A stretch of DNA of 64,000 bases from Thermosynechococcus sichuanensis E542 (GTDB taxonomy: Bacteria; Cyanobacteriota; Cyanobacteriia; Thermosynechococcales; Thermosynechococcaceae). The stretch spans positions 1,116,001 to 1,180,000 of the forward strand of contig NZ_CP032152.1 of assembly GCF_003555505.1 (NCBI RefSeq), given 5' to 3'. Position numbers and translations under genes: made by a program. A model generated the notes under the pieces. It ran no database searches. It was not told where the DNA came from and saw only the letters and a list, made by a program, of their open reading frames with translations. Of the stretch, positions 1 through 64,000 are shown piece after piece. Position 1 is the stretch's first letter. Every line of letters begins with the position of its first letter.

Positions 1-695
1 CGGATGGCGACCAGCAGGCGGCCAAAGCGTCCCATTGTCAGCCAACGGCAGAGAAGATAGGCCAAGGCCAAGAAAATCACCGTTAGGACATAGAACCAAT
101 ACTGGGTCTGGGCATCGCGCACAGGGAACCCCAGCAGGGTTTGAAAATCCGTCAGGCCATTGGTGCCGTTAAAGAGCTTTTGCTGTCCATTAAAGAAGTT
201 AAAAAAGACGATGATGGCCGCTTGGGTGAGGATGGAAAAATAGACCCCCCGGATGCGGTTGCGAAAGACAAGGTACCCCAAGAGTGCCGCTAGTACCGCT
301 GGGATCAAAACCACTGCTGCTACGGCAAAAGCAAAGGAATAGAAGGGATACCAAAACCAAGGTAACTCTGTGACGCCGTAGAGCATCATAAAGTCGGGCA
401 GGGAGCTAGAGGCGGTAGCGGGTACTTGCAGTTTGAGATGCATGGCGATCGCGTACCCCCCCAAGGCAAAGAAAATGCCATGGCCAAGGCTGAGCAGCCC
501 CGTAAAGCCCCAAATCAGATCGATCCCCAAAGCCACAATCGCTAAAGCCAGATAGCGGTGCAGCAAGTCCAAGCGAAATCCCGGCAACAGGGGCGGCATC
601 AGGAAAATGAGGATTAGGGCAAGGGCAGCCACCACGATTAACTCGCGGCCACTGAGGCGATCTTTGGGAAAAGAGAACTGCGATAGCTTAGGCAT
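1..695 (-). CDS. urtC: Urea ABC transporter permease UrtC (partial, 3' end beyond window)
   Basis: Second membrane permease of the high-affinity urea ABC transporter, of the branched-chain amino acid (LivM) type. The gene reads leftward from an ATG at 693-695 that overlaps the urtB stop codon (688-690), so the two are translationally coupled. About 231 codons are present and the C-terminal part lies outside the window. The translation begins MPKLSQFSFPKDRLSGRE and then turns strongly hydrophobic, as expected for the multi-span permease. Identity comes from this sequence together with its position after urtA and urtB. The ATPase genes urtD and urtE would be expected further left. Confidence 0.88.
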   Translation of the reverse strand, partial: MPKLSQFSFPKDRLSGRELIVVAALALILIFLMPPLLPGFRLDLLHRYLALAIVALGIDLIWGFTGLLSLGHGIFFALGGYAIAMHLKLQVPATASSSLPDFMMLYGVTELPWFWYPFYSFAFAVAAVVLIPAVLAALLGYLVFRNRIRGVYFSILTQAAIIVFFNFFNGQQKLFNGTNGLTDFQTLLGFPVRDAQTQYWFYVLTVIFLALAYLLCRWLTMGRFGRLLVAI

Positions 696-1854
696 CGACC
701 GTCCGTCCTTTTTGGGGGAAAAGACCAGCGGGACGCAGTTGCAAGAAAGCAATGATTAGAATGAAAACCATCACCCGTGCCATGCTGGTGCTGGCAAAAA
801 ATTCAAAGAAGGCAAACAGTGCCGTTTGCGGTTCGAGAAAGCGGGTCATCAACCCGGAACCAATGACATAATTCACATAGCCAATGCCAAGGGCAGCCAC
901 AATCGAACCGACAATTTTGCCGACACCCCCCACAACAACGACCATAAAGGCTTCAACAATGTAGTTCTGACCCGTATTCGGACTCACAGACCCCAAGAGG
1001 CTAATGGCACAGCCAGCTACCCCCGCTAGACCAGAGCCAAGGGCAAAGGTGAGAGCATCAACCGTTTGGGTGGGAATCCCCAAGCAGGCGCTCATACTGC
1101 GGTTTTGCGTCACGGCCCGAATCCGCAGCCCCCATTGCGATCGCAGGAGAAAGAGGTAAATCGCCACCAGACACACTGCCGTCAGGGCAATAATAAAGAG
1201 GCGGACAAAGGGAAACTGCACCCCCCAGAGATTCACCCCTCCCCGCAGCCAACTAGGAGCCGTCACATCCACCCCCTGAGCACCAAACCAAGGCTTTGTC
1301 ATTGCCAGACCCACCGCGCCCCCAACCAAAAGGCCAGCCGTCAGGCCAATCCCGACAGAGAGCACCAGTAACACTGGCGTTACCCAAGCCTGCCAAGGGG
1401 GGGCGATCGCCCGTTTGGAGAGGAGCCAGCGACCACCAAAAAAGAGCAGGCAAAAAAGGATGATTTGCAGCGTCATCTGCCAACTGATACTGCGTACCAA
1501 CTGTTGCAGAATCAAACTCACGCCCCAAGTAGCCAAGAGGGTTTCCAAGGGGCGACCATAGAGATAGCGAATAACTCCCCGTTCAAGGAGAACACCGATC
1601 CCCGCTGCCACAGCAAAGGCCAAGGGTACTGCTATGAATAGATAGGCATCAAACCAACCCTCCCCCAATTGACGGAAGCCATTTTGTACCACGAAGGTAG
1701 TGTAGGCTCCCAGCATCATTAGTTCACCGTGGGCAAGGTTAATCACGCCCATAATGCCAAAGACAATCGCCAAGCCCAGTGCGGTTAATAGCAACACCGC
1801 ACCAATACTCATGCCATTGAAGACACTTTCAAACAAAAAGGTCATGGTTCTCAA
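688..1854 (-). CDS. urtB: Urea ABC transporter permease UrtB
   Basis: LivH-type inner-membrane permease of the Urt urea importer, 388 residues. Strongly hydrophobic segments run through the protein. The N-terminus has the conserved permease pattern (GLAIVFGIMGVINLAHGELMM) and the C-terminal half carries VVVVGGVGKIVGSIV, typical of UrtB/LivH. A large loop with further membrane segments sits in the middle, as usual for UrtB, which is longer than LivH. The start may be the fourth codon (MTFLFESVFNG) rather than the first. It lies about 100 nt after urtA and overlaps urtC by 8 nt, so it belongs to the NtcA-controlled urt operon. Confidence 0.95.
   Translation of the reverse strand: MRTMTFLFESVFNGMSIGAVLLLTALGLAIVFGIMGVINLAHGELMMLGAYTTFVVQNGFRQLGEGWFDAYLFIAVPLAFAVAAGIGVLLERGVIRYLYGRPLETLLATWGVSLILQQLVRSISWQMTLQIILFCLLFFGGRWLLSKRAIAPPWQAWVTPVLLVLSVGIGLTAGLLVGGAVGLAMTKPWFGAQGVDVTAPSWLRGGVNLWGVQFPFVRLFIIALTAVCLVAIYLFLLRSQWGLRIRAVTQNRSMSACLGIPTQTVDALTFALGSGLAGVAGCAISLLGSVSPNTGQNYIVEAFMVVVVGGVGKIVGSIVAALGIGYVNYVIGSGLMTRFLEPQTALFAFFEFFASTSMARVMVFILIIAFLQLRPAGLFPQKGRTVDA
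1403..1410. repeat. HIP1 octamer GCGATCGC (one example of many)
   Basis: The highly iterated palindrome GCGATCGC recurs throughout the window on both coding strands and in most genes (further examples 445-452, 53898-53905, 56645-56652, 56718-56725). Such abundance is a hallmark of cyanobacterial genomes. Function unsettled; methylation and repair roles have been proposed. Confidence 0.9.
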
Positions 1855-1956
1855 ACCCGTGGGGAAAAAGCCACCCCGGACAGTTAACCGCGATCGTTAA
1901 CCGCCTTGGGGGGCAAAAACTGTTTTCAGGACTACGAAATTGCGCAAATGAGGAAA

Positions 1957-3270
1957 TCAAGCCCCCGCCGCCTTAAATTTGCCAGGGTTATCCACATCGG
2001 TGCGCGTCCAGTCACAGGCAAATCCCTTGGTTTCCGCCACAAATTGGTTCCAAGGCAGCGGATCCACGGGTTGGGGTGTGGAATAGACAATCTTAAAGAG
2101 ACCATCGTCTCCCACCTCACCAATGCGCACCGTTTTGGAAATGTGGTGGTTCGGGAACATCTTCACGGGGCCTTCGGGAGCATTGAATGTCTGACCAATG
2201 GCTGCTTGCCGCACCTTTTCCAAATCGTCGGCTGTGCCCGCCTGTTCCACGGCCTGCTTCCAAAGGTTAACGGCTATGTAAGCGGCCTCCATCGGGTCAT
2301 TGGTGACACGGTTTTGGCCATACTTCGCCTTGAAGGCCTCCACAAAAGCTTTATTCTCTGGGGTATCCACAGTCATAAAGTAGTTCCAAGCAGCATAGTG
2401 CCCCTTGAGGTATTCAACACCAATGGCTTGAACCTCTTCCTCGGCAATACTGACCGACATCGTTGGGTATTTATCCGGTGTGAGACCTGCCCCCTGTAAC
2501 TGCTTAAAGAAGGCCACGTTGCTATCGCCATTGAGGGTATTGAAAATCACGCCGCCATCGGGCAAGGCATTGCGGATGCGAGTAATGATCGGCGTGACTT
2601 CAGTGTTGCCCAAGGGCAGATAATCTTCGCCCACCGTTTCCCCTCCTTTAGCCGCCAGTTGCGCTTTGATAATCGTGTTGGCAGTGCGAGGAAAGACGTA
2701 ATCTGACCCCACCAGGAAAAATTTCTTACCCTTGTTTTGCAGCAGCCAATCCACGGCGGGTTCGATTTGCTGGTTGGGAGCTGCCCCTGTATAGAAAATG
2801 TTTTTCGAGCATTCTTGGCCTTCGTACTGCACGGGGTACCAAAGCATGTGATTCTTGGCTTCAAAGACCGGCAATACCGCTTTTCGAGAGGCAGAAGTCC
2901 AGCAGCCAAAAACTGCTACTACTTTGTCTTGATCGATTAACTTCGTGGCTTTTTCGGCAAAGGTTGGCCAGTCGGATGCCCCATCCTCAAGAATAGGTTC
3001 AATCTGCTTGCCAAGAACACCCCCCGCTTGGTTGATTTGCTCAATGGCTAGTTGGGTGGCATCCACCACGCTCTTTTCGCTGATGGCCATTGTGCCACTG
3101 AGGGAATGGAGAATCCCCACTTTGATCGTGTCGCCGCCAGCGGCTGGCGTTTGTCCACCGCCTCCCGTTTCTGTGGCTGGCGCACACCCTTTAATCAGCA
3201 GGCTTGTTCCCAATGCGGCTGAGCCATAGACCAAAAACTTCCGTCGTCCGAGTCCAAATTGTTGAGCCAT
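1957..3270 (-). CDS. urtA: Urea ABC transporter substrate-binding protein UrtA
   Basis: Periplasmic urea-binding protein of the Urt transporter, 437 residues, first gene of the operon. The N-terminus has a twin-arginine-like [11 protein letters not shown] followed by a hydrophobic stretch and LLIKGC, which looks like a lipobox, so it is probably a membrane-anchored lipoprotein, perhaps exported by Tat. The mature part has the type I periplasmic-binding fold of the amide/branched-chain amino acid family ([47 protein letters not shown]). Urea uptake supplies urease; one urease subunit (ureB) is encoded elsewhere in this window. Expression should be nitrogen-controlled through the NtcA site at 3337-3350. 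Confidence 0.96.
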
Positions 3271-3307
3271 GGGGTTTTGCTGTCTCGTATAAGCAATAAT
3301 CTCCCAT

Positions 3308-3350
3308 AGGTTAAGGGGACGTTATTGGCGCAAACTGTATCCTAAGCTAC
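3308..3350 (-). promoter_or_regulatory. NtcA-activated promoter of urtABC
   Basis: On the minus strand an exact GTAN8TAC palindrome (3337-3350) is followed after 23 nt by TAACCT (3308-3313), matching the canonical NtcA class II promoter GTAN8TACN20-24TAN3T. It lies upstream of urtA, whose ATG is at 3268-3270. NtcA is the cyanobacterial nitrogen regulator, and urt operons are known members of its regulon. The assignment is from consensus match and context. Confidence 0.9.
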
Positions 3351-3419
3351 AAGGGTTCAGCGATCGCCCCCCACGAGCCATTGACTCTAAAAAGCAACTG
3401 TATTGATAGTTACCGTTTT

Positions 3420-5002
<1,583 letters not shown>

Positions 5003-5123
5003 AGGATTTGCGTGGCCAAATTGCGCAACTTCTCCCTTTCAGGATGCCATAGAAGCGGCAAGCTGCGGCAGGCGATCGCCCCCCAAGACATTTGCTATAG
5101 TTCTTTTGGAACTTAAAAAATAC

Positions 5124-5489
5124 TCAAACGTCCCCTTCATTGTTAGCAGCCGTCTTTAACAACCCTAAGGCTCTTTCCAGTACCCGAACTGCCGTCGTCG
5201 GAGGTAAGTGACGCAATTTGCTAAGAATGTCAATCACCAGTTGTTCCTCTTCTCGATTGGTCGCATCCGTTTGATTCAGGTAGGTGATAAAGCTGTCTAA
5301 ATCATCAAACCCAAAAACACGGGACAACTTTAATAGGTTTTCAGTATTTGGAAATGACACCATATTTTCCCACTTCTGCAAGCAGGTATAGGAGATGCCT
5401 AGCTCGGCGGCAAAGGCACGTTGACTGCGCATTCCCCGTTTTTGGCGTAGAAGTCTAGAGAGTTGTTTTCGAGACAGTGGACTAACCAT
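5124..5489 (-). CDS. XRE-family helix-turn-helix transcriptional regulator
   Basis: 121-residue protein with an N-terminal Cro/C1-type HTH (about residues 8-65: LSRLLRQKRGMRSQRAFAAE, then LGISYTCLQKWENM as the recognition region). The C-terminal helical part (about 70-121) is of unknown function and may mediate dimerisation or effector binding. It is transcribed divergently from the 71-residue HTH gene at 5668, and the 178-nt intergenic region holds repeats that look like operators. A TTGACA on the minus strand (5558-5563) could be its -35 box. The arrangement recalls a phage repressor/Cro switch, but no other phage genes are nearby. Targets unknown. Confidence 0.8.
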   Translation of the reverse strand: MVSPLSRKQLSRLLRQKRGMRSQRAFAAELGISYTCLQKWENMVSFPNTENLLKLSRVFGFDDLDSFITYLNQTDATNREEEQLVIDILSKLRHLPPTTAVRVLERALGLLKTAANNEGDV

Positions 5490-5522
5490 GTGGAATCTAA
5501 ATACACCCCTAGAAGGGGCATG

Positions 5523-5550
5523 ATGTCTTTCAATAAATGTCTTTCAATAA
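5523..5550. repeat. Tandem 14-bp direct repeat, candidate operator
   Basis: ATGTCTTTCAATAA occurs twice with no spacer (5523-5536 and 5537-5550), just upstream of the XRE gene start and downstream of its candidate -35 box. Exact short tandem repeats at such a site suggest binding of a regulator, possibly the product of one of the two flanking HTH genes. This is inference. Confidence 0.6.
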
Positions 5551-5595
5551 CTTTACATGTCAAGCTCATCAATGAACACCCCTGCTATCTTGTCA

Positions 5596-5635
5596 AAAGT
5601 TGTCGCTTGACAACTTTAGTGCCCGCAATTAGCAT
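5596..5635 (+). promoter_or_regulatory. Inverted-repeat operator overlapping a promoter of the 71-aa HTH gene
   Basis: A perfect 9-bp inverted repeat, AAAGTTGTC and GACAACTTT with a 4-nt spacer, occupies 5596-5617. A consensus -35 box TTGACA (5607-5612) lies inside it, with TAGCAT (5630-5635) 17 nt later as a plausible -10. A protein bound to the repeat would block RNA polymerase, so repression by the flanking HTH proteins is a reasonable guess. Confidence 0.65.
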
Positions 5636-5667
5636 TGGAATAGCGAAGACAGGTTTATAACATCGCT

Positions 5668-5883
5668 ATGCATCCTGAGGACATTAAGGCGGAACTGCGG
5701 AAACGAGGCTGGAATGGCGCAAAGATTGGCCAAAAGCTAGGGGTCTCCCGTCATTGTGTATCAGCAGTCATTCGTGGCCGTTGTCGCTCAGCGACGATTG
5801 AGAAAGAGATAGCAACAATTCTTGAGAAGCCCCTTTACGTTGTTTTCCCCAATTACTACAGTTGTCAATCATCCTCAGATTAA
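5668..5883 (+). CDS. Ner-like small helix-turn-helix DNA-binding protein
   Basis: 71-residue protein resembling phage Mu Ner and bacterial Nlp/SfsB regulators. MHPEDIKAELRKRGWNGAKI is the typical Ner-family N-terminus (HPEDIKAxLRKRGxS), followed by the HTH LGVSRHCVSAVIRGR (about residues 24-38). Ner proteins are compact repressors without an effector domain. The gene starts about 30 nt after a promoter whose -35 lies in an inverted repeat, and it is divergent from an XRE regulator. The pair could be a relic of a prophage or mobile element, or a domesticated switch. Function in the cell unknown. Confidence 0.75.
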   Translation: MHPEDIKAELRKRGWNGAKIGQKLGVSRHCVSAVIRGRCRSATIEKEIATILEKPLYVVFPNYYSCQSSSD

Positions 5884-6006
5884 CTTGTCCCTTTAATGCC
5901 TATCTCTAGTGTAGCCCAATAATCAAAAAGATTTTAGTTTGGCAACTTATCTTTAATCTTGTGTTTTTTCTGCGGCGTTTATCGTGATTGATGCGATTTG
6001 GACAAA

Positions 6007-6046
6007 TTAAATGAACAGTACACTTGTTAAATGAACAGTACACTTG
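6007..6046 (+). repeat. Perfect 20-bp tandem duplication over the start codon of the GGDEF gene
   Basis: A 20-nt unit, TTAAATGAACAGTACACTTG, is present twice in a row (6007-6026, 6027-6046). Each copy carries ATGAACAGTACACTTG. The first ATG (6011) opens a 7-codon reading frame (MNSTLVK) that stops at TGA 6032-6034, overlapping the second ATG (6031-6033). The second ATG starts the long open frame. The duplication therefore created a leader mini-ORF with the same first five codons as the main gene. Confidence 0.9.
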
Positions 6047-7071
6047 CTGAGTATATTGTTCTTTTCCCTGAGCCGATCGCGATCGTGAATAGTGGTGGTG
6101 AAATTCTGGCAATCAACGACGGTGCCTCGCTCTTTTGGCAACAGAATGCCCAAAACCTGATCGGTCAATCCCTCGCAGTTCTGCTGCAACAATCTCAGGA
6201 TGCAGTGCAAAGGTGGTTAAGGCAATGCCAAGGCAATGCCCAGATGTTGGCTGCTCATTTTCCGATTCCGAAGCCTGAAACGGAGCATTGGGTTATTGAG
6301 GGCATTGGTATCAATCTGGATGGTGAGCTTGCCATTTTGACGCGGATTGTTCCTAGCATTTGTTACAACCAGCACTTACTTGCTGCCCAGTTGCAGCAAC
6401 TCCAGACCGAACTGGCTCGGCAAATCGCCCTTGTGACGGAATTGCAACAACACCAACAAGCCCTAGAGCAGGAAAAACAGCACCTCCAGCTCCTTGCGGA
6501 ACGGGATTCCTTAACGGGGTTAGGCAATCGTCGCTTTTTTGACACAGCACTGGATCAGCTCTGGCAGCAGGCTCAAGTGGAAGGCCATCCTTTGACGCTG
6601 GCACTGATTGATATTGATGACTTTAAGGCCTATAACGATTGCTGTGGTCACTTGGCGGGCGATCGCGTCCTGCAACGGGTTGCCCATGCCATTAAATCCC
6701 AAGTGCGGGAAACCGATGTGGTGGCTCGCTACGGCGGTGAAGAGTTTGCCCTTGTGTTACTCCAAGTTTCTGTTGCAACGGCGTTGCAAATTGTCGAACG
6801 CATTCAGCACTATGTGCGGGAACTCAAAATTGTGCACTCGAAGGCGGCACGTCATCCCTACATAACGATTAGTGGCGGCTTGTGCTTTGTTCCTGCTCAG
6901 GCAAATGGGGCAACCTTGACCGAGATTCTAACCCGTGCTGATGCTGCTCTTTATCAAGCCAAGCAACAGGGGCGCGATCGCTGTATTCTTCTTGACTGGT
7001 CACAAAATCTGTCTTCTCATCCTCAGTGCTGGGATACTGGTTGGCGATCGCCCCCGCCTCCGCTAGGATAA
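6031..7071 (+). CDS. PAS-GGDEF diguanylate cyclase
   Basis: 346-residue soluble protein predicted to make the second messenger cyclic di-GMP from GTP. A PAS-like sensor covers about residues 1-110 (ends near ILTRIVPSICYNQ). A coiled-coil linker follows (QLQQLQTELARQIALVTELQ onward, about 118-155), and then a complete GGDEF domain (about 160-330). The active-site motif is GGEEF in VVARYGGEEFALVL (near residue 235), a functional variant. The N-terminal LTGLGNRRFFD and DIDDFKAYND motifs are intact. No EAL domain and no clear RxxD inhibitory site were seen. Its start is the second copy of a 20-bp duplication that also generates an overlapping mini-ORF. Confidence 0.9.
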   Translation: MNSTLAEYIVLFPEPIAIVNSGGEILAINDGASLFWQQNAQNLIGQSLAVLLQQSQDAVQRWLRQCQGNAQMLAAHFPIPKPETEHWVIEGIGINLDGELAILTRIVPSICYNQHLLAAQLQQLQTELARQIALVTELQQHQQALEQEKQHLQLLAERDSLTGLGNRRFFDTALDQLWQQAQVEGHPLTLALIDIDDFKAYNDCCGHLAGDRVLQRVAHAIKSQVRETDVVARYGGEEFALVLLQVSVATALQIVERIQHYVRELKIVHSKAARHPYITISGGLCFVPAQANGATLTEILTRADAALYQAKQQGRDRCILLDWSQNLSSHPQCWDTGWRSPPPPLG

Positions 7072-7093
7072 ACTTGAGTTGCGTTTCCCGCTA

Positions 7094-7297
7094 ATGGCTA
7101 TGAATCCGACCTCCAACTACTTTATTGCTACCCAGATGACTGTTGAGCCGCAGATTATCGTCGCCCAAAAGTTCAAAGACACCCTAGGAGAAGATGTGGC
7201 CAAAGCTTGGGCCAACTTTGTGGATTCGGGCCAATTGTGGGCGGTGATTATTGGCTTTGCCATTGGTTGGATTTTTGGCAAGCTCCTGAATTTTTAA
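7094..7297 (+). CDS. Small conserved-looking single-span membrane protein
   Basis: About 67 residues from the ATG at 7094 (an in-frame TTG at 7079 and an ATG at 7100 are alternatives). The N-terminal half is polar and helical (VAQKFKDTLGEDVAKAWANF). The C-terminus is one hydrophobic segment ending in a short tail (LWAVIIGFAIGWIFGKLLNF), so the protein is probably tail-anchored in the membrane. I do not recognise a named family. It sits 22 nt after the GGDEF gene and 15 nt before argH on the same strand, so it may be cotranscribed with either. Function unknown. Confidence 0.65.
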   Translation: MAMNPTSNYFIATQMTVEPQIIVAQKFKDTLGEDVAKAWANFVDSGQLWAVIIGFAIGWIFGKLLNF

Positions 7298-7312
7298 CCC
7301 TGAGATTTGCCC

Positions 7313-8704
7313 GTGACTGCCCAACCCCAGCCTTGGAGCCAGCGCTTTGAACAAGCCCTCCATCCAGCGATCGCCCGCTTTAATGCCAGTATTGGTTTTG
7401 ACATACGCCTCATTGAATACGATCTTACTGGCTCCCAAGCCCATGCCAAGATGCTGGCAAAAACGGGGATTATTTCCCCTGCGGAGGCTGAAACACTCAT
7501 CCAAGGCCTAGAACAGATTCGCCAAGAATACCGAGATGGACAGTTTAGCCCCGGTATCGAAGCTGAGGATGTGCACTTTGCGGTCGAACGCCGCCTCACA
7601 GAATTGGTGGGGGATGTGGGCAAGAAACTTCACACGGCGCGATCGCGCAACGATCAGGTGGGCACGGATATTCGCCTTTACCTGCGCTCAGAAATTGACC
7701 AGATTCTTCAACAACTGCGGCAGTGGCAGCGCACCCTTTTGGACTTAGCAGAATCCCATGTGGAAACGCTCATCCCCGGTTACACCCACCTGCAACGGGC
7801 ACAACCCCTGAGCTTGGCCCACCATCTGCTGGCCTATGTGGAAATGGCCGAGCGGGACATTGAGCGACTGCGACAAATTCGGGAGCGGGTAAATGTCTCT
7901 CCCTTGGGGGCTGGGGCACTGGCGGGCACGACGTTTCCCATTGATCGCCACTACACAGCAGAATTGTTGGGTTTTCGGGAACCCTATCGCAATAGCCTCG
8001 ATGCCGTGAGCGATCGCGATTTTGCCATTGAATTTCTCTGTGCCGCCAGCCTGATCATGGTGCATCTATCGCGGCTCTCGGAGGAGATTATTCTTTGGGC
8101 CTCTGAAGAATTTGCCTTTATCAAGCTCAGCGATAGCTGTGCCACGGGTTCTAGCATTATGCCCCAAAAGAAAAATCCCGATGTCCCTGAATTGGTGCGG
8201 GGGAAAACGGGGCGAGTCTTTGGCCATTTACAAGCCCTCTTAGTGATTATGAAGGGGCTACCCTTGGCCTATAACAAAGACCTGCAAGAAGATAAGGAAG
8301 CCCTTTTCGATGCTGTTGACACGGTTCGTGCTTGCCTAGAGGCCATGACCATTCTCATGGGGGAGGGAGTCGTGTTTCAACCCGAGCGTTTGGCGGCAGC
8401 GGTTGACCAAGATTTTGCTAATGCCACTGATGTCGCCGATTATTTGGCAAGCAAGGGGGTACCCTTCCGTGAGGCCTATCACTTGGTGGGGCAAGTGGTA
8501 AAAACCTGTCTTGCTCAGGGAAAATTCCTCAAAGACCTCAGCCTTGAAGAATGGCAAGCACTGCATCCCGCCTTTGCAGCGGATATTTACGAACGCATTG
8601 CACCGCAACAGGTGGTGGCTGCCCGCAATAGCTATGGGGGCACAGGCTTTGATCAGGTGCGCCAAGCCCTCGCGGCGGCTCGCGATCGCCTTAATGATTT
8701 TTAA
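7313..8704 (+). CDS. argH: Argininosuccinate lyase
   Basis: Last enzyme of arginine biosynthesis, splitting argininosuccinate into arginine and fumarate. About 463 residues from the GTG at 7313 ([16 protein letters not shown]); an upstream in-frame TTG at 7307 is less likely. The fumarase/aspartase superfamily signature [20 protein letters not shown] (about residues 280-300) contains the flexible catalytic loop with its serine. The substrate-binding TARSRNDQV and [13 protein letters not shown] motifs (near 105 and 155) are present. Length and motifs are standard. Nothing suggests clustering with other arg genes here. Confidence 0.97.
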
Positions 8705-8802
8705 TGAAAAAAGGTGTCATTTGCCCTTAGCCTGAGAAATAGACTGTACTTACGGTCGCTTTTAGAAACAAAACGTTGCAAATTTTTAAGAAGGATCTCG
8801 TG

Positions 8803-9519
8803 ATGACGACGTCTCTAGCGACGAAATTGCGTGAAGGCACCAAAAAAGCCCATACCATGGCTGAAAATGTTGGCTTTGTGCGCTGCTTCCTCAAAGGCAC
8901 CGTGGAAAAAAGCTCCTACCGCAAGCTCGTTGCCAGCCTCTATCACGTTTACAGTGCCATGGAACAGGAGATGGAACGGCTCAAAGACCATCCCATTGTG
9001 GGCAAAATTTATTTTCCCGAGCTGAACCGCAAGAACAGCCTTGAGCGAGATCTCACCTACTACTTTGGTTCCAATTGGCGCGAGGAAATTACCCCCTCAC
9101 CGGCCACGCAGGCCTATGTTGCCCGCATCCATGAAGTGGCCAATACTGCCCCTGAACTGTTGGTGGCGCATTCCTACACCCGTTACCTGGGGGATCTGTC
9201 TGGCGGCCAAATTCTCAAGGGGATTGCCGAGCGAGCCATGAACCTGCAAGACGGCGAAGGCACGGCATTTTATCGTTTTGAATCCATTAGTGATGAAAAG
9301 GCCTTCAAGCAACTCTATCGCCAACGCCTGGATGAACTGGCAGTAGATGAGGCAACAGCGGAGCGGATTGTGGAGGAGGCCAATGCCGCCTTTGGCATGA
9401 ACATGAAGCTCTTCCAAGAACTGGAGGGCAACCTGATCAAAGCCATTGGCCAGTTGCTCTTTAATACCTTGACTCGGCGCAAACAGCGCGGCAGTACTGA
9501 ATTGGCCACTGCTGAGTAG
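8803..9519 (+). CDS. ho1: Heme oxygenase (ferredoxin-dependent)
   Basis: Opens heme to biliverdin IX-alpha, releasing CO and iron, with electrons from ferredoxin; the product feeds phycocyanobilin for phycobilisomes and bilin photoreceptors. The preferred ATG at 8803 follows an AAGGA ribosome site (8790-8795) and gives 238 residues, the size of cyanobacterial HO-1. The proximal heme-ligand region is KLREGTKKAHTMAENVGFVR, with the ligand histidine near residue 17, and the distal-helix motif is YTRYLGDLSGGQILKGIA (about residues 125-142). It converges with the PmbA gene, whose end is one nt away. Confidence 0.95.
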   Translation: MTTSLATKLREGTKKAHTMAENVGFVRCFLKGTVEKSSYRKLVASLYHVYSAMEQEMERLKDHPIVGKIYFPELNRKNSLERDLTYYFGSNWREEITPSPATQAYVARIHEVANTAPELLVAHSYTRYLGDLSGGQILKGIAERAMNLQDGEGTAFYRFESISDEKAFKQLYRQRLDELAVDEATAERIVEEANAAFGMNMKLFQELEGNLIKAIGQLLFNTLTRRKQRGSTELATAE

Positions 9520-9520
9520 C

Positions 9521-10843
9521 CTAGAGGGTAAACTGAAAGGCCTTGACGAGCATCCCCGGCACGGTAATGCCCCCAAGGGATCGCCGCTCATAGGTGTCTG
9601 TATTGGCAATCCAAACCGGGGTGTCGGTCAGGGCTTCAAGATTGCCGCCCCAAAACTCATAGAGACTGTCATCAAACCGCAAGTCGGTGATGGGTGCAAC
9701 CATTTTCCCCTGCTCTACCCAAAAACAGGCGTAGCGAGTCATGCCTGTCATCCGTCCATTGGGGCGATCGCTCCAGTTGAGGTAGTGCAAATTGCCCACA
9801 TAGAGACCGGTATCGAGGGCAGCAAGCACATCCTGTTCGGATAGAGTGCCGGGCAAGACAAAGGGCGATCGCAGGGTTTCTTGGCGGTTGGCACCATTGG
9901 CCACAAGATTGTATTCCTGAGCGGTGCGCCGACTAATGAGCAGAGTTTGTAGCTGCCCACGATCAATCAACGAGAGGCGAGGGGGCGCAATATCACCATC
10001 GGTATTAAAGCGGGCGACGGTTCCCGTCGTAAAGTCCTCCTGCAAACTAAACAGGGGAGATAGGGTGCTCCCTTCCCGTAACTTGGCGAGGGCACTGCCG
10101 CCTTGGCGATAGGCTGCTTCACTCACTGCCCCCCAAGAGAGCATACCCACTAGTTCGGCCACTGCCGCTGGGGCAAAGTAGGTACGATAGCGTCCCGGGG
10201 CTAGCTGCCGGGGAGGCTGTTCCAATCGTGCCAATTGCTGGCGATCGCCCTCAATTTGCGCTTGATAGGTGGCATTGTCCCAATGGGTACTGGCATAGCT
10301 GTTTTTCACCGCCTTACCCGCCGCCGTAAAGAGGGAGTAATCCAAGCAAAACGTTTCTGTGGCAAACCAGTGTTCCTGTCCAGCGGAGTTAAAGCTCCCA
10401 CGGGCGATCGTCCCCCCACTGTAAATGCCGACAAAATCAAGGCCTTGAACCGGTCTCAGAATTGTCTCTACAACGGCGTCAGGATCAGGTAAGCGACCAA
10501 GATAGGTGTCTTGAATGGAACCGGTATCCGTTGGTGGCACTAGGTAGGGATCTACTGGAAGTTGCACGGTTTCGGCGCGCAATTCTGCCAAATGGTCTAG
10601 GGCAGCCGCTAAATCCGCCGTCCCGGTATAGGGAAAAGAGATGCTAGCTGTCCGTTGCTGCGATTGCAGGCGTAGCGTTACCACCGTGTCTTCTACCCTG
10701 CCAATTTGACGCACCCGCGCCCGATTGAAGCGAATAAACTGGCTGGATTCACTAGCAATTTCAACGAAAAGCGCCTCTGTCGGTTTCAAGGCAGCAAATA
10801 GCTCATGGCTCAGGTGCTGAGCAGCAAAAAAGTCAAGTGTCAT
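9521..10843 (-). CDS. TldD/PmbA family protein (PmbA-type)
   Basis: About 440 residues from the ATG at 10843; an in-frame TTG 30 nt upstream is possible. The family includes TldD-PmbA, which form a heteromeric metalloprotease acting on unfolded or modified peptides such as microcins and ribosomally made natural products. PmbA-like features include the C-terminal NLHYLNWSDRPNGRMTGMTR and GMLVKAFQFTL, and no HExxxH metal motif is visible, so this is the PmbA-like partner rather than the catalytic TldD. The partner gene is not in the window. The gene is convergent with ho1 and appears monocistronic. Confidence 0.88.
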   Translation of the reverse strand: MTLDFFAAQHLSHELFAALKPTEALFVEIASESSQFIRFNRARVRQIGRVEDTVVTLRLQSQQRTASISFPYTGTADLAAALDHLAELRAETVQLPVDPYLVPPTDTGSIQDTYLGRLPDPDAVVETILRPVQGLDFVGIYSGGTIARGSFNSAGQEHWFATETFCLDYSLFTAAGKAVKNSYASTHWDNATYQAQIEGDRQQLARLEQPPRQLAPGRYRTYFAPAAVAELVGMLSWGAVSEAAYRQGGSALAKLREGSTLSPLFSLQEDFTTGTVARFNTDGDIAPPRLSLIDRGQLQTLLISRRTAQEYNLVANGANRQETLRSPFVLPGTLSEQDVLAALDTGLYVGNLHYLNWSDRPNGRMTGMTRYACFWVEQGKMVAPITDLRFDDSLYEFWGGNLEALTDTPVWIANTDTYERRSLGGITVPGMLVKAFQFTL

Positions 10844-10986
10844 GCGGCGCAGGTTTCTTGTGAAGATTCTCAAGGGTATTCCTTAGGTTAGCGCATTCTC
10901 CCCTATCTTCTATATCCTTCAAGAGTCTTGCATTAGGGTTCGTGCTAGGGCACGCTGAGACAAGACCCCCTTGATGGTTGCGCTTT

Positions 10987-11859
10987 ATGTACTTGGTCAC
11001 GGGTGCCACAGGACAACTGGGTTTGCGGGTGGTGCGCCGCTGTATTACGTTGGGACTACCTGTACGGGCCTTTGTACGTCTGACAAGTCAATACGACCTC
11101 CTCAAGGAATGGGGTGCTGAGATTTTCATTGGTGATCTGCAACAGCCCCGCGATATTCACGCTGCTATGGGGGGTGTGGAAGCCGTAATTTGCTGCCATG
11201 GTAGTCAGTTACTCAGCCGTGCCATTCAGGCCATTGATTACCGTGCCACGTTAGATGTGATTCAGGCGGCTCAGGAACAGGGGGTGCGCCATGTCACGGT
11301 GATTTCTCCTTTGGCGGTGACGGGCGATCGCCAGCAGTCCCCCTTTCTCAAGGCCAAGTACGAAGTCGAGCAGGTACTTATCAGCAGTGGCCTGAACTAC
11401 GCCATTTTCCGCTGTCCTACCCTCATGTCCAGTTTGCTCCCCCTTGCGGAGCGCTTTCAGCAGACGGGGGTTTACATTATCTTTGGGGATCCGCAGCATC
11501 GCTTGCAACTGCTCAGTCCCGAGGATTTAGCCCGCTGTATTCTCATTGCCAGTCAAGCCAGCCAGCCAGCCATTTTTAGCTTGGCGCATCCAGAGGTCTT
11601 CACCCGCCAAGAGATTGCCGATCGCCTCGGTCGCTTTTTCAATAAACGCCCCTTGGTCATGACGCTGCCCCTGAGTGTGATTGATGGTGCTCGCCAGTTT
11701 TTGGGATTCATGAATCGCGATTTGGAAGCCAGTCTCGGGACGCTGCGAACACTGCTGGCCTATGAGGGTCTCTGCCCTGCCAGTGAAATTGAACGTGCCC
11801 AAGCCTATTTTCAACTGTCCTTTGAATCCCTAGAAACATTTCTGGATCGCTACTTCTAA
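10987..11859 (+). CDS. NmrA-like NAD(P)-binding atypical SDR protein
   Basis: About 290 residues from the ATG at 10987. The N-terminal Rossmann nucleotide site is MYLVTGATGQLGLRVVRR (TGATGxxG, typical of NmrA/Ycf39-like atypical SDRs). A second family motif is VRHVTVISPLAVTGD. No canonical YxxxK catalytic pair is evident, as in NmrA-type sensors and chaperone-like members. Cyanobacteria have several paralogues, some (Ycf39) acting in photosystem II and chlorophyll insertion; I cannot tell which this is. Its stop overlaps the stop of the convergent amidase gene by a few bases. Confidence 0.85.
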   Translation: MYLVTGATGQLGLRVVRRCITLGLPVRAFVRLTSQYDLLKEWGAEIFIGDLQQPRDIHAAMGGVEAVICCHGSQLLSRAIQAIDYRATLDVIQAAQEQGVRHVTVISPLAVTGDRQQSPFLKAKYEVEQVLISSGLNYAIFRCPTLMSSLLPLAERFQQTGVYIIFGDPQHRLQLLSPEDLARCILIASQASQPAIFSLAHPEVFTRQEIADRLGRFFNKRPLVMTLPLSVIDGARQFLGFMNRDLEASLGTLRTLLAYEGLCPASEIERAQAYFQLSFESLETFLDRYF

Positions 11860-12722
11860 CGTGGGGAATCTTCACAAGGGCGATCGCGATAGAGCTGCAA
11901 ATAGCGATTAAACTTAGCCCAATCAAAGCTGCGCGGATCCATGCGTTCCCCAGAGCGATCAACCGCCGCATGGGTCGTAATCCGCTGCGGGCCAATTCCC
12001 GTTTGTGCCACTAGCCATGCTAAGGCACGGTATTGGGCATCGGTGTAGCCTGCGTGCTGCGAACCATTGTGACGACCTTCGGGCGGTGTTTCGAGGGAGA
12101 AGTGGAGGGCAAAGTTATTGACCGAAGGCGCGAGGCGGGGGTTAGTCTGTACCGTTTCCGTACCAAAAACGGAGTTCCCCGCCCCATAAGCCCGCTTTGA
12201 CCAAGGCACTAAGTGTAATAGCCAACCCCGGAGGGTAATCAGTTCATGGTAGCTAGCCTGATCTTCATCGCGGGGATGAGGGGTCTGGAAAAAGTCGAGC
12301 GTTGATTGGGCAGAGGCCACAGTTTCATGGAGAACAATGAGCGGAGCATAGTCCACAACTTGGCCGCGAATATCCGTACGGAAGCGATCGCCAAAATTGG
12401 TGGGATGGGCAGGGATACTGTACCAAGGGGGCGCAAACGCACACTGCTGATGGCTTTGGCGCACTTGGGCAAAGAGGCGATCGTAATCAGCGCCGTCACT
12501 GCGTTGCAGGGGCAAAAGGGGATTCTCTAGCGAGGAAGAGGGCGACGGTGATGCTGCTGGCGCATCAAATCGTGGGTCGTTAATGGACACCGCTTGGCTG
12601 AGATCAAGGGGGCGATCGCCACTGGGTATAGAACCAATCATCACACCCCACAGAGACATCACAACCACGGTCGCGATCGCCAATGAAATGAGAAATCGCA
12701 GGGCTTGGGAACGACGCAGCAT
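11856..12722 (-). CDS. Peptidoglycan-recognition-type N-acetylmuramoyl-L-alanine amidase
   Basis: About 288 residues from the ATG at 12722 ([20 protein letters not shown]). An uncleaved or cleaved hydrophobic N-terminal segment directs export, followed by a low-complexity linker. The Amidase_2/PGRP zinc domain covers about residues 130-285: IVLHETVAS carries the first histidine, [10 protein letters not shown] the central strand, and [20 protein letters not shown] the C-terminal zinc histidine. It is predicted to cleave the bond between muramic acid and the stem peptide in the periplasm, for wall recycling or remodelling. Divergent from the DAHP synthase gene. Confidence 0.88.
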
Positions 12723-12791
12723 AGGCAGAATCAAACCAATTTGGCACAATACAATCAAACCCTAAGCCGAAAATTTGGGATCAGCAAGCGA

Positions 12792-13823
12792 ATGATTATT
12801 GTTCTAAAAAGTGGCACCCCCAGTGAAGAGATTGAGCGGGTCAGCACTGAGATGTGCACTTGGGGACTCACCCCCGAAAAAATTGTGGGCAAGCACAAAG
12901 TCGTCATTGGTCTTGTGGGGGAAACAGCGGAACTCGATCCCCTGCGAATTCAGGAAATTAGCCCTTGGATTGAGCATGTCCTGCGGGTTGAGCAGCCCTT
13001 CAAGCGGGCGAGTCGCGAGTATCGCCACGGTGAACCCAGTGAAGTGGTCGTACCCACGCCCAATGGCGAAGTCATTTTCGGCGAAGGTCATGATGTCGTA
13101 GTTGTGGCGGGGCCTTGCTCCGTTGAGAATGAGTCCATGATCATTGAAACAGCGCAGCGGGTGAAAGCAGCGGGTGCCAAGTTCTTGCGCGGTGGCGCCT
13201 ACAAACCCCGTACCTCCCCCTATGCTTTCCAAGGTCACGGCGAAAGCGCTCTTGATCTGTTGGCAGCAGCCAAAGCCAAAACCGGCTTGGGCATCATTAC
13301 TGAAGTGATGGATGCAGCGGATCTAGAAAAAATTGCCGAAGTGGCCGATGTGCTGCAAATTGGTGCCCGCAATATGCAAAACTTTTCTCTCCTGAAGCGT
13401 GTGGGTGCCCAACCTAAACCTGTGCTGCTGAAACGGGGGATGTCCGCCACGATTGAAGAATGGTTGATGGCTGCGGAGTATATTCTAGCGGCAGGAAATC
13501 CCAACGTAATTCTCTGTGAACGGGGCATTCGTACCTTTGACCGCGAATATACCCGCAATACCTTGGATTTGGCAGCGATTCCCGTACTGCGCAAGCTCAC
13601 CCATCTGCCGATTATGATTGACCCCAGTCATGGTACCGGCTGGGCAGAATTTGTGCCGGCAATGGCCAAAGCCGCTGTGGCCGCAGGCGCCGATGCGCTG
13701 ATGATTGAAGTACACCCCAATCCAGCCAAGGCCCTCTCCGATGGTGCCCAATCCCTCACCCCCGATCAGTTTGACGAGTTGATGCAGGTACTGCAACGTC
13801 CCCTTGTCAGTCTGAGCCGCTGA
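12792..13823 (+). CDS. 3-deoxy-7-phosphoheptulonate synthase (DAHP synthase, type I-beta)
   Basis: First step of the shikimate pathway, joining phosphoenolpyruvate and erythrose 4-phosphate. 343 residues from the ATG at 12792, beginning [17 protein letters not shown]. This N-terminal ferredoxin-like/ACT-like regulatory domain (about residues 1-70) is that of the Thermotoga-type enzyme and likely gives feedback inhibition. The catalytic barrel follows: [41 protein letters not shown] and [10 protein letters not shown] hold the substrate and metal ligands (Cys, His, Glu, Asp). A GNAT gene follows 19 nt downstream. aroA of the same pathway is at 31644-32966. Confidence 0.95.
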
Positions 13824-13842
13824 GGAAAACAGGAAACAGCCA

Positions 13843-14331
13843 ATGACCGATATGCTGGTCAAGCTCTATGATCTGGCCGTGGACTGGCCCGCCGTGATGG
13901 CACATCAACAGCAGGGGATTCACTATCGGCAGCCCTTGGGATCAGAAGTGGATGCCATTGTCCAATGGGTGGGCGATCGCTTTAGTGCAGGTTGGCGCAG
14001 TGAAGTAGCCGTTGCCTTGCGCCAGCGGCCGCCCCGCGGACTGATTGCGGTGCAGGAGGGAGACCTACTTGGCTTTGCCTGCTACGATGCAGCCGCCTTG
14101 GGACTCTTTGGGCCGATGGCCGTAGCAGAACCTCACCGAGGGCGGGGAATTGGTCGCCTCCTTTTGCAGCTCACCTTGGCTCAAATGCGCAGCGCTGGCT
14201 ATGGCTATGCCGTCATTGGTTGGGTCTCCTCAGAGGCGTTTTACGCAAAGACGGTTGGCGCGATGCCCATTCCCGATTCCCGCCCTGGACTGTGGCAAAC
14301 TGCCTTAAGGATTAACCCGTCAGACTCTTAA
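13843..14331 (+). CDS. GNAT family N-acetyltransferase
   Basis: 162-residue single-domain acetyltransferase. The acetyl-CoA pyrophosphate-binding motif A is LFGPMAVAEPHRGRGIGRLL (about residues 89-108, Q/RxxGxG/A form GRGIGR), with the following helix LLLQLTLAQMRSAGYGYAVIGWV. An N-terminal region with IHYRQPLGSEVDAIVQWVGD precedes it. The substrate is unknown. It probably shares a transcript with the DAHP synthase gene 19 nt upstream and overlaps the tail of the convergent 108-residue gene by about 20 nt. Confidence 0.85.
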   Translation: MTDMLVKLYDLAVDWPAVMAHQQQGIHYRQPLGSEVDAIVQWVGDRFSAGWRSEVAVALRQRPPRGLIAVQEGDLLGFACYDAAALGLFGPMAVAEPHRGRGIGRLLLQLTLAQMRSAGYGYAVIGWVSSEAFYAKTVGAMPIPDSRPGLWQTALRINPSDS

Positions 14332-14638
14332 CGAGAAGGCCAAGGACAAACCCCAAGCCCGCAAAGCGCACAAATTGCCAAAAGTTTTCTTGGGCAAGAA
14401 TTTCCTGCCAGCGTTCCCGGGCTGCCTCTCCTAGATGAAACAGCAGGGTGAGGCCAAACTCTGCCTCCAGTTGCCGCAGTTCCTGTTGTAGGCGATCGCG
14501 CTCTTGATCAAGGGCAGCTTGATTGCGTCCTTTTAGCCGCGCTTGGGTGGCTTTGATCTGCTCATACTCACGGTAAAGTGCTGCCATCCGAGCTTGCGTC
14601 TCTTCATAAACCTGACGCACTTCATCTTGGGGTTCCAC
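14312..14638 (-). CDS. Hypothetical coiled-coil protein with C-terminal membrane anchor
   Basis: 108 residues. Residues about 5-70 form a charged, glutamine- and arginine-rich coiled coil (VYEETQARMAALYREYEQIK, and LDQERDRLQQELRQLEAEFG). The last 20 residues are hydrophobic (FVRFAGLGFVLGLLVKSLTG) and look like a tail anchor. I do not recognise the family. It starts 3 nt after the txlA stop on the same strand, so it is very likely cotranscribed with that thylakoid thioredoxin-like protein and could assist it, though this is inference from position only. Confidence 0.75.
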   Translation of the reverse strand: MEPQDEVRQVYEETQARMAALYREYEQIKATQARLKGRNQAALDQERDRLQQELRQLEAEFGLTLLFHLGEAARERWQEILAQENFWQFVRFAGLGFVLGLLVKSLTG

Positions 14639-14641
14639 AGC

Positions 14642-15190
14642 CTAACCCCCATGGCTGCGGGGATCATCACTGCGCTGGCGGGCAAGGGGACTCGGGAGTT
14701 GGGACATTTCCCCTGTCAGTTGACCGTAGGGTAAGGGCAGGTTATTGGCGAGAGCTTCAAGATTTTTGGCCATCACTTCCTTAGGTTGGAGACCGATCGC
14801 CACTGCTTGGGGTTCCAATTGCCGATTCAAAAAGACAAAGTGGGGAATGCCATCCACATTAAATTGCTCAATTTCCGGTAGCCACTTGGTGTTGTCCACA
14901 TTTAGCATGACAAAGTTCAGGCGATCGCGATATTGCGCCTTTAATTCCCCCAAATCCTTGGCCATCGAGCGACAGGTGCTGCACCAGTTGGCATAAAACT
15001 CCAAAAGGGTCGGCTTGCCATTGACTTGAGCCTCCTCCCAAGGGGTAGCTTGGCGGGCTTGCTCGGCGAGGTTGAGGGGTTGATTGCCACTGCGTAAACC
15101 CGCCAATAGGGCAAGACTAATGAGAATGGCGACAACAGCAATCACAAAGTTGCGTAGCCGTTGACCACTGGCTGCCGTTGCTGCTCCCAT
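14642..15190 (-). CDS. txlA: Membrane-anchored thioredoxin-like protein (TxlA/HCF164 type)
   Basis: 182 residues: one N-terminal membrane helix (FVIAVVAILISLALLAGL, about 13-30) and a thioredoxin domain with active site ANWCSTCRSMA (near residue 68) and the cis-proline IPHFVFLN (about 114). The family (cyanobacterial TxlA, plant HCF164) places the domain in the thylakoid lumen or periplasm and reduces disulfides during cytochrome b6f and c-type cytochrome assembly. The C-terminal tail after the fold is low complexity. It is followed 3 nt later by a small tail-anchored coiled-coil gene. Confidence 0.85.
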   Translation of the reverse strand: MGAATAASGQRLRNFVIAVVAILISLALLAGLRSGNQPLNLAEQARQATPWEEAQVNGKPTLLEFYANWCSTCRSMAKDLGELKAQYRDRLNFVMLNVDNTKWLPEIEQFNVDGIPHFVFLNRQLEPQAVAIGLQPKEVMAKNLEALANNLPLPYGQLTGEMSQLPSPLARQRSDDPRSHGG

Positions 15191-15372
15191 AGGGTGTTCC
15201 TTGCATGTCTCGACACGTTGATCCTAACGGATTTTCTTCGCAAGAGATGCCCCGTGTTGACGGACAGTGCTTTTCACAGGGATAGAAGGGGCTGGAAACA
15301 GTTCCAATTCCTGTCGGACAGGCTTCCATCTCCTTTTTGGGTTGGTATTTTAGAAACGGGCTATACCTTTGC

Positions 15373-15378
15373 TATCAT
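15373..15378 (+). promoter_or_regulatory. Candidate -10 box of tRNA-Val
   Basis: TATCAT lies 16 nt before the tRNA-Val 5' end, with a weak -35 (TTAGAA, 15350-15355) at 17-nt spacing. It matches four or five of six consensus bases at each box and its position suits a short tRNA leader. Confidence 0.45.
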
Positions 15379-15394
15379 AGGTATTCTGGAGCTT

Positions 15395-15467
15395 GGGCGG
15401 TTAACTCAGTTGGTAGAGTATCTCGTTTACACCGAGGCTGTCGGGGGTTCGAGTCCCTCACCGCCCA
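15395..15467 (+). tRNA. trnV-TAC: tRNA-Val (anticodon TAC)
   Basis: 73-nt cloverleaf. The acceptor stem is GGGCGGT pairing with ACCGCCC, the D-loop has CTCAGTTGGTAGAG, the anticodon loop is TTTACAC with anticodon TAC, and the T-arm is GGGGGTTCGAGTCCCT. The discriminator is A and CCA is not encoded. Confidence 0.95.
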
Positions 15468-15483
15468 TCCCAAAATTAATGCC

Positions 15484-16182
15484 TTAGGACTCTTCGCTAT
15501 CTTTAATCTGAGATTGTCGCTGCTGGCGTAACCATGTGGCTTCATCCAAGCTGTCTTTGGCCACAACAATGTACTCATGCTCTTGGCGATCGATAATTAA
15601 AATCTCCTGACCATGCTGGGGGGTGACCGTTGCCCAAGGGGGCAGCACTGCCGGCAGAATCAACCGATTGCGATTGGCATCCAAAACACTCACTTGACCA
15701 ATACCAGTACCGCTGTGGGGAATATGGGCAGAACTGACGTGGCCACTGCACCCCAGCAGGCGATCGCGACTGGTATCTTCACTAAACTGCGCAAAAATTT
15801 GCCCTAAAGGTCGCGAACACAGACCCCCAGTTGTTAGCGCCAGCAGCAGTGCCGCAATCGCAATCACCCCCGACCACACCACCCCCGGCCAACTGCCCCT
15901 CAGTGTGTAAAAGAGAACATTAAAAAACCAGCCCAACACCCCCAAAAGGCTAAAGTCCAAGGCAAGCAAGAGAATGAGGGGCGCTCTGCCTACCCCCAAC
16001 CAATGCAAAATCGTCAGAAACGAGATGCCCTCCTCTAGATCGACTTCCACTTCCAAGGGATCGGCATCCCCCTCTAGCTCCACCTCTTCATCCCCCACAT
16101 CACCAAAGATCACCGTCAAAAAGAGCAAGACCCCCATGCCCAAGACAATCCAGTAGGGCGTATGAATCAAGTGAAACAGCAT
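15484..16182 (-). CDS. OB-fold membrane protein (YqiJ/NfeD-like, DUF1449 type)
   Basis: 232 residues. There are three or so hydrophobic segments: about 8-25 (WIVLGMGVLLFLTVIF), 65-95 (APLILLLALDFSLLGVLGWF) and 105-125. A soluble C-terminal OB-fold-like part includes GHVSSAHIPHSGTGIGQVSV and ILIIDRQEHEYIVVAKD. An acidic loop (GDVGDEEVELEGDADPLEVE) follows the first helix. This organisation matches the YqiJ/DUF1449 family, normally found beside a flotillin-like gene (YqiK), but no flotillin is present here. Assignment is by pattern. It starts 4 nt before the end of the next gene upstream, suggesting an operon with 16187-16975. Confidence 0.7.
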   Translation of the reverse strand: MLFHLIHTPYWIVLGMGVLLFLTVIFGDVGDEEVELEGDADPLEVEVDLEEGISFLTILHWLGVGRAPLILLLALDFSLLGVLGWFFNVLFYTLRGSWPGVVWSGVIAIAALLLALTTGGLCSRPLGQIFAQFSEDTSRDRLLGCSGHVSSAHIPHSGTGIGQVSVLDANRNRLILPAVLPPWATVTPQHGQEILIIDRQEHEYIVVAKDSLDEATWLRQQRQSQIKDSEES

Positions 16183-16186
16183 TGCC

Positions 16187-16975
16187 TTAGTACATAAAGG
16201 GATTTTCAGGCTCAGGAATCGGCGTTATCGTCTCAGCAACCAGTACCAGTTGGCGGCGGTCATTGAGGGTTTCTGTGGCCATCCGACCTTCCACGCGAAA
16301 CCAGTGATCTTGGGGATAGGCTTGGCGCGATCGCCCCAATTTTACGGGTAGTCCCACAGGATAGGCATCCGCTGCACAACAGGTAATGACAAAACGGGTG
16401 AGGGTGAGATAAGTCTCTGGCAGTTGGGGACTATGAACCGCAAATCCCTCAATGCGAGCAGGCAGCCCCCTATAGGCATCGGGTTCGGGATAGACATCAA
16501 GGGTGCGAATCCAGTCAATGAGCGTGCGCTCCTCAGGCCGTTGATTGAGGCGAAAGGCTACGGGACTATTGCGCGTCACGGTCAAGCCATCCTCAAGGCC
16601 GCGATGAATGGCCGTTGCACTATTGAAGGGACGGGGCGTCACCGCCAACCCCACGACTGCTGCAACAATCAGGACACTGAGCGTCCAACGCGCCGGTAAG
16701 AGGGCAACATGCTGCACAGGGGTTACGCGACCCTGCCACAACCGCCACCCTTGCCAACCACTCACCGCAACTAAAAGAAACCCAGCGGCGATCGCCAGTC
16801 CAAAGTAGTTGGGGTGGATCAGCAACCCCAGTCGCCCCTGCAACCAATATTGGAGAAACAACGTTCCCCAGAGGAGGAGCGCCACAACCGTCCACCACTC
16901 TTGCTGTAGCCAGCGACGGCGCATCATCATGCGCTGAACACGCGGGGAATAGCGATTGGAGGAGCTAGAAAACAT
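16187..16975 (-). CDS. TIGR03943/YcgQ-like membrane protein (DUF1980)
   Basis: 262 residues with an N-terminal membrane domain: WWTVVALLLWGTLFLQYWLQ, YFGLAIAAGFLLVAVSGWQG and TLSVLIVAAVVGLAVTP (about residues 27-120). A periplasmic C-terminal domain (about 150-262) contains the ITCCAADAYPVGLPV segment with a cysteine pair, which is characteristic of this family. YcgQ-type proteins usually pair with a YcgR/YraQ permease (DUF318) thought to move metals or other solutes, but that partner is absent here. Function unknown. Cotranscribed with the OB-fold membrane gene 4 nt downstream. Confidence 0.75.
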   Translation of the reverse strand: MFSSSSNRYSPRVQRMMMRRRWLQQEWWTVVALLLWGTLFLQYWLQGRLGLLIHPNYFGLAIAAGFLLVAVSGWQGWRLWQGRVTPVQHVALLPARWTLSVLIVAAVVGLAVTPRPFNSATAIHRGLEDGLTVTRNSPVAFRLNQRPEERTLIDWIRTLDVYPEPDAYRGLPARIEGFAVHSPQLPETYLTLTRFVITCCAADAYPVGLPVKLGRSRQAYPQDHWFRVEGRMATETLNDRRQLVLVAETITPIPEPENPFMY

Positions 16976-17008
16976 GGGGCGGTGGAAAATTCGCCATCCC
17001 TAAACATT

Positions 17009-17527
17009 CTAGGGGGAATCCTGCCATTGCGGGCTTAGCTCACGAAAGTTAAAGAGGGTGGCCTTGGGATGACACTGAGCACAGCCATCGAGGGTAACGG
17101 GTCGGGGTACCTCAACGCGGGGATGGAGGATGCGAAAGAAGGGCGATCGCCCGACGCGAAAGGGGATTTGGGCATCGTTGGGCAGGGGGCGAGAATAGGT
17201 GCGCAAATAGTTCCACAGGGGAACCAACTCTGGGCGGGGAATCGGTTCGAGGGTCGCACCGTAGTGATTGGTATCTTGAATTAGCACCTGCCATGCTTGA
17301 GTGGGCAATGTTTCCGGGGGCACTGCCAGATGACAACTGCCACAGCGCCGCAGATAGATTTGCGCCCCCAACTGGGCATTCAAGGGCAAAACATCAACGG
17401 TACCGCTGAAGTCTGGGGTGGCGATCGCTGCCAAGGCACTACCCACTAGGGCACAGAGCATCAAAAGAACTGCCCCTACCCCCCAGCGCCAGTGTTGTCT
17501 AATCTTGGATATATTCAAGCCCTTCAT
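17009..17527 (-). CDS. Diheme c-type cytochrome
   Basis: 172 residues with a signal-like N-terminal helix (GVGAVLLMLCALVGSALAA, about 16-34) and two covalent heme sites, RCGSCHLAV (near residue 62) and GCAQCHPKA (near residue 150). Export to the lumen or periplasm is expected. It resembles the diheme cytochrome c (DHC-like) family of unknown redox partner. Between the two sites are conserved tryptophan- and proline-rich segments (YLRTYSRPLPNDAQIPFRVG). Its start overlaps the end of the DUF4346-like gene by 29 nt, so the two are coupled. Confidence 0.85.
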   Translation of the reverse strand: MKGLNISKIRQHWRWGVGAVLLMLCALVGSALAAIATPDFSGTVDVLPLNAQLGAQIYLRRCGSCHLAVPPETLPTQAWQVLIQDTNHYGATLEPIPRPELVPLWNYLRTYSRPLPNDAQIPFRVGRSPFFRILHPRVEVPRPVTLDGCAQCHPKATLFNFRELSPQWQDSP

Positions 17528-17900
17528 CCAAACAAAACTGTGCCCGCATCAATTCACGACCGAGATAGGCCGCATGGTCAAACATGGTCACCAGTTGGCG
17601 CTCCTTTTCAAAGAGTTCAATACACAACTCCTTGGCTGTTCGACCGCTGAGGACTAGATCGGGTTCCCGTGTGACTTTCCCTTTGGTGGGAATGGGTTCG
17701 CCGGTATCGGGATCCACCGCTAAGCCCTTCTCATTGATGTCATTGGGATAGTGTTTCATCCAGATCAGTTCTTGCTCAGGGTCAATGTAGATAATGAAGT
17801 ACCCTGCCGGATCGAGATGAATAAATCGCTGCGATAACTTGTTGTCAAGAGCCGTGCGTTCTGCTTTGCTCAACGCTGATCTTGCCTCTAATGAATCCAC
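17499..17900 (-). CDS. Conserved hypothetical protein (DUF4346-like)
   Basis: 133-residue soluble protein. The segment IHLDPAGYFIIYIDPEQELI followed by MKHYPNDINEKGLAVD, and later SGRTAKELCIELFE, resembles the DUF4346 family common in cyanobacteria; this is from memory and not verified. No catalytic motif is recognised. The gene precedes and overlaps a diheme cytochrome gene and is divergent from the tRNA-Met gene. Biochemical role unknown. Confidence 0.7.
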   Translation of the reverse strand: MDSLEARSALSKAERTALDNKLSQRFIHLDPAGYFIIYIDPEQELIWMKHYPNDINEKGLAVDPDTGEPIPTKGKVTREPDLVLSGRTAKELCIELFEKERQLVTMFDHAAYLGRELMRAQFCLDEGLEYIQD

Positions 17901-17945
17901 TTTTTATTCTAGGGTGAACTTGACTTGAATCTGGTGCCGAGAGCC

Positions 17946-17973
17946 TTGAGTTTTGAACTGTTCGCGTTATAAT
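17946..17973 (+). promoter_or_regulatory. Promoter of tRNA-Met
   Basis: A perfect -10 TATAAT (17968-17973) with TTGAGT (17946-17951) at 16-nt spacing lies about 20 nt before the tRNA 5' end. It is a sigma-70-type promoter by consensus. Confidence 0.75.
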
Positions 17974-17993
17974 GAGGATTACGCGAAAATTTC

Positions 17994-18066
17994 GGCTCAG
18001 TAGCTCAGTGGTTAGAGCAGGGGACTCATAAGCCCAAGGTCGCAGGTTCGAATCCCGCCTGAGCCA
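17994..18066 (+). tRNA. trnM-CAT: tRNA with CAT anticodon (probably elongator tRNA-Met)
   Basis: 73-nt cloverleaf. The acceptor stem GGCTCAG pairs with CTGAGCC. The D-arm is GCTCAGTGGTTAGAGC, the anticodon loop is CTCATAA with anticodon CAT, and the T-arm is GCAGGTTCGAATCCCGC. The discriminator is A and CCA is not encoded. The first pair is G-C, so it is not the initiator. A lysidine-modified tRNA-Ile2 (also CAT) cannot be excluded because the D-arm and variable region resemble E. coli Ile2. Confidence 0.88.
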
Positions 18067-18082
18067 CTTCCTTAACTACAAA

Positions 18083-20752
18083 CTATAGGGTTGCTGCCTC
18101 TAGCTCCACCCCCTCCAGCAAGTCATTCACGGGGAAGCGATCGAGGAGGTAGCGTGCCTGCTGGGCACTTTGGCGCAGTTGGGGACTGGTGTGGGGCGCA
18201 TGGGGAATCTGGGAAAGAAAATCGAGGGTGCGCCGTAGTAACCGCACAATATCCCCGGCATCAAGATTGGTTTCAGCGCACAATTCATTCCACGGCGTGC
18301 CTAAAGCCCACTGCTCCACTAGGCCAATCAGATCCCACTCGTACCAGAGGGGAAAGATGATGTGGTACCGGCGCTGCACTTGAAACAGCCGGCGGCGAAT
18401 CGGACTGAGGGCAGCTAGGCGTTCTTCCACCTCACTGGGGATGGGGTAGTTGCACCAACTGTCGGAACGCGGTGTTTCAGTCACTAGAGCCGCGATCGCT
18501 GCCGCTAGGAGGTGGGGAGGCAAGTCATCCAGTTCGCCAGAAGCCAAGGCCAAGGCCAGCCAGAGTTCGTTTTCTCCCCGCAGGGCAGCAGCCATTTCCC
18601 CAAGGGGGGTGGGGGTCAAGTCGTTCAGGCCACCAAAGTCTTGGAGAGCAGCAACGAGGGCGAGAAATTGCTCCCAGTGGCGTTGGGACTGTTGATGCAG
18701 CTTCTGCTGGCGATCGCGCAGCTCCGTTTGGAGCCGTTCCTCACGGCGAACTAAGCGCAGCAGCGAATGGACATTTTGCGGCAGACTGGCTTGCAGTTGG
18801 CTGAGTTTCGCCTCGAGGTCAGTAATTTTAGCGGCTTGGGCGGCTACTTCCGGCGCGGGTAAGACGGGTGGGAGATCGGGAAGGGTACCGAGGTAGTGAT
18901 GGGCATCGTTACAGACATAGCTTTCCCCTAGGCGCAGTTTCATGGCTTCTGGAGGCGGGGGGAGATTGCCACAGGGGGGGCGATCGGGATAGACGCCCAA
19001 AATGTCATCAATACCAACGACCCGCAAGCGACCATCGGCCGCAAGGCACAGCCAGTGGGGCAACTGCCCGGAACCAGCAACGGGTTGACAGAGAACGGCC
19101 GCTAAGGGGGGATGATCCCGCAGCGGGGATTTAATATGCAGCCATGTCCCCGGCGGCACTGCCATCATAAAGGGAAGGAGTGCTTGGGCACGTTCCTGCT
19201 CCGCCTGCTGTTCGAGGATTTTTAGGAGGCGTTGATCCTGCCGCAGCCGTTCCCGCAGCTTTTGATACTGCGCTAGCTGCTGCCGATCAATGCCCGTCAG
19301 GCGTTGTTGCACGGTTTGTAATTCTGTTTCCAGTTGGGCGATCGCCTGCCGCTGCGGTGTCAGTTGCAGTGTGGCCAAATATTGTCCAAAACTGCGCTCC
19401 ACCAATTCCCGCGCCTCTTCAAGGGTGTGGCGTTGGAGCAGGTTCAAGACCATGCCATAGCTGGGGGTAAATTGGCTAATCAGGGGATCGGGAGCGGCTG
19501 TGGCCAAAAATGCCGCCTCATGGGCGCCCTCAAAGGGGGTTTGCAACGTAACCACATGACCCACCGTATCCATGCCCCGGCGGCCGGCTCGCCCTGCCAT
19601 TTGCAGAAATTCCGAGGCTGTCAAGAGCCGATGACCGCTGTCAGTGCGCTTCGAGAGGGTAGAAATAACAGTGGTGCGCGCAGGCATATTGATCCCTGCG
19701 GCTAGGGTTTCCGTAGCAAAGACGAGTTTGATCAGGCCTTCTTGGAAGAGGGTTTCCACAAGGGTTTTCACCACAGGGAGCACCCCAGCATGGTGAGCGG
19801 CAATCCCTTGGTAGAGGGGGGCAATCATCTCAGGGGCGACAATGTCCTGATGCTGTGCCAAAAAAGCCTCGACCCGCTCCGCCAGTGCCTGCTGTTCTGC
19901 CTGGGTGAGGAGATTCATGCCCAAGACCTCTTGAACGGCTTGGTCACAGCCGCGCCGACTAAAGATAAAGTAAATGGCTGGCAGCATCTCCCGCTGTTGC
20001 AGTTGGCTGACCACATAGCGGATGCTCAAAAAGTCCCGCTTGCCGCCGCGTCGCCGTAGTTCAGGCTGGCCGTGGAGTTTCGGGTTGAGCCGTTTGCGTT
20101 GGCCATCCAAGAGGGGGAAGAGTCCCTTGCCATTGCAAAAGTAAAAGTGCAGTGGAATCGGTCGCCAGTCGGAGTAGATGAGTTCAGCCTCCCCATGGAC
20201 GGCTTGAATCCAGTCGGTGAGTTGCTCGCCGTTGGCGATCGTGGCGGAGAGAGCCACTAGTTGAATGTCCTTGGGACAGTAGATGATCGATTCTTCCCAA
20301 ACGGTGCCCCGCTGGCGATCGTTCATGTAGTGGCATTCATCGAGCACCACCACTTCCACCCCCGCAAGGGAGGTGCCCACTTCGCCAATGGGGGTGCCGT
20401 AGAGCATATTGCGGAAAATTTCCGTCGTCATCACCAGAATCGGGGCATCGCGGTTAATCGAGACATCCCCGGTCAAAAGACCCACCTGCTCCGCACCAAA
20501 CTGTTGCTGAAAGTCACGCCACTTCTGGTTCGAGAGGGCCTTGAGGGGGGTGGTGTAAAAAACCCGCTGCTGCCGCGTCAGGGCACGGTGAATCGCATAC
20601 TCACCAATGAGGGTTTTCCCTGACCCCGTAGGGGCACAGACCACCACAGAGCGACCGGCATCTAGGGCAGCAATCGCTGCTTCTTGAAAGGCATCCAGTT
20701 CAAAGGGGAGTTGGGCAAGGAAGTCTGCTAGGGCGGACGATCGCTCACTCAT
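18083..20752 (-). CDS. Ski2/Mtr4-type superfamily II RNA helicase (DSHCT domain)
   Basis: 889 residues. The helicase core occupies about residues 15-430: Walker A APTGSGKTLIGEYA (about 40), motif II DECHYMNDRQRG (about 135), motif III SATIAN, and motif VI QMAGRAGRRGMD (about 385). A central charged coiled coil (about 460-520) and a C-terminal DSHCT-like helical domain (about 690-880) follow. Eukaryotic and plastid relatives (Ski2, Mtr4, ISE2) unwind RNA for decay or maturation. Its ATG overlaps the pilL stop in an ATGA arrangement, so it is translated as the last gene of the pilus chemosensory operon, an unusual context. Confidence 0.93.
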   Translation of the reverse strand: MSERSSALADFLAQLPFELDAFQEAAIAALDAGRSVVVCAPTGSGKTLIGEYAIHRALTRQQRVFYTTPLKALSNQKWRDFQQQFGAEQVGLLTGDVSINRDAPILVMTTEIFRNMLYGTPIGEVGTSLAGVEVVVLDECHYMNDRQRGTVWEESIIYCPKDIQLVALSATIANGEQLTDWIQAVHGEAELIYSDWRPIPLHFYFCNGKGLFPLLDGQRKRLNPKLHGQPELRRRGGKRDFLSIRYVVSQLQQREMLPAIYFIFSRRGCDQAVQEVLGMNLLTQAEQQALAERVEAFLAQHQDIVAPEMIAPLYQGIAAHHAGVLPVVKTLVETLFQEGLIKLVFATETLAAGINMPARTTVISTLSKRTDSGHRLLTASEFLQMAGRAGRRGMDTVGHVVTLQTPFEGAHEAAFLATAAPDPLISQFTPSYGMVLNLLQRHTLEEARELVERSFGQYLATLQLTPQRQAIAQLETELQTVQQRLTGIDRQQLAQYQKLRERLRQDQRLLKILEQQAEQERAQALLPFMMAVPPGTWLHIKSPLRDHPPLAAVLCQPVAGSGQLPHWLCLAADGRLRVVGIDDILGVYPDRPPCGNLPPPPEAMKLRLGESYVCNDAHHYLGTLPDLPPVLPAPEVAAQAAKITDLEAKLSQLQASLPQNVHSLLRLVRREERLQTELRDRQQKLHQQSQRHWEQFLALVAALQDFGGLNDLTPTPLGEMAAALRGENELWLALALASGELDDLPPHLLAAAIAALVTETPRSDSWCNYPIPSEVEERLAALSPIRRRLFQVQRRYHIIFPLWYEWDLIGLVEQWALGTPWNELCAETNLDAGDIVRLLRRTLDFLSQIPHAPHTSPQLRQSAQQARYLLDRFPVNDLLEGVELEAATL

Positions 20753-23700
20753 GGGGTAGGTGTTGGCTCCTGCTGCACAAGGACTTCACCCCTGAGGAGG
20801 CGGGCAGCGGCATCCAGCAATTGCTCCTCTAGATAGGGCTTTGTAAAGTAAGCCCGTGCCCCCAGTTGTGCGGCCATCTTGCGGTGGCGATCGGCGCCCC
20901 GTGAGGTCAACATGGCGATCGGCAGGTGGTTGAGTTTGGGATCCTTTTGAATCCGCGCGAGCAACTCCAAGCCATCCATGCGGGGCATCTCAATGTCACA
21001 GAAGACCAAGTCACAGGGCAAGCCAGAGCGCAGTTTTTCCCACGCATCTTGACCATCCCGTGCTTGCTCGACGCGGTAGCCCGCGCGTGTAAAGGTCATC
21101 GAGAGCAACTCCCGCACTGTAATCGAGTCGTCGATGATCAGCACCAAGGGTTCGGAGGCTTCCTCTGGTTCCGCAACCTCCACTGTGTGGCCAAAGCCAC
21201 GCCAGTCGCGATCCATACGTCCTAGGGACAGGTCAATAATTTCCAGCACGTCAGCGATCGCCATCGCGCGACCATCCCCTTGGACGGTGACCCCAGCCAC
21301 ACCCACCGGCTTCGGCACAGGCCCCGACAACTGCTTGATCACGATTTCCTGTTCGCCGATGACCTGATCCACTTCCATGGCCACGAGATCATCGCCACTG
21401 CGCAGCACGACAATCGAGACCATGCCATCATCTTGGGTGCTACCGCCATAGACATTGCTGCGGCTGATGTTGCGGCTGTACTTGAGCAAATCCCCAAGCT
21501 TACGCACCGGCAGCAGGCGATCGTGCCACGAGAGAACCCGTTGACCATCTTCTAGGGTTTGGATGCGCTCTTGGGGAATATCCAACATATCCTCCACGCC
21601 GTCAATGGGGAAGGCAATGCGGCAGTGGTTATCAATGCAGCAAAGGGCTTTGGTAATACTCAGCGTCAGCGGCAAGCGGATCGTAAATGTGGTGCCTTTG
21701 CCCACCGTAGAGTCAATGTTAATCGTGCCGCGAATGTCCTCAAGATTTTTGCGCACCACATCCATCCCCACACCGCGACCGGCAAGGGCATCCGCTTGAT
21801 CTTTGGTGCTAAATCCCGACTGAAAGAGGAAGGCATAGACCTCTTGGCGCGACAGGTTGGGGGCATCAGCCTCCTTCAGAAGACCCTTCTCAATTGCCTT
21901 GCGTTTTACCCGTTCTGGGTCAATCCCCGCCCCATCATCACTAACGGAGATAATCGCTTGACTACCTTGATAGAATGCCCGCACACGAATTAAGCCTTTC
22001 TCGGGCTTGCCCAAGCGCTGCCGCTCTTCAGGGCTTTCAATACCGTGATAGACGGCGTTATTGATCAGGTGGGTCATCGGGTCAAAGAGCTTTTCAAGGA
22101 TGCCCTTGTCAATGAGCGTATCCTCCCCTTCAATCTTCAGTTCCACCTGTTTGCCGATGGTAGTGGCAACGCGGCGGACAGCGCCCGGTAAACGTTGAGA
22201 CATTTCACGGAAGGGCACCATTCGTGAGCGGCTCAAACCCTCTTGGACTTGGGTAGTGACTTGGCGAAATTGGCGTGCCACCTGCTCCACTTCGTCAACA
22301 ACATATTGGATGTCATCCGCTGCCTCCCGCACCCGCACAATCCGCTCAATTACTTCTTGAGAGAGGGTGTGGAAGCCGGTAAAGCGATCCATTTCCAAGG
22401 CATCAAACTCGACCCCCGTGGCGTGGGTTCCCCGTTCCCCTTGGCCATTGGCTGCCCGTGCGGTTGTCACGCCCAACAGTGAACTCTCAAGGAGCGATCG
22501 CTCGTAGAGGTCTTGCATTTGTTGGCTGACCTCTCCCAGTTGTTGGACTTGGTAGAGCAAGTTATCGAGAAACTGCCGCAGGCGTTCTTGGGTGTCTTCG
22601 AGGCTATTGCGGTTAACCACCAACTCCCCAACGAGGTTACTCAGGGTGTCGAGGTGGCGCACCGGCACGCGCATGGTTTGTTCCACCAAGGAGCTACTTT
22701 TTGCTCCTGCTCCTGCCCGTCGAGGGGTAGCCGCCTTGGCACTACTCCCTGTGGGTTGAGGAATTAATTTCTCTAAATCGGCAAAACTATCATCAGCAGT
22801 GGTCGGTGCTGGCGTGGGTGCCGCAGGGGTGGCTTGACCCAAGAGTTGCTCGAGATCCTCAAAGGCCGATGTAGGTTGTGCCGCCGTCTCTAAAAGCTGC
22901 TCCAATTCATTGAATGTGGCAGCCTCGGGTGGGGTTGTACTGGTTGTACTTTGCTCAATCAACCCCTCCAATTCCTCCAGGACGCTTTCAGGGCTAGCAG
23001 GCCCAGTGATGTCATTCACCACTGCTTCCAGTTCTGCTTCAGGGGAGAGGATAGATTCCTCCGCCACCGCTTCGGGTTCCGTCATGCCCGCAGCTTCAGA
23101 AGAGGGTAGAGACTCCTCTACTAGCGACTCAGATTCAGCAACGGTCGCAGCCTCAGGCGAGGTTAGGGACTCCTCCATGAGGGATTCTAGCTCGGCAATG
23201 CTGGCAGGCTCAGGAGAAGGCAAAATCTCTTCTCCCAATGCTTCAGGTTCAGCAATATTGGCTGCCGTGACTTCAGGTGTACTTGGCTCAGCGATCGCTG
23301 GCGTCTCCAAGGCAGACAGCGTGTCTGCCCAAGGATCATCAGTGCTTGGCGGGGTAATAAATTCCGCAAGGGCTTCTTCCGCCGCATTATCCACGACCAA
23401 GTTTTCCAGGACATCGTTGAGACCGGGCACCTCTTCGAGGAACTCGGCCACATCCTCAGCGACATCACTCAGGGCAGGAATCTCAAAATCCTCTTCTAGA
23501 GGGAGCAGATCAGGAGCCTCACTGGTTTCTACCTCACCCAAAAAGTCTTCTAGGGAAGCAACTGCCTCATCAAAAGTGGCCATTTCTGAGGGGGCTTCCT
23601 CAGTGAACTGTTCAAGGAATGCATCTAGACCCAGTTCGGCAGGTGCGGCGGCTGCACTCTCCTCAACAGGACGGTCAAGTGTCAAGGGCGCCTCAAGGGT

Positions 23701-25035
23701 CTCAGACATACTTTCGGCGATCGCTGGCGGCGTGAGATCAGCGAGGGATGCTTCCTCCACCTCCGCAGGGCCTAGCTCACCAGAGAGTTCTTCAATTTCA
23801 TCGAGGATCGCATCAAGGCTGGCTTCTGCCTCAGGCAGCTCCTCAGCAGCGGTCATGTTCAAAAAGTCAGAAATCTCCTCATCAAAGGCCGCTTCACCCG
23901 CCAGCCCTAAATTGGCCAAATCCTCCTCAAGGGTGTCCTCCAGCCAGTCGGTTGGCAGTGCCGTGGCATCACTAAAAATGTCACTTAATTCTTGGAAATC
24001 AGTCCCGCTCTCCTCACCGAAAACAGTGACCCCATCGCCACCGCTGGTCATTGGCGCCATTGGCTCAGAAACCTCCTCTTCAGGCGCACTCACCTCTGGC
24101 GGGGCAACCTCAGCGGCCATTTCAAGGGGTGCCGGTGGTTCCTCAAGAGTCACGGGAGCTGATGCTAAGACCGCAGGCTCTGGTTCTTCTGGAACAACCG
24201 CCGGAGCTTCCTCAATCACAGGGGGCTGAAGCGCCACTAAACTGTCACTGGGACGAATCGCACTGCCTTGACCATTGAGCACCAAGTCGCGAGCCGCCAT
24301 AATCTCTTTGATCACCACAGGTGCCAAAGCGGTGAGGGGCTGAGCGGTGTTACTCACCGCCTGTTGGGCGATCGCCAGCAATTCAACCCACTGGGGCAGC
24401 GCAAAGGTTTCCCCCAATTGACCCAAGTTAGAACAGGCCGCCGCCAATTCTTGCCGCACTTGGGGTGAGTCGGGCTGCTTAAAGAGTTGCAACATTACCC
24501 GCAGGCGATCGGGCACCTCCGTTTGAAAGACTAAGCGGTAGCTGGAATCAGCAACGGGTTGCACCGGCGGCTTAATGGGTTCGGCCACAGGGGGAGAAGG
24601 CGCCGCCTCTGCTCCTTGGGTCAGGTGGCTTAAGTGGGCTTGCAGTTGATTAAAGACTGGCTCTACTCGATTCAGCGTTGCAGTTGCTGTCTCCTCCGTC
24701 AAACCAAAGGGACCTTGCAATTCATCGAGGAGTTCCCGCAGCGCATCAAAGGCTTGCAAAAAGAGTTGCTCTAGGGTTTCATCCACCGTTACGGGGTGTT
24801 CCCGCAGAATTTTGAAGTAGTCCTCCAGCTTGTGGGCAGTGTGCTGAATGCTGTGAAGTCCGAGCATCGCTGCCCCCCCCTTGACGGAGTGCGCCGCCCG
24901 AAACATTTCACTCATCGCCTCGGGGTCATTGACCACCTGCTGGAGATTCATCAAACTGTCTTCAATGGTGGTCAGGTGCTCCTGCGCCTCCTCAATGAAG
25001 TAGCCAAGAATGCGCTTTTGTTGATCGCTTTGCAT
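20749..25035 (-). CDS. pilL: CheA-type hybrid histidine kinase of pilus chemotaxis (PilL)
   Basis: 1428 residues. The N-terminal Hpt domain carries AAHSVKGGAAMLG, phosphoacceptor His49. A very long acidic Glu/Pro/Ser-rich linker follows (about 280-750) with degenerate repeats around EEI/SLxSPEPA. Then come the P3 dimerisation helix, the ATPase domain (N box HLINNAVYHGIE, G1 DDGAGID, G2 GRGVGMDVV, about 990-1110), a CheW-like domain, and a C-terminal receiver (FCDIEMPRMDG). It should autophosphorylate in response to PilJ and control type IV pilus motility and phototaxis, as in Synechocystis and the Nostoc hmp system. It lies 17 nt after pilJ and overlaps the helicase gene. Confidence 0.92.
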   Translation of the reverse strand: MQSDQQKRILGYFIEEAQEHLTTIEDSLMNLQQVVNDPEAMSEMFRAAHSVKGGAAMLGLHSIQHTAHKLEDYFKILREHPVTVDETLEQLFLQAFDALRELLDELQGPFGLTEETATATLNRVEPVFNQLQAHLSHLTQGAEAAPSPPVAEPIKPPVQPVADSSYRLVFQTEVPDRLRVMLQLFKQPDSPQVRQELAAACSNLGQLGETFALPQWVELLAIAQQAVSNTAQPLTALAPVVIKEIMAARDLVLNGQGSAIRPSDSLVALQPPVIEEAPAVVPEEPEPAVLASAPVTLEEPPAPLEMAAEVAPPEVSAPEEEVSEPMAPMTSGGDGVTVFGEESGTDFQELSDIFSDATALPTDWLEDTLEEDLANLGLAGEAAFDEEISDFLNMTAAEELPEAEASLDAILDEIEELSGELGPAEVEEASLADLTPPAIAESMSETLEAPLTLDRPVEESAAAAPAELGLDAFLEQFTEEAPSEMATFDEAVASLEDFLGEVETSEAPDLLPLEEDFEIPALSDVAEDVAEFLEEVPGLNDVLENLVVDNAAEEALAEFITPPSTDDPWADTLSALETPAIAEPSTPEVTAANIAEPEALGEEILPSPEPASIAELESLMEESLTSPEAATVAESESLVEESLPSSEAAGMTEPEAVAEESILSPEAELEAVVNDITGPASPESVLEELEGLIEQSTTSTTPPEAATFNELEQLLETAAQPTSAFEDLEQLLGQATPAAPTPAPTTADDSFADLEKLIPQPTGSSAKAATPRRAGAGAKSSSLVEQTMRVPVRHLDTLSNLVGELVVNRNSLEDTQERLRQFLDNLLYQVQQLGEVSQQMQDLYERSLLESSLLGVTTARAANGQGERGTHATGVEFDALEMDRFTGFHTLSQEVIERIVRVREAADDIQYVVDEVEQVARQFRQVTTQVQEGLSRSRMVPFREMSQRLPGAVRRVATTIGKQVELKIEGEDTLIDKGILEKLFDPMTHLINNAVYHGIESPEERQRLGKPEKGLIRVRAFYQGSQAIISVSDDGAGIDPERVKRKAIEKGLLKEADAPNLSRQEVYAFLFQSGFSTKDQADALAGRGVGMDVVRKNLEDIRGTINIDSTVGKGTTFTIRLPLTLSITKALCCIDNHCRIAFPIDGVEDMLDIPQERIQTLEDGQRVLSWHDRLLPVRKLGDLLKYSRNISRSNVYGGSTQDDGMVSIVVLRSGDDLVAMEVDQVIGEQEIVIKQLSGPVPKPVGVAGVTVQGDGRAMAIADVLEIIDLSLGRMDRDWRGFGHTVEVAEPEEASEPLVLIIDDSITVRELLSMTFTRAGYRVEQARDGQDAWEKLRSGLPCDLVFCDIEMPRMDGLELLARIQKDPKLNHLPIAMLTSRGADRHRKMAAQLGARAYFTKPYLEEQLLDAAARLLRGEVLVQQEPTPTP

Positions 25036-25052
25036 AGCCCCCTCCGGATTGC

Positions 25053-28000
25053 TTAGGCTTGATCTTCAGTATTTTCAACGCGGAACCGTTCCACCGATGC
25101 CTGCAAATTGCGTGCCACACTCACTAAACCTTGCAACGAGTCAGACACCCGCTGTGCTTCCTGAGAGGTGGCCTGCGCGGTCAGTTCAATGGATTGCATC
25201 ACCTGGGCCATGGCGCGTGCCGATTCTGTTTGTTCGACCGTGGCGTTGGTAATGGAGCGCACGAGGGTATCAATTTGCGAGGACACTTGGATGATGTCCT
25301 CTAGGGCATGCTTGGCCTGTTCAGCTCGCTTTGTCCCCTCAATCACCTGCTGAGTGCCCTCTTCCATTGCCGTCATGACAGCGCCGGTTTCACTTTGAAT
25401 TTGCAATACAATTTGCTCAATTTCCTTCGAGGCCTTCGCAGAGCGATCAGCCAGTTGCCGCACCTCATCGGCCACCACCGCAAACCCTCGACCGGCTTCC
25501 CCGGCTCGTGCCGCCTCAATACTGGCGTTTAAGGCCAGCAGGTTCGTGCGGTTGGCGATCGACGAGATGACACCCACAATCTTGGCAATCTCTTGGGAAG
25601 ATTCCGCTAGGCGCTTCACTTTGCGGGTGGTCTCAGCCACCGTTTCGCGAATTTGCAAAATACCCGCCACTGTGCGTTCCACCGCCTCACCGCCACGGAG
25701 GGCTGTTTCTGAGGCATTGCGTGCCACCTCGTTGGCTTCTTGGGCACTTTCAGCCACCCGCTGAATCGCATTGGTCATCATCTGCACTGAGTTCAGGGTG
25801 ACCGCTAGCTCCTCTGCCTGTCGCAGGGCGTCTGCCGAGAGACTACGGGCAAAGGTTTCATTCTCTGCGGCACCACGACTCACCTGCTGAGCAGCAGTTT
25901 TCACCTGTTGCACAATCGTCCGCAGGTTGTGAATGGTCAGGTTAAAGGAGTCGGCCACTGCGCCAAGTACGTCCGCTGTCACTTCGGCTTGTACGGTCAG
26001 ATCACCTCGGGCGGCACCCTCCACATCATCGAGGAGTCGGATTACTTGGCGCTGTAAATCATCCCGCTGCCGTTCGTTTTCCTCTGCTTTTTTCTGGGCA
26101 TCGGCAGTAATTTGCTGAATGGTATCCGTCATTTGGTTAAAGCTTTGAGCCAAAAGGCCTAGCTCATCGTTACTTGTGACGGGCACCCGTGCTGTCATAT
26201 CACCGGCAATTACGGCATTACACTGTGCCTGCAAATCTGTACAGAAGCGCTTGATGCGACTAACGCTGCGCTGTCCCATGGCATAGACCGCCACGCCGGC
26301 GGTGAGACCAGCCGCAGTACCACTCACTAAAGGCGCAGGGCCGGGGGCACTAAAACCCAAACTAACGGCACCCGCAGCCAAGGCGGAAAGCACACCGGTG
26401 GTTACTGCTGAGGTAATGTTTTGCTGGCCAAAGGAACTCGTGGCTGTTGAGGTTGCTGGGACTGTTCCACCTACAGGACTAGGACTACGGGAAGGGGTTG
26501 GTGGAGTAGCCGCTGGTGCGGCCACGGGCACTTGCTCGGTAAAGGCTGAAAGATCGTGACTCACTGGCGGGGTTGGGGTTTTAGCACGGCTAGCGGTGCT
26601 TTCGCTCAAATCCAGGCTAAAATCGGCCAAGTTCTCAAGGCCTTGCTGGCTGAGATCAAATTCATCCGGTAAAACCGCAAAGGTTTCGGTGCCCGCATCG
26701 GTCATCACTGTGGCATCTGATCCAGTAGCCCCCATGCCGTGCACTTGGGGATTGGCAATGGTCATTTCATCATCAAAGCCCGCACCGGCGAGATCCGCAT
26801 TACCAAAGGAGAGATCCTCTAGGTTAAAGTCGGCAATGGATTCCAAGGGTTCAGCCCCACCCGAGCTAGTTTCCCCTTGCGCGATCGCTGGTGCCTCTGG
26901 TGCCCTCGGGTCTTCGGCAATGGCTTCACGTCCGGGAAGCTCAGACATAGCGATCGTTTGCTCATCCTCAAAGGTAGCGGGGTCAAAGGCCTCAGGAGAC
27001 AGGGGTTCGGCCACAATATCTGGAGCTTCAAAAGCCTCAAGGGAAGCCGAGAAGTCACCAAAAAGATCCTCTTCCTCCTCGACCGCATCAGAAGAACTGA
27101 ATTCGGGCTGCGGCAACAATTCAATGGCATCTGCCGTCTCATTGGTCAACAAATCACTAATGCCTGCGGCAGAGGTAGAGACTTCAGGAACATTGGTCTC
27201 AACGGATTTCGTCAGATTTGGAAAAAGGCTCTCTTCAGAAATGCTGGCTGCTGGGGCTTCCTCAATATCGCCAAAAAGACTCTCTCCCGAAATATTTGCC
27301 GCTGGAGATTCCTCAAGACCTGGAAAAAGGCTCTCTTCAGAAACGTTGGCTTCTCCCGATTCGGTAAGCCCCCCAAAGAGACTCTCTTCAGATACGGCCA
27401 CGTCAGTGGCAAAGGGATCATTAAATGTTTCTGGGGAGGGTGGCGTCATATCTTGAAAAGGAGCCGCTGCACTTTCTGGCGCTTCACCACCAAAAACCGG
27501 GCTGGCGGGTTCGGAGGGGGTCAAAGGCGAACTTCCCATGAGCATCGTGATATCATCATCCCCAATAGCTTCAGCACCTAGAGGTTGCACGGATTCGCCG
27601 ATGGGAATTTCTGGAATGTCCGCCGCTTCAGAGGCAATGTCTTCTAGGGAGTGGGCAGAAACAGCAAAGGGATCCTGAACCGCGGCATCTTCGTCAAAAG
27701 GATTAAAGGTACCCTGTTCTAGGCTAGCGCCAAATTGTTCCTCAATCCCTGCAATCTCCAGATCGTCAAAGGGGTTGCTCGTCCCTAAATCGCTGCCAAA
27801 GTCATCAAAGTGATCAAGACTCAATTCCTCTGAAGGGTTCGCGGCTTGGGGTTCTAGGGTGGGTGGCGTGGTTTGCACAAAGGTATTGCCCCCCTGAAGT
27901 TGGGTGTGATCTCCTTGCAGGGTGGTATGGTACTCTTCGCCCCCATTCTTGGCAGGTTCAGCAGCAGGAATCAAATCCTTAATCTTGGCAAGGCTCTCGT

Positions 28001-28244
28001 TGGCCAGATTGATCAATTCTGGATCAGTTGTGGCGTTGAGAACTGCATGGTACTGCTCTTGAGCCTCGCTGTAGCGTTGTTGGCAGCAGTAAATGTGCCC
28101 CCGCAGCAGCCGTAGGTTGGGATCGCCCGGTCGGGTGCCCACCAACTGATCTGTAATTTTGGCCGCTTCTTCGTAGTTGCCTTGCACATAAGCGGCAACC
28201 GCTTTTTGATATTCTTGGGTGTGTTGGGTGCTGCTGGATGCCAT
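25053..28244 (-). CDS. pilJ: Methyl-accepting chemotaxis protein (PilJ-like)
   Basis: About 1063 residues from the ATG at 28244 behind GGGAGTAAG; an in-frame start 36 nt earlier is less likely. Order: a TPR-like N-terminal region (about 8-95, [20 protein letters not shown]); a long acidic linker with repeats of the form SEESLFxxLxES (about 300-375); a glycine/alanine-rich hydrophobic stretch just before a HAMP domain (about 650-760); and a C-terminal signalling domain with the hairpin tip [20 protein letters not shown] followed by [20 protein letters not shown]. No periplasmic sensor domain is present, so signals probably come from protein partners. Upstream are pilG, H and I; downstream is pilL. 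Confidence 0.93.
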
Positions 28245-28442
28245 GGGCTTACTCCCAGAATGGACGATGACAAGGGGCAAATAATTCTAAGGACTCAATC
28301 AAGGAAGCTTTAATTACAAAGTATGCGCCAATCCTTGGGAAAGATATCACGGGGGTGTTAATTTTCCTAAAGTGACTGGTGTTGATGAGTTTCATGGTGA
28401 CACTTGAGCGCGAGTGTCCATTGAGATGCTACTTTTTCTAGT

Positions 28443-28973
28443 TTAGAGTCCCCAGCGAGCACTGCGTAAAATGGCGAGGGGATCCAAGAGCTTAACAATG
28501 TCCTGCTGCTCGGCATCAAAAACCCATTCGCCACGGACAAAGGGCGCCATCTGATCGCTGACATGGGTCGCGGGCTTAATGGTGTCATTGTTGAGCCACT
28601 CCATGCCTTTGACTTGGTGAACTGCTAGCCCTACCATTAATTCATCATCCTCAATGGCAATAATCGATAGCTCAGAACGATCAGTATTCAAGGGGGTGTC
28701 ATCCCCCAGAAACTTACCGGTATCCGCTACCCAAATCACCTGCCCCCGCAAGTTCAAAATCCCCAGTAACAGATTGGAGGTATTGGGCACTGGGGTAATG
28801 CGATCGGGAGTCACGGCCACGACTTCGCGCACCCCAATAGCCGGTAAAGCTAGGGTGTCACCGCTGGGGATGGTAAAGAGGATATGTAAATCCCCCTCTG
28901 GAGTTCTGAGGTCATCGATATTGCCACTTTCGATGGGGGCATTGGTTGCGAGTAGGTCTGAGCTACTAAACAT
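28443..28973 (-). CDS. pilI: CheW-type coupling protein (PilI-like)
   Basis: 176 residues, one CheW domain (about 25-170). It contains LHILFTIPSGDTLALPAIGV, a VTPDRITPVPNTSNLLLGIL strand region and the conserved LNLRGQVIWVADTGKFLG, which form the receptor- and kinase-binding fold. It should bridge PilJ and PilL in the pilus chemosensory array. It starts 5 nt after pilH, in the same operon. A 198-nt gap to pilJ, the largest in the operon, may hold an internal promoter or processing site; nothing specific was recognised. Confidence 0.93.
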   Translation of the reverse strand: MFSSSDLLATNAPIESGNIDDLRTPEGDLHILFTIPSGDTLALPAIGVREVVAVTPDRITPVPNTSNLLLGILNLRGQVIWVADTGKFLGDDTPLNTDRSELSIIAIEDDELMVGLAVHQVKGMEWLNNDTIKPATHVSDQMAPFVRGEWVFDAEQQDIVKLLDPLAILRSARWGL

Positions 28974-28978
28974 CTTTT

Positions 28979-29344
28979 TTAGCCTCGCAAGAGTTGCTTG
29001 ATGGTGCCAACGAGTTCTTTGGGGTCAAAGGGCTTCGTAATGTACGCATCAGCCCCTTGTTTCATGCCCCAATAGCGATCAAACTCCTCACCTTTAGAGC
29101 TACAGATGACCACGGGAATGGATTGGGTGCGGGGATCGGCCTTGATTTGGCGACAGACTTCATAGCCATTCATGCGGGGCATGACAATGTCGAGGACAAC
29201 CACATCGGGTGTACTCTGCTGCAATTGCTCCATTGCCTCCACGCCATCGGTGGCGACAGTGACTTCAAAGCCTGTTTTCGCTAGCAACTCACTAATCATT
29301 TCTCGCTGGGGGGGACTATCTTCAACGACTAAGACTTTACTCAT
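28979..29344 (-). CDS. pilH: CheY-like response regulator (PilH-like)
   Basis: 121-residue stand-alone receiver domain. The acidic pocket is at VVEDSPP (residues 6-12), the phosphorylated aspartate lies in VVLDIVMPRMNGYEV (near residue 51), the conserved Ser/Thr region is VVICSSKGEE, and the lysine lies in YITKPFDPKEL (near 105). It is expected to receive phosphate from PilL and tune pilus motor activity. It sits 95 nt after pilG and 5 nt before pilI. Confidence 0.94.
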   Translation of the reverse strand: MSKVLVVEDSPPQREMISELLAKTGFEVTVATDGVEAMEQLQQSTPDVVVLDIVMPRMNGYEVCRQIKADPRTQSIPVVICSSKGEEFDRYWGMKQGADAYITKPFDPKELVGTIKQLLRG

Positions 29345-29439
29345 AGGGGGCTATACCTAGAATTACGGGTTTGCTTTATATTCTAAAGGCCTCTTTTCGC
29401 TGGGAATATTACAGCTTTATTACAGCTCACTTGCAAGCA

Positions 29440-30630
29440 CTAGCAAGGTGTTTCGAGGCTTGATTTTGGTTCTAGCACGTCGCCAAAGGATTCGTCTGTT
29501 AAGGAGGTCACAGGCGGCGCTGCACCAATATAGTGGTGCGTAATTGTTAACAATTCTTGGGTTGAAAAAGGCTTACTAAGGTAATCAGTGGCACCAGCCA
29601 CTTTGGCGCGCAGGCGATCGCTCCAACCCACAAGGCTAGTCAGCATAATAATCGGCGTGTAACGGAAGCGAGGGGTGTGCCGCAGCAGGGTGCAAAATTC
29701 GTAGCCATCCAATTCGGGCATGGCAATATCGAGGAAAATTAGGTCGGGGTTGAGTTGGAAAATGAGACTCAAGGCGGTCAAGGGGTGGGCGATCGCTGTG
29801 GCTTCATAACCTGCGGCTTGCAGGGTGGATTCAACCACTTGACGGACAGTGGCAGCATCATCCACACACACCACCCGCGGCGATCGCCGCCAAGACAGGG
29901 GCGGAAATGTACGGGTGTGGCCATTGGTTCCCCAAGAACTGACTTGTAAGTACCCTTGATGGAGATAGGGCAGCAGGAGTTTGCCCACAGTCACTACATC
30001 GCGACCTAGTTGCCGACTCAGACGGCGCAAGGTGATCCGCTCGCGCACGAAGGGTTCGAGTTGGCGAAACCACTGATCCGCTGGATCGTTGCCGGTGGGT
30101 TTAATATCCGTCAGTTCCAGGGATTGATCGAGGGAACGCAACTCTGGATGCAGTTTTTTCCATTCCCGCAACTGACTCAGGCTGTCATTGAGCAGCGCTG
30201 TTAGGGAAAGATTGTGCCATTGGGGGGTGAGGGGACTCGCACTATAAAACTTAAACCAAGCGCGATTGAGGCTAACAACGTCAAAGAGGCTCTCCCGCAG
30301 CAGCGCACGCCACACGTTATGGATTTGATTGAGCTTGCAGTGATCGAGGAGCCACCACAGGCACTCGTACTCCACCCAACTGGCACCGGCTTTGCTTTCG
30401 ATGAAGCTATCGGGACTCGGCCAAGGAATCCCCTGCCCATAGAGCAGATCCTGCAACCGCTCTAAACTGTGGCTGTGGCGATCGGCAATATAAACCAAGT
30501 GACCATGGCTTAAAAAGAGAAGCCACGTCTGACCGGCGTCATCTTCGAGGTAGAGTTCCCCCGTGCGCTGGCCAAGGGCAAGGGTTTGGCACAGCGTGTA
30601 AATATCCGTATCGTTGAGGCATCCTTCCAT
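29440..30630 (-). CDS. pilG: PatA-type response regulator (PATAN/DUF4388 plus receiver; PilG-like)
   Basis: 396 residues. The N-terminal half (about 1-110) looks like a PATAN/DUF4388 domain (TGELYLEDDAGQTWLLFLSH, GHLVYIADRHS). A middle helical region follows (about 140-240). The C-terminal receiver (about 255-375) contains VVCVDDAATVRQVVE, the phosphoacceptor in LIFLDIAMPELDGYEF and the lysine in YLSKPFSTQEL. PatA-like regulators head the pil/tax operons of cyanobacteria and control positioning or activity of pili. First clear chemosensory gene of this operon; the MerR-like gene lies 57 nt upstream on the same strand. Confidence 0.9.
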   Translation of the reverse strand: MEGCLNDTDIYTLCQTLALGQRTGELYLEDDAGQTWLLFLSHGHLVYIADRHSHSLERLQDLLYGQGIPWPSPDSFIESKAGASWVEYECLWWLLDHCKLNQIHNVWRALLRESLFDVVSLNRAWFKFYSASPLTPQWHNLSLTALLNDSLSQLREWKKLHPELRSLDQSLELTDIKPTGNDPADQWFRQLEPFVRERITLRRLSRQLGRDVVTVGKLLLPYLHQGYLQVSSWGTNGHTRTFPPLSWRRSPRVVCVDDAATVRQVVESTLQAAGYEATAIAHPLTALSLIFQLNPDLIFLDIAMPELDGYEFCTLLRHTPRFRYTPIIMLTSLVGWSDRLRAKVAGATDYLSKPFSTQELLTITHHYIGAAPPVTSLTDESFGDVLEPKSSLETPC

Positions 30631-30687
30631 GGCGCTATTATAGCGATCGCCAGCGGGCTGACCGGGACATCGAATATTCAGTCTCAG

Positions 30688-31323
30688 TTAGCGCTGGGTA
30701 TAGGTAGAGAGCAATTGCACCAGTTGCTTGACGAGAGCCTCTTGATCGCGATTGATCTGCGGGAAGTTAAAGTCATCGCGAATATGAACCTCAAAGCCGG
30801 GCACCACCTCAATGCGCTTCCAAGATTCTGGTTGCGGTGAATGGCTCGGAGGGGGTACTTCGCGGCGGCTGACACTGGTACCGACACGCATGGGTTCCCC
30901 GTAACGGTGCTCAGAGCGGTCTTGTACCTGCTGCAAAAAGGCCAAAGCTGGGTTGATCGGGGGTGGATTCAATTGCAGATGAACCCCTTGCTCAAGGAGT
31001 GCCCGCAGTTCTGGGGTGCTCATGCGATACACCAGCTTGTATATGGCACCTGCGGTATAGCCCTCCATCAACAGCCGCCGCACCACTAGCAATTGCACGA
31101 GGTGACGATAGCCATAGCGGCCTTCGCGGCCAATGCGAGCGGGACGGTCAATCAATTTGCAGGAGGTGTAATGGCGCACCAGACGGGGGTTGACCTCTTC
31201 CAAAACACGGTTTTTGGAGTCCTCCTGGGGGAGGTGCTGGGGCAAGAGTTCGTTGGCGATTTCCACCAACTCATCTAATGACCATTGATCCTGAACGTGG
31301 ATGAAATCTTGAATTGTTGCCAT
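30688..31323 (-). CDS. MerR-family-like transcriptional regulator
   Basis: About 211 residues from the ATG at 31323. The middle part (about 45-115) has the MerR winged-helix pattern: NPRLVRHYTSCKLIDRPARI, then GYRHLVQLLVVRRLLMEGYT. An N-terminal helical extension precedes it and a proline-rich C-terminal tail replaces the usual effector domain. Putative DNA-binding regulator. It lies directly upstream of pilG on the same strand (57-nt gap), so it may be cotranscribed with and control the pilus chemosensory operon, which is inference. Effector unknown. Confidence 0.78.
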   Translation of the reverse strand: MATIQDFIHVQDQWSLDELVEIANELLPQHLPQEDSKNRVLEEVNPRLVRHYTSCKLIDRPARIGREGRYGYRHLVQLLVVRRLLMEGYTAGAIYKLVYRMSTPELRALLEQGVHLQLNPPPINPALAFLQQVQDRSEHRYGEPMRVGTSVSRREVPPPSHSPQPESWKRIEVVPGFEVHIRDDFNFPQINRDQEALVKQLVQLLSTYTQR

Positions 31324-31615
31324 GATGAACAAACACAGCCTTTTTTGAACGAAAAAACAGAGAAGTCAGTTAGAGAGGGATTTACCTGTCCTAGGTCAGA
31401 CGCAAGAGCGTTCCTAGCGCAGGAGTGAAACTATATTACCGTATTTTTTTGTTCTGTATCATCTTGGGTCTAATTTAGTCTTACAATGATGAAGAAGGGT
31501 AAACACCTGAATATTACAGGGCTAGAGAGAATTCAACACAGCGCAAAGCTGCATTGTGACACCAAAACAATTTATTTGATGTTAGCATACAGCGTTTGGT
31601 GCGGAGTAAAGTTCT
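31324..31615. other. Intergenic region, no gene supported
   Basis: This AT-rich stretch lies between the MerR-like gene and the end of aroA. It should hold the promoter of the leftward MerR-pil operon. I see no convincing conserved ORF; a 65-codon open frame at 31486-31683 has no recognisable features and runs into aroA. Confidence 0.6.
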
Positions 31616-31640
31616 CCCAAAAATTACTGGGATTTTTGGG
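31616..31640 (-). terminator. Hairpin downstream of aroA
   Basis: A perfect 9-bp inverted repeat, CCCAAAAAT and ATTTTTGGG with a 7-nt loop, begins 4 nt beyond the aroA stop. It is well placed to end aroA transcription or protect the 3' end. It lacks a following T-run on the minus strand, so it may not be a classical intrinsic terminator. Confidence 0.5.
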
Positions 31641-31643
31641 CTA

Positions 31644-32966
31644 TCAAGCAATTTGTTGCAGAGTTGTTACAAATTCTGGATAGGAGACGGCAGCGGCACT
31701 GGCGTTGTGAATGTGGCTCGTTCCTGTGGCATTGAGGGCAGCGATCGCCAGACTCATGGCCATGCGATGATCACCATAGGTTTCCAGATGGGTGCCTTGC
31801 AGCGGCACGCCCCCTTGGATATCGAGGCCATCACTGAGTTCAGTGACCTGAGCGCCCATTTTTTGTAATTCTGTGGCCACGGCTTTGAGGCGATCGCTCT
31901 CCTTCACCCGCAGTTCTGCGGCATCGCGAATTTCTGTCACCCCCTCGGCAAAGGCAGCCGCCACGGCCAAAATGGGAATCTCATCAATCAAACGAGGAAT
32001 TAATTCACCGCCAATACGGGTTCCCTTCAGCCTCGCTGATCGTACCCGCAGATCTGCCACGGGTTCGCCTGTAACGAGCCGCTCATTTTCAAGGGTAATT
32101 TTGGCTCCCATTGCCCAGAGAACGTCGAGAATGCCCGTGCGGGTGGGGTTGACGCCCACATTGGTCAGCACCAGTTCTGAATCAGGGGTAATGGAGGCGG
32201 CCACTAACCAAAAGGCGGCTGAACTGATGTCGCCAGGGACAATGACTGTTTGACCCTTTAAGACCGCAGGCCCTTCAAGACTGACTGTACAGGTGGCTTC
32301 ATCCACGCTCAAACAGGCACCAAAGGCCTGAAGCATCCGTTCGCTGTGATCCCGTGAGCGGTGGGGTTCGCGAATAATGGTGGTGCCTTCGGTGTGGAGA
32401 GCGGCGAGCAATAGCGCTGATTTCACCTGAGCGGAGGCAATGGGACTGTAGTAGGTGATGGGTTCTAAGGGCTGTCCCAAAACGGCCAAGGGAGCACGGC
32501 TGTGGTGTTGACGCCCCCAAATCTGGGCACCCATCTGCAACAGGGGCGTGACGACCCGTGCCATGGGGCGCGATCGCAATGAGGCATCCCCGGTGAGCGC
32601 AAAAAAGCGACCTGTTTGCGCCGCCAATACCCCCAACAACAGCCGCATCGTCGTACCAGAATTACCGGCATTCAGTACATCCGCAGGTTCTTGGAGATGA
32701 CCCATTCCCAAGCCTTGAACCGTGACTGCTGTGGGATTGAGATCTGAAATCTCGGCACCAAGGGCACGAAAACAGGCAGCGGTACTACAGGTATCTTCAC
32801 CGACAAGCAGACCTGCAATATGGGTGGTGCCCTCTGCCATGGCTCCCAACATCAGGGCACGGTGGGAAATGGATTTATCTCCCGGTACTTGGAGGGTGCC
32901 CCGCAGGGGATGGCCATCGGCCTGAATTTGCCAAGTGTGGTTGGATGTAATCTGAATAACCGCCAT
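31644..32966 (-). CDS. aroA: 3-phosphoshikimate 1-carboxyvinyltransferase (EPSP synthase)
   Basis: Transfers enolpyruvate from PEP to shikimate 3-phosphate, the sixth shikimate-pathway step. 440 residues, normal length. Visible motifs are [20 protein letters not shown] (about residues 27-46), [18 protein letters not shown] (about 95-112) and the C-terminal [22 protein letters not shown] with GDHRMA places it in the usual bacterial type. The DAHP synthase of the same pathway is encoded at 12792-13823. It appears to be transcribed alone and is followed by a hairpin. Confidence 0.96.
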
Positions 32967-33014
32967 GGGACATGTGGATAAAACCGCGTTCTCGATTGTC
33001 CCACGTCTGTTGCG

Positions 33015-33557
33015 CTATAGCCCCATCGAGCGCTTCAGTTCCTCGAGGGCAGTTTGCAATTCTAGGCGGCGAAACTCAGCTTCAATCGGATCATTGAGGT
33101 CACTGGTGATGCGCGGTGGCGGTGGGGGTGGCGGTGGGGGCGCACTGGCGGTAGGCACACGGTTCATGACTTCCTGCCGGCGATCGCGAATCTTTTGCAG
33201 AAGTTGCTGGGTCACGGGAATTTGATTAAGGGCATTGAGACGCTGCGTCCACAATTGCTCGCCGCGTTGGCGTAATTCGGCCTCCCGTTGCCGCGCCAAT
33301 TCCACAAGGTCGGGACGTTGAGCTGCCATCGCCGTTTGGATGCGATCGCGCCAGCGGCGAATCTCAGAAACAAGGCCTAAAATCTGCTGCTCACAGGTAT
33401 TGACTTCCTGTTGTAGCCCGACCAGCCGCTCTTGGGTTTCCCGTTCTTGATCCTCTAGCTCAAGGAGCAGCAAATTGAGTTCAAGCTGCGGATTGGCACG
33501 GATAAAGTCCTCGAGTTTTTGCTCTAGGAATGCATTCAAGTCGCGGAAAAAGCTCAT
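33015..33557 (-). CDS. Conserved hypothetical coiled-coil protein (TIGR04376-like)
   Basis: 180 residues from the ATG at 33557, beginning MSFFRDLNAFLEQKLEDFIR; an in-frame upstream extension overlaps the previous gene and is unlikely. Mostly charged alpha helix with coiled-coil character (LEDQERETQERLVGLQQEVN, and MAAQRPDLVELARQREAELR). It has a polyproline run near residue 145 and a short C-terminal helix (LRRLELQTALEELKRSMG-like). I believe it matches the cyanobacterial family TIGR04376, from memory. Function unknown. It lies 13 nt after the proline-rich membrane protein gene. Confidence 0.7.
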   Translation of the reverse strand: MSFFRDLNAFLEQKLEDFIRANPQLELNLLLLELEDQERETQERLVGLQQEVNTCEQQILGLVSEIRRWRDRIQTAMAAQRPDLVELARQREAELRQRGEQLWTQRLNALNQIPVTQQLLQKIRDRRQEVMNRVPTASAPPPPPPPPPRITSDLNDPIEAEFRRLELQTALEELKRSMGL

Positions 33558-33570
33558 GGCTGCCCCTTCT

Positions 33571-34431
33571 CTAGAAACTTTGGCCAACGGTGAGGGAGCG
33601 CACTTCCCCTTGACGCCGTAGCACTGCCCGCTGATTTTGAATCTGTACCAGTTGCCAGCCGTCGTTGCCAATTGTATCGCCCACACTCAAGCGCAGGGTT
33701 TGACCATTGCTTTGAAAAAGCGCCACTGAGCGATCGCCCAGTTCGAGGATGCCAACCAAGGTATGTTGGGGGGGCGCCGGTGTCGGGGCTGGTGGCGGGG
33801 GCGCCGGTGGGGTTGCTGGCGTAGGGGCTGTCACCGTTGGTAAATTGGGTAGGGTCACCGTGGGTGCGGCGGGGGCTTGATAGACGGGAACGTAAATCCG
33901 TTCTACCGTTGGGGCAGAGGCTGTGGGGCTGGAGCTAGAATTGCTGGCGATCGCCGGCGGTGAAGGGGTCGGGGTGGTGGCTTGTTGACTGAGGAGTTGC
34001 AGGGAGGTTTGCAGATACTCAGCAAAGGCCATATCGGCAGGGCTGGCGGTTGTGGTCACCGCAGCGTCAGGGGCAACTGCGATCGGTTGGCGATTCAGGC
34101 TGATCCAGAGGCCAACCCCTAGGACAAAGGAGGCAATGCCGACCCCCATCAAAAAGCGATCGCCCCAAGAAAACGCCTGCTGTGGTTCTGGGCGGTGCAG
34201 CCAGCGAGAAGGTTCCGTCGGCGGTGGTGGGGGGGGAGGGGGCGTCGTCGCTTCAAAGGGGACGAGGAGGGAAGGCTCAGGTTCTAAAACCGCTGCTAGG
34301 GACTCTGGCTCATTGAGGTCAGCCTCCACGGCGGCAAAGACTTCATCCAGCAAGCGATTGGCTTGGACATCCGTCAGACAGGTTTCCATGGTGTAGGGAT
34401 CTGTCCTCTGCGGATCATCGCTCCGTGTCAT
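33571..34431 (-). CDS. Proline-rich single-span membrane protein with PilP/GspC-like C-terminal domain
   Basis: About 286 residues from the ATG at 34431 (alternatives at 34389 and 34467). It has a cytoplasmic N-terminus with an octaproline run, one membrane helix (FLMGVGIASFVLGVGLWISL, about 95-114), a long periplasmic Pro/Thr/Ala-rich linker, and a small C-terminal beta domain (about 220-286: VGILELGDRSVALFQSNGQT, LSVGDTIGNDGWQLVQIQN). That last domain resembles the HR/PilP-type domain of secretion and pilus proteins, which is only a pattern judgement. It starts opposite an alpha/beta hydrolase gene. Function unknown. Confidence 0.68.
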   Translation of the reverse strand: MTRSDDPQRTDPYTMETCLTDVQANRLLDEVFAAVEADLNEPESLAAVLEPEPSLLVPFEATTPPPPPPPPTEPSRWLHRPEPQQAFSWGDRFLMGVGIASFVLGVGLWISLNRQPIAVAPDAAVTTTASPADMAFAEYLQTSLQLLSQQATTPTPSPPAIASNSSSSPTASAPTVERIYVPVYQAPAAPTVTLPNLPTVTAPTPATPPAPPPPAPTPAPPQHTLVGILELGDRSVALFQSNGQTLRLSVGDTIGNDGWQLVQIQNQRAVLRRQGEVRSLTVGQSF

Positions 34432-34507
34432 CACCCATGCCTCACAATGATCACCCAAAATGCCCAACCTTGCCTATCTTGCTACTTACGATAGATACCT
34501 AAATCCT

Positions 34508-35524
34508 ATGCGATCCTTATCCTACTGGCCACCACTGCCGCTGCACTCTGGCGTGATCCACACGGTCTTTACTGCCTATGTCCAACGCTGGGGATGCCTC
34601 TACCCTTGGCAACCGCAAACCAGCCATGTTTTCCATGGGGCGGAGGGCGTGCCTTTGTACGGTGAGGGGTATCGGGTTAGCCAAGCACGCGGCACCATCA
34701 TTGCCACCTATGGCATTACGGGTGATCTCCAGAATCAATGGTACTTGCATACCCTTGCCCATTGGGCGATCGCTCGCCGTTTTGATGTGGTGCTCTTTGA
34801 TTGGCGCGCCCATGGCCGCAGTGCAGAACTGTCCCCAGTGTTAACCAGTGATGGCCTCTATGAAGGGCAAGACTTGGTGGCGATCGCCCAGCAGTGTCGA
34901 GAACTTGGCTATACGCCTCCCTATTGGTTTGTCGGCTATTCCCTTGGTGGCCAGCTCGCCCTTTGGGGAGCGTGGTATGCCCAACAGCAAGGCGTAACAG
35001 AGATTGGGGGGGCTGCTGTAATTTGCCCCAACCTTGACTCCAACCGTTCCCTTGCCCACCTCGGCACAACCTTTTGGGGACGGCAATTTGAACGCGCCAT
35101 CAGCCGTCAACTCCAACACTTAGCTCGCCACCTTCATCGCCTCCATCCTCAGATGTTTGATCTCAAAACCATTGCCCAGATTGACACCATTGCCGGTTTT
35201 GATGCCGCCCTAGTGATTGACCGCCTTGGCTTTGGCAGTGTGGCCGAGTATTACGCTGCCAGTAGTCCCTTGCCCCTGCTGCCGCAACTGACAATACCCG
35301 TATGGATTCTCTATGCCGCCGATGATCCCCTATTTGATCCCTGTCTTGTGCCCGAACTCTTAGCGATTGCCGAGAGCAATCCTGCCCTTACCCTACTGAT
35401 GACCGAGCAGGGCGGCCATGTGGGTTTTACCAGCGATCGCAAGTGCCAACGCCTCTGGGGCGATCCTGACTACTGCTGGGGGATTCATCGGCTCTTGGAC
35501 TGGCTAGCGCAGCAACCTAGATAA
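34508..35524 (+). CDS. Alpha/beta hydrolase (YheT-like)
   Basis: About 338 residues from the ATG at 34508 (MRSLSYWPPLPLHSGVIHTV); an earlier in-frame ATG at 34460 overlaps the divergent gene. The fold motifs of the YheT/EMB8 subfamily are present. FDVVLFDWRAHGRSAEL is the strand after the oxyanion region, WFVGYSLGGQLALWG contains the nucleophilic serine in GYSLG, an acid is probably in ILYAADDPLFDP, and the catalytic histidine is in TEQGGHVGFT. The substrate is unknown; relatives are carboxylesterases. A tRNA-Cys follows 15 nt later on the opposite strand. Confidence 0.88.
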   Translation: MRSLSYWPPLPLHSGVIHTVFTAYVQRWGCLYPWQPQTSHVFHGAEGVPLYGEGYRVSQARGTIIATYGITGDLQNQWYLHTLAHWAIARRFDVVLFDWRAHGRSAELSPVLTSDGLYEGQDLVAIAQQCRELGYTPPYWFVGYSLGGQLALWGAWYAQQQGVTEIGGAAVICPNLDSNRSLAHLGTTFWGRQFERAISRQLQHLARHLHRLHPQMFDLKTIAQIDTIAGFDAALVIDRLGFGSVAEYYAASSPLPLLPQLTIPVWILYAADDPLFDPCLVPELLAIAESNPALTLLMTEQGGHVGFTSDRKCQRLWGDPDYCWGIHRLLDWLAQQPR

Positions 35525-35539
35525 CCTACGGAAGTATAA

Positions 35540-35611
<72 letters not shown>

Positions 35612-35647
35612 CCATTTGGCGATTTCTCATTATAGCCGATAGGCATC

Positions 35648-37564
35648 CTATCCTTGCTGGTTTGAACTGGATTGCTCAAGGTAGCGCTGAATGGCTTCAC
35701 GGGTCACCGCCGCCAGCGACATGCCCTTGGCTGCTGCCAATTCCTTGAGTTGTTGGTATTGATCAGCCCGCACATCCACACGATAGCGCTTTGTTGGGGT
35801 TGTGGGAACATAATTGGCAGCAAACTCTCGCAAGGCTGCAAAGCCAACCCGATGGCAAAAATCACCAAAGGATTCTCCCTGCTGCCGGCGATCGCGATAG
35901 AAAACTAGCAATGGTTCTAGAGCCGTTTCCAGTTCGGCAATGGGTAACCGCTCAATATAGACCTCCGCCAAGCGGGTTTGATCGGGACTCCCCCCCAACC
36001 AAGTCTGATAGGCACCGGGGACAATGCCGACAAAGCCCAATTCCGCCAAGTAGGGACGGGCACAGCCATTGGGGCACCCCGTCATGCGAATTACAAAATG
36101 CTCTTGCTGTAGTCCCAGCCGATCCATGAGGCGACGAATCCGCTCTAGTACCCCCGGAATGGCTCGTTCTGACTCGGTAATGGCCAAGCCACAGGTGGGT
36201 AATGCCGGGCAAGCCATACTATAGCGCTCGAGGGGATCAATAGCACTGACATCACGCACCCCATGCTGCTCAAGGATGTGCTGAATGGCATCCCGCTGAT
36301 CAGGAGAAACATCGCACAGGAGCAAATTTTGATGGGGCGTGACCCGCAGCGGCAGGTTAAAGTCCTTCACGATTTTCTTAAGGGCTGACTTAAGTTTGAA
36401 GCTACCCTGATCAAGGATGCGGCCGTTGGCAATGGACAGGCCGTAGAAGAATTTGCCATCCCCTTGGGGGTGCCAGCCCAAAAAGTCCTGATAGCGCCAC
36501 GGCGGCAGCGGGCGAAAAGGTTCGAGGGGTTTGCCAAAGTATTCTTCCACCTTGGCCTTGAATTTTTCGACCCCCCAATCGTGGATGAGGTATTTCAAAC
36601 GGGCGTGGCGCCGATTATAGCGATCGCCATAGTCCCGCTGGGTCGCCACGATCGCCTTCACGGCCTCATAGACATCTGCGGCCTGGACAAAGCCAATTTC
36701 ATCCGCCATGCGGGCAAAGGTTTCTTCTTTGTTATGGGTGCGCCCCAAGCCCCCACCCGCGTAGATATTGAACCCCTCAAGATGGCCTTGGGAATCGGTG
36801 ATCACCACTAGTGTCAAATCTTGGGAGAAGAGATCTACGGAGTTATCCCCCGGCACGGTGACGCAGCACTTAAATTTGCGGGGCATATAGTGGTCGCCGT
36901 AGATCGGCTCTTCGTTGTTGGGAAAGATGGTGCCGTTGGTATTGCGCTGCCGTGCCGCCTTGACATCGGGGTGCTCTTCGGCAGAGATCACCTTTTCACC
37001 ATCAAGCCAAATCTCGTAGTAGGCACCTGTTTGTGGGGTTAAGAGATCGGCAATGCGGTGGGCATACTCATAGGCAAGGGTATATTCCGGGCGATCGCGA
37101 AAGGGGGCAGGTGGCGCCATCACATTGCGGTTCAAATCACCGCAGGCGCCCAATGTCGATCCCATGCTGCGGACAATGGCAGCAATGGCAGCCTTCAGAT
37201 TCTTCTTGAGAATGCCATGCAGTTGAAATCCCTGCCGTGTTGTTGCTCGCAGGGTGTGGTTGCCATACTCATCCGCCAAGCGATCCAAGGTTAGATAGAG
37301 CTGCGGCGGAATATACCCCGCTGGACTGCGGGTGCGCAGCATGAACTGGTAGTCTTTTTCCTGCCCTTTGACGCGGTTATCGCGATTGTCCTGCTGATAG
37401 GAGCCGTGGAACTTGAGGATCTGCACCCCCTCTTCGCTAAACCGGTTCGTTGGTTCCAAAAGTTCTGTAGCAACAGGTTCTCGCAGATGTTGGCTCCGTT
37501 CTTTGAGAGCCTCAATTTTTGAGCGTTTCAGTGCAGCATCAGCAGAGGGGGGCGAAGCAACCAT
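35648..37564 (-). CDS. sir: Ferredoxin-sulfite reductase with C-terminal ribbon-helix-helix-like tail
   Basis: Reduces sulfite to sulfide with six electrons from ferredoxin; siroheme and [4Fe-4S] enzyme of sulfate assimilation. 638 residues, the size of plant and cyanobacterial enzymes. Cluster and siroheme cysteines are in [14 protein letters not shown] (near 456) and [18 protein letters not shown] (near 500). The N-terminal half contains [14 protein letters not shown] (about 102). After the catalytic fold, the last 45 residues read [20 protein letters not shown] followed by [18 protein letters not shown]. This is a CopG-like ribbon-helix-helix pattern, which suggests DNA binding as reported for plastid nucleoid sulfite reductase. 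Confidence 0.95.
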
Positions 37565-37672
37565 AGTGTTCTGTCTTCCAACAGGCGAGAGTAACTAAAA
37601 TGACGACCGTCAAAACTCCCCAATCTTGATCGGGAAAGTGAGCTATCTCATTTTAGCGAACCTGTGGAACGA

Positions 37673-37843
37673 TTAACAGGAGGGTTCTTCCTTGGAGGCA
37701 CAGTCCTTTTGCCAGCAGCGCTCAAGGTAGGCATTGTAATACTGCCGCCAGAACCGTTTGGGATTGAGGGTAAAGTCCGGGCTAAATAACCGTTGGTTCA
37801 AATACTGCCAAAGGGGAAAAGCAAAGACACGACGCGTAGCCAT
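37673..37843 (-). CDS. Small basic/aromatic hypothetical protein, 56 aa
   Basis: Short reading frame from the ATG at 37841-37843 to the TAA at 37673-37675. The product (MATRRVFAFPLWQYLNQRLF, then SPDFTLNPKRFWRQYYNAYL, ending ERCWQKDCASKEEPSC) is rich in aromatic and basic residues and has three cysteines near the end. The composition looks genuinely coding, and I believe similar small proteins occur in other cyanobacteria, but I cannot name a family. It lies between sir (same strand, about 110 nt downstream) and the divergent zds gene. No membrane helix or known motif. Function unknown. Confidence 0.65.
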   Translation of the reverse strand: MATRRVFAFPLWQYLNQRLFSPDFTLNPKRFWRQYYNAYLERCWQKDCASKEEPSC

Positions 37844-38001
37844 AAGCACACCGTGAGCGTGAGCGATTCAAAAACTGCAACTTACCTTGATCATAGACGA
37901 GGGTTCTGGGGGGGCAGGGTCTCTGCCAAGTTTCTTAACGCGCGGGAAACCGTCCGAGGGGCGAAAAATGTTAAAATCTGTAAAGTTTTCTGGGATCACC
38001 G

Positions 38002-39441
38002 ATGCGGGTTGTCATTGTTGGTGCAGGGTTAGCCGGCTTAGCCGCCGCCGTGGATTTGGTGGATGCCGGTCACAGTGTGGAAATCTATGAATCCCGTCCC
38101 TTTGTGGGGGGCAAAGTCAGCAGTTGGCAAGATGCCGATGGTAACCACATTGAGATGGGGCTGCATGTTTTCTTTTACAACTACGCCAATCTCTTTGAAC
38201 TAATGACCAAGGTGGGGGCGATCGCCAACCTCCTGCCCAAGGAACATACCCACACATTCATTAATCGCGGTGGTCAGGTTGGGGAACTGGATTTTCGCTT
38301 TCCTTTGGGTGCTCCCTTCAACGGTCTCAAGGCCTTCTTTACGACCCGTCAACTCTCTGCTGCCGATAAATTCTTTAATGCCATTGCCCTTGGCACCAGT
38401 CCTGTGGTGCGGGGTCTTGTGGACTATGAGGGGGCGATGCGCCAAATTCGCGCCTTGGATCGCCTCAGTTTTGCCGAGTGGTTTCGGCGGCATGGTGGTT
38501 CAGAAAATAGCCTCAAACGCCTCTGGAATCCCATTTCCTACGCCTTGGGCTTCATTGATACCGAGCAGATGTCTGCTCGCTGTATGCTGACGATCTTTAT
38601 GATGTTTGCCGCCAAAACGACTGCCTCACGGCTCAATATGCTCAAGGGATCACCGGCGGAACACCTACTCAAGCCCTTGGTGAACTACATTGAAGCGCGG
38701 GGAGCCAAAATTCATCTGCGGCGACGGGTCAAGGAAATTCTTTTTCGCGGTGAGGATCCGAGCACTTGGCGTGTAGAGGGCTTGGTGATTCCCCTTGGGG
38801 AAGAGCTAGAAACCGTTACAGCGGATGCCTATCTGTGTGCCTGTGATGTGCCGGGGATTCAACGCCTGATTCCTGAGGCATGGCGATCGCACCCGATCTT
38901 TGACAACATCTTTAAGCTCGAGGCCGTACCTGTGGCCACGGTACAACTGCGATTTGATGGCTGGGTCACGGAACTGCAAGACCCCAGTAAACAAAAACAG
39001 GTGGCGGCAACGGGTATTGATAACCTGCTCTACACTGCCGATGCTGATTTTTCCTGCTTTGCCGATCTAGCCCTCACTAGCCCAGCGGACTACTATCGCG
39101 AAGGTCAAGGCTCCCTGCTGCAAGTGGTGCTTACGCCCGGTGATCCCTTCATCAAAGCCAGCAATGAAGAGATTGCCCAACATGTGCTGCGCCAAGTCCA
39201 TGAACTCTTCCCTTCGTCGCGCCATCTGAACATGACATGGTACAGTGTCGTCAAATTAGCGCAGTCCCTTTATCGCGAAGCCCCCGGTATGGATCCCTAT
39301 CGTCCACCCCAAAAAACCCCTGTTCCTAACTTTTACTTGGCGGGCAGCTATACACAACAGGACTACATTGACAGCATGGAGGGCGCGACGATGTCCGGAC
39401 GACAAGCCGCCCAAGCGATTTTGGCAGGAGGTCATGGATGA
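38002..39441 (+). CDS. crtQ: Zeta-carotene desaturase (plant-type, CrtQ/ZDS)
   Basis: Introduces two double bonds into zeta-carotene to give (pro)lycopene in carotenoid synthesis, membrane-associated, passing electrons to plastoquinone. 479 residues. The N-terminal FAD site is [20 protein letters not shown], followed by [18 protein letters not shown] rather than phytoene desaturase is indicated by [38 protein letters not shown] and the C-terminal [20 protein letters not shown]. It overlaps the following SRPBCC gene by 4 nt (ATGA). The MEP-pathway gene ispG elsewhere in the window supplies precursors. Confidence 0.95.
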
Positions 39442-39887
39442 GTTGGCTAGAGCATACGGTTCAGATTGAAGTGGCAGCGGATGTCGATCGCGTCTGGGCA
39501 CTGTGGTCCGATCTGGAGAAAATGCCCCTGTGGATGAAGTGGATTGAGTCAGTGGTCATTACTGAAGAAGACCCTACCCTCTCCCGCTGGACGTTGGCCA
39601 CGGGAAGCTGGCATTTTAGCTGGCGATCGCGCATTTGCCGCCAAGTAAAGCACCAAATGATTCAGTGGGAGTCGGTGGATGGGCTACCCAATCGGGGCGC
39701 AATTCGCTTTTACGATCGCCATGGCAGCACAATTGTTAAGCTGTCGGTCGCCTATGCCATTCCGGGCATTTTGGGACAAATGATGGATCGCCTGTTCTTG
39801 GGGCGTGTGGTGGAAAGTACATTGCAAGCGGATCTCGAACGCTTTCGGGAGTATGCCCAACAGATGCAGCCGACACAGGTTTCCTGA
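39438..39887 (+). CDS. SRPBCC family cyclase/dehydrase-like protein
   Basis: 149 residues, one START-like SRPBCC ligand-binding fold (about 5-145). It contains [20 protein letters not shown] and [11 protein letters not shown] at the N-terminus, and a long C-terminal helix ([18 protein letters not shown]). Members bind hydrophobic ligands or act in polyketide and quinone chemistry. The ATG overlaps the zds stop, so it is translationally coupled to carotenoid desaturation; by my recollection a homologue follows zds in other cyanobacteria. A role in carotenoid handling is plausible but unproven. Confidence 0.88.
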
Positions 39888-39894
39888 GTTTGGC

Positions 39895-40884
39895 TTAAAG
39901 TTGCGCTAGGCAAAAAGAGATGGCGATCGCTAGCAGAGCTGCACCGGGAAACGTGAGCACCCATGCCATGAAAATTTGCGCCCACACTTGCCAGTTCACC
40001 TCCCCTTGATGGCGATAGCCAGCACCCGTAATCGCGCCCACCACGACTTGCGTCGTACTGACGGGAAAGCCCACGAGACTCGCGGCGCCCACAGTCAAGG
40101 CGGCACTGAGATTTGCGAAGCAGCCACTCACAGGGTCAAGGGGAGTAATTTTCTCCCCGGTGGTGCGGATAATCCGTTCGCCGCCGCCATAGGTACCAAT
40201 CGCGATCGCCAAGGCACAGGCACCCATAACCCAGAAGGGTACCCCCGCATCGGGGGCGAGTTGTCCCCAACTCACAAGGGCAAGGGTAATCACCCCCATG
40301 GTTTTCTGGGCATCATTGGCACCATGGGCAACGGCCATCAACATGCCAGAGAGAATCTGCAACCGTTGCCAGTGTTCTGGGGGAATCTCTTGGGATTGCA
40401 GCCATTTCTCAACGAGGGTCATGAAACTCAGGCCAATGGCGATCGCCACCAAGGGGGACACGACCATGGGAATAACCACTGCCTCAACAATCCCCTGCCA
40501 ATAGATGATTTGCGGTGACACTTGAAAGAGGGCTGCCCCTACCAAACCACCAATGAGGGCGTGGGAAGAACTACTGGGCAACCCCCAATACCACGTCAGC
40601 AAATTCCAGCCCATGGCACCAAGGAGTGCAGCACTAATCACGCCAAACCAATGGGAACCCAAGGCACTGCTGTTGAGAATGCCTGCTTCAATTGTTAGCG
40701 CCACCCGCGTACTCAAGAAGGCACCCCCAAAATTAGCCACAGCCGCAAGGATGAGCGCCGCTCGCAGGGACAGAGCACGGGTCGCCACCACCGTTGCAAT
40801 CGCATTGGCGGCATCATGGAAGCCATTGGTGACATCAAAAAGGAGGGCGATCGCAATCAGCCCCCCCTTGAAATCAATCGCCAT
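39895..40884 (-). CDS. PiT-family inorganic phosphate transporter
   Basis: 329 residues, about ten hydrophobic segments. The PiT signature is duplicated: DVTNGFHDAANAIATVVATR at the N-terminus (about 17-36) and LMAVAHGANDAQKTMGVITL in the second half (about 187-206). Low-affinity uptake of phosphate or divalent-cation phosphate coupled to a proton or sodium gradient is expected; sulfate or other anions are possible in some members. It begins 3 nt after the thiC stop, so it is probably the second gene of the riboswitch-controlled thiC transcript, although a thiamin link is not evident. Confidence 0.9.
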   Translation of the reverse strand: MAIDFKGGLIAIALLFDVTNGFHDAANAIATVVATRALSLRAALILAAVANFGGAFLSTRVALTIEAGILNSSALGSHWFGVISAALLGAMGWNLLTWYWGLPSSSSHALIGGLVGAALFQVSPQIIYWQGIVEAVVIPMVVSPLVAIAIGLSFMTLVEKWLQSQEIPPEHWQRLQILSGMLMAVAHGANDAQKTMGVITLALVSWGQLAPDAGVPFWVMGACALAIAIGTYGGGERIIRTTGEKITPLDPVSGCFANLSAALTVGAASLVGFPVSTTQVVVGAITGAGYRHQGEVNWQVWAQIFMAWVLTFPGAALLAIAISFCLAQL

Positions 40885-40887
40885 GCC

Positions 40888-42372
<1,485 letters not shown>

Positions 42373-42411
42373 ATGTCGTTCATTCTATCATTTTGCCCTT
42401 GGGGGTGGGGA

Positions 42412-43347
42412 TCAGTCCAAAACATCAATGCGCACAGGTCCGACACCGGCACCAATGAGGCCAATGGCAGCGGCAGCACCCCGTGAGAGGTCAATTTCCC
42501 GTCCTCCCGTAAAAGGCCCGCGATCGTTAATCCGCACCACCACTGAGCGGCCATTTTGCAGATTGGTTACCCGTACCCGTGTGCCAAAGGGCAGTGTGCG
42601 GTGGGCAGCCGTCAGCGCATTTTGATCAAATCGCTCACCATTGGCAGTGCGAGCACCATGGAAGCCGGGACCATACCACGAGGCAAGACCAGTCAACTGC
42701 ATGCGAATCGGTCCCATGGCCACAACGGTATTTGGGCTGCCCTCTACGCTGGTGAGAGCCGGCGCATTCCCCAGTTGGCGGCGAATCAGGTTGGCAATGC
42801 GCAGGGCGTTTTCATCGTTGCGTTGGGCACCATTGGGAAGTGTGACTTGATTGTTCAGGGTCAGGAGAGGTTCTTTGTCGGCGTAGATGCGATAGTTCTG
42901 TTGCTGGGCATCCCAACGGACACGGATCAAGTTGGCATCAAAACCTTGTTCGTGAAGCTGATTGAGGCGAGCGGTGAGAATGGTTGCCTGTTGGGCTGCC
43001 TCTGAGAGGGTGGTTTGTTCTGGGATCCCGCTGCCATTGGCGGCAGCTACTTTGACTCCCTCTGGAGCGGCTACCCGTTGACCCAAGAAGGTGAGTACGG
43101 GAATCCCCCGCAAATAGACGGTTACGGCTTCGCGGCCTTGCTGTTGGTGACGATGGAGACTGGCGATCGCCCGCGTTGTTGTCGGGGTAGTGGATTGGCG
43201 TTCGCCAACTTTGGTAGCAACGACCGGCGAGGCTGGGGCTGAAACAGAGTCTGGGGCTGGTGTGGTCGTGGTTGCACGGCTACTGGAAAGCATTCCCAAC
43301 ACAGCCAAGGTGGTTGTTGTCAGACCCACATAAAGCGTTTTTTTCAT
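42412..43347 (-). CDS. RlpA-like septal ring lytic transglycosylase family protein
   Basis: 311 residues. An N-terminal export signal (MKKTLYVGLTTTTLAVLGML) is followed by a Thr/Ala/Pro-rich region, a middle region with a RIRQ/YRIYADKEPLLTL-like domain, and a C-terminal double-psi beta barrel (about 215-311). The barrel motifs are GLASWYGPGFHGARTANGER, LPFGTRVRVTNLQNGRSVVV and RINDRGPFTGGREIDLS. RlpA proteins cleave denuded peptidoglycan strands; the catalytic aspartate is probably in INDRGP. Exported or periplasmic. The gene has a structured 5' leader and faces the DUF2339 gene across a 519-nt region. Confidence 0.9.
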   Translation of the reverse strand: MKKTLYVGLTTTTLAVLGMLSSSRATTTTPAPDSVSAPASPVVATKVGERQSTTPTTTRAIASLHRHQQQGREAVTVYLRGIPVLTFLGQRVAAPEGVKVAAANGSGIPEQTTLSEAAQQATILTARLNQLHEQGFDANLIRVRWDAQQQNYRIYADKEPLLTLNNQVTLPNGAQRNDENALRIANLIRRQLGNAPALTSVEGSPNTVVAMGPIRMQLTGLASWYGPGFHGARTANGERFDQNALTAAHRTLPFGTRVRVTNLQNGRSVVVRINDRGPFTGGREIDLSRGAAAAIGLIGAGVGPVRIDVLD

Positions 43348-43510
43348 AGGCGTCCGTTAAAAAGGGCATCCATACGGCTGGACAGTAGGGCACCAACATC
43401 ACACAGGGGTTACCCCTACTGGTGCCGTGTTCGCTCTCATCGCGGAACTGTTTCAACCTACCACGAAGGCCTAGAATCAAGCATCAGGGGCATTTTGTTC
43501 GTGGCAAACA
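43348..43510 (-). ncRNA. Structured 5' leader of the RlpA-like gene (candidate cis-regulatory RNA)
   Basis: Between the rlpA start and about 43510 the minus strand can fold into a nested hairpin. Outer arms GGCACCA and TGGTGCC lie at 43389-43395 and 43420-43426, and an inner AGGGG/CCCCT stem at 43405-43417. A T5 run (43359-43363) follows further on, about 12 nt before the ATG. No known riboswitch consensus was recognised; cell-wall genes are often controlled by c-di-AMP switches, but the sequence does not match that motif convincingly. Confidence 0.4.
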
Positions 43511-43866
43511 TTTTGAAAAAGAATAAAAAAGCGCTGAAGGCGGTGAAACCTACGCAGACTGGCATATTGACGGAATTTACAGTTGATGAAAGAAAATAAG
43601 AAAGTTTTATAAATTTTTAACAAACCGTTTTTGATTTCTGAAGATTTTTGTGACTTAGATCACCGAAAATAAAAATTTTTCTAAAAAATAAAATTTGCTT
43701 TTTGTGACCTTTTCTGTGTGTCAGAAGACGATTTCCTCCCCGATTTTGTTTCCCGTTTTACTTCCCTTGGCATGCTCCTCTAGCCACTTCATAAAGTGCA
43801 TTGCCTAGGAAATTGCTCTCTCCGCTAGCGCATAAAACGGGAATATAGTCCGTAGGGAGCCAGACC
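43511..43866. other. AT-rich divergent promoter region without a gene
   Basis: The region from 43560 to 43710 is distinctly AT-rich, with A and T runs, unlike the surrounding coding DNA. It holds a near-consensus CRP site (43649-43664) and no supported ORF. It should carry the promoter for the DUF2339 gene and perhaps for the leftward rlpA gene. Confidence 0.6.
43649..43664. promoter_or_regulatory. CRP (SYCRP1-like) binding site
   Basis: TGTGA-N6-TCACC matches the cAMP-receptor consensus TGTGAN6TCACA at nine of ten fixed positions, with A/T-rich flanks (TTT before, GAAAA after). Cyanobacterial SYCRP1 uses the same consensus and controls pilus and surface genes. It lies 203 nt upstream of the DUF2339 start and about 300 nt upstream of rlpA. 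Confidence 0.65.
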
Positions 43867-45660
43867 ATGGAAGATAGGGATGACTTGCGGCGTCGTCTTG
43901 AAAACTTAGAAGCCGCTGTGGCTGCCCTTCAGCGATCGCTCGAGATTCTGCAAACTGCCATTCTCCGTGAAGACCTCTCTGCTTCTAAGGTCCCAGAACC
44001 TTCCACGCCATCTAGGCCATCTGAGGAACTGGCTGCGGTTGTTCCTGCCCCTGTTACCGAACCGCAAACCCAAGCGGCTGAATCTCCATCGCTGAGACCG
44101 TTACGCCCAGTGACGCCTTCGCAAGCGGACTGGCTACAAAATTGGGAACTGTGGCTCAACCGTCTCGGCATTGGCCTGCTGCTGTTGGGGATTGGCTTCC
44201 TCTTTCGGTACGCTGTGGAATTGGGCTGGATTACCGATGCGGTTCTGGTGGCTATGGGCTTTGTCATCGGTACGGTGCTGATGGGGTTGGGCTGGCGGTT
44301 GCAGCGGCGAGCCATCTTTAGCCAGTTTTTACAGGGGGGTGGCCTCGCGACCTATTACCTGACGATCTTTGCTGCCTATCAGTTTTTGACCGTAATGCCT
44401 TGGGGTGTGGCCTTTCCATTGATGGTGTTGGTGACCCTAGGGGCATTTTTCATATCGTTGCGCCAAAATCGAGCCATTTTTGCGGTGATTGGTGTGGTTG
44501 GCGGCTTAGCAACCCCTTTGCTGCTCTCCAACCCAGAGATGAGTCGTCCCTTGGCCTTGGCCAGTTATACTTTTTTAATTCTCTTGGGCAGTTGGGCAAT
44601 TTATGCAGTGAAGGGCTGGCGATCGCTCCTGCTGTCAGCCTTTTGGTTGGGATGGCTGATGTTAACGGTGTCTATTACCGTTCAACGGCTTGATCGAGTG
44701 GTGGTGTTGCAGGCGATTCTGGTGTTGACTTGGCTGGGCTTTACGGTATTGCCCCTTTGGTATCAGTGGCGCGATCGCGACAGCGCAGGGGAGCTGTATC
44801 GCCCTCAACAGCCCTATGGTCAGGCGATCGCCCTTTTTAACCCGCTGATTGCCCTCGGCTTGAGTGCTTCCCTCTGGCAGTGGTCGGCCACAGTAACGGG
44901 GCGGGGGTTTATTGTCTTTGGCGGCCTCTACTTCGGAGCTAGTGTGTTTTGGCGACGCCTGCCGCAACCGTGGCGCTGGGTCTATAGTTTGACGGGACTG
45001 GTGCTAATTGCCTTTGGCATTGTTGTTCGCTACTACAACAATCGCTTTATCCTCGCACCGCTGGCGATCGAGGGGTTGATTTTGCATTATCTGAGCCAAC
45101 ACTATGCCTCACGAACCCTGCGCATTATTGCCCATCTTTGGTGGGGACTGCTGAGCCTTGGTTTTGTGGGTCAACTGCTTTTTACCGCTGCTGATCCCCC
45201 GCCGCTGTTGAATCTGGCTTTTGTCACTCACCTAGTGGTGCTTGGCGCCGCAGCAGTCAGTATCCGTTTTTTGCCCCCACCCACCCGCCCCCTGTACTGG
45301 ATCTTGGGCTATGGGGTAACGATGATCTGGCTGCAGCACGAACTAGCGCCCTTTGGTACGGGGGCAGCTACTCTTGTCTGGGGACTTTTTGGCGTGGGAC
45401 TGCTGATCTATGGGCTGCGACGGGACACCTCAGCGGTACGCACTGTGGCTTTAATCACCCTGATCATTACTTTGGTGCGGCTTTTCTTTGTTGATCTCAT
45501 CCATCTTGCGCCGGTGTGGCGAGTGCTCCTATTCATGGGGTTTGGTTTGATTTTTTTGTTGCTGAGCTATTTTTTCCGCGCCCTGTGGCGGCGATCGCCC
45601 GTGGAATCCTCTAGGATCAGTGAAGAAACCCCAAGCAACGAGTCCGAAGAACACCCATGA
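43867..45660 (+). CDS. DUF2339 multi-span membrane protein
   Basis: 597 residues. A cytoplasmic N-terminus with a coiled coil ([20 protein letters not shown], about 6-25) is followed by a proline-rich linker. Then come roughly 14 or more hydrophobic segments from about residue 100 to 575, beginning [20 protein letters not shown] and [20 protein letters not shown], which is the DUF2339 hallmark. Family function is unknown; relatives are predicted cell-envelope transporters or flippases. Good ribosome site GGGAG before the ATG. It overlaps pdxH by 4 nt (ATGA), so they are cotranscribed. Confidence 0.85.
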
Positions 45661-46292
45661 CCAGCATTGCTGATCTGCGCCGTGATTACCGTCGTCAACG
45701 TCTCCTCGAAAGTGAGGCGGCTGAGGATCCGATTGAACAGTTTCGCCTCTGGTTTACGGATGCGGTCAACGCCGAGTTGCCGGAACCCAATGCGATGACC
45801 TTGGCCACTATTGGCTTAGATGGTATGCCCGCTGCGCGACTGGTCTTGCTCAAAGAGGTGGACGATCGCGGGTTTGTCTTTTTTACGAACTATCGCAGTC
45901 GCAAGGGTCTAGAACTAGCCGCCCATCCCAAGGCGGCGCTTGTTTTTTGGTGGGCAGAGCTAGAGCGGCAGGTGCGCATTGAGGGCAATGTTGAACAAAT
46001 TAGTGCCGCGGAGTCCGATGCCTATTTCCAGAGTCGGCCTCTGGGTAGCCGTTGGGGGGCATGGGCATCCCAGCAGAGTGAAATTTTAGAGTCCTACGCC
46101 GAGCTAGAAGCCCGCCTTGCGGAAGTGGAAGCTCGCTACGGTGAAAATGTCCCCCGGCCAGCGCATTGGGGGGGCTATCGCGTCCTGCCGACTCTGATTG
46201 AATTTTGGCAAGGGCGACCCAATCGCCTCCACGATCGCCTGTGCTATCGGCGCCAAGGAGACCACTGGCAGCGGGTGCGTCTCTACCCCTAG
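45657..46292 (+). CDS. pdxH: Pyridoxamine 5'-phosphate oxidase
   Basis: FMN enzyme oxidising pyridoxamine or pyridoxine phosphate to pyridoxal phosphate, the vitamin B6 coenzyme. 211 residues, normal length. FMN- and substrate-site motifs are present: [20 protein letters not shown] (about 40-60), [20 protein letters not shown] (about 72-91), a WSQQS-like segment [10 protein letters not shown], and the C-terminal [21 protein letters not shown] overlaps the DUF2339 stop. A ureB gene follows 38 nt later, perhaps in the same transcript. Confidence 0.96.
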
Positions 46293-46330
46293 GATAGGGA
46301 TACCTTAATAGCGATAAGCAGTAGTCTGAG

Positions 46331-46642
46331 ATGTCCATGATTCCCGGTGAACTCATTCCCGCAGAGGGAACCATTGAACTCAATGCTGGCCGGCCAACAG
46401 TGACGTTAACGGTGGCCAATACGGGCGATCGCCCCATTCAAGTGGGATCTCACTACCACTTTTCCGAAGTCAATCCTGCCCTCCAGTTCGATCGCCAACA
46501 GGCGCGCGGAATGCGCTTAGATATTCCTGCTGGCACCGCCATTCGTTTTGAGCCGGGGGATGAGCGGGTAGTGCAACTGGTGGCCTTTGGCGGCAGTCGC
46601 CAGATCTATGGCTTTCGCGGTGAAGTCAACGGTTCGCTCTAG
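46331..46642 (+). CDS. ureB: Urease subunit beta
   Basis: 103 residues (or 101 from the second [14 protein letters not shown]). Structural beta subunit of nickel urease, which hydrolyses urea to ammonia and carbon dioxide. Family motifs are [38 protein letters not shown] and [19 protein letters not shown]. The neighbouring genes are not ureA, ureC or accessory ureDEFG, so the urease genes are dispersed in this genome, as in some other cyanobacteria. Functionally linked to the urtABC transporter at the left end of the window. Confidence 0.95.
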
Positions 46643-46675
46643 TCGGGATTCCAAGCATCCTGTAGATTAAACAGT

Positions 46676-47431
46676 ATGGATGACAATGATTTCCCCCTTC
46701 TGGACACCTCAGAGGATGCACTAGCAGCGCTGCCGAGTGAGGAGAGCGATCGCCCCGATCCCGAAGCCATGTTGCCTCTGCTGACCTCCGCCGATGTGAC
46801 GGAGCGGATGTTGGCGGCGCGCGCCTTTTGCGAATTACAGGATGAACGTGCCACACCCTATCTCATGAATCTCCTGCAAGAACCCTGTCCTCTTGTCCGT
46901 GTTAGTGCTGCCTATGCCCTTGGCCGTAACCCCAGTTTGGCAGCGGTAGATGCCCTCATTCAGCAATTGGAGCGGGACTGGAATGGCTATGTCCGCAAAG
47001 GTATTGTTTGGGCGTTGGGCAACTGTGGGGTGCGCTTTCCCTTGCCAGAAATTTATCGCCGTACCCTTGATCCCCTGATTCGTGCCCTGCAAACGGATAT
47101 TTCTGCTGTGCGCCTGTGGGCGGCTAGCTCCTTAGGTCAGGTGGCCGAAGCCAGTGAAGAAGCGGCGATGGTTGCCATTCCTGCCCTTGCCCTTGCCTTG
47201 GCTCAGGACGCGATCGCTGCTGTGCGCAGTAACTGTGCTTGGGCCTTAGGTCATGCCTGTCGCAAAATTCCCCTTGGGCCTCTTTACACGCAAGCTATTG
47301 ATCAACTGATTGCCGCGCTGCGGGACAGTGATATGGGTGTCCAAGAAGATGCCAAAGCAGCGCTGTTTAAGCTGGGGGATGCGCGGGGACTGCAAGCGAT
47401 CGAAGACCTGCAACTAGAAGCCTTTGGCTAG
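46676..47431 (+). CDS. HEAT-repeat protein
   Basis: 251 residues. An acidic N-terminus is followed by about five HEAT/PBS-lyase-like repeats from residue 40 to the end, e.g. VRVSAAYALGRNPSLAAVDA, VRKGIVWALGNCGVRFP, VRLWAASSLGQVAEA and VRSNCAWALGHACRKIP. Such repeats form a solenoid for protein binding. In cyanobacteria relatives include bilin lyases (CpcE type) and photosystem factors, but the diagnostic lyase context is absent. It ends 3 nt before the MlaF-type gene, so it is probably cotranscribed with it. Function unknown. Confidence 0.85.
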   Translation: MDDNDFPLLDTSEDALAALPSEESDRPDPEAMLPLLTSADVTERMLAARAFCELQDERATPYLMNLLQEPCPLVRVSAAYALGRNPSLAAVDALIQQLERDWNGYVRKGIVWALGNCGVRFPLPEIYRRTLDPLIRALQTDISAVRLWAASSLGQVAEASEEAAMVAIPALALALAQDAIAAVRSNCAWALGHACRKIPLGPLYTQAIDQLIAALRDSDMGVQEDAKAALFKLGDARGLQAIEDLQLEAFG

Positions 47432-47434
47432 GGA

Positions 47435-48241
47435 ATGCGTCAGATGGCCGAACCACTGGTAGAGCTGCGCGGTGTCTGCAAATCCTTTGGCAATAAGCAT
47501 GTCCTCAATGATGTGGATTTAGTCATCTATCCCCAAGATGCCCTTGTGATTCTCGGCCCCTCTGGCACGGGCAAGTCAACGATTCTGCGGATTATTGCTG
47601 GGTTACTCGCTCCCGATAAAGGGGAAGTCTATGTCGCTGGTCAACGGCGTCAAGGGTTGCGCCAAGATGGTCTGTGCCGGTTGCGCATGAGCATGGTCTT
47701 TCAGCAATCGGCCCTCTTTGACTCCCTCACGGTTGCTGAGAATGTCGGCTTTTACCTGTACCAACACACCCGTTTGCCCGAAGCCCGCATTCGCGAAATT
47801 GTCAGTGAAAAACTGGCGATGGTCGGCCTCTCTGGCATGGAAGACCTCTACCCAGCGCAGTTATCTGGGGGGATGCGCAAGCGAGTCAGCTTTGCCCGCG
47901 CCATTGTGGATAATCCAGAAGACCCCGATGATGATCCCTATCTCCTGCTTTACGATGAGCCAACGGCGGGGCTAGATCCCATTGCCTCAACAGTGATTGA
48001 GGATTTGATTCGCGACTTACGGGAGAAGACGGGCCATGCCTACGTTGTGGTCACCCACCAAAACAGTACAATTGAGCGCACAGGCGATCGCCTGATTCTC
48101 CTCTACCAAGGTCGCATTTGTTGGCAGGGCACCCATGCCGAAGCCCGCACGACCGATAATCCCTACCTACGGCAGTTTCTCAGTGGTGATGTCAATGGTC
48201 CCATTCGCGTCATTGATCAAGTGGGTACCGCTGCTTTATAA
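47435..48241 (+). CDS. ABC transporter ATP-binding protein, MlaF type
   Basis: 268 residues, possibly starting at the second ATG (MAEPLVELRGV, 47444). ATPase of the Mla/Ttg2/TGD-type lipid transporter. Walker A LGPSGTGKSTILRII (about 47), signature LSGGMRKRVSFARA (about 147-160), Walker B LLLYDEPTAGLDP and the switch histidine in VVTHQ. The MlaF-type feature is the SGGMRKR signature with FQQSALFDSLTVAENVGF. Permease MlaE and substrate protein MlaD are not here. It lies between a HEAT gene and a glycosyltransferase; a role in membrane lipid movement is inferred from family. Confidence 0.88.
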   Translation: MRQMAEPLVELRGVCKSFGNKHVLNDVDLVIYPQDALVILGPSGTGKSTILRIIAGLLAPDKGEVYVAGQRRQGLRQDGLCRLRMSMVFQQSALFDSLTVAENVGFYLYQHTRLPEARIREIVSEKLAMVGLSGMEDLYPAQLSGGMRKRVSFARAIVDNPEDPDDDPYLLLYDEPTAGLDPIASTVIEDLIRDLREKTGHAYVVVTHQNSTIERTGDRLILLYQGRICWQGTHAEARTTDNPYLRQFLSGDVNGPIRVIDQVGTAAL

Positions 48242-48268
48242 ATAACGTATAAAAAGGAACCAATAATT

Positions 48269-49426
48269 GTGGCTTTACACATCGCGTGGCTTGGCAAAAA
48301 ATCTCCCCCCTGCGGCAATGTCACCTATAGTCGTGAAATTACCAATGGACTATTGGATCGCGGTTATCAGGTGAGCTTTCTGCATTTTGCCCAAGAGGAT
48401 GAACAGGAAGCTGAGAACGAAGGGGAGATGCCAGATGTGACGCTCCCTTGCCTGTATAAATCACAAGTCTATACCCTGCCCTCCCTGCGAGCCAACAAAG
48501 TTCTCGTTGAATCCCTCAAGAAACTCAAACCCGATATTGTTCACGCCTCATTGACTCTTTCCCCCCTCGATTTCTTTCTTCCCGACATCTGCGAAGAGTT
48601 AAACATTCCCCTAGTCGCCACGTTCCATCCGGCCTACAGCGAAAAGTATCGTACCCTAACGGCGGGCACCGCCCTGATGACCTACCAACTGTATGCCCCC
48701 TTTTTGGCTCGCTATGACCGCGTGATTGTCTTTTCCCAATCCCAAAAGGACCTATTAATTCGTCTTGGGGTTGGTGCTGAGACGCTGCGAGTCATTCCGA
48801 ATGGGGTGGATACGCGCAAATATACACCGGGTCCCTCGACGGCCAAAGAGGAGTTTAAGGCGCGCTACCTCTATATCTATCAGGGACGGATGGCCATTGA
48901 AAAAAATGTTGAAGCGCTTCTGCGCTCTTGGTGTGCAGCAGAAATGCCCGCTGATTGTAAGTTGCTCATGGTGGGGGGTGGTGCGCTCATGCCCTCTCTG
49001 ATGGCCAATTATGGCCCCGATCAAAATATCCTCTGGCTTGGCTCGATTGTTGATGATCAAGAGCGGTTGCAAATTTTGCGCGGCTGTGATGTCTTCATCC
49101 TGCCCTCTCAAATTGAGGGATTATCTCTTTCGCTCCTAGAGGCCATGGCCTGTGGTTTGGCCTGCTTGGCCACCGATGTGGGTGCCGATGGTGAAGTCCT
49201 CACAGGAGCCGGCATTGTCTTGAATCCCCAGTATGTAAAAACCCAGTTGCAAACGCTCTTGCCCATTTTTTATCAGCATCCGGAAATGATTCCCCTGCTG
49301 GGGGACAAAGCCCGCAAACGAGTCCTGGAGCACTATAGCCTCAGTCACAACTTGGATCGCCTAGAGGCCTGTTATCAAGAACTGATAGCTTCCTATTCGC
49401 GCTCTAGGGTCAAAGTGAAAAGCTAA
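48269..49426 (+). CDS. GT4-type glycosyltransferase (possible glycolipid synthase)
   Basis: 385 residues from a GTG at 48269 behind AAAAGGAAC. GT-B fold: N-terminal WLGKKSPPCGNVTYSREITN, central VIPNGVDTRKYTPGPS, and the family signature EGLSLSLLEAMACGLACLAT (about 288-307) with the Glu-x7-Glu donor site. The N-terminal sequence reminds me of the cyanobacterial digalactosyldiacylglycerol synthase DgdA, a recollection I could not check. The adjacent lipid-transporter ATPase is compatible with a glycolipid role. Alternatives are sugar transferases for polysaccharide. Confidence 0.85.
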   Translation: MALHIAWLGKKSPPCGNVTYSREITNGLLDRGYQVSFLHFAQEDEQEAENEGEMPDVTLPCLYKSQVYTLPSLRANKVLVESLKKLKPDIVHASLTLSPLDFFLPDICEELNIPLVATFHPAYSEKYRTLTAGTALMTYQLYAPFLARYDRVIVFSQSQKDLLIRLGVGAETLRVIPNGVDTRKYTPGPSTAKEEFKARYLYIYQGRMAIEKNVEALLRSWCAAEMPADCKLLMVGGGALMPSLMANYGPDQNILWLGSIVDDQERLQILRGCDVFILPSQIEGLSLSLLEAMACGLACLATDVGADGEVLTGAGIVLNPQYVKTQLQTLLPIFYQHPEMIPLLGDKARKRVLEHYSLSHNLDRLEACYQELIASYSRSRVKVKS

Positions 49427-49432
49427 ACACCT

Positions 49433-50332
49433 CTAATTTGGCAAACGCTCAAAGCGAGCATTGAGACAACACCACTCGTGCCGTCGCCAGACACTGCCCA
49501 AGCTCCAGCCCTGTTGTTCCAGTTGTTCTGCCACTCCATCCGCCTGATCTAAAAGAATGCCACTAAAGATGCCCCAGCCCTTGGGTTTGATAATTGCCGG
49601 CAAGTGGGGCAGAATTTCGATAATCACGGGTGCTAGAATGTTGCAGACGACGCCATCGACGAGTTCGAGGACTTGCTCCCAACTGCCTTGGCGGACGATC
49701 AACTGGTCAGGTTTAATGCCATTGAGTTCAGCATTGCGTTGGGTGGCGGTGACCGCAAGCTCCGAGGTATCCACAGCATAGGCTTTTTGTGCCCCTAGCA
49801 AGAGGCTGGCGATCGCCAGAATGCCACTGCCACAGCCAATATCGGCAATCACCGTGGGGGGTAGCGGCTCAAAGGTTTGATCCAATTGCATTTCTAGGGC
49901 TTCAAGGCAAAGCTGGGTGGTTTCATGGGTGCCTGTACCAAAGGCCATGCCGGGATCTAGCTTGATCACCAAGCGGGTGTTGTCGAGGGGCGGGGTTTCC
50001 CACGCGGGACAAATCAGCAGGCGATCGCCCACCGGTATTGGATGCCAGTAGGCTTGCCAACTATGGGCCCAATCCTGCTCATTCACCAACTGCCAGTGGA
50101 GTTTTGGCGAGAGATAGCCCTGCGCCACCACATCCTGCTCAATCCAAACCCCTAGGGCAGCAATGTCCAGTAAGGTCACCTGCTGCTGCGGCACATAGCC
50201 TTGGATCAACACTCGCCCCTGTTGCTGCTGGGTTGCCGTTCCTTGACAGCCAAAGGATTGAAGACGCCAATAGACAATGTCTTCCGCTTCAGCTTGACAA
50301 GTAACCGTAATTTCCCACCAACGCTGTACCAC
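49433..50332 (-). CDS. prmA: Ribosomal protein L11 methyltransferase
   Basis: 299 residues. SAM-dependent enzyme that methylates ribosomal protein L11. The N-terminal substrate-recognition domain (about 1-95) begins WWEITVTCQAEAEDIVYW. The methyltransferase domain (about 120-295) has the SAM loop VIADIGCGSGILAIASLLLG (near 165) and the post-motif VVCNILAPVIIEILPHL, where the NxL type motif usual for PrmA appears. It starts 8 nt after serA on the same strand, so the two form an operon. Confidence 0.93.
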   Translation of the reverse strand: MVQRWWEITVTCQAEAEDIVYWRLQSFGCQGTATQQQQGRVLIQGYVPQQQVTLLDIAALGVWIEQDVVAQGYLSPKLHWQLVNEQDWAHSWQAYWHPIPVGDRLLICPAWETPPLDNTRLVIKLDPGMAFGTGTHETTQLCLEALEMQLDQTFEPLPPTVIADIGCGSGILAIASLLLGAQKAYAVDTSELAVTATQRNAELNGIKPDQLIVRQGSWEQVLELVDGVVCNILAPVIIEILPHLPAIIKPKGWGIFSGILLDQADGVAEQLEQQGWSLGSVWRRHEWCCLNARFERLPN

Positions 50333-50340
50333 AACCGTGC

Positions 50341-51924
50341 CTACAGATTCACGATATAGGCATCACGGATGCCGGGCACTTTCAGGATTTCCTCCAAAAG
50401 GCCTTCCGGTAGGGGATCATCGAGGCTAATCACCATCACTGCGTTGCCACGCACCATCTTGCGTCCCACCTGCATACTGGCAATGTTGACATTGAAGCTC
50501 CCCAACTGGGTGCCAATTTTACCAATAATGCCCGGCATATCGCGGTGCAGTGTCAGCAGCATGTAACGGGTTGGCGCCACACTGATCGGAAAATCATCAA
50601 TGCTGGTGATCCGCAATTCACTGTGAGCCAGCAAGGCACCAGACACCGAGCGGGTTTCCGAGGGACTCTTGGCAATCAGCGTTAGTGACCCCGCATAATC
50701 CCGCTGCGACTCATCCCGAGTTTCGACAACCCGAATTCCCCGTTCCTTGGCTTCTAAGCCAGCATTCACGTAGTTGACCCGCTCCCGCAAGGCTGGAGAG
50801 AGCAGACCCTTGAGCGCAGCAATCACAATCGGTTGACTATCATTGGTGGCCAGTTCCCCTTGCAAACGGACTTCCAGAGACTCAACGCGACCACCCGCCA
50901 ATTGCCCCACAAGGTTACCGAGGGTTTCTGCCAACTGCATGTAGGGCGCTAGTTTCTCGAGGACATCGGGACGCAGACCCGGAATATTCACTGCCGATCG
51001 CGCCGGCAACCCTAGGAGCACATCCCGAATTTGTTCAGCAACATCAATGGCCACGTTTACCTGTGCTTCTTCCGTGGAAGCCCCCAAATGAGGGGTCAAG
51101 ACGACTTCCATCCCCAACTCACGCAGCGGCGACGCCGCCTCAAGGGGTTCATTTTCAAAGACATCAAGGGCAGCCCCCGCCAGCTTACCCGTCTTGAGCG
51201 CCTCCACCAGCGCTGCCTCATCAATAATGCCGCCCCGCGCACAGTTAATAATGCGGGCTGTGGGCTTCATCTTGGCAATGGTTTTGGCGTTAATCAGATG
51301 CTGCGTTTCGGGGGTTTTCGGCAAGTGCAGCGTAATAAAGTCCGACTCGGCAAAAAGAACATCCAATTCCACTAGGCGGCAGCCCAGTTGTTCGGCTCGC
51401 TCCGTTGAAAGATAGGGGTCATAGGCAAGAAGTTTCATCCCCATTGCACGCGCAACCGTGGCCACATGGGAGCCGATTTTGCCCAAGCCAATAATGCCAA
51501 GGGTTTTCTTGTAAACCTCTACACCCGTAAAGCGCTTGCGATCCCATTGACCTGCTTTCACCGCAGCATTGGCATCGGGAATATGCCGCGCCAAGGAGAG
51601 CATCATTGCCAAGGTATGCTCCGCAGCAGCAATGGTATTGCCCTCCGGGGAATTAACCACCATGATTCCTTTGCGGGTGGCCGCAGGCACATCGACGTTA
51701 TCTACACCCACTCCAGCACGACCAATAATTTTCAGTTGGTTGGCCGCTTCAATGACTGCCTTTGTCACCTTGGTTCCCGATCGAATCATCAGGGCATCGT
51801 ATTCGGGAATGATTTTGATCAGTTCTTCTTCTGAGAGGCCAACTTTGACATCGACCTGTGCCACTTGGGCAAGCAAATCAAGCCCCACCTGTTCAATGGG
51901 ATCGGAAACCAGAACTTTGGGCAT
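50341..51924 (-). CDS. serA: D-3-phosphoglycerate dehydrogenase
   Basis: First enzyme of phosphorylated serine synthesis, oxidising 3-phosphoglycerate with NAD. 527 residues, the long form with three regions. The substrate- and NAD-binding domains (about 1-310) contain LGIIGLGKIGSHVATVARAM and the catalytic region INCARGGIIDEAAL, with HLGASTEEAQ carrying the catalytic histidine. The allosteric substrate-binding domain covers about 320-450. The C-terminal ACT domain (about 455-527) includes MPGIIGKIGTQLGSFNVNIA. Followed by prmA 8 nt later. A TATAAT -10 lies 30 nt upstream. Confidence 0.97.
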   Translation of the reverse strand: MPKVLVSDPIEQVGLDLLAQVAQVDVKVGLSEEELIKIIPEYDALMIRSGTKVTKAVIEAANQLKIIGRAGVGVDNVDVPAATRKGIMVVNSPEGNTIAAAEHTLAMMLSLARHIPDANAAVKAGQWDRKRFTGVEVYKKTLGIIGLGKIGSHVATVARAMGMKLLAYDPYLSTERAEQLGCRLVELDVLFAESDFITLHLPKTPETQHLINAKTIAKMKPTARIINCARGGIIDEAALVEALKTGKLAGAALDVFENEPLEAASPLRELGMEVVLTPHLGASTEEAQVNVAIDVAEQIRDVLLGLPARSAVNIPGLRPDVLEKLAPYMQLAETLGNLVGQLAGGRVESLEVRLQGELATNDSQPIVIAALKGLLSPALRERVNYVNAGLEAKERGIRVVETRDESQRDYAGSLTLIAKSPSETRSVSGALLAHSELRITSIDDFPISVAPTRYMLLTLHRDMPGIIGKIGTQLGSFNVNIASMQVGRKMVRGNAVMVISLDDPLPEGLLEEILKVPGIRDAYIVNL

Positions 51925-51926
51925 AC

Positions 51927-52283
51927 CTAAACACTATGTATAATGCCAGACTCATTATAGTAGCACATCCTGCCTAGAATAGGAGGGGAGCTTTGGCAGT
52001 CGGCACTAGTGTTAAAGATGCCGTTTGCAGGGTAAGGCTGTAATTCCCTGAACCCTAGAAGGGAAAGCCAAGAAAAAAACGGGACAGTAGTAGCACGGCA
52101 CCTATCGCACCTGTGAATGCGCTCAAGTTTTTGCTGGTACTGCTGCTCAATGCGCTCTCGTTCTGCTTCTAGTTGGCAGCGAATGGCCTCCATGCAGGCT
52201 GGATCAAAATGGAGCGCGAGGCAGTAGCGGCTGAAGTCCTCGGTGATTCTAAGGAAAGAGTTGCAAACATCCTCCAGACTCAT
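51927..52283 (-). CDS. Uncertain small ORF between the cmr operon and serA
   Basis: 118-codon frame that overlaps the end of the cmr6-cmr1 gene by 35 nt and stops 3 nt before serA. The first 75 residues look like coding sequence: a helical or coiled-coil segment (LEAERERIEQQYQQKLERI) followed by a CDRC pair. The last third overlaps the probable serA promoter and looks like translated intergenic DNA. It could be a small Cas-associated protein or a decayed gene end. No ribosome site is seen. No family recognised. Confidence 0.35.
   Translation of the reverse strand: MSLEDVCNSFLRITEDFSRYCLALHFDPACMEAIRCQLEAERERIEQQYQQKLERIHRCDRCRATTVPFFSWLSLLGFRELQPYPANGIFNTSADCQSSPPILGRMCYYNESGIIHSV
51954..51959 (-). 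promoter_or_regulatory. -10 box of serA
   Basis: A perfect TATAAT on the minus strand lies about 30 nt before the serA ATG. No good -35 is present at the usual spacing. It lies inside the doubtful 118-codon ORF, which argues that the C-terminal part of that ORF is not coding. Confidence 0.6.
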
Positions 52284-54123
52284 CTAAGTGTTTCAGAAAC
52301 TTGAGTCGCGGATCTTTGGTAACACCAAAAATGGTAATAACTTGGTAATCCCCTAAGTCAGCAACCCAAACGGGAGAGGGTTTGCCGGTAGAACCGCAGA
52401 GGTTTTTGTCGTAGTTGTTATTCTGCTTGAAATTGTGAAGGAGTGCGAGGCCGTAGGGCTTTTCCCTTTCCCCTCTGGAATGATCCCTGCAAAGGAGGAT
52501 ACGGCAGTTTTTATCAGCGACTTCTTCCCATTGGTTAGTACTAACAGTGCCAACGGATAACAGTTGAGTAGGGTTGATGATGCGATTACCCAGCTTACCT
52601 AAAGCTTGATAAAACCCTTGAAGTCGCTGTTGAAATTTTTCTTTGAATTCCTCGGCACTCTTGGGGAGTTCCCAAAAGGTATCGCCGCTTTTAGCAATCA
52701 GATTAGACCCTCGCCACCACGGCGCTTGGTTACGTGTTTTACGAGAGTAGCAAGGACGACGCGCCCCTTGACCAATACCACCAAGGTGAAACATCAGCCA
52801 TACTAAGTTTTTTACCAACTCTGCCAAAGTATCCTTTTCAGAATCAGGAACCTCTGGGGAATAGTCCAACATGAGCGTCCCCTCTTCTACACCGCAGGGA
52901 TCATTTTTACCTTCTTGATTGGGGCGTGCCTGACATTGAGTCACTTGACCGTTGATCACCCGTACCCGCAAATAACCATGCTTGGGTTGCGGTTGAATTG
53001 AACCAAAAATCAGTCCCTCAAGGCGCTGGACTTCCGCTGGGGGCAACACCCCTCGGGCAAAGACACGAAACCAGTACCGTAGCATTGACTTAAAGGCTGG
53101 GGCACGCACCTCGTCTTCGGGTTGCCCCTGCATCCGCCATTGTTGATTTCTATCGTTCCATGTCCACCTAGTAAATTTTTGGCGACCGTGGATGAGTTGG
53201 CCTTTAACTGTAAAATCTACGCTAAAGAAGTGTTTTTGAAGTTCCACTAAAACACCGTAGCCGGCATTAACTTGGGAACCAATCCCTTGGGTCAGGCCGC
53301 GAATCAACCACCGCTTTACCTGGTGGAGCATCTCAGGAGAACAGTGCTCTGTGGGCTTGATACCAATGAGAAACGAGGTTTCTCGCAGTGAGAAGAAAAC
53401 GTTCGGATTGGCGGAGTACTTGAGGTTGCCATTGTCCCATGACCAGAGATTATTGGCCATGTCCACTGCTAGTCCTCCATTCTTTTGTTGGGGTAAGGGG
53501 TAGGCATCAAGGAAAATAATTTTGCCTGCTTTTTCGCTAGGGTTACTGCTGTCGAGATAACCAAAGTAACGCTGACCCGCGAGTTTATCTGCTTCAGCCC
53601 AAGTTACGCCTTCATTTTCCATTACTTCCCGAATGGCTTGGGCACGCGCCACACCCCGCAAGGTACTGGAGGGAATGTAGGGAATGCCTAAATTATCAAA
53701 GGCAGGTAGGAGAATACTTTCAGGACCACGGTGGCCACCAACGCGGATACGCCACGGGCAGGTGACTGGGAAGCAATTGTTTTGGCCAGCAATTTGGCGA
53801 GTTCGCTCTGTTAAGACTTTCAGGCGTTGACTGTAGTTACCCTGCTCTGCTTTTGTGACTAATTCAACTTTCGTACCATCTTTGGCTGGGCTATCGGGCG
53901 ATCGCATCCAGCGGAGGTATTCAACAAAGCCTGCAGTTGGAGCAGGGTTGGGACGTGGATCAAGGGGATGTTCTAGCCACGGTGAAGGAGGAGAGCCATT
54001 CGATGGGTTTGAGGTATGCCCAGTGCCACGGTTACCGCCAGCGTTACCACCACCTTTGCCACCGTTGGTATGAGCGCGATTTCCTGAGTTGGGTCGCTGC
54101 AAGGCGGGATTATTGGAAGTCAT
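52249..54123 (-). CDS. Cmr6-Cmr1 fusion RAMP protein of the type III-B effector
   Basis: 624 residues, about twice a normal Cmr6. Residues 1-55 are a Gly/Asn/Pro-rich flexible tail. Residues 90-330 are a Cmr6-type RAMP: LGIPYIPSSTLRGVARAQAI is the Cmr6 motif, and RGLTQGIGSQVNAGYGVL the glycine loop. Residues 340-620 resemble Cmr1: APAFKSMLRYWFRVFARG followed by LEGLIFGSIQPQP (the usual PSxRGxLRxWWR...E..IFGS pattern), then VWLMFHLGGIGQGARRPCYS as its glycine loop. No separate cmr1 exists in the operon, so the second half probably supplies the crRNA 3'-end capping subunit. Last gene, 12 nt after cmr5. Confidence 0.8.
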   Translation of the reverse strand: MTSNNPALQRPNSGNRAHTNGGKGGGNAGGNRGTGHTSNPSNGSPPSPWLEHPLDPRPNPAPTAGFVEYLRWMRSPDSPAKDGTKVELVTKAEQGNYSQRLKVLTERTRQIAGQNNCFPVTCPWRIRVGGHRGPESILLPAFDNLGIPYIPSSTLRGVARAQAIREVMENEGVTWAEADKLAGQRYFGYLDSSNPSEKAGKIIFLDAYPLPQQKNGGLAVDMANNLWSWDNGNLKYSANPNVFFSLRETSFLIGIKPTEHCSPEMLHQVKRWLIRGLTQGIGSQVNAGYGVLVELQKHFFSVDFTVKGQLIHGRQKFTRWTWNDRNQQWRMQGQPEDEVRAPAFKSMLRYWFRVFARGVLPPAEVQRLEGLIFGSIQPQPKHGYLRVRVINGQVTQCQARPNQEGKNDPCGVEEGTLMLDYSPEVPDSEKDTLAELVKNLVWLMFHLGGIGQGARRPCYSRKTRNQAPWWRGSNLIAKSGDTFWELPKSAEEFKEKFQQRLQGFYQALGKLGNRIINPTQLLSVGTVSTNQWEEVADKNCRILLCRDHSRGEREKPYGLALLHNFKQNNNYDKNLCGSTGKPSPVWVADLGDYQVITIFGVTKDPRLKFLKHLDESGGCLQLFP

Positions 54124-54135
54124 GGTGTGCTACTC

Positions 54136-54522
54136 CTATTCTGGATCTTTGCCAACGTAAAGTGCGGTTGTCCAAAAGCTAAATTCACGGGCAATTTGCA
54201 GACCTAAGCCGGTTAGGCCAAGGTAGGATTCTGTGTCAAGGTTCTTGAGGGTGTCCAAGCCTTTGTCATTGGCTAAATCCTTAACATCCGCCGTTTCCTC
54301 AAGGGCACGGAAAAAAGCTTTGACCACATCTTTCTTCCCCTCTTGACTGAGGGCTGCTTCTTCTGCCTTGAGGCGCATGAGTCCCCAGGTGGCCAAGTAG
54401 GTGTAGAGTTCGACGGCTTGGCTTTTTTGCTCCTGCAGGCGAGTGTCATCTGCTGTGCGATGCCGTAGTTCGCTCAAGGCTTTATAGACAGGCTGTGCCA
54501 TTGTGCGTGGATCGAAGGCCAT
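54136..54522 (-). CDS. cmr5: Type III-B CRISPR small subunit Cmr5
   Basis: 128 residues, all alpha-helical and charged, the normal size for Cmr5, which lines the complex next to the crRNA-target duplex. Recognisable parts are MAQPVYKALSELRHRTADDT at the N-terminus and LAWGLM-like LATWGLMRLKAEEAALSQEG in the middle. Sequence similarity within this family is low, so the call depends mainly on position between cmr4 (16 nt upstream) and the cmr6 gene (12 nt downstream). Cytoplasmic. Confidence 0.85.
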   Translation of the reverse strand: MAFDPRTMAQPVYKALSELRHRTADDTRLQEQKSQAVELYTYLATWGLMRLKAEEAALSQEGKKDVVKAFFRALEETADVKDLANDKGLDTLKNLDTESYLGLTGLGLQIAREFSFWTTALYVGKDPE

Positions 54523-54538
54523 AGCTAACTCCCAAGGG

Positions 54539-55339
54539 TTACAGGGTTACAAGTTGAACAAAGCCGCGGCCAAGGCTTTCCTGACCGCCAATTTGCAGAA
54601 TTGGATGACTATCAAACACCTCCTGTAGGTCGCTTTTGGCCTTGATTGCTGTCCCATTCAGTTGGGCAACGGTACCCCACAGAAAGTACATCAACGTATC
54701 GGGGGGAATGGCCTCTTCGTAGCGAAAGCTCCCGTCATTAACAGTTTTGTGCTCACTAAGTTTCACCCTGACTTGTCGCCAGAGGCTGGTTTCAATGAGA
54801 GTTTTGCAGTGTTGATCTGGCAGAACCAAGACCCGTTCAATTTGGGTTTGCTCACGGATGGGAACCCACTCTTGCCACTTATCCCAAGGCTTGAGTTCAT
54901 TGCTTTTGAGGATTGCATCTTTGAGATAAACGGGTTTGTTGTTGCCTAAATTGGTGCTGTAGGGGACGACTGTCCCTAAGGATTGACCAGTGAGGCGTTG
55001 CCAGCGGTGCAGCAGCATTGGGCAGCTAATCCAGATCACGCCATGACTCAGGGAAGGGACGGGTACCCACAGTAGTGAGCCATCGCCTACCCAGACTTGC
55101 CCTTGGGTGAGATTAGTGTTTGCGCCGCCCATGACATCTTCAATGGTGTTGCCCCAGAGGCGGTTACGGTTGTTTTCGGGAGTGCTGGCACGCAGACGAC
55201 CCCGAATGGTGCTGGAGGGGATATAGGGTAGCTCGGTGTGGGATTCCCGTGCAATGCCGAGCAGGTTTCCCTCTTGGGTGGTGCCGCCTGTGTGCAGAGG
55301 AGAGAGGAGGTAAAGGTAAGCAACGTTCAGCATCATCAA
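54539..55339 (-). CDS. cmr4: Type III-B CRISPR backbone RAMP protein Cmr4 (catalytic Asp apparently missing)
   Basis: 266 residues. Cmr4 forms the helical backbone that binds crRNA and, in most systems, cuts target RNA every six nucleotides. The RAMP start is YLYLLSPLHTGGTTQEG, then ESHTELPYIPSSTIRGRLR, and the C-terminal glycine loop is IGGQESLGRGFVQL. In Pyrococcus Cmr4 the stretch before RExHT contains the catalytic Asp26; here that stretch reads GNLLGIARESHT, one residue shorter and without any acid. Target cleavage may thus be lost or use another residue. It lies 61 nt after cmr3. Confidence 0.88.
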   Translation of the reverse strand: MMMLNVAYLYLLSPLHTGGTTQEGNLLGIARESHTELPYIPSSTIRGRLRASTPENNRNRLWGNTIEDVMGGANTNLTQGQVWVGDGSLLWVPVPSLSHGVIWISCPMLLHRWQRLTGQSLGTVVPYSTNLGNNKPVYLKDAILKSNELKPWDKWQEWVPIREQTQIERVLVLPDQHCKTLIETSLWRQVRVKLSEHKTVNDGSFRYEEAIPPDTLMYFLWGTVAQLNGTAIKAKSDLQEVFDSHPILQIGGQESLGRGFVQLVTL

Positions 55340-55400
55340 TCACCACTATGCGGTCAAAGTGTATGGGTGCTCACATATTTATCCATTGAGGTTGAACCAG

Positions 55401-59554
<4,154 letters not shown>

Positions 59555-59707
59555 GGATAGGCTTCCTAGAACAATTGACTCCACTGCGGATAACCAACCG
59601 GCCAGCAGGCGGGCGGTCGCAGCTAATGTTTTATCCAGCGTAGTTAGTCGGAATATGCAGGAGAGGCAAAACAAACAATTTTTTGTAATCTTTAACAATT
59701 TTTATAA

Positions 59708-59845
59708 TTAACCGCAACAATTGGAAGACTTGAGGGTTGCTTTCGAGGGAGCTGCCAAATCCTCGTTCACTTGGTAGTGAATTCCCAAATGACCTAAGAG
59801 ACGACCAACGCGGACATCTGCTTGGGCGCGCCGCTAACCAAACAT
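59708..59845 (-). pseudogene. Candidate small gene with an in-frame stop upstream of the cmr operon
   Basis: An ATG at 59843-59845 is preceded, 9 nt upstream, by a strong ribosome site AGGAG (59855-59859). The frame reads M-F-G, then TAG, then 41 codons (RRAQADVRVGRLLGHLGIHY, then QVNEDLAAPSKATLKSSNCC, G) to TAA at 59708. The downstream codons look protein-like. Either a tiny gene has been inactivated by a nonsense change or the open frame is fortuitous. Family unknown. Confidence 0.35.
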
Positions 59846-59868
59846 ATCGATAAACTCCTAGTGGTCAG

Positions 59869-59884
59869 TGTAATTTGAATTACA
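59869..59884. promoter_or_regulatory. 16-bp palindrome, candidate operator
   Basis: TGTAATT-TG-AATTACA is a perfect 7-bp inverted repeat with a 2-nt centre. It lies just upstream of the candidate small pseudogene and between the divergent cmr and gshA genes. Length and AT-richness resemble sites of small dimeric repressors, for example Fur-family proteins, but no match is certain. Confidence 0.5.
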
Positions 59885-60036
59885 GACTATCCTGTCAAGT
59901 TCTTATGCTTACAGCGGCAGTTTCACGAATGTTCATATATGCGGCAGGGGCGAGAGCGTGGTATTGTGACTAGGTAGCGAAAAATTCCCCATCTACGCGG
60001 GGTTGCCCGCTGACCCAACTCAGTTAAGAGGCTGCC

Positions 60037-61176
60037 ATGCTGTCAAAGGGCTTTGAGGTTGAACTCTACACGGGTAAACCCACGGGCGAGATTGTGGGAC
60101 TGTCGGATCGAATTGTGCGGGACTTGCCGGGGTTTGTGCGTGAACCGGATAGCCGCAATGTTGAATTCACTACACCCCCTGTGTATCTCTATGATCAAGC
60201 CCTGTGTGACTTGCTGCGGCCTCGCTTTCGGCTGCGCGCCTATCTGCAATCTTTGGGGGATTTAACCCTTGTCCCCGGCAGCACCCTGAGCCTAGGGGAT
60301 AGTCAACACTTTTATCGCTCTGACCCGCAGAACCCCTACCACACCTATATTGAGCAAACCTATGGCACGCGGGTGGTGACCGCCAGTGTCCACATCAACA
60401 TTGGCCTGCGGCATCCAGAGGATTTGATCCGCGCCTGTCGGCTGGTGCGCATGGAGGCAGCGCTATTTCTGGCACTCAGTGCGTCTTCGCCGTTTCTCGA
60501 TGGCAAGGTAACGGGCTATCACTCTACCCGTTGGGCAATCTTTCCCAAAACCCCACCCCAAGTGCCTTTATTTACTAGCCATGCCCACTTCATTGAGTGG
60601 ACAGAAACACAGCTTCAACGGGGCACGATGCAAAATGTGCGGCATCTCTGGAGTGCGGTGCGTCCCAATGGCGATCGCCGACCCTATGATCTCAACCGCC
60701 TTGAACTGCGAATTTGTGATTTAGTCACGGATCCCATTGCCCTATTGGCGATTACTGCTCTTTTGGAAGCGCGACTCCTGCAATTGCTGGATACCCCTGA
60801 CCTTGACCCCCTCCGCTGGGGTGATGGTGAGATGCTGGCACAACTGGCCGATGAAAACGAGCAGCTTGCCGCCAAAAGTAGCCTAGAGGCAGTGTTGACC
60901 CATTGGCGCGATCGCCGGCAGCTAACGGCAGCCACTTGGATAGCGGAACTCTATGAAGAGGTCTGGCCGATCGCCAAAGCCCAGGGCTTTAGCTGCTTTC
61001 TGGCACCGATTAAGAAAATCCTGCGACAGGGGAATACTGCCCAGCAATGGTTGGCGCAATATGCAGCGGGACAGTCCATCCCTGAGATTATGGCCGCCGC
61101 CGTACAGGAGATGGCCGCCAGCGAACAGGAATTTGCAGATCAACTCTGTCAACCAGTGGTAGCAGTACGGGGCTAA
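60037..61176 (+). CDS. gshA: Glutamate-cysteine ligase, cyanobacterial type
   Basis: First step of glutathione synthesis, joining glutamate and cysteine with ATP. 379 residues, starting MLSKGFEVELYTGKPTGEIV, which is the cyanobacterial family start (TIGR02048-like). Visible motifs are FTTPPVYLYDQALCDLLRP, VTASVHINIGLRHPEDLI and DLNRLELRICDLVTDPIALL. The enzyme differs from the E. coli GshA and plant types. Glutathione protects photosynthetic cells from oxidants and metals. It is followed 2 nt later by lpxB on the same strand, so both are probably in one transcript. Confidence 0.93.
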   Translation: MLSKGFEVELYTGKPTGEIVGLSDRIVRDLPGFVREPDSRNVEFTTPPVYLYDQALCDLLRPRFRLRAYLQSLGDLTLVPGSTLSLGDSQHFYRSDPQNPYHTYIEQTYGTRVVTASVHINIGLRHPEDLIRACRLVRMEAALFLALSASSPFLDGKVTGYHSTRWAIFPKTPPQVPLFTSHAHFIEWTETQLQRGTMQNVRHLWSAVRPNGDRRPYDLNRLELRICDLVTDPIALLAITALLEARLLQLLDTPDLDPLRWGDGEMLAQLADENEQLAAKSSLEAVLTHWRDRRQLTAATWIAELYEEVWPIAKAQGFSCFLAPIKKILRQGNTAQQWLAQYAAGQSIPEIMAAAVQEMAASEQEFADQLCQPVVAVRG

Positions 61177-61178
61177 GC

Positions 61179-62369
61179 ATGGCGCATTTGTTCATTAGCA
61201 CAGGGGAGGTCTCTGGGGATTTGCAGGGTGCCCTACTAGTGAAGGCACTCTATCGCTTGGCGGCAGAGCGGGGGATTCCCTTAGAAATTTCTGCCCTTGG
61301 GGGCGATCGCATGGCTGCTGCGGGGGCAAAGCTACTCTTTAATACCGGCGGGATTGGCTCCGTGGGGCTACTAGAAGCTCTGCCACTGATCAAACCAACG
61401 ATCGCGCTGCAACTCAAGGCACGCCGCTATCTACGACAGCACCCACCTGATTTGGTGGTTTTGATTGACTACATTGGCGGCAATGTGGCCATGGGGCGGT
61501 TTATTCGCAAGCATTTTTCTGTACCGATGGTGTACTATATTGCCCCCCAAGAGTGGGTCTGGTCCCACAGCCTCAAGACGACTCGTCAAATTGTTGCCCT
61601 CAGCGATCGCCTGCTTGCCATTTTTCCAGAGGAAGCCAGCTATTACCGCCGTCATGGCGCCAATGTCGTTTGGGTGGGCCATCCCCTGTTGGATCGCATT
61701 GCGGCGGCTCCCAGTCGAGAAGTTGCCCGTCAAAGTTTGGGTATTGCTGCCGATGAGCTAGCGATCGCCCTGTTGCCCCTGTCTCGCAAACAGGAAATTC
61801 AATCCCTCCTGCCCCTGATTTTAGGGGCTGCTACGAATATCGCTAAAGCCTATCCTGAGGCCCGCTTTTGGTTACCCCTGTCTCTGCGGCAGTATCGCCC
61901 AGCCATTGAAGCCGTCCTCAAACAGTATCCAATTCCCGTCACCCTTGGGGAAGACTCACTGCAAGTTCTGGCAGCAGCGGATCTGGCGATCGCCAAGTCT
62001 GGCACTGTGAATTTAGAAACAGCCCTTTTGAACGTGCCCCAAGTTGTGATCTACCGTGTCCATCCCCTCAGTTTGTGGCTTTATCAACGCTTCTTGAAGT
62101 TTGATCTCAAATTTGTCTCCCCCCCCAATTTACTCGTGAATCGAGAAATTGTCCCCGAACTGCTCCAAGAACGAGCCACCGTTGCCAACATTACCGCTGC
62201 TGCCCTTGAGTTGCTCACTCATCCAGAGAAACGCTTAGCGATGCAAGCAGGCTATGCCGAAATGCGAGCTGTCATGGGTGCCCCCGGCGTCGTTGATCGC
62301 GCCGCCACAGAGATTCTCGATCTGTTGATCAACAGAAAATGTGCAGGATCAGCGACCCTACACGAGTGA
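61179..62369 (+). CDS. lpxB: Lipid-A-disaccharide synthase
   Basis: GT19 glycosyltransferase that joins UDP-diacylglucosamine and lipid X in outer-membrane lipid A synthesis. 396 residues. Family motifs are ISTGEVSGDLQGALLVKALY at the N-terminus, VLIDYIGGNVAMGRFIRKHF, YYIAPQEWVWSHSLKTTRQI (about 122-141) and the C-terminal AKSGTVNLETALLNVPQVVI (about 270-290). The DYIGGN stretch differs from the DFPDFN of proteobacteria, a known cyanobacterial feature as far as I recall. It follows gshA by 2 nt. Confidence 0.93.
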   Translation: MAHLFISTGEVSGDLQGALLVKALYRLAAERGIPLEISALGGDRMAAAGAKLLFNTGGIGSVGLLEALPLIKPTIALQLKARRYLRQHPPDLVVLIDYIGGNVAMGRFIRKHFSVPMVYYIAPQEWVWSHSLKTTRQIVALSDRLLAIFPEEASYYRRHGANVVWVGHPLLDRIAAAPSREVARQSLGIAADELAIALLPLSRKQEIQSLLPLILGAATNIAKAYPEARFWLPLSLRQYRPAIEAVLKQYPIPVTLGEDSLQVLAAADLAIAKSGTVNLETALLNVPQVVIYRVHPLSLWLYQRFLKFDLKFVSPPNLLVNREIVPELLQERATVANITAAALELLTHPEKRLAMQAGYAEMRAVMGAPGVVDRAATEILDLLINRKCAGSATLHE

Positions 62370-62405
62370 GTAAACAACTGGCTCAAGTGTTAATGAGAAA
62401 ATTCT

Positions 62406-62846
62406 CTACTGTTGCGGTTTCATGGGGCGATTGCCTTGACGGCGCTGCTGCATCTGGGTGGCCAAGGCTTGCCGTTGTTGTGGTGTGAGAATACCCCGCA
62501 TAGCCAGCATGCTTTCAAAGCGGAGGGAGGCCAGTTGGTTTTCCAGTTGGCGGACTTGTTGATATTTACTGCGGATTTGATCCTCCGAGGCATTACCGCT
62601 CATCATCTGCCGCAGTTCTTGCTTGGCAGTGCGCAGTTGGTTGCGGGTTTGCTCCATTTGACCTTGATATTGTTGCCGCACGGCTTGCAAACGTTGCCGC
62701 TGCTCTGGGGTGAGGTTGAGGTTCTCCAGATTCGCTCCCCAGCGAGGTCCGCCATAACCAGGCTCAGCGAAGGTCGAGGGAGCGATCGCCACCAAGGGGC
62801 TAAGGGCGCTACATACCAAAAGTGCTGCGAGGGATTTTTTTAACAT
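62406..62846 (-). CDS. Spy/CpxP-like periplasmic protein
   Basis: About 146 residues from the ATG at 62846. An N-terminal signal peptide (KKSLAALLVCSALSPLVAIA) is followed by a helical domain with the LTxxQ pattern of the Spy/CpxP family twice: LNLTPEQRQRLQAVRQQYQG (about 47-66) and RGILTPQQRQALATQMQQ (about 119-136). Such proteins are ATP-independent chaperones or stress sensors in the periplasm. It is the third gene downstream of the ECF sigma and anti-sigma genes, 37 nt after the latter, so it is very likely in their regulon. A C-terminal basic, glutamine-rich tail ends it. Confidence 0.85.
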   Translation of the reverse strand: MLKKSLAALLVCSALSPLVAIAPSTFAEPGYGGPRWGANLENLNLTPEQRQRLQAVRQQYQGQMEQTRNQLRTAKQELRQMMSGNASEDQIRSKYQQVRQLENQLASLRFESMLAMRGILTPQQRQALATQMQQRRQGNRPMKPQQ

Positions 62847-62883
62847 GGCTGTGTTCTCCTTTATTACAAATTGGAATGATAGA

Positions 62884-63204
62884 TTACTCAAAAAGAGGGG
62901 GTTCGGCATCGTGGAACATTGCCTGCCAATTGGTTGTGATGAAGGTTTCTACTGGATCTGGAGGAGTTTGCTTTGCCACTTGAGCTGATGGTTTGAGAAA
63001 CCACACACTGGTGGCGGTTGCGATCGCCCCAGCCCCAAGGACGTAGGCCACTTGCCAACGCCGTTTCTTCAAATGATGCTGACGAAGCGCGGCTTGGACA
63101 ATCTGCTGCTCCAAATGGGGAGGTGGTGGTGGGGGTGTTCCCGCATAGGTTCGTAGAAAGTTCACCAAGGCTGTATCCTCCGCAGGTGGGGGTTCACGTT
63201 TCAT
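62884..63204 (-). CDS. Membrane anti-sigma factor-like protein
   Basis: 106 residues. A cytoplasmic N-terminal part (about 1-50, with a hexaproline run) is followed by one membrane helix (VAYVLGAGAIATATSVWFL, about 53-71) and a short periplasmic tail (about 72-106). The arrangement is that of a small anti-sigma factor although no zinc-binding HxxxCxxC is present. Its ATG overlaps the stop of the sigma-factor gene in an ATGA configuration, the classic sigma/anti-sigma coupling. Release of the sigma factor would be triggered by envelope signals, perhaps sensed by the Spy-like product downstream. Confidence 0.78.
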   Translation of the reverse strand: MKREPPPAEDTALVNFLRTYAGTPPPPPPHLEQQIVQAALRQHHLKKRRWQVAYVLGAGAIATATSVWFLKPSAQVAKQTPPDPVETFITTNWQAMFHDAEPPLFE

Positions 63205-63806
63205 AGGCTGACTCCGGCCTCTGTAAAGTAAGCGCGCAATGTACCACGAGCACGAAAGAGACGGGATTTTACTGTACCGACTGGAATTTTGAGAATTTCA
63301 GCAATCTCTTTTTGGGGTAAGCCCTGCAGGTCATGCATGACCAAAACACTGCGGTACTCTAGGGGCAATGTGGCTAAACCGCGCTGTACTAAATCCTCAT
63401 AATGCAATTGCCGCAGATCCAGTCCAGGGGTGAGTGGCTCACTTTGAGACAGGTACTGCTGATGTCGCGATTTGCGCGTGGCCAGTTGACGGCGATAGTC
63501 GCAAGCCACATTCCAAGCAATCCGATAGAGCCATGTGGAAAACTTTGCCTCATGTTTGAGACCCTTTAGCCCCTTCCATGCCCGCAAGAAAACCTCCTGC
63601 ACCAAATCATCCAGGGCAACTGCACCGCACAACTGAAACAGGAGCGATCGCACCCGCTGTTGATGGCGTTGATAGAGTTCCCGAAACCCATTGGGATGAC
63701 CAGAAAGGCATTGCTCAATAATTCGCCGATCGGGATCATTGACTTGGGGTCGGGTCACGATATCCGTTGATGCCGTTGCCGCTGATAGGGGTAAAGATAC
63801 ACTCAT
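63201..63806 (-). CDS. ECF (group 3) RNA polymerase sigma factor
   Basis: 201 residues from the ATG at 63806 (GGAG ribosome site); a GTG 12 nt upstream is possible. Region 2 (about 35-105) contains LFQLCGAVALDDLVQEVFLR and AKFSTWLYRIAWNVACDYRR. Region 4 (about 140-195) contains LPLEYRSVLVMHDLQGLPQK, followed by the HTH IAEILKIPVGTVKSRLFRAR. There is no region 1 or 3, as in ECF sigmas. It resembles SigG/RpoE-type factors. It is followed, with overlap, by an anti-sigma-like gene and a Spy-like gene, and carries a sigma-E-like promoter that may be autoregulated. Confidence 0.9.
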   Translation of the reverse strand: MSVSLPLSAATASTDIVTRPQVNDPDRRIIEQCLSGHPNGFRELYQRHQQRVRSLLFQLCGAVALDDLVQEVFLRAWKGLKGLKHEAKFSTWLYRIAWNVACDYRRQLATRKSRHQQYLSQSEPLTPGLDLRQLHYEDLVQRGLATLPLEYRSVLVMHDLQGLPQKEIAEILKIPVGTVKSRLFRARGTLRAYFTEAGVSL

Positions 63807-63839
63807 GCGAGGTATCACTCCATTAACGTAATCCTCTAT

Positions 63840-63868
63840 TTAGACGGGGTATCAAAAACAGTGGTTCA
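63840..63868 (-). promoter_or_regulatory. ECF-type (sigma-E-like) promoter upstream of the sigma gene
   Basis: On the minus strand TGAACCA (63862-63868, containing the GAAC core of ECF -35 boxes) is separated by 16 nt from GTCTAA (63840-63845), which is identical to the E. coli sigma-E -10. It lies about 35 nt before the ATG. Autoregulation by the ECF factor is therefore plausible. Confidence 0.65.
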
Positions 63869-63964
63869 AGACCCTTAGCAGTACGGTTCGCTAGAATTTG
63901 GGAAACAATTGCGGCTTCAGGCTGGACTATACTAAACGTCGGATGCTCTGACAGGGAACTGATC

Positions 63965-64000
63965 GTGAATATCGCTGAAATTTTTAACCGTGGTGGCTTG
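63965..64000 (+). CDS. Start of a gene running off the right edge (possible MotA/TolQ/ExbB-type protein)
   Basis: From a GTG at 63965 the frame reads MNIAEIFNRGGL and is open to the window edge (12 codons). The opening resembles MotA/TolQ/ExbB proton-channel subunits, which often start with a similar short helix before the first membrane span. This is a weak call from 12 residues. A possible -10 TATACT lies about 35 nt upstream. Confidence 0.4.
   Translation, partial: MNIAEIFNRGGL

What the first reader, a model, noticed from the sequence alone, without database searches (positions are those of the whole stretch)
54539..55339. Cmr4 appears to lack the target-RNA cleavage aspartate
In Pyrococcus furiosus Cmr4, Asp26 just before the RExHT motif cuts target RNA. 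In this Cmr4 the equivalent stretch, GNLLGIARESHT, has no aspartate or glutamate and is one residue shorter. Meanwhile Cas10 keeps GGDD and LHDP. The complex might thus recognise RNA and signal through Cas10 without slicing the target, keeping the target bound and prolonging the signal.
Basis: partly seen in the sequence, partly recalled or inferred. Interest (0 to 1): 0.72.

Follow-up and report, generated by a model that had tools for sequence, protein, structure and literature searches.

The report
Slicer-less Cmr4 of cyanobacterial type III-B CRISPR
In nearly all cyanobacteria that carry one kind of RNA-sensing CRISPR machine, the backbone subunit lacks the amino acid thought to be needed to cut the captured viral RNA, while the alarm-signal enzyme and its responder proteins are kept, so the machine probably works as an alarm rather than as scissors.

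Summary
The window's Cmr4 (minus strand, 55339-54539) has H16-TGGTTQEGNLLGIARE32 where canonical Cmr4 has G-V-V-D26-x-P-I-x-R-E: one residue shorter, with no acid in the seven residues before Arg31. In an unbiased sample of cyanobacterial hits, 89 Cmr4 loci lack the Asp and one keeps it; outgroups all have it. On a tree built without the loop columns, the D-less cyanobacterial Cmr4s form one clade, so one ancient loss suffices. The gene is under purifying selection (dN/dS 0.07-0.09), Cas10 GGDD is intact in 101/101 loci, and 89/118 loci have a CARF effector gene beside them. The window's genome has two intact CARF-HEPN genes in trans; seven Cmr-less congeners have none intact. Synechocystis III-Bv (Sll7087) belongs to the clade and gives plasmid immunity in published work. 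Most likely the complex binds target RNA and signals through Cas10 with little or no slicing. Absence of cleavage is not shown: E23, invariant in the window's subgroup, could in principle substitute, though a sister subgroup has no acid in the loop. New variant of a known kind.

The parts
54539..55339 (-). cmr4 (Cas7 backbone subunit) without the slicer Asp; first in-frame ATG at about 55336
   Evidence: TIGR02580 121 bits; PADLOC Cmr4; fold match Z 22.2 to Pfu Cmr4; dN/dS 0.07-0.09 within the genus
55244..55273 (-). loop E23-GNLLGIAR-E32; canonical Cmr4 has Asp five residues before the Arg, here a deletion plus invariant Asn25
   Evidence: loop pLDDT under 50 at residues 20-26
55283..55297 (-). 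L15-H16-T-G-G; His equivalent of Pfu H15, retained
   Evidence: His invariant in all groups
54701..54724 (-). R206-Y-E208-E-A-I-P-P motif; Pfu W225 is replaced by R206, E227 is kept as E208
56522..59698 (-). cas10/cmr2, with LHDP (59513-59524) and GGDD (57209-57220); homology starts near residue 49
   Evidence: PADLOC Cas10b 1242 bits; motif columns
55401..56519 (-). cmr3
   Evidence: Pfam Cas_Cmr3 114 bits
54136..54522 (-). cmr5 (Cas11)
   Evidence: PADLOC Cmr5 E 8e-59
52249..54123 (-). cmr6-cmr1 fusion, 624 aa (Cmr6 part about residues 110-292, Cmr1-like part about 330-570)
   Evidence: PADLOC Cmr6 and Cmr1 models, TIGR01898/TIGR01894; no separate cmr1 found

Best explanation
The cyanobacterial III-B lineage (including Synechocystis III-Bv) lost the target-RNA slicer Asp of Cmr4 once, long ago, and kept the rest of the complex. 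The crRNP binds viral transcripts. Target binding activates the Cas10 Palm domains to make cyclic oligoadenylate (and the HD nuclease where it survives, as in the window). The messenger activates CARF-HEPN RNases, encoded beside most loci and in trans in the window's genome. Because Cmr4 cuts bound target RNA little or not at all, the usual off-switch is missing. The activated state should last until the RNA dissociates or is destroyed by the effector or host RNases, and the signal until it is degraded. Shown here: Asp loss, its single-clade distribution, purifying selection, conservation of GGDD, association with CARF effectors. Inferred: loss or strong slowing of cleavage, prolonged Cas10 activity, alternative off-switch.
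For: Asp absent in 89 of 90 class-Cyanobacteriia Cmr4 hits of an unbiased whole-protein search (the seven GNNNP RAMPs set aside) and in all loci of a pattern-based scan. D-less cyanobacterial sequences are one clade, SH-aLRT 99, loop columns excluded; two changes of state in all. dN/dS 0.07-0.09. GGDD 101/101, whereas the HD motif is lost in 35/101. CARF effectors near 89/118 loci, CARF-HEPN or CARF-RelE by PADLOC on cluster representatives. Own genome: two intact CARF-HEPN genes with RxxxxH. Four Cmr-positive congeners have an intact copy, seven Cmr-negative have fragments, stops or nothing, Fisher p 0.003. CRISPR arrays near most loci. Literature: the Asp coordinates the metal and is shared by all type III active sites examined (PMC11026444); D26N blocks cleavage in vitro in Pfu (PMC7192623); cleavage plus release switches cOA off (PMC6053304); Synechocystis CRISPR3, which has this Cmr4, gives efficient anti-plasmid immunity (PMC9676260).
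Against: No assay. E23 is newly gained and invariant in the window's subgroup and sits in a loop the model leaves disordered, so it might reach the scissile phosphate. B. fragilis D27A still cleaves slowly (PMC10600005). Asp loss gave dormancy or death in S. islandicus and could not be made in wild-type P. furiosus (PMC9368842, PMC7192623), so a viable slicer-less lineage needs some other control, which was not found: homologues of the Synechocystis Csx3 are rare beside these loci and Csx3 was not found in the genomes of the window's genus.
Confidence: 0.68

Rival explanations
1. Slicing survives through a substitute acid: the glutamate just before GN (E23) folds into the active site in place of Asp26, or Asn25 with a bound metal suffices.
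For: E23 is the only acid clearly gained relative to canonical Cmr4 and is 100% in the window's subgroup; group 4 has D/E just before I(A/V)RE. Arg31, His16 and Glu208 are retained. The whole motif is strongly conserved.
Against: Subgroup 3 (L066, L067, L091, L201, L202, L203) has no acid anywhere between His16 and Arg31, yet the members with a readable Cas10 keep GGDD and some have CARF genes beside them. The acids of the different groups sit in different columns. D26N alone blocks Pfu Cmr4 (PMC7192623).
Confidence: 0.17
2. A slow residual cleavage remains without the Asp (RNA-driven in-line cleavage), so the change sets a long timer rather than removing the off-switch.
For: B. fragilis D27A cleaves more slowly rather than not at all (PMC10600005); natural slow slicers exist (Vme Cmr, PMC8682760); type III sites resemble ribozymes (PMC11026444).
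Against: D26A and D26N abolished cleavage in V. metoecus and P. furiosus (PMC8682760, PMC7192623).
Confidence: 0.1
3. Target RNA is cut by another part: the Cmr6-Cmr1 fusion, the Uma2-family protein encoded between cmr4 and cmr5 in some loci, or the CARF-HEPN effector recruited to the complex.
For: Fusion found across the clade; Uma2 in 27/118 loci; CARF genes beside most loci.
Against: Uma2 is absent from most loci and from the window; a Cmr1-Cmr6 fusion also occurs in a D-bearing locus (L248); no catalytic motif was identified in the fusion.
Confidence: 0.03
4. A decaying relic with no function.
For: No effector or array directly beside the window's operon.
Against: Intact operon, dN/dS below 0.1, clade-wide motif conservation, intact trans effectors and CRISPR arrays in the genome, published immunity by the Synechocystis homologue (PMC9676260).
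Confidence: 0.02

Closest known systems
Synechocystis sp. PCC 6803 CRISPR3, subtype III-Bv (Cmr4 = Sll7087)
   Same: 61% identical Cmr4 with the same D-less loop, same gene order cas10-cmr3-cmr4-cmr5-cmr6/1. Immune function reported (PMC9676260).
   Different: The Cas10-Cmr3 half is of another clade (Cas10 32% identical); Csx3-AAA and an aspartic-protease-like ORF lie nearby. The absence of the slicer Asp was not mentioned in the papers that could be read.
Canonical III-B Cmr (P. furiosus, Thermus thermophilus, Saccharolobus islandicus Cmr-alpha)
   Same: Same subunits and fold; His15, Arg31, Glu227 equivalents and Cas10 GGDD kept.
   Different: They have Asp26/27 and slice target RNA every 6 nt; separate cmr1 and cmr6 in Thermus and the other plasmid-borne outgroups.
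Engineered slicer-dead Cmr4 (Pfu D26N, Sis D27A, Vme D26A, Bfr D27A)
   Same: The same position is lost; such mutants give or are thought to give prolonged Cas10 activity.
   Different: Laboratory mutants, dormant or dead in S. islandicus and unobtainable in wild-type P. furiosus (PMC9368842, PMC7192623); here the loss is natural and stable across the class.
Type VII
   Same: Natural Cas7 without conserved target-cleavage residues (PMC12669027).
   Different: Type VII cuts RNA with Cas14, which carries only a Cas10 remnant domain (PMC12669027); here GGDD Cas10 and CARF effectors are kept.

Membership tests
Type III-B (Cmr) effector module | Operon with Cas10/Cmr2, Cmr3, Cmr4, Cmr5, Cmr6 and Cmr1 | tested here: met
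   Cmr1 present only as a domain fused to Cmr6
Type III-B (Cmr) effector module | Cmr4 fold | tested here: met
   Z 22.2 to 4w8w, rmsd 2.5 over 222 residues
Slicing Cmr4 | Catalytic Asp five residues before the conserved Arg | tested here: not met
Slicing Cmr4 | 6-nt periodic target-RNA cleavage | not testable with these tools
   needs a biochemical assay
cOA-signalling type III | GGDD in the Cas10 palm | tested here: met
   window and 101/101 related loci
cOA-signalling type III | CARF-type effector in the genome | tested here: met
   two CARF-HEPN genes in trans with RxxxxH motifs
III-Bv (Synechocystis CRISPR3 kind) | Homologous Cmr4 with the same loop and gene order | tested here: met
III-Bv (Synechocystis CRISPR3 kind) | crRNA maturation by RNase E instead of Cas6 | not tested
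   Cas6 and array processing in this genome were not examined; PMC10989914 describes it for Synechocystis

The most novel reading that the evidence does not exclude
Essentially the whole cyanobacterial III-B lineage is a naturally slicer-free, signalling-only branch of type III-B CRISPR that lives without the target-cleavage off-switch whose loss causes dormancy or death, or cannot be obtained, in two archaeal III-B hosts.
Probability: 0.6. Interest if true: 0.8.

Novelty: new variant of a known kind. Interest (0 to 1): 0.66.

Why it matters
Backbone cleavage of target RNA has been called ubiquitous in type III systems and is thought to be what switches Cas10 off (PMC6053304). Removing the same Asp caused dormancy or death, or was impossible, in two archaea (PMC7192623, PMC9368842). 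A class-wide lineage that has done without it makes it directly testable whether slicing is really the off-switch, and what replaces it. It also bears on the published Microcystis complex, whose authors assumed Asp catalysis (PMC11855584): every Microcystis Cmr4 examined here lacks that Asp. Natural D-less complexes may also be of use as sensitive RNA sensors.

Tried and rejected
A single-genome mutation or sequencing error: rejected, as the motif is shared across at least 37 named genera. A conserved acid common to all D-less groups and absent from canonical Cmr4: none found. Direct array or effector beside the window's operon: none found, but arrays and effectors exist elsewhere in the genome. 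Searching the own genome with the array repeat of a congener found nothing; a generic repeat-end pattern did. A Csx15/20 ring-nuclease label for the small ORF between cmr3 and cmr4 in Synechocystis was not accepted: the PADLOC model is a mixed 'Csx15/20/peptidase' one and the sequence reads to me like a clan AA aspartic protease. Association of HD loss with adjacent CARF genes: not significant in either Cas10 clade (p 0.37 and 0.10). Residue-level superposition could not be made because model coordinates are not returned. Behler 2018 and Shah 2019 are not held, so it cannot be excluded that the missing Asp was noted there. No stated report of it was found in the searches made.

Full report
Observation. 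The finding's coordinates hold a minus-strand ORF that is a genuine Cmr4 by NCBIfam, PADLOC and predicted fold, inside an intact operon cas10-cmr3-cmr4-cmr5-cmr6/cmr1. Its loop reads H16-TGGTTQEGNLLGIA-R31-E32. P. furiosus reads H15-PGSGTELGVVD26QPIQ-R31-E32. The seven residues before Arg31 hold no acid and the loop is one residue shorter.

Distribution. A whole-protein search of 386 genomes of the phylum found 76 with a match. Of 101 loci aligned from that sample, 89 have the GN-without-Asp loop, seven are a different RAMP (RGNNNP), one is odd (L251), and four have the Asp. Of those four, only L235 lies in the same class; the other three are in other classes of the phylum. A pattern-based scan gave 80 further named loci, all D-less, but that scan used the loop as one of two patterns and is biased. 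Outgroups from Thermus, Allochromatium, Aeromonas, Paenibacillus, Azospirillum, Allomeiothermus, Runella, Vibrio and Pyrococcus all have the Asp. On a tree from which the loop was excluded, the 68 D-less cyanobacterial rows form one clade (SH-aLRT 99), and two changes of state suffice for all 82 rows, one of them in L251. It is a quick tree with long branches, so the exact branching is uncertain.

Substitute acids. Only E23 is clearly gained in the window's subgroup. Six sequences of a sister subgroup (L066, L067, L091, L201, L202, L203) have no acid between His16 and Arg31. Group 4 has acids in other columns. The loop is disordered in the model, so a structural answer was not available.

Is the system alive? 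dN/dS within the genus is 0.07-0.09. Across related loci Cas10 GGDD is kept in 101/101, while the HD motif is lost in 35/101, mostly in the window's own Cas10 clade, though not in the window. 89 of 118 loci have a CARF effector gene nearby. CRISPR arrays are found near most loci. The window's genome has two intact CARF-HEPN genes elsewhere, up to 45% and 44% identical to effectors that sit beside D-less operons, both with an RxxxxH motif. Among eleven genomes of the genus, the four with cmr4 have an intact CARF-HEPN gene and the seven without it have fragments, stop-interrupted copies or nothing (Fisher p 0.003, not corrected for kinship).

Mechanism. In studied type III complexes target-RNA cleavage and release switch Cas10 off (PMC6053304); slicer-dead Cmr4 could not be made in wild-type P. 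furiosus and gave dormancy or death in S. islandicus (PMC7192623, PMC9368842). The simplest reading is that the cyanobacterial complex senses RNA and signals through cOA with little or no slicing. Published work reports that the Synechocystis CRISPR3 system, which has this Cmr4, mediates anti-plasmid immunity (PMC9676260, citing Behler 2018). The Microcystis MaCmr complex gave about tenfold T4 resistance in E. coli and about tenfold more with Csx1 (PMC11855584); its gene order (Uma2 between cmr4 and cmr5, Cmr1-6 fusion) matches several Microcystis loci seen here, all D-less, but its own Cmr4 sequence was not examined.

Limits. No cleavage assay, no residue-level superposition, and two key papers not held. 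How a slicer-less lineage avoids autoimmunity remains open: homologues of the Synechocystis Csx3 are rare beside the loci and Csx3 was not found in the genus; other ring-nuclease families were not searched for.

Noticed in passing
L033, L064 and others against window 52249-59698: Cas10-Cmr3 and Cmr4-Cmr5-Cmr6/1 behave as two modules that were swapped: L033 has Cmr4 63% but Cas10 33% identical, L064 Cmr4 37% but Cas10 51%.
   Followed up: partly
Cas10 of L035, L038, L050, L057, L059, L061, L063 and others: HD motif eroded in 27 of 32 relatives of the window-type Cas10 while GGDD is kept.
   Followed up: yes
L178:9834-10511 and 26 other loci: A Uma2-family (putative nuclease) gene lies near cmr4, typically between cmr4 and cmr5, in 27 of 118 loci.
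   Followed up: no
L121:9529-9909; L051; L056: Small ORF antisense between cmr3 and cmr4 in Synechocystis, annotated peptidase, reads like a clan AA aspartic protease.
   Followed up: no
L318, L319, L320, L321: CARF-HEPN genes are stop-interrupted, split or reduced to fragments in congeners that lack an intact cmr4.
   Followed up: yes
L221, L233, L234, L237, L238, L244, L249: A further RAMP family with RGNNNP[IV][YF]R at the same loop, also without the Asp; subunit identity not worked out.
   Followed up: no
L082-L090, L104, L211: Another cyanobacterial III-B-like clade (short Cas10) with GEESGNLNLIFRD, also D-less.
   Followed up: partly
G000:C1:503109-504100 (L296) and about 2003000-2012000 (L265, L266): A CRISPR array with repeats ending AATGGAAAC with no cas genes recognised in the flanking 40 kb, and a type I-like cas operon (by eye) with a Cas1 fusion and its own array.
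   Followed up: partly
cluster 1, for example L186:140-2266: Reverse-transcriptase ORFs (YADD), by eye RT-Cas1-like, near 56 of 118 loci.
   Followed up: no
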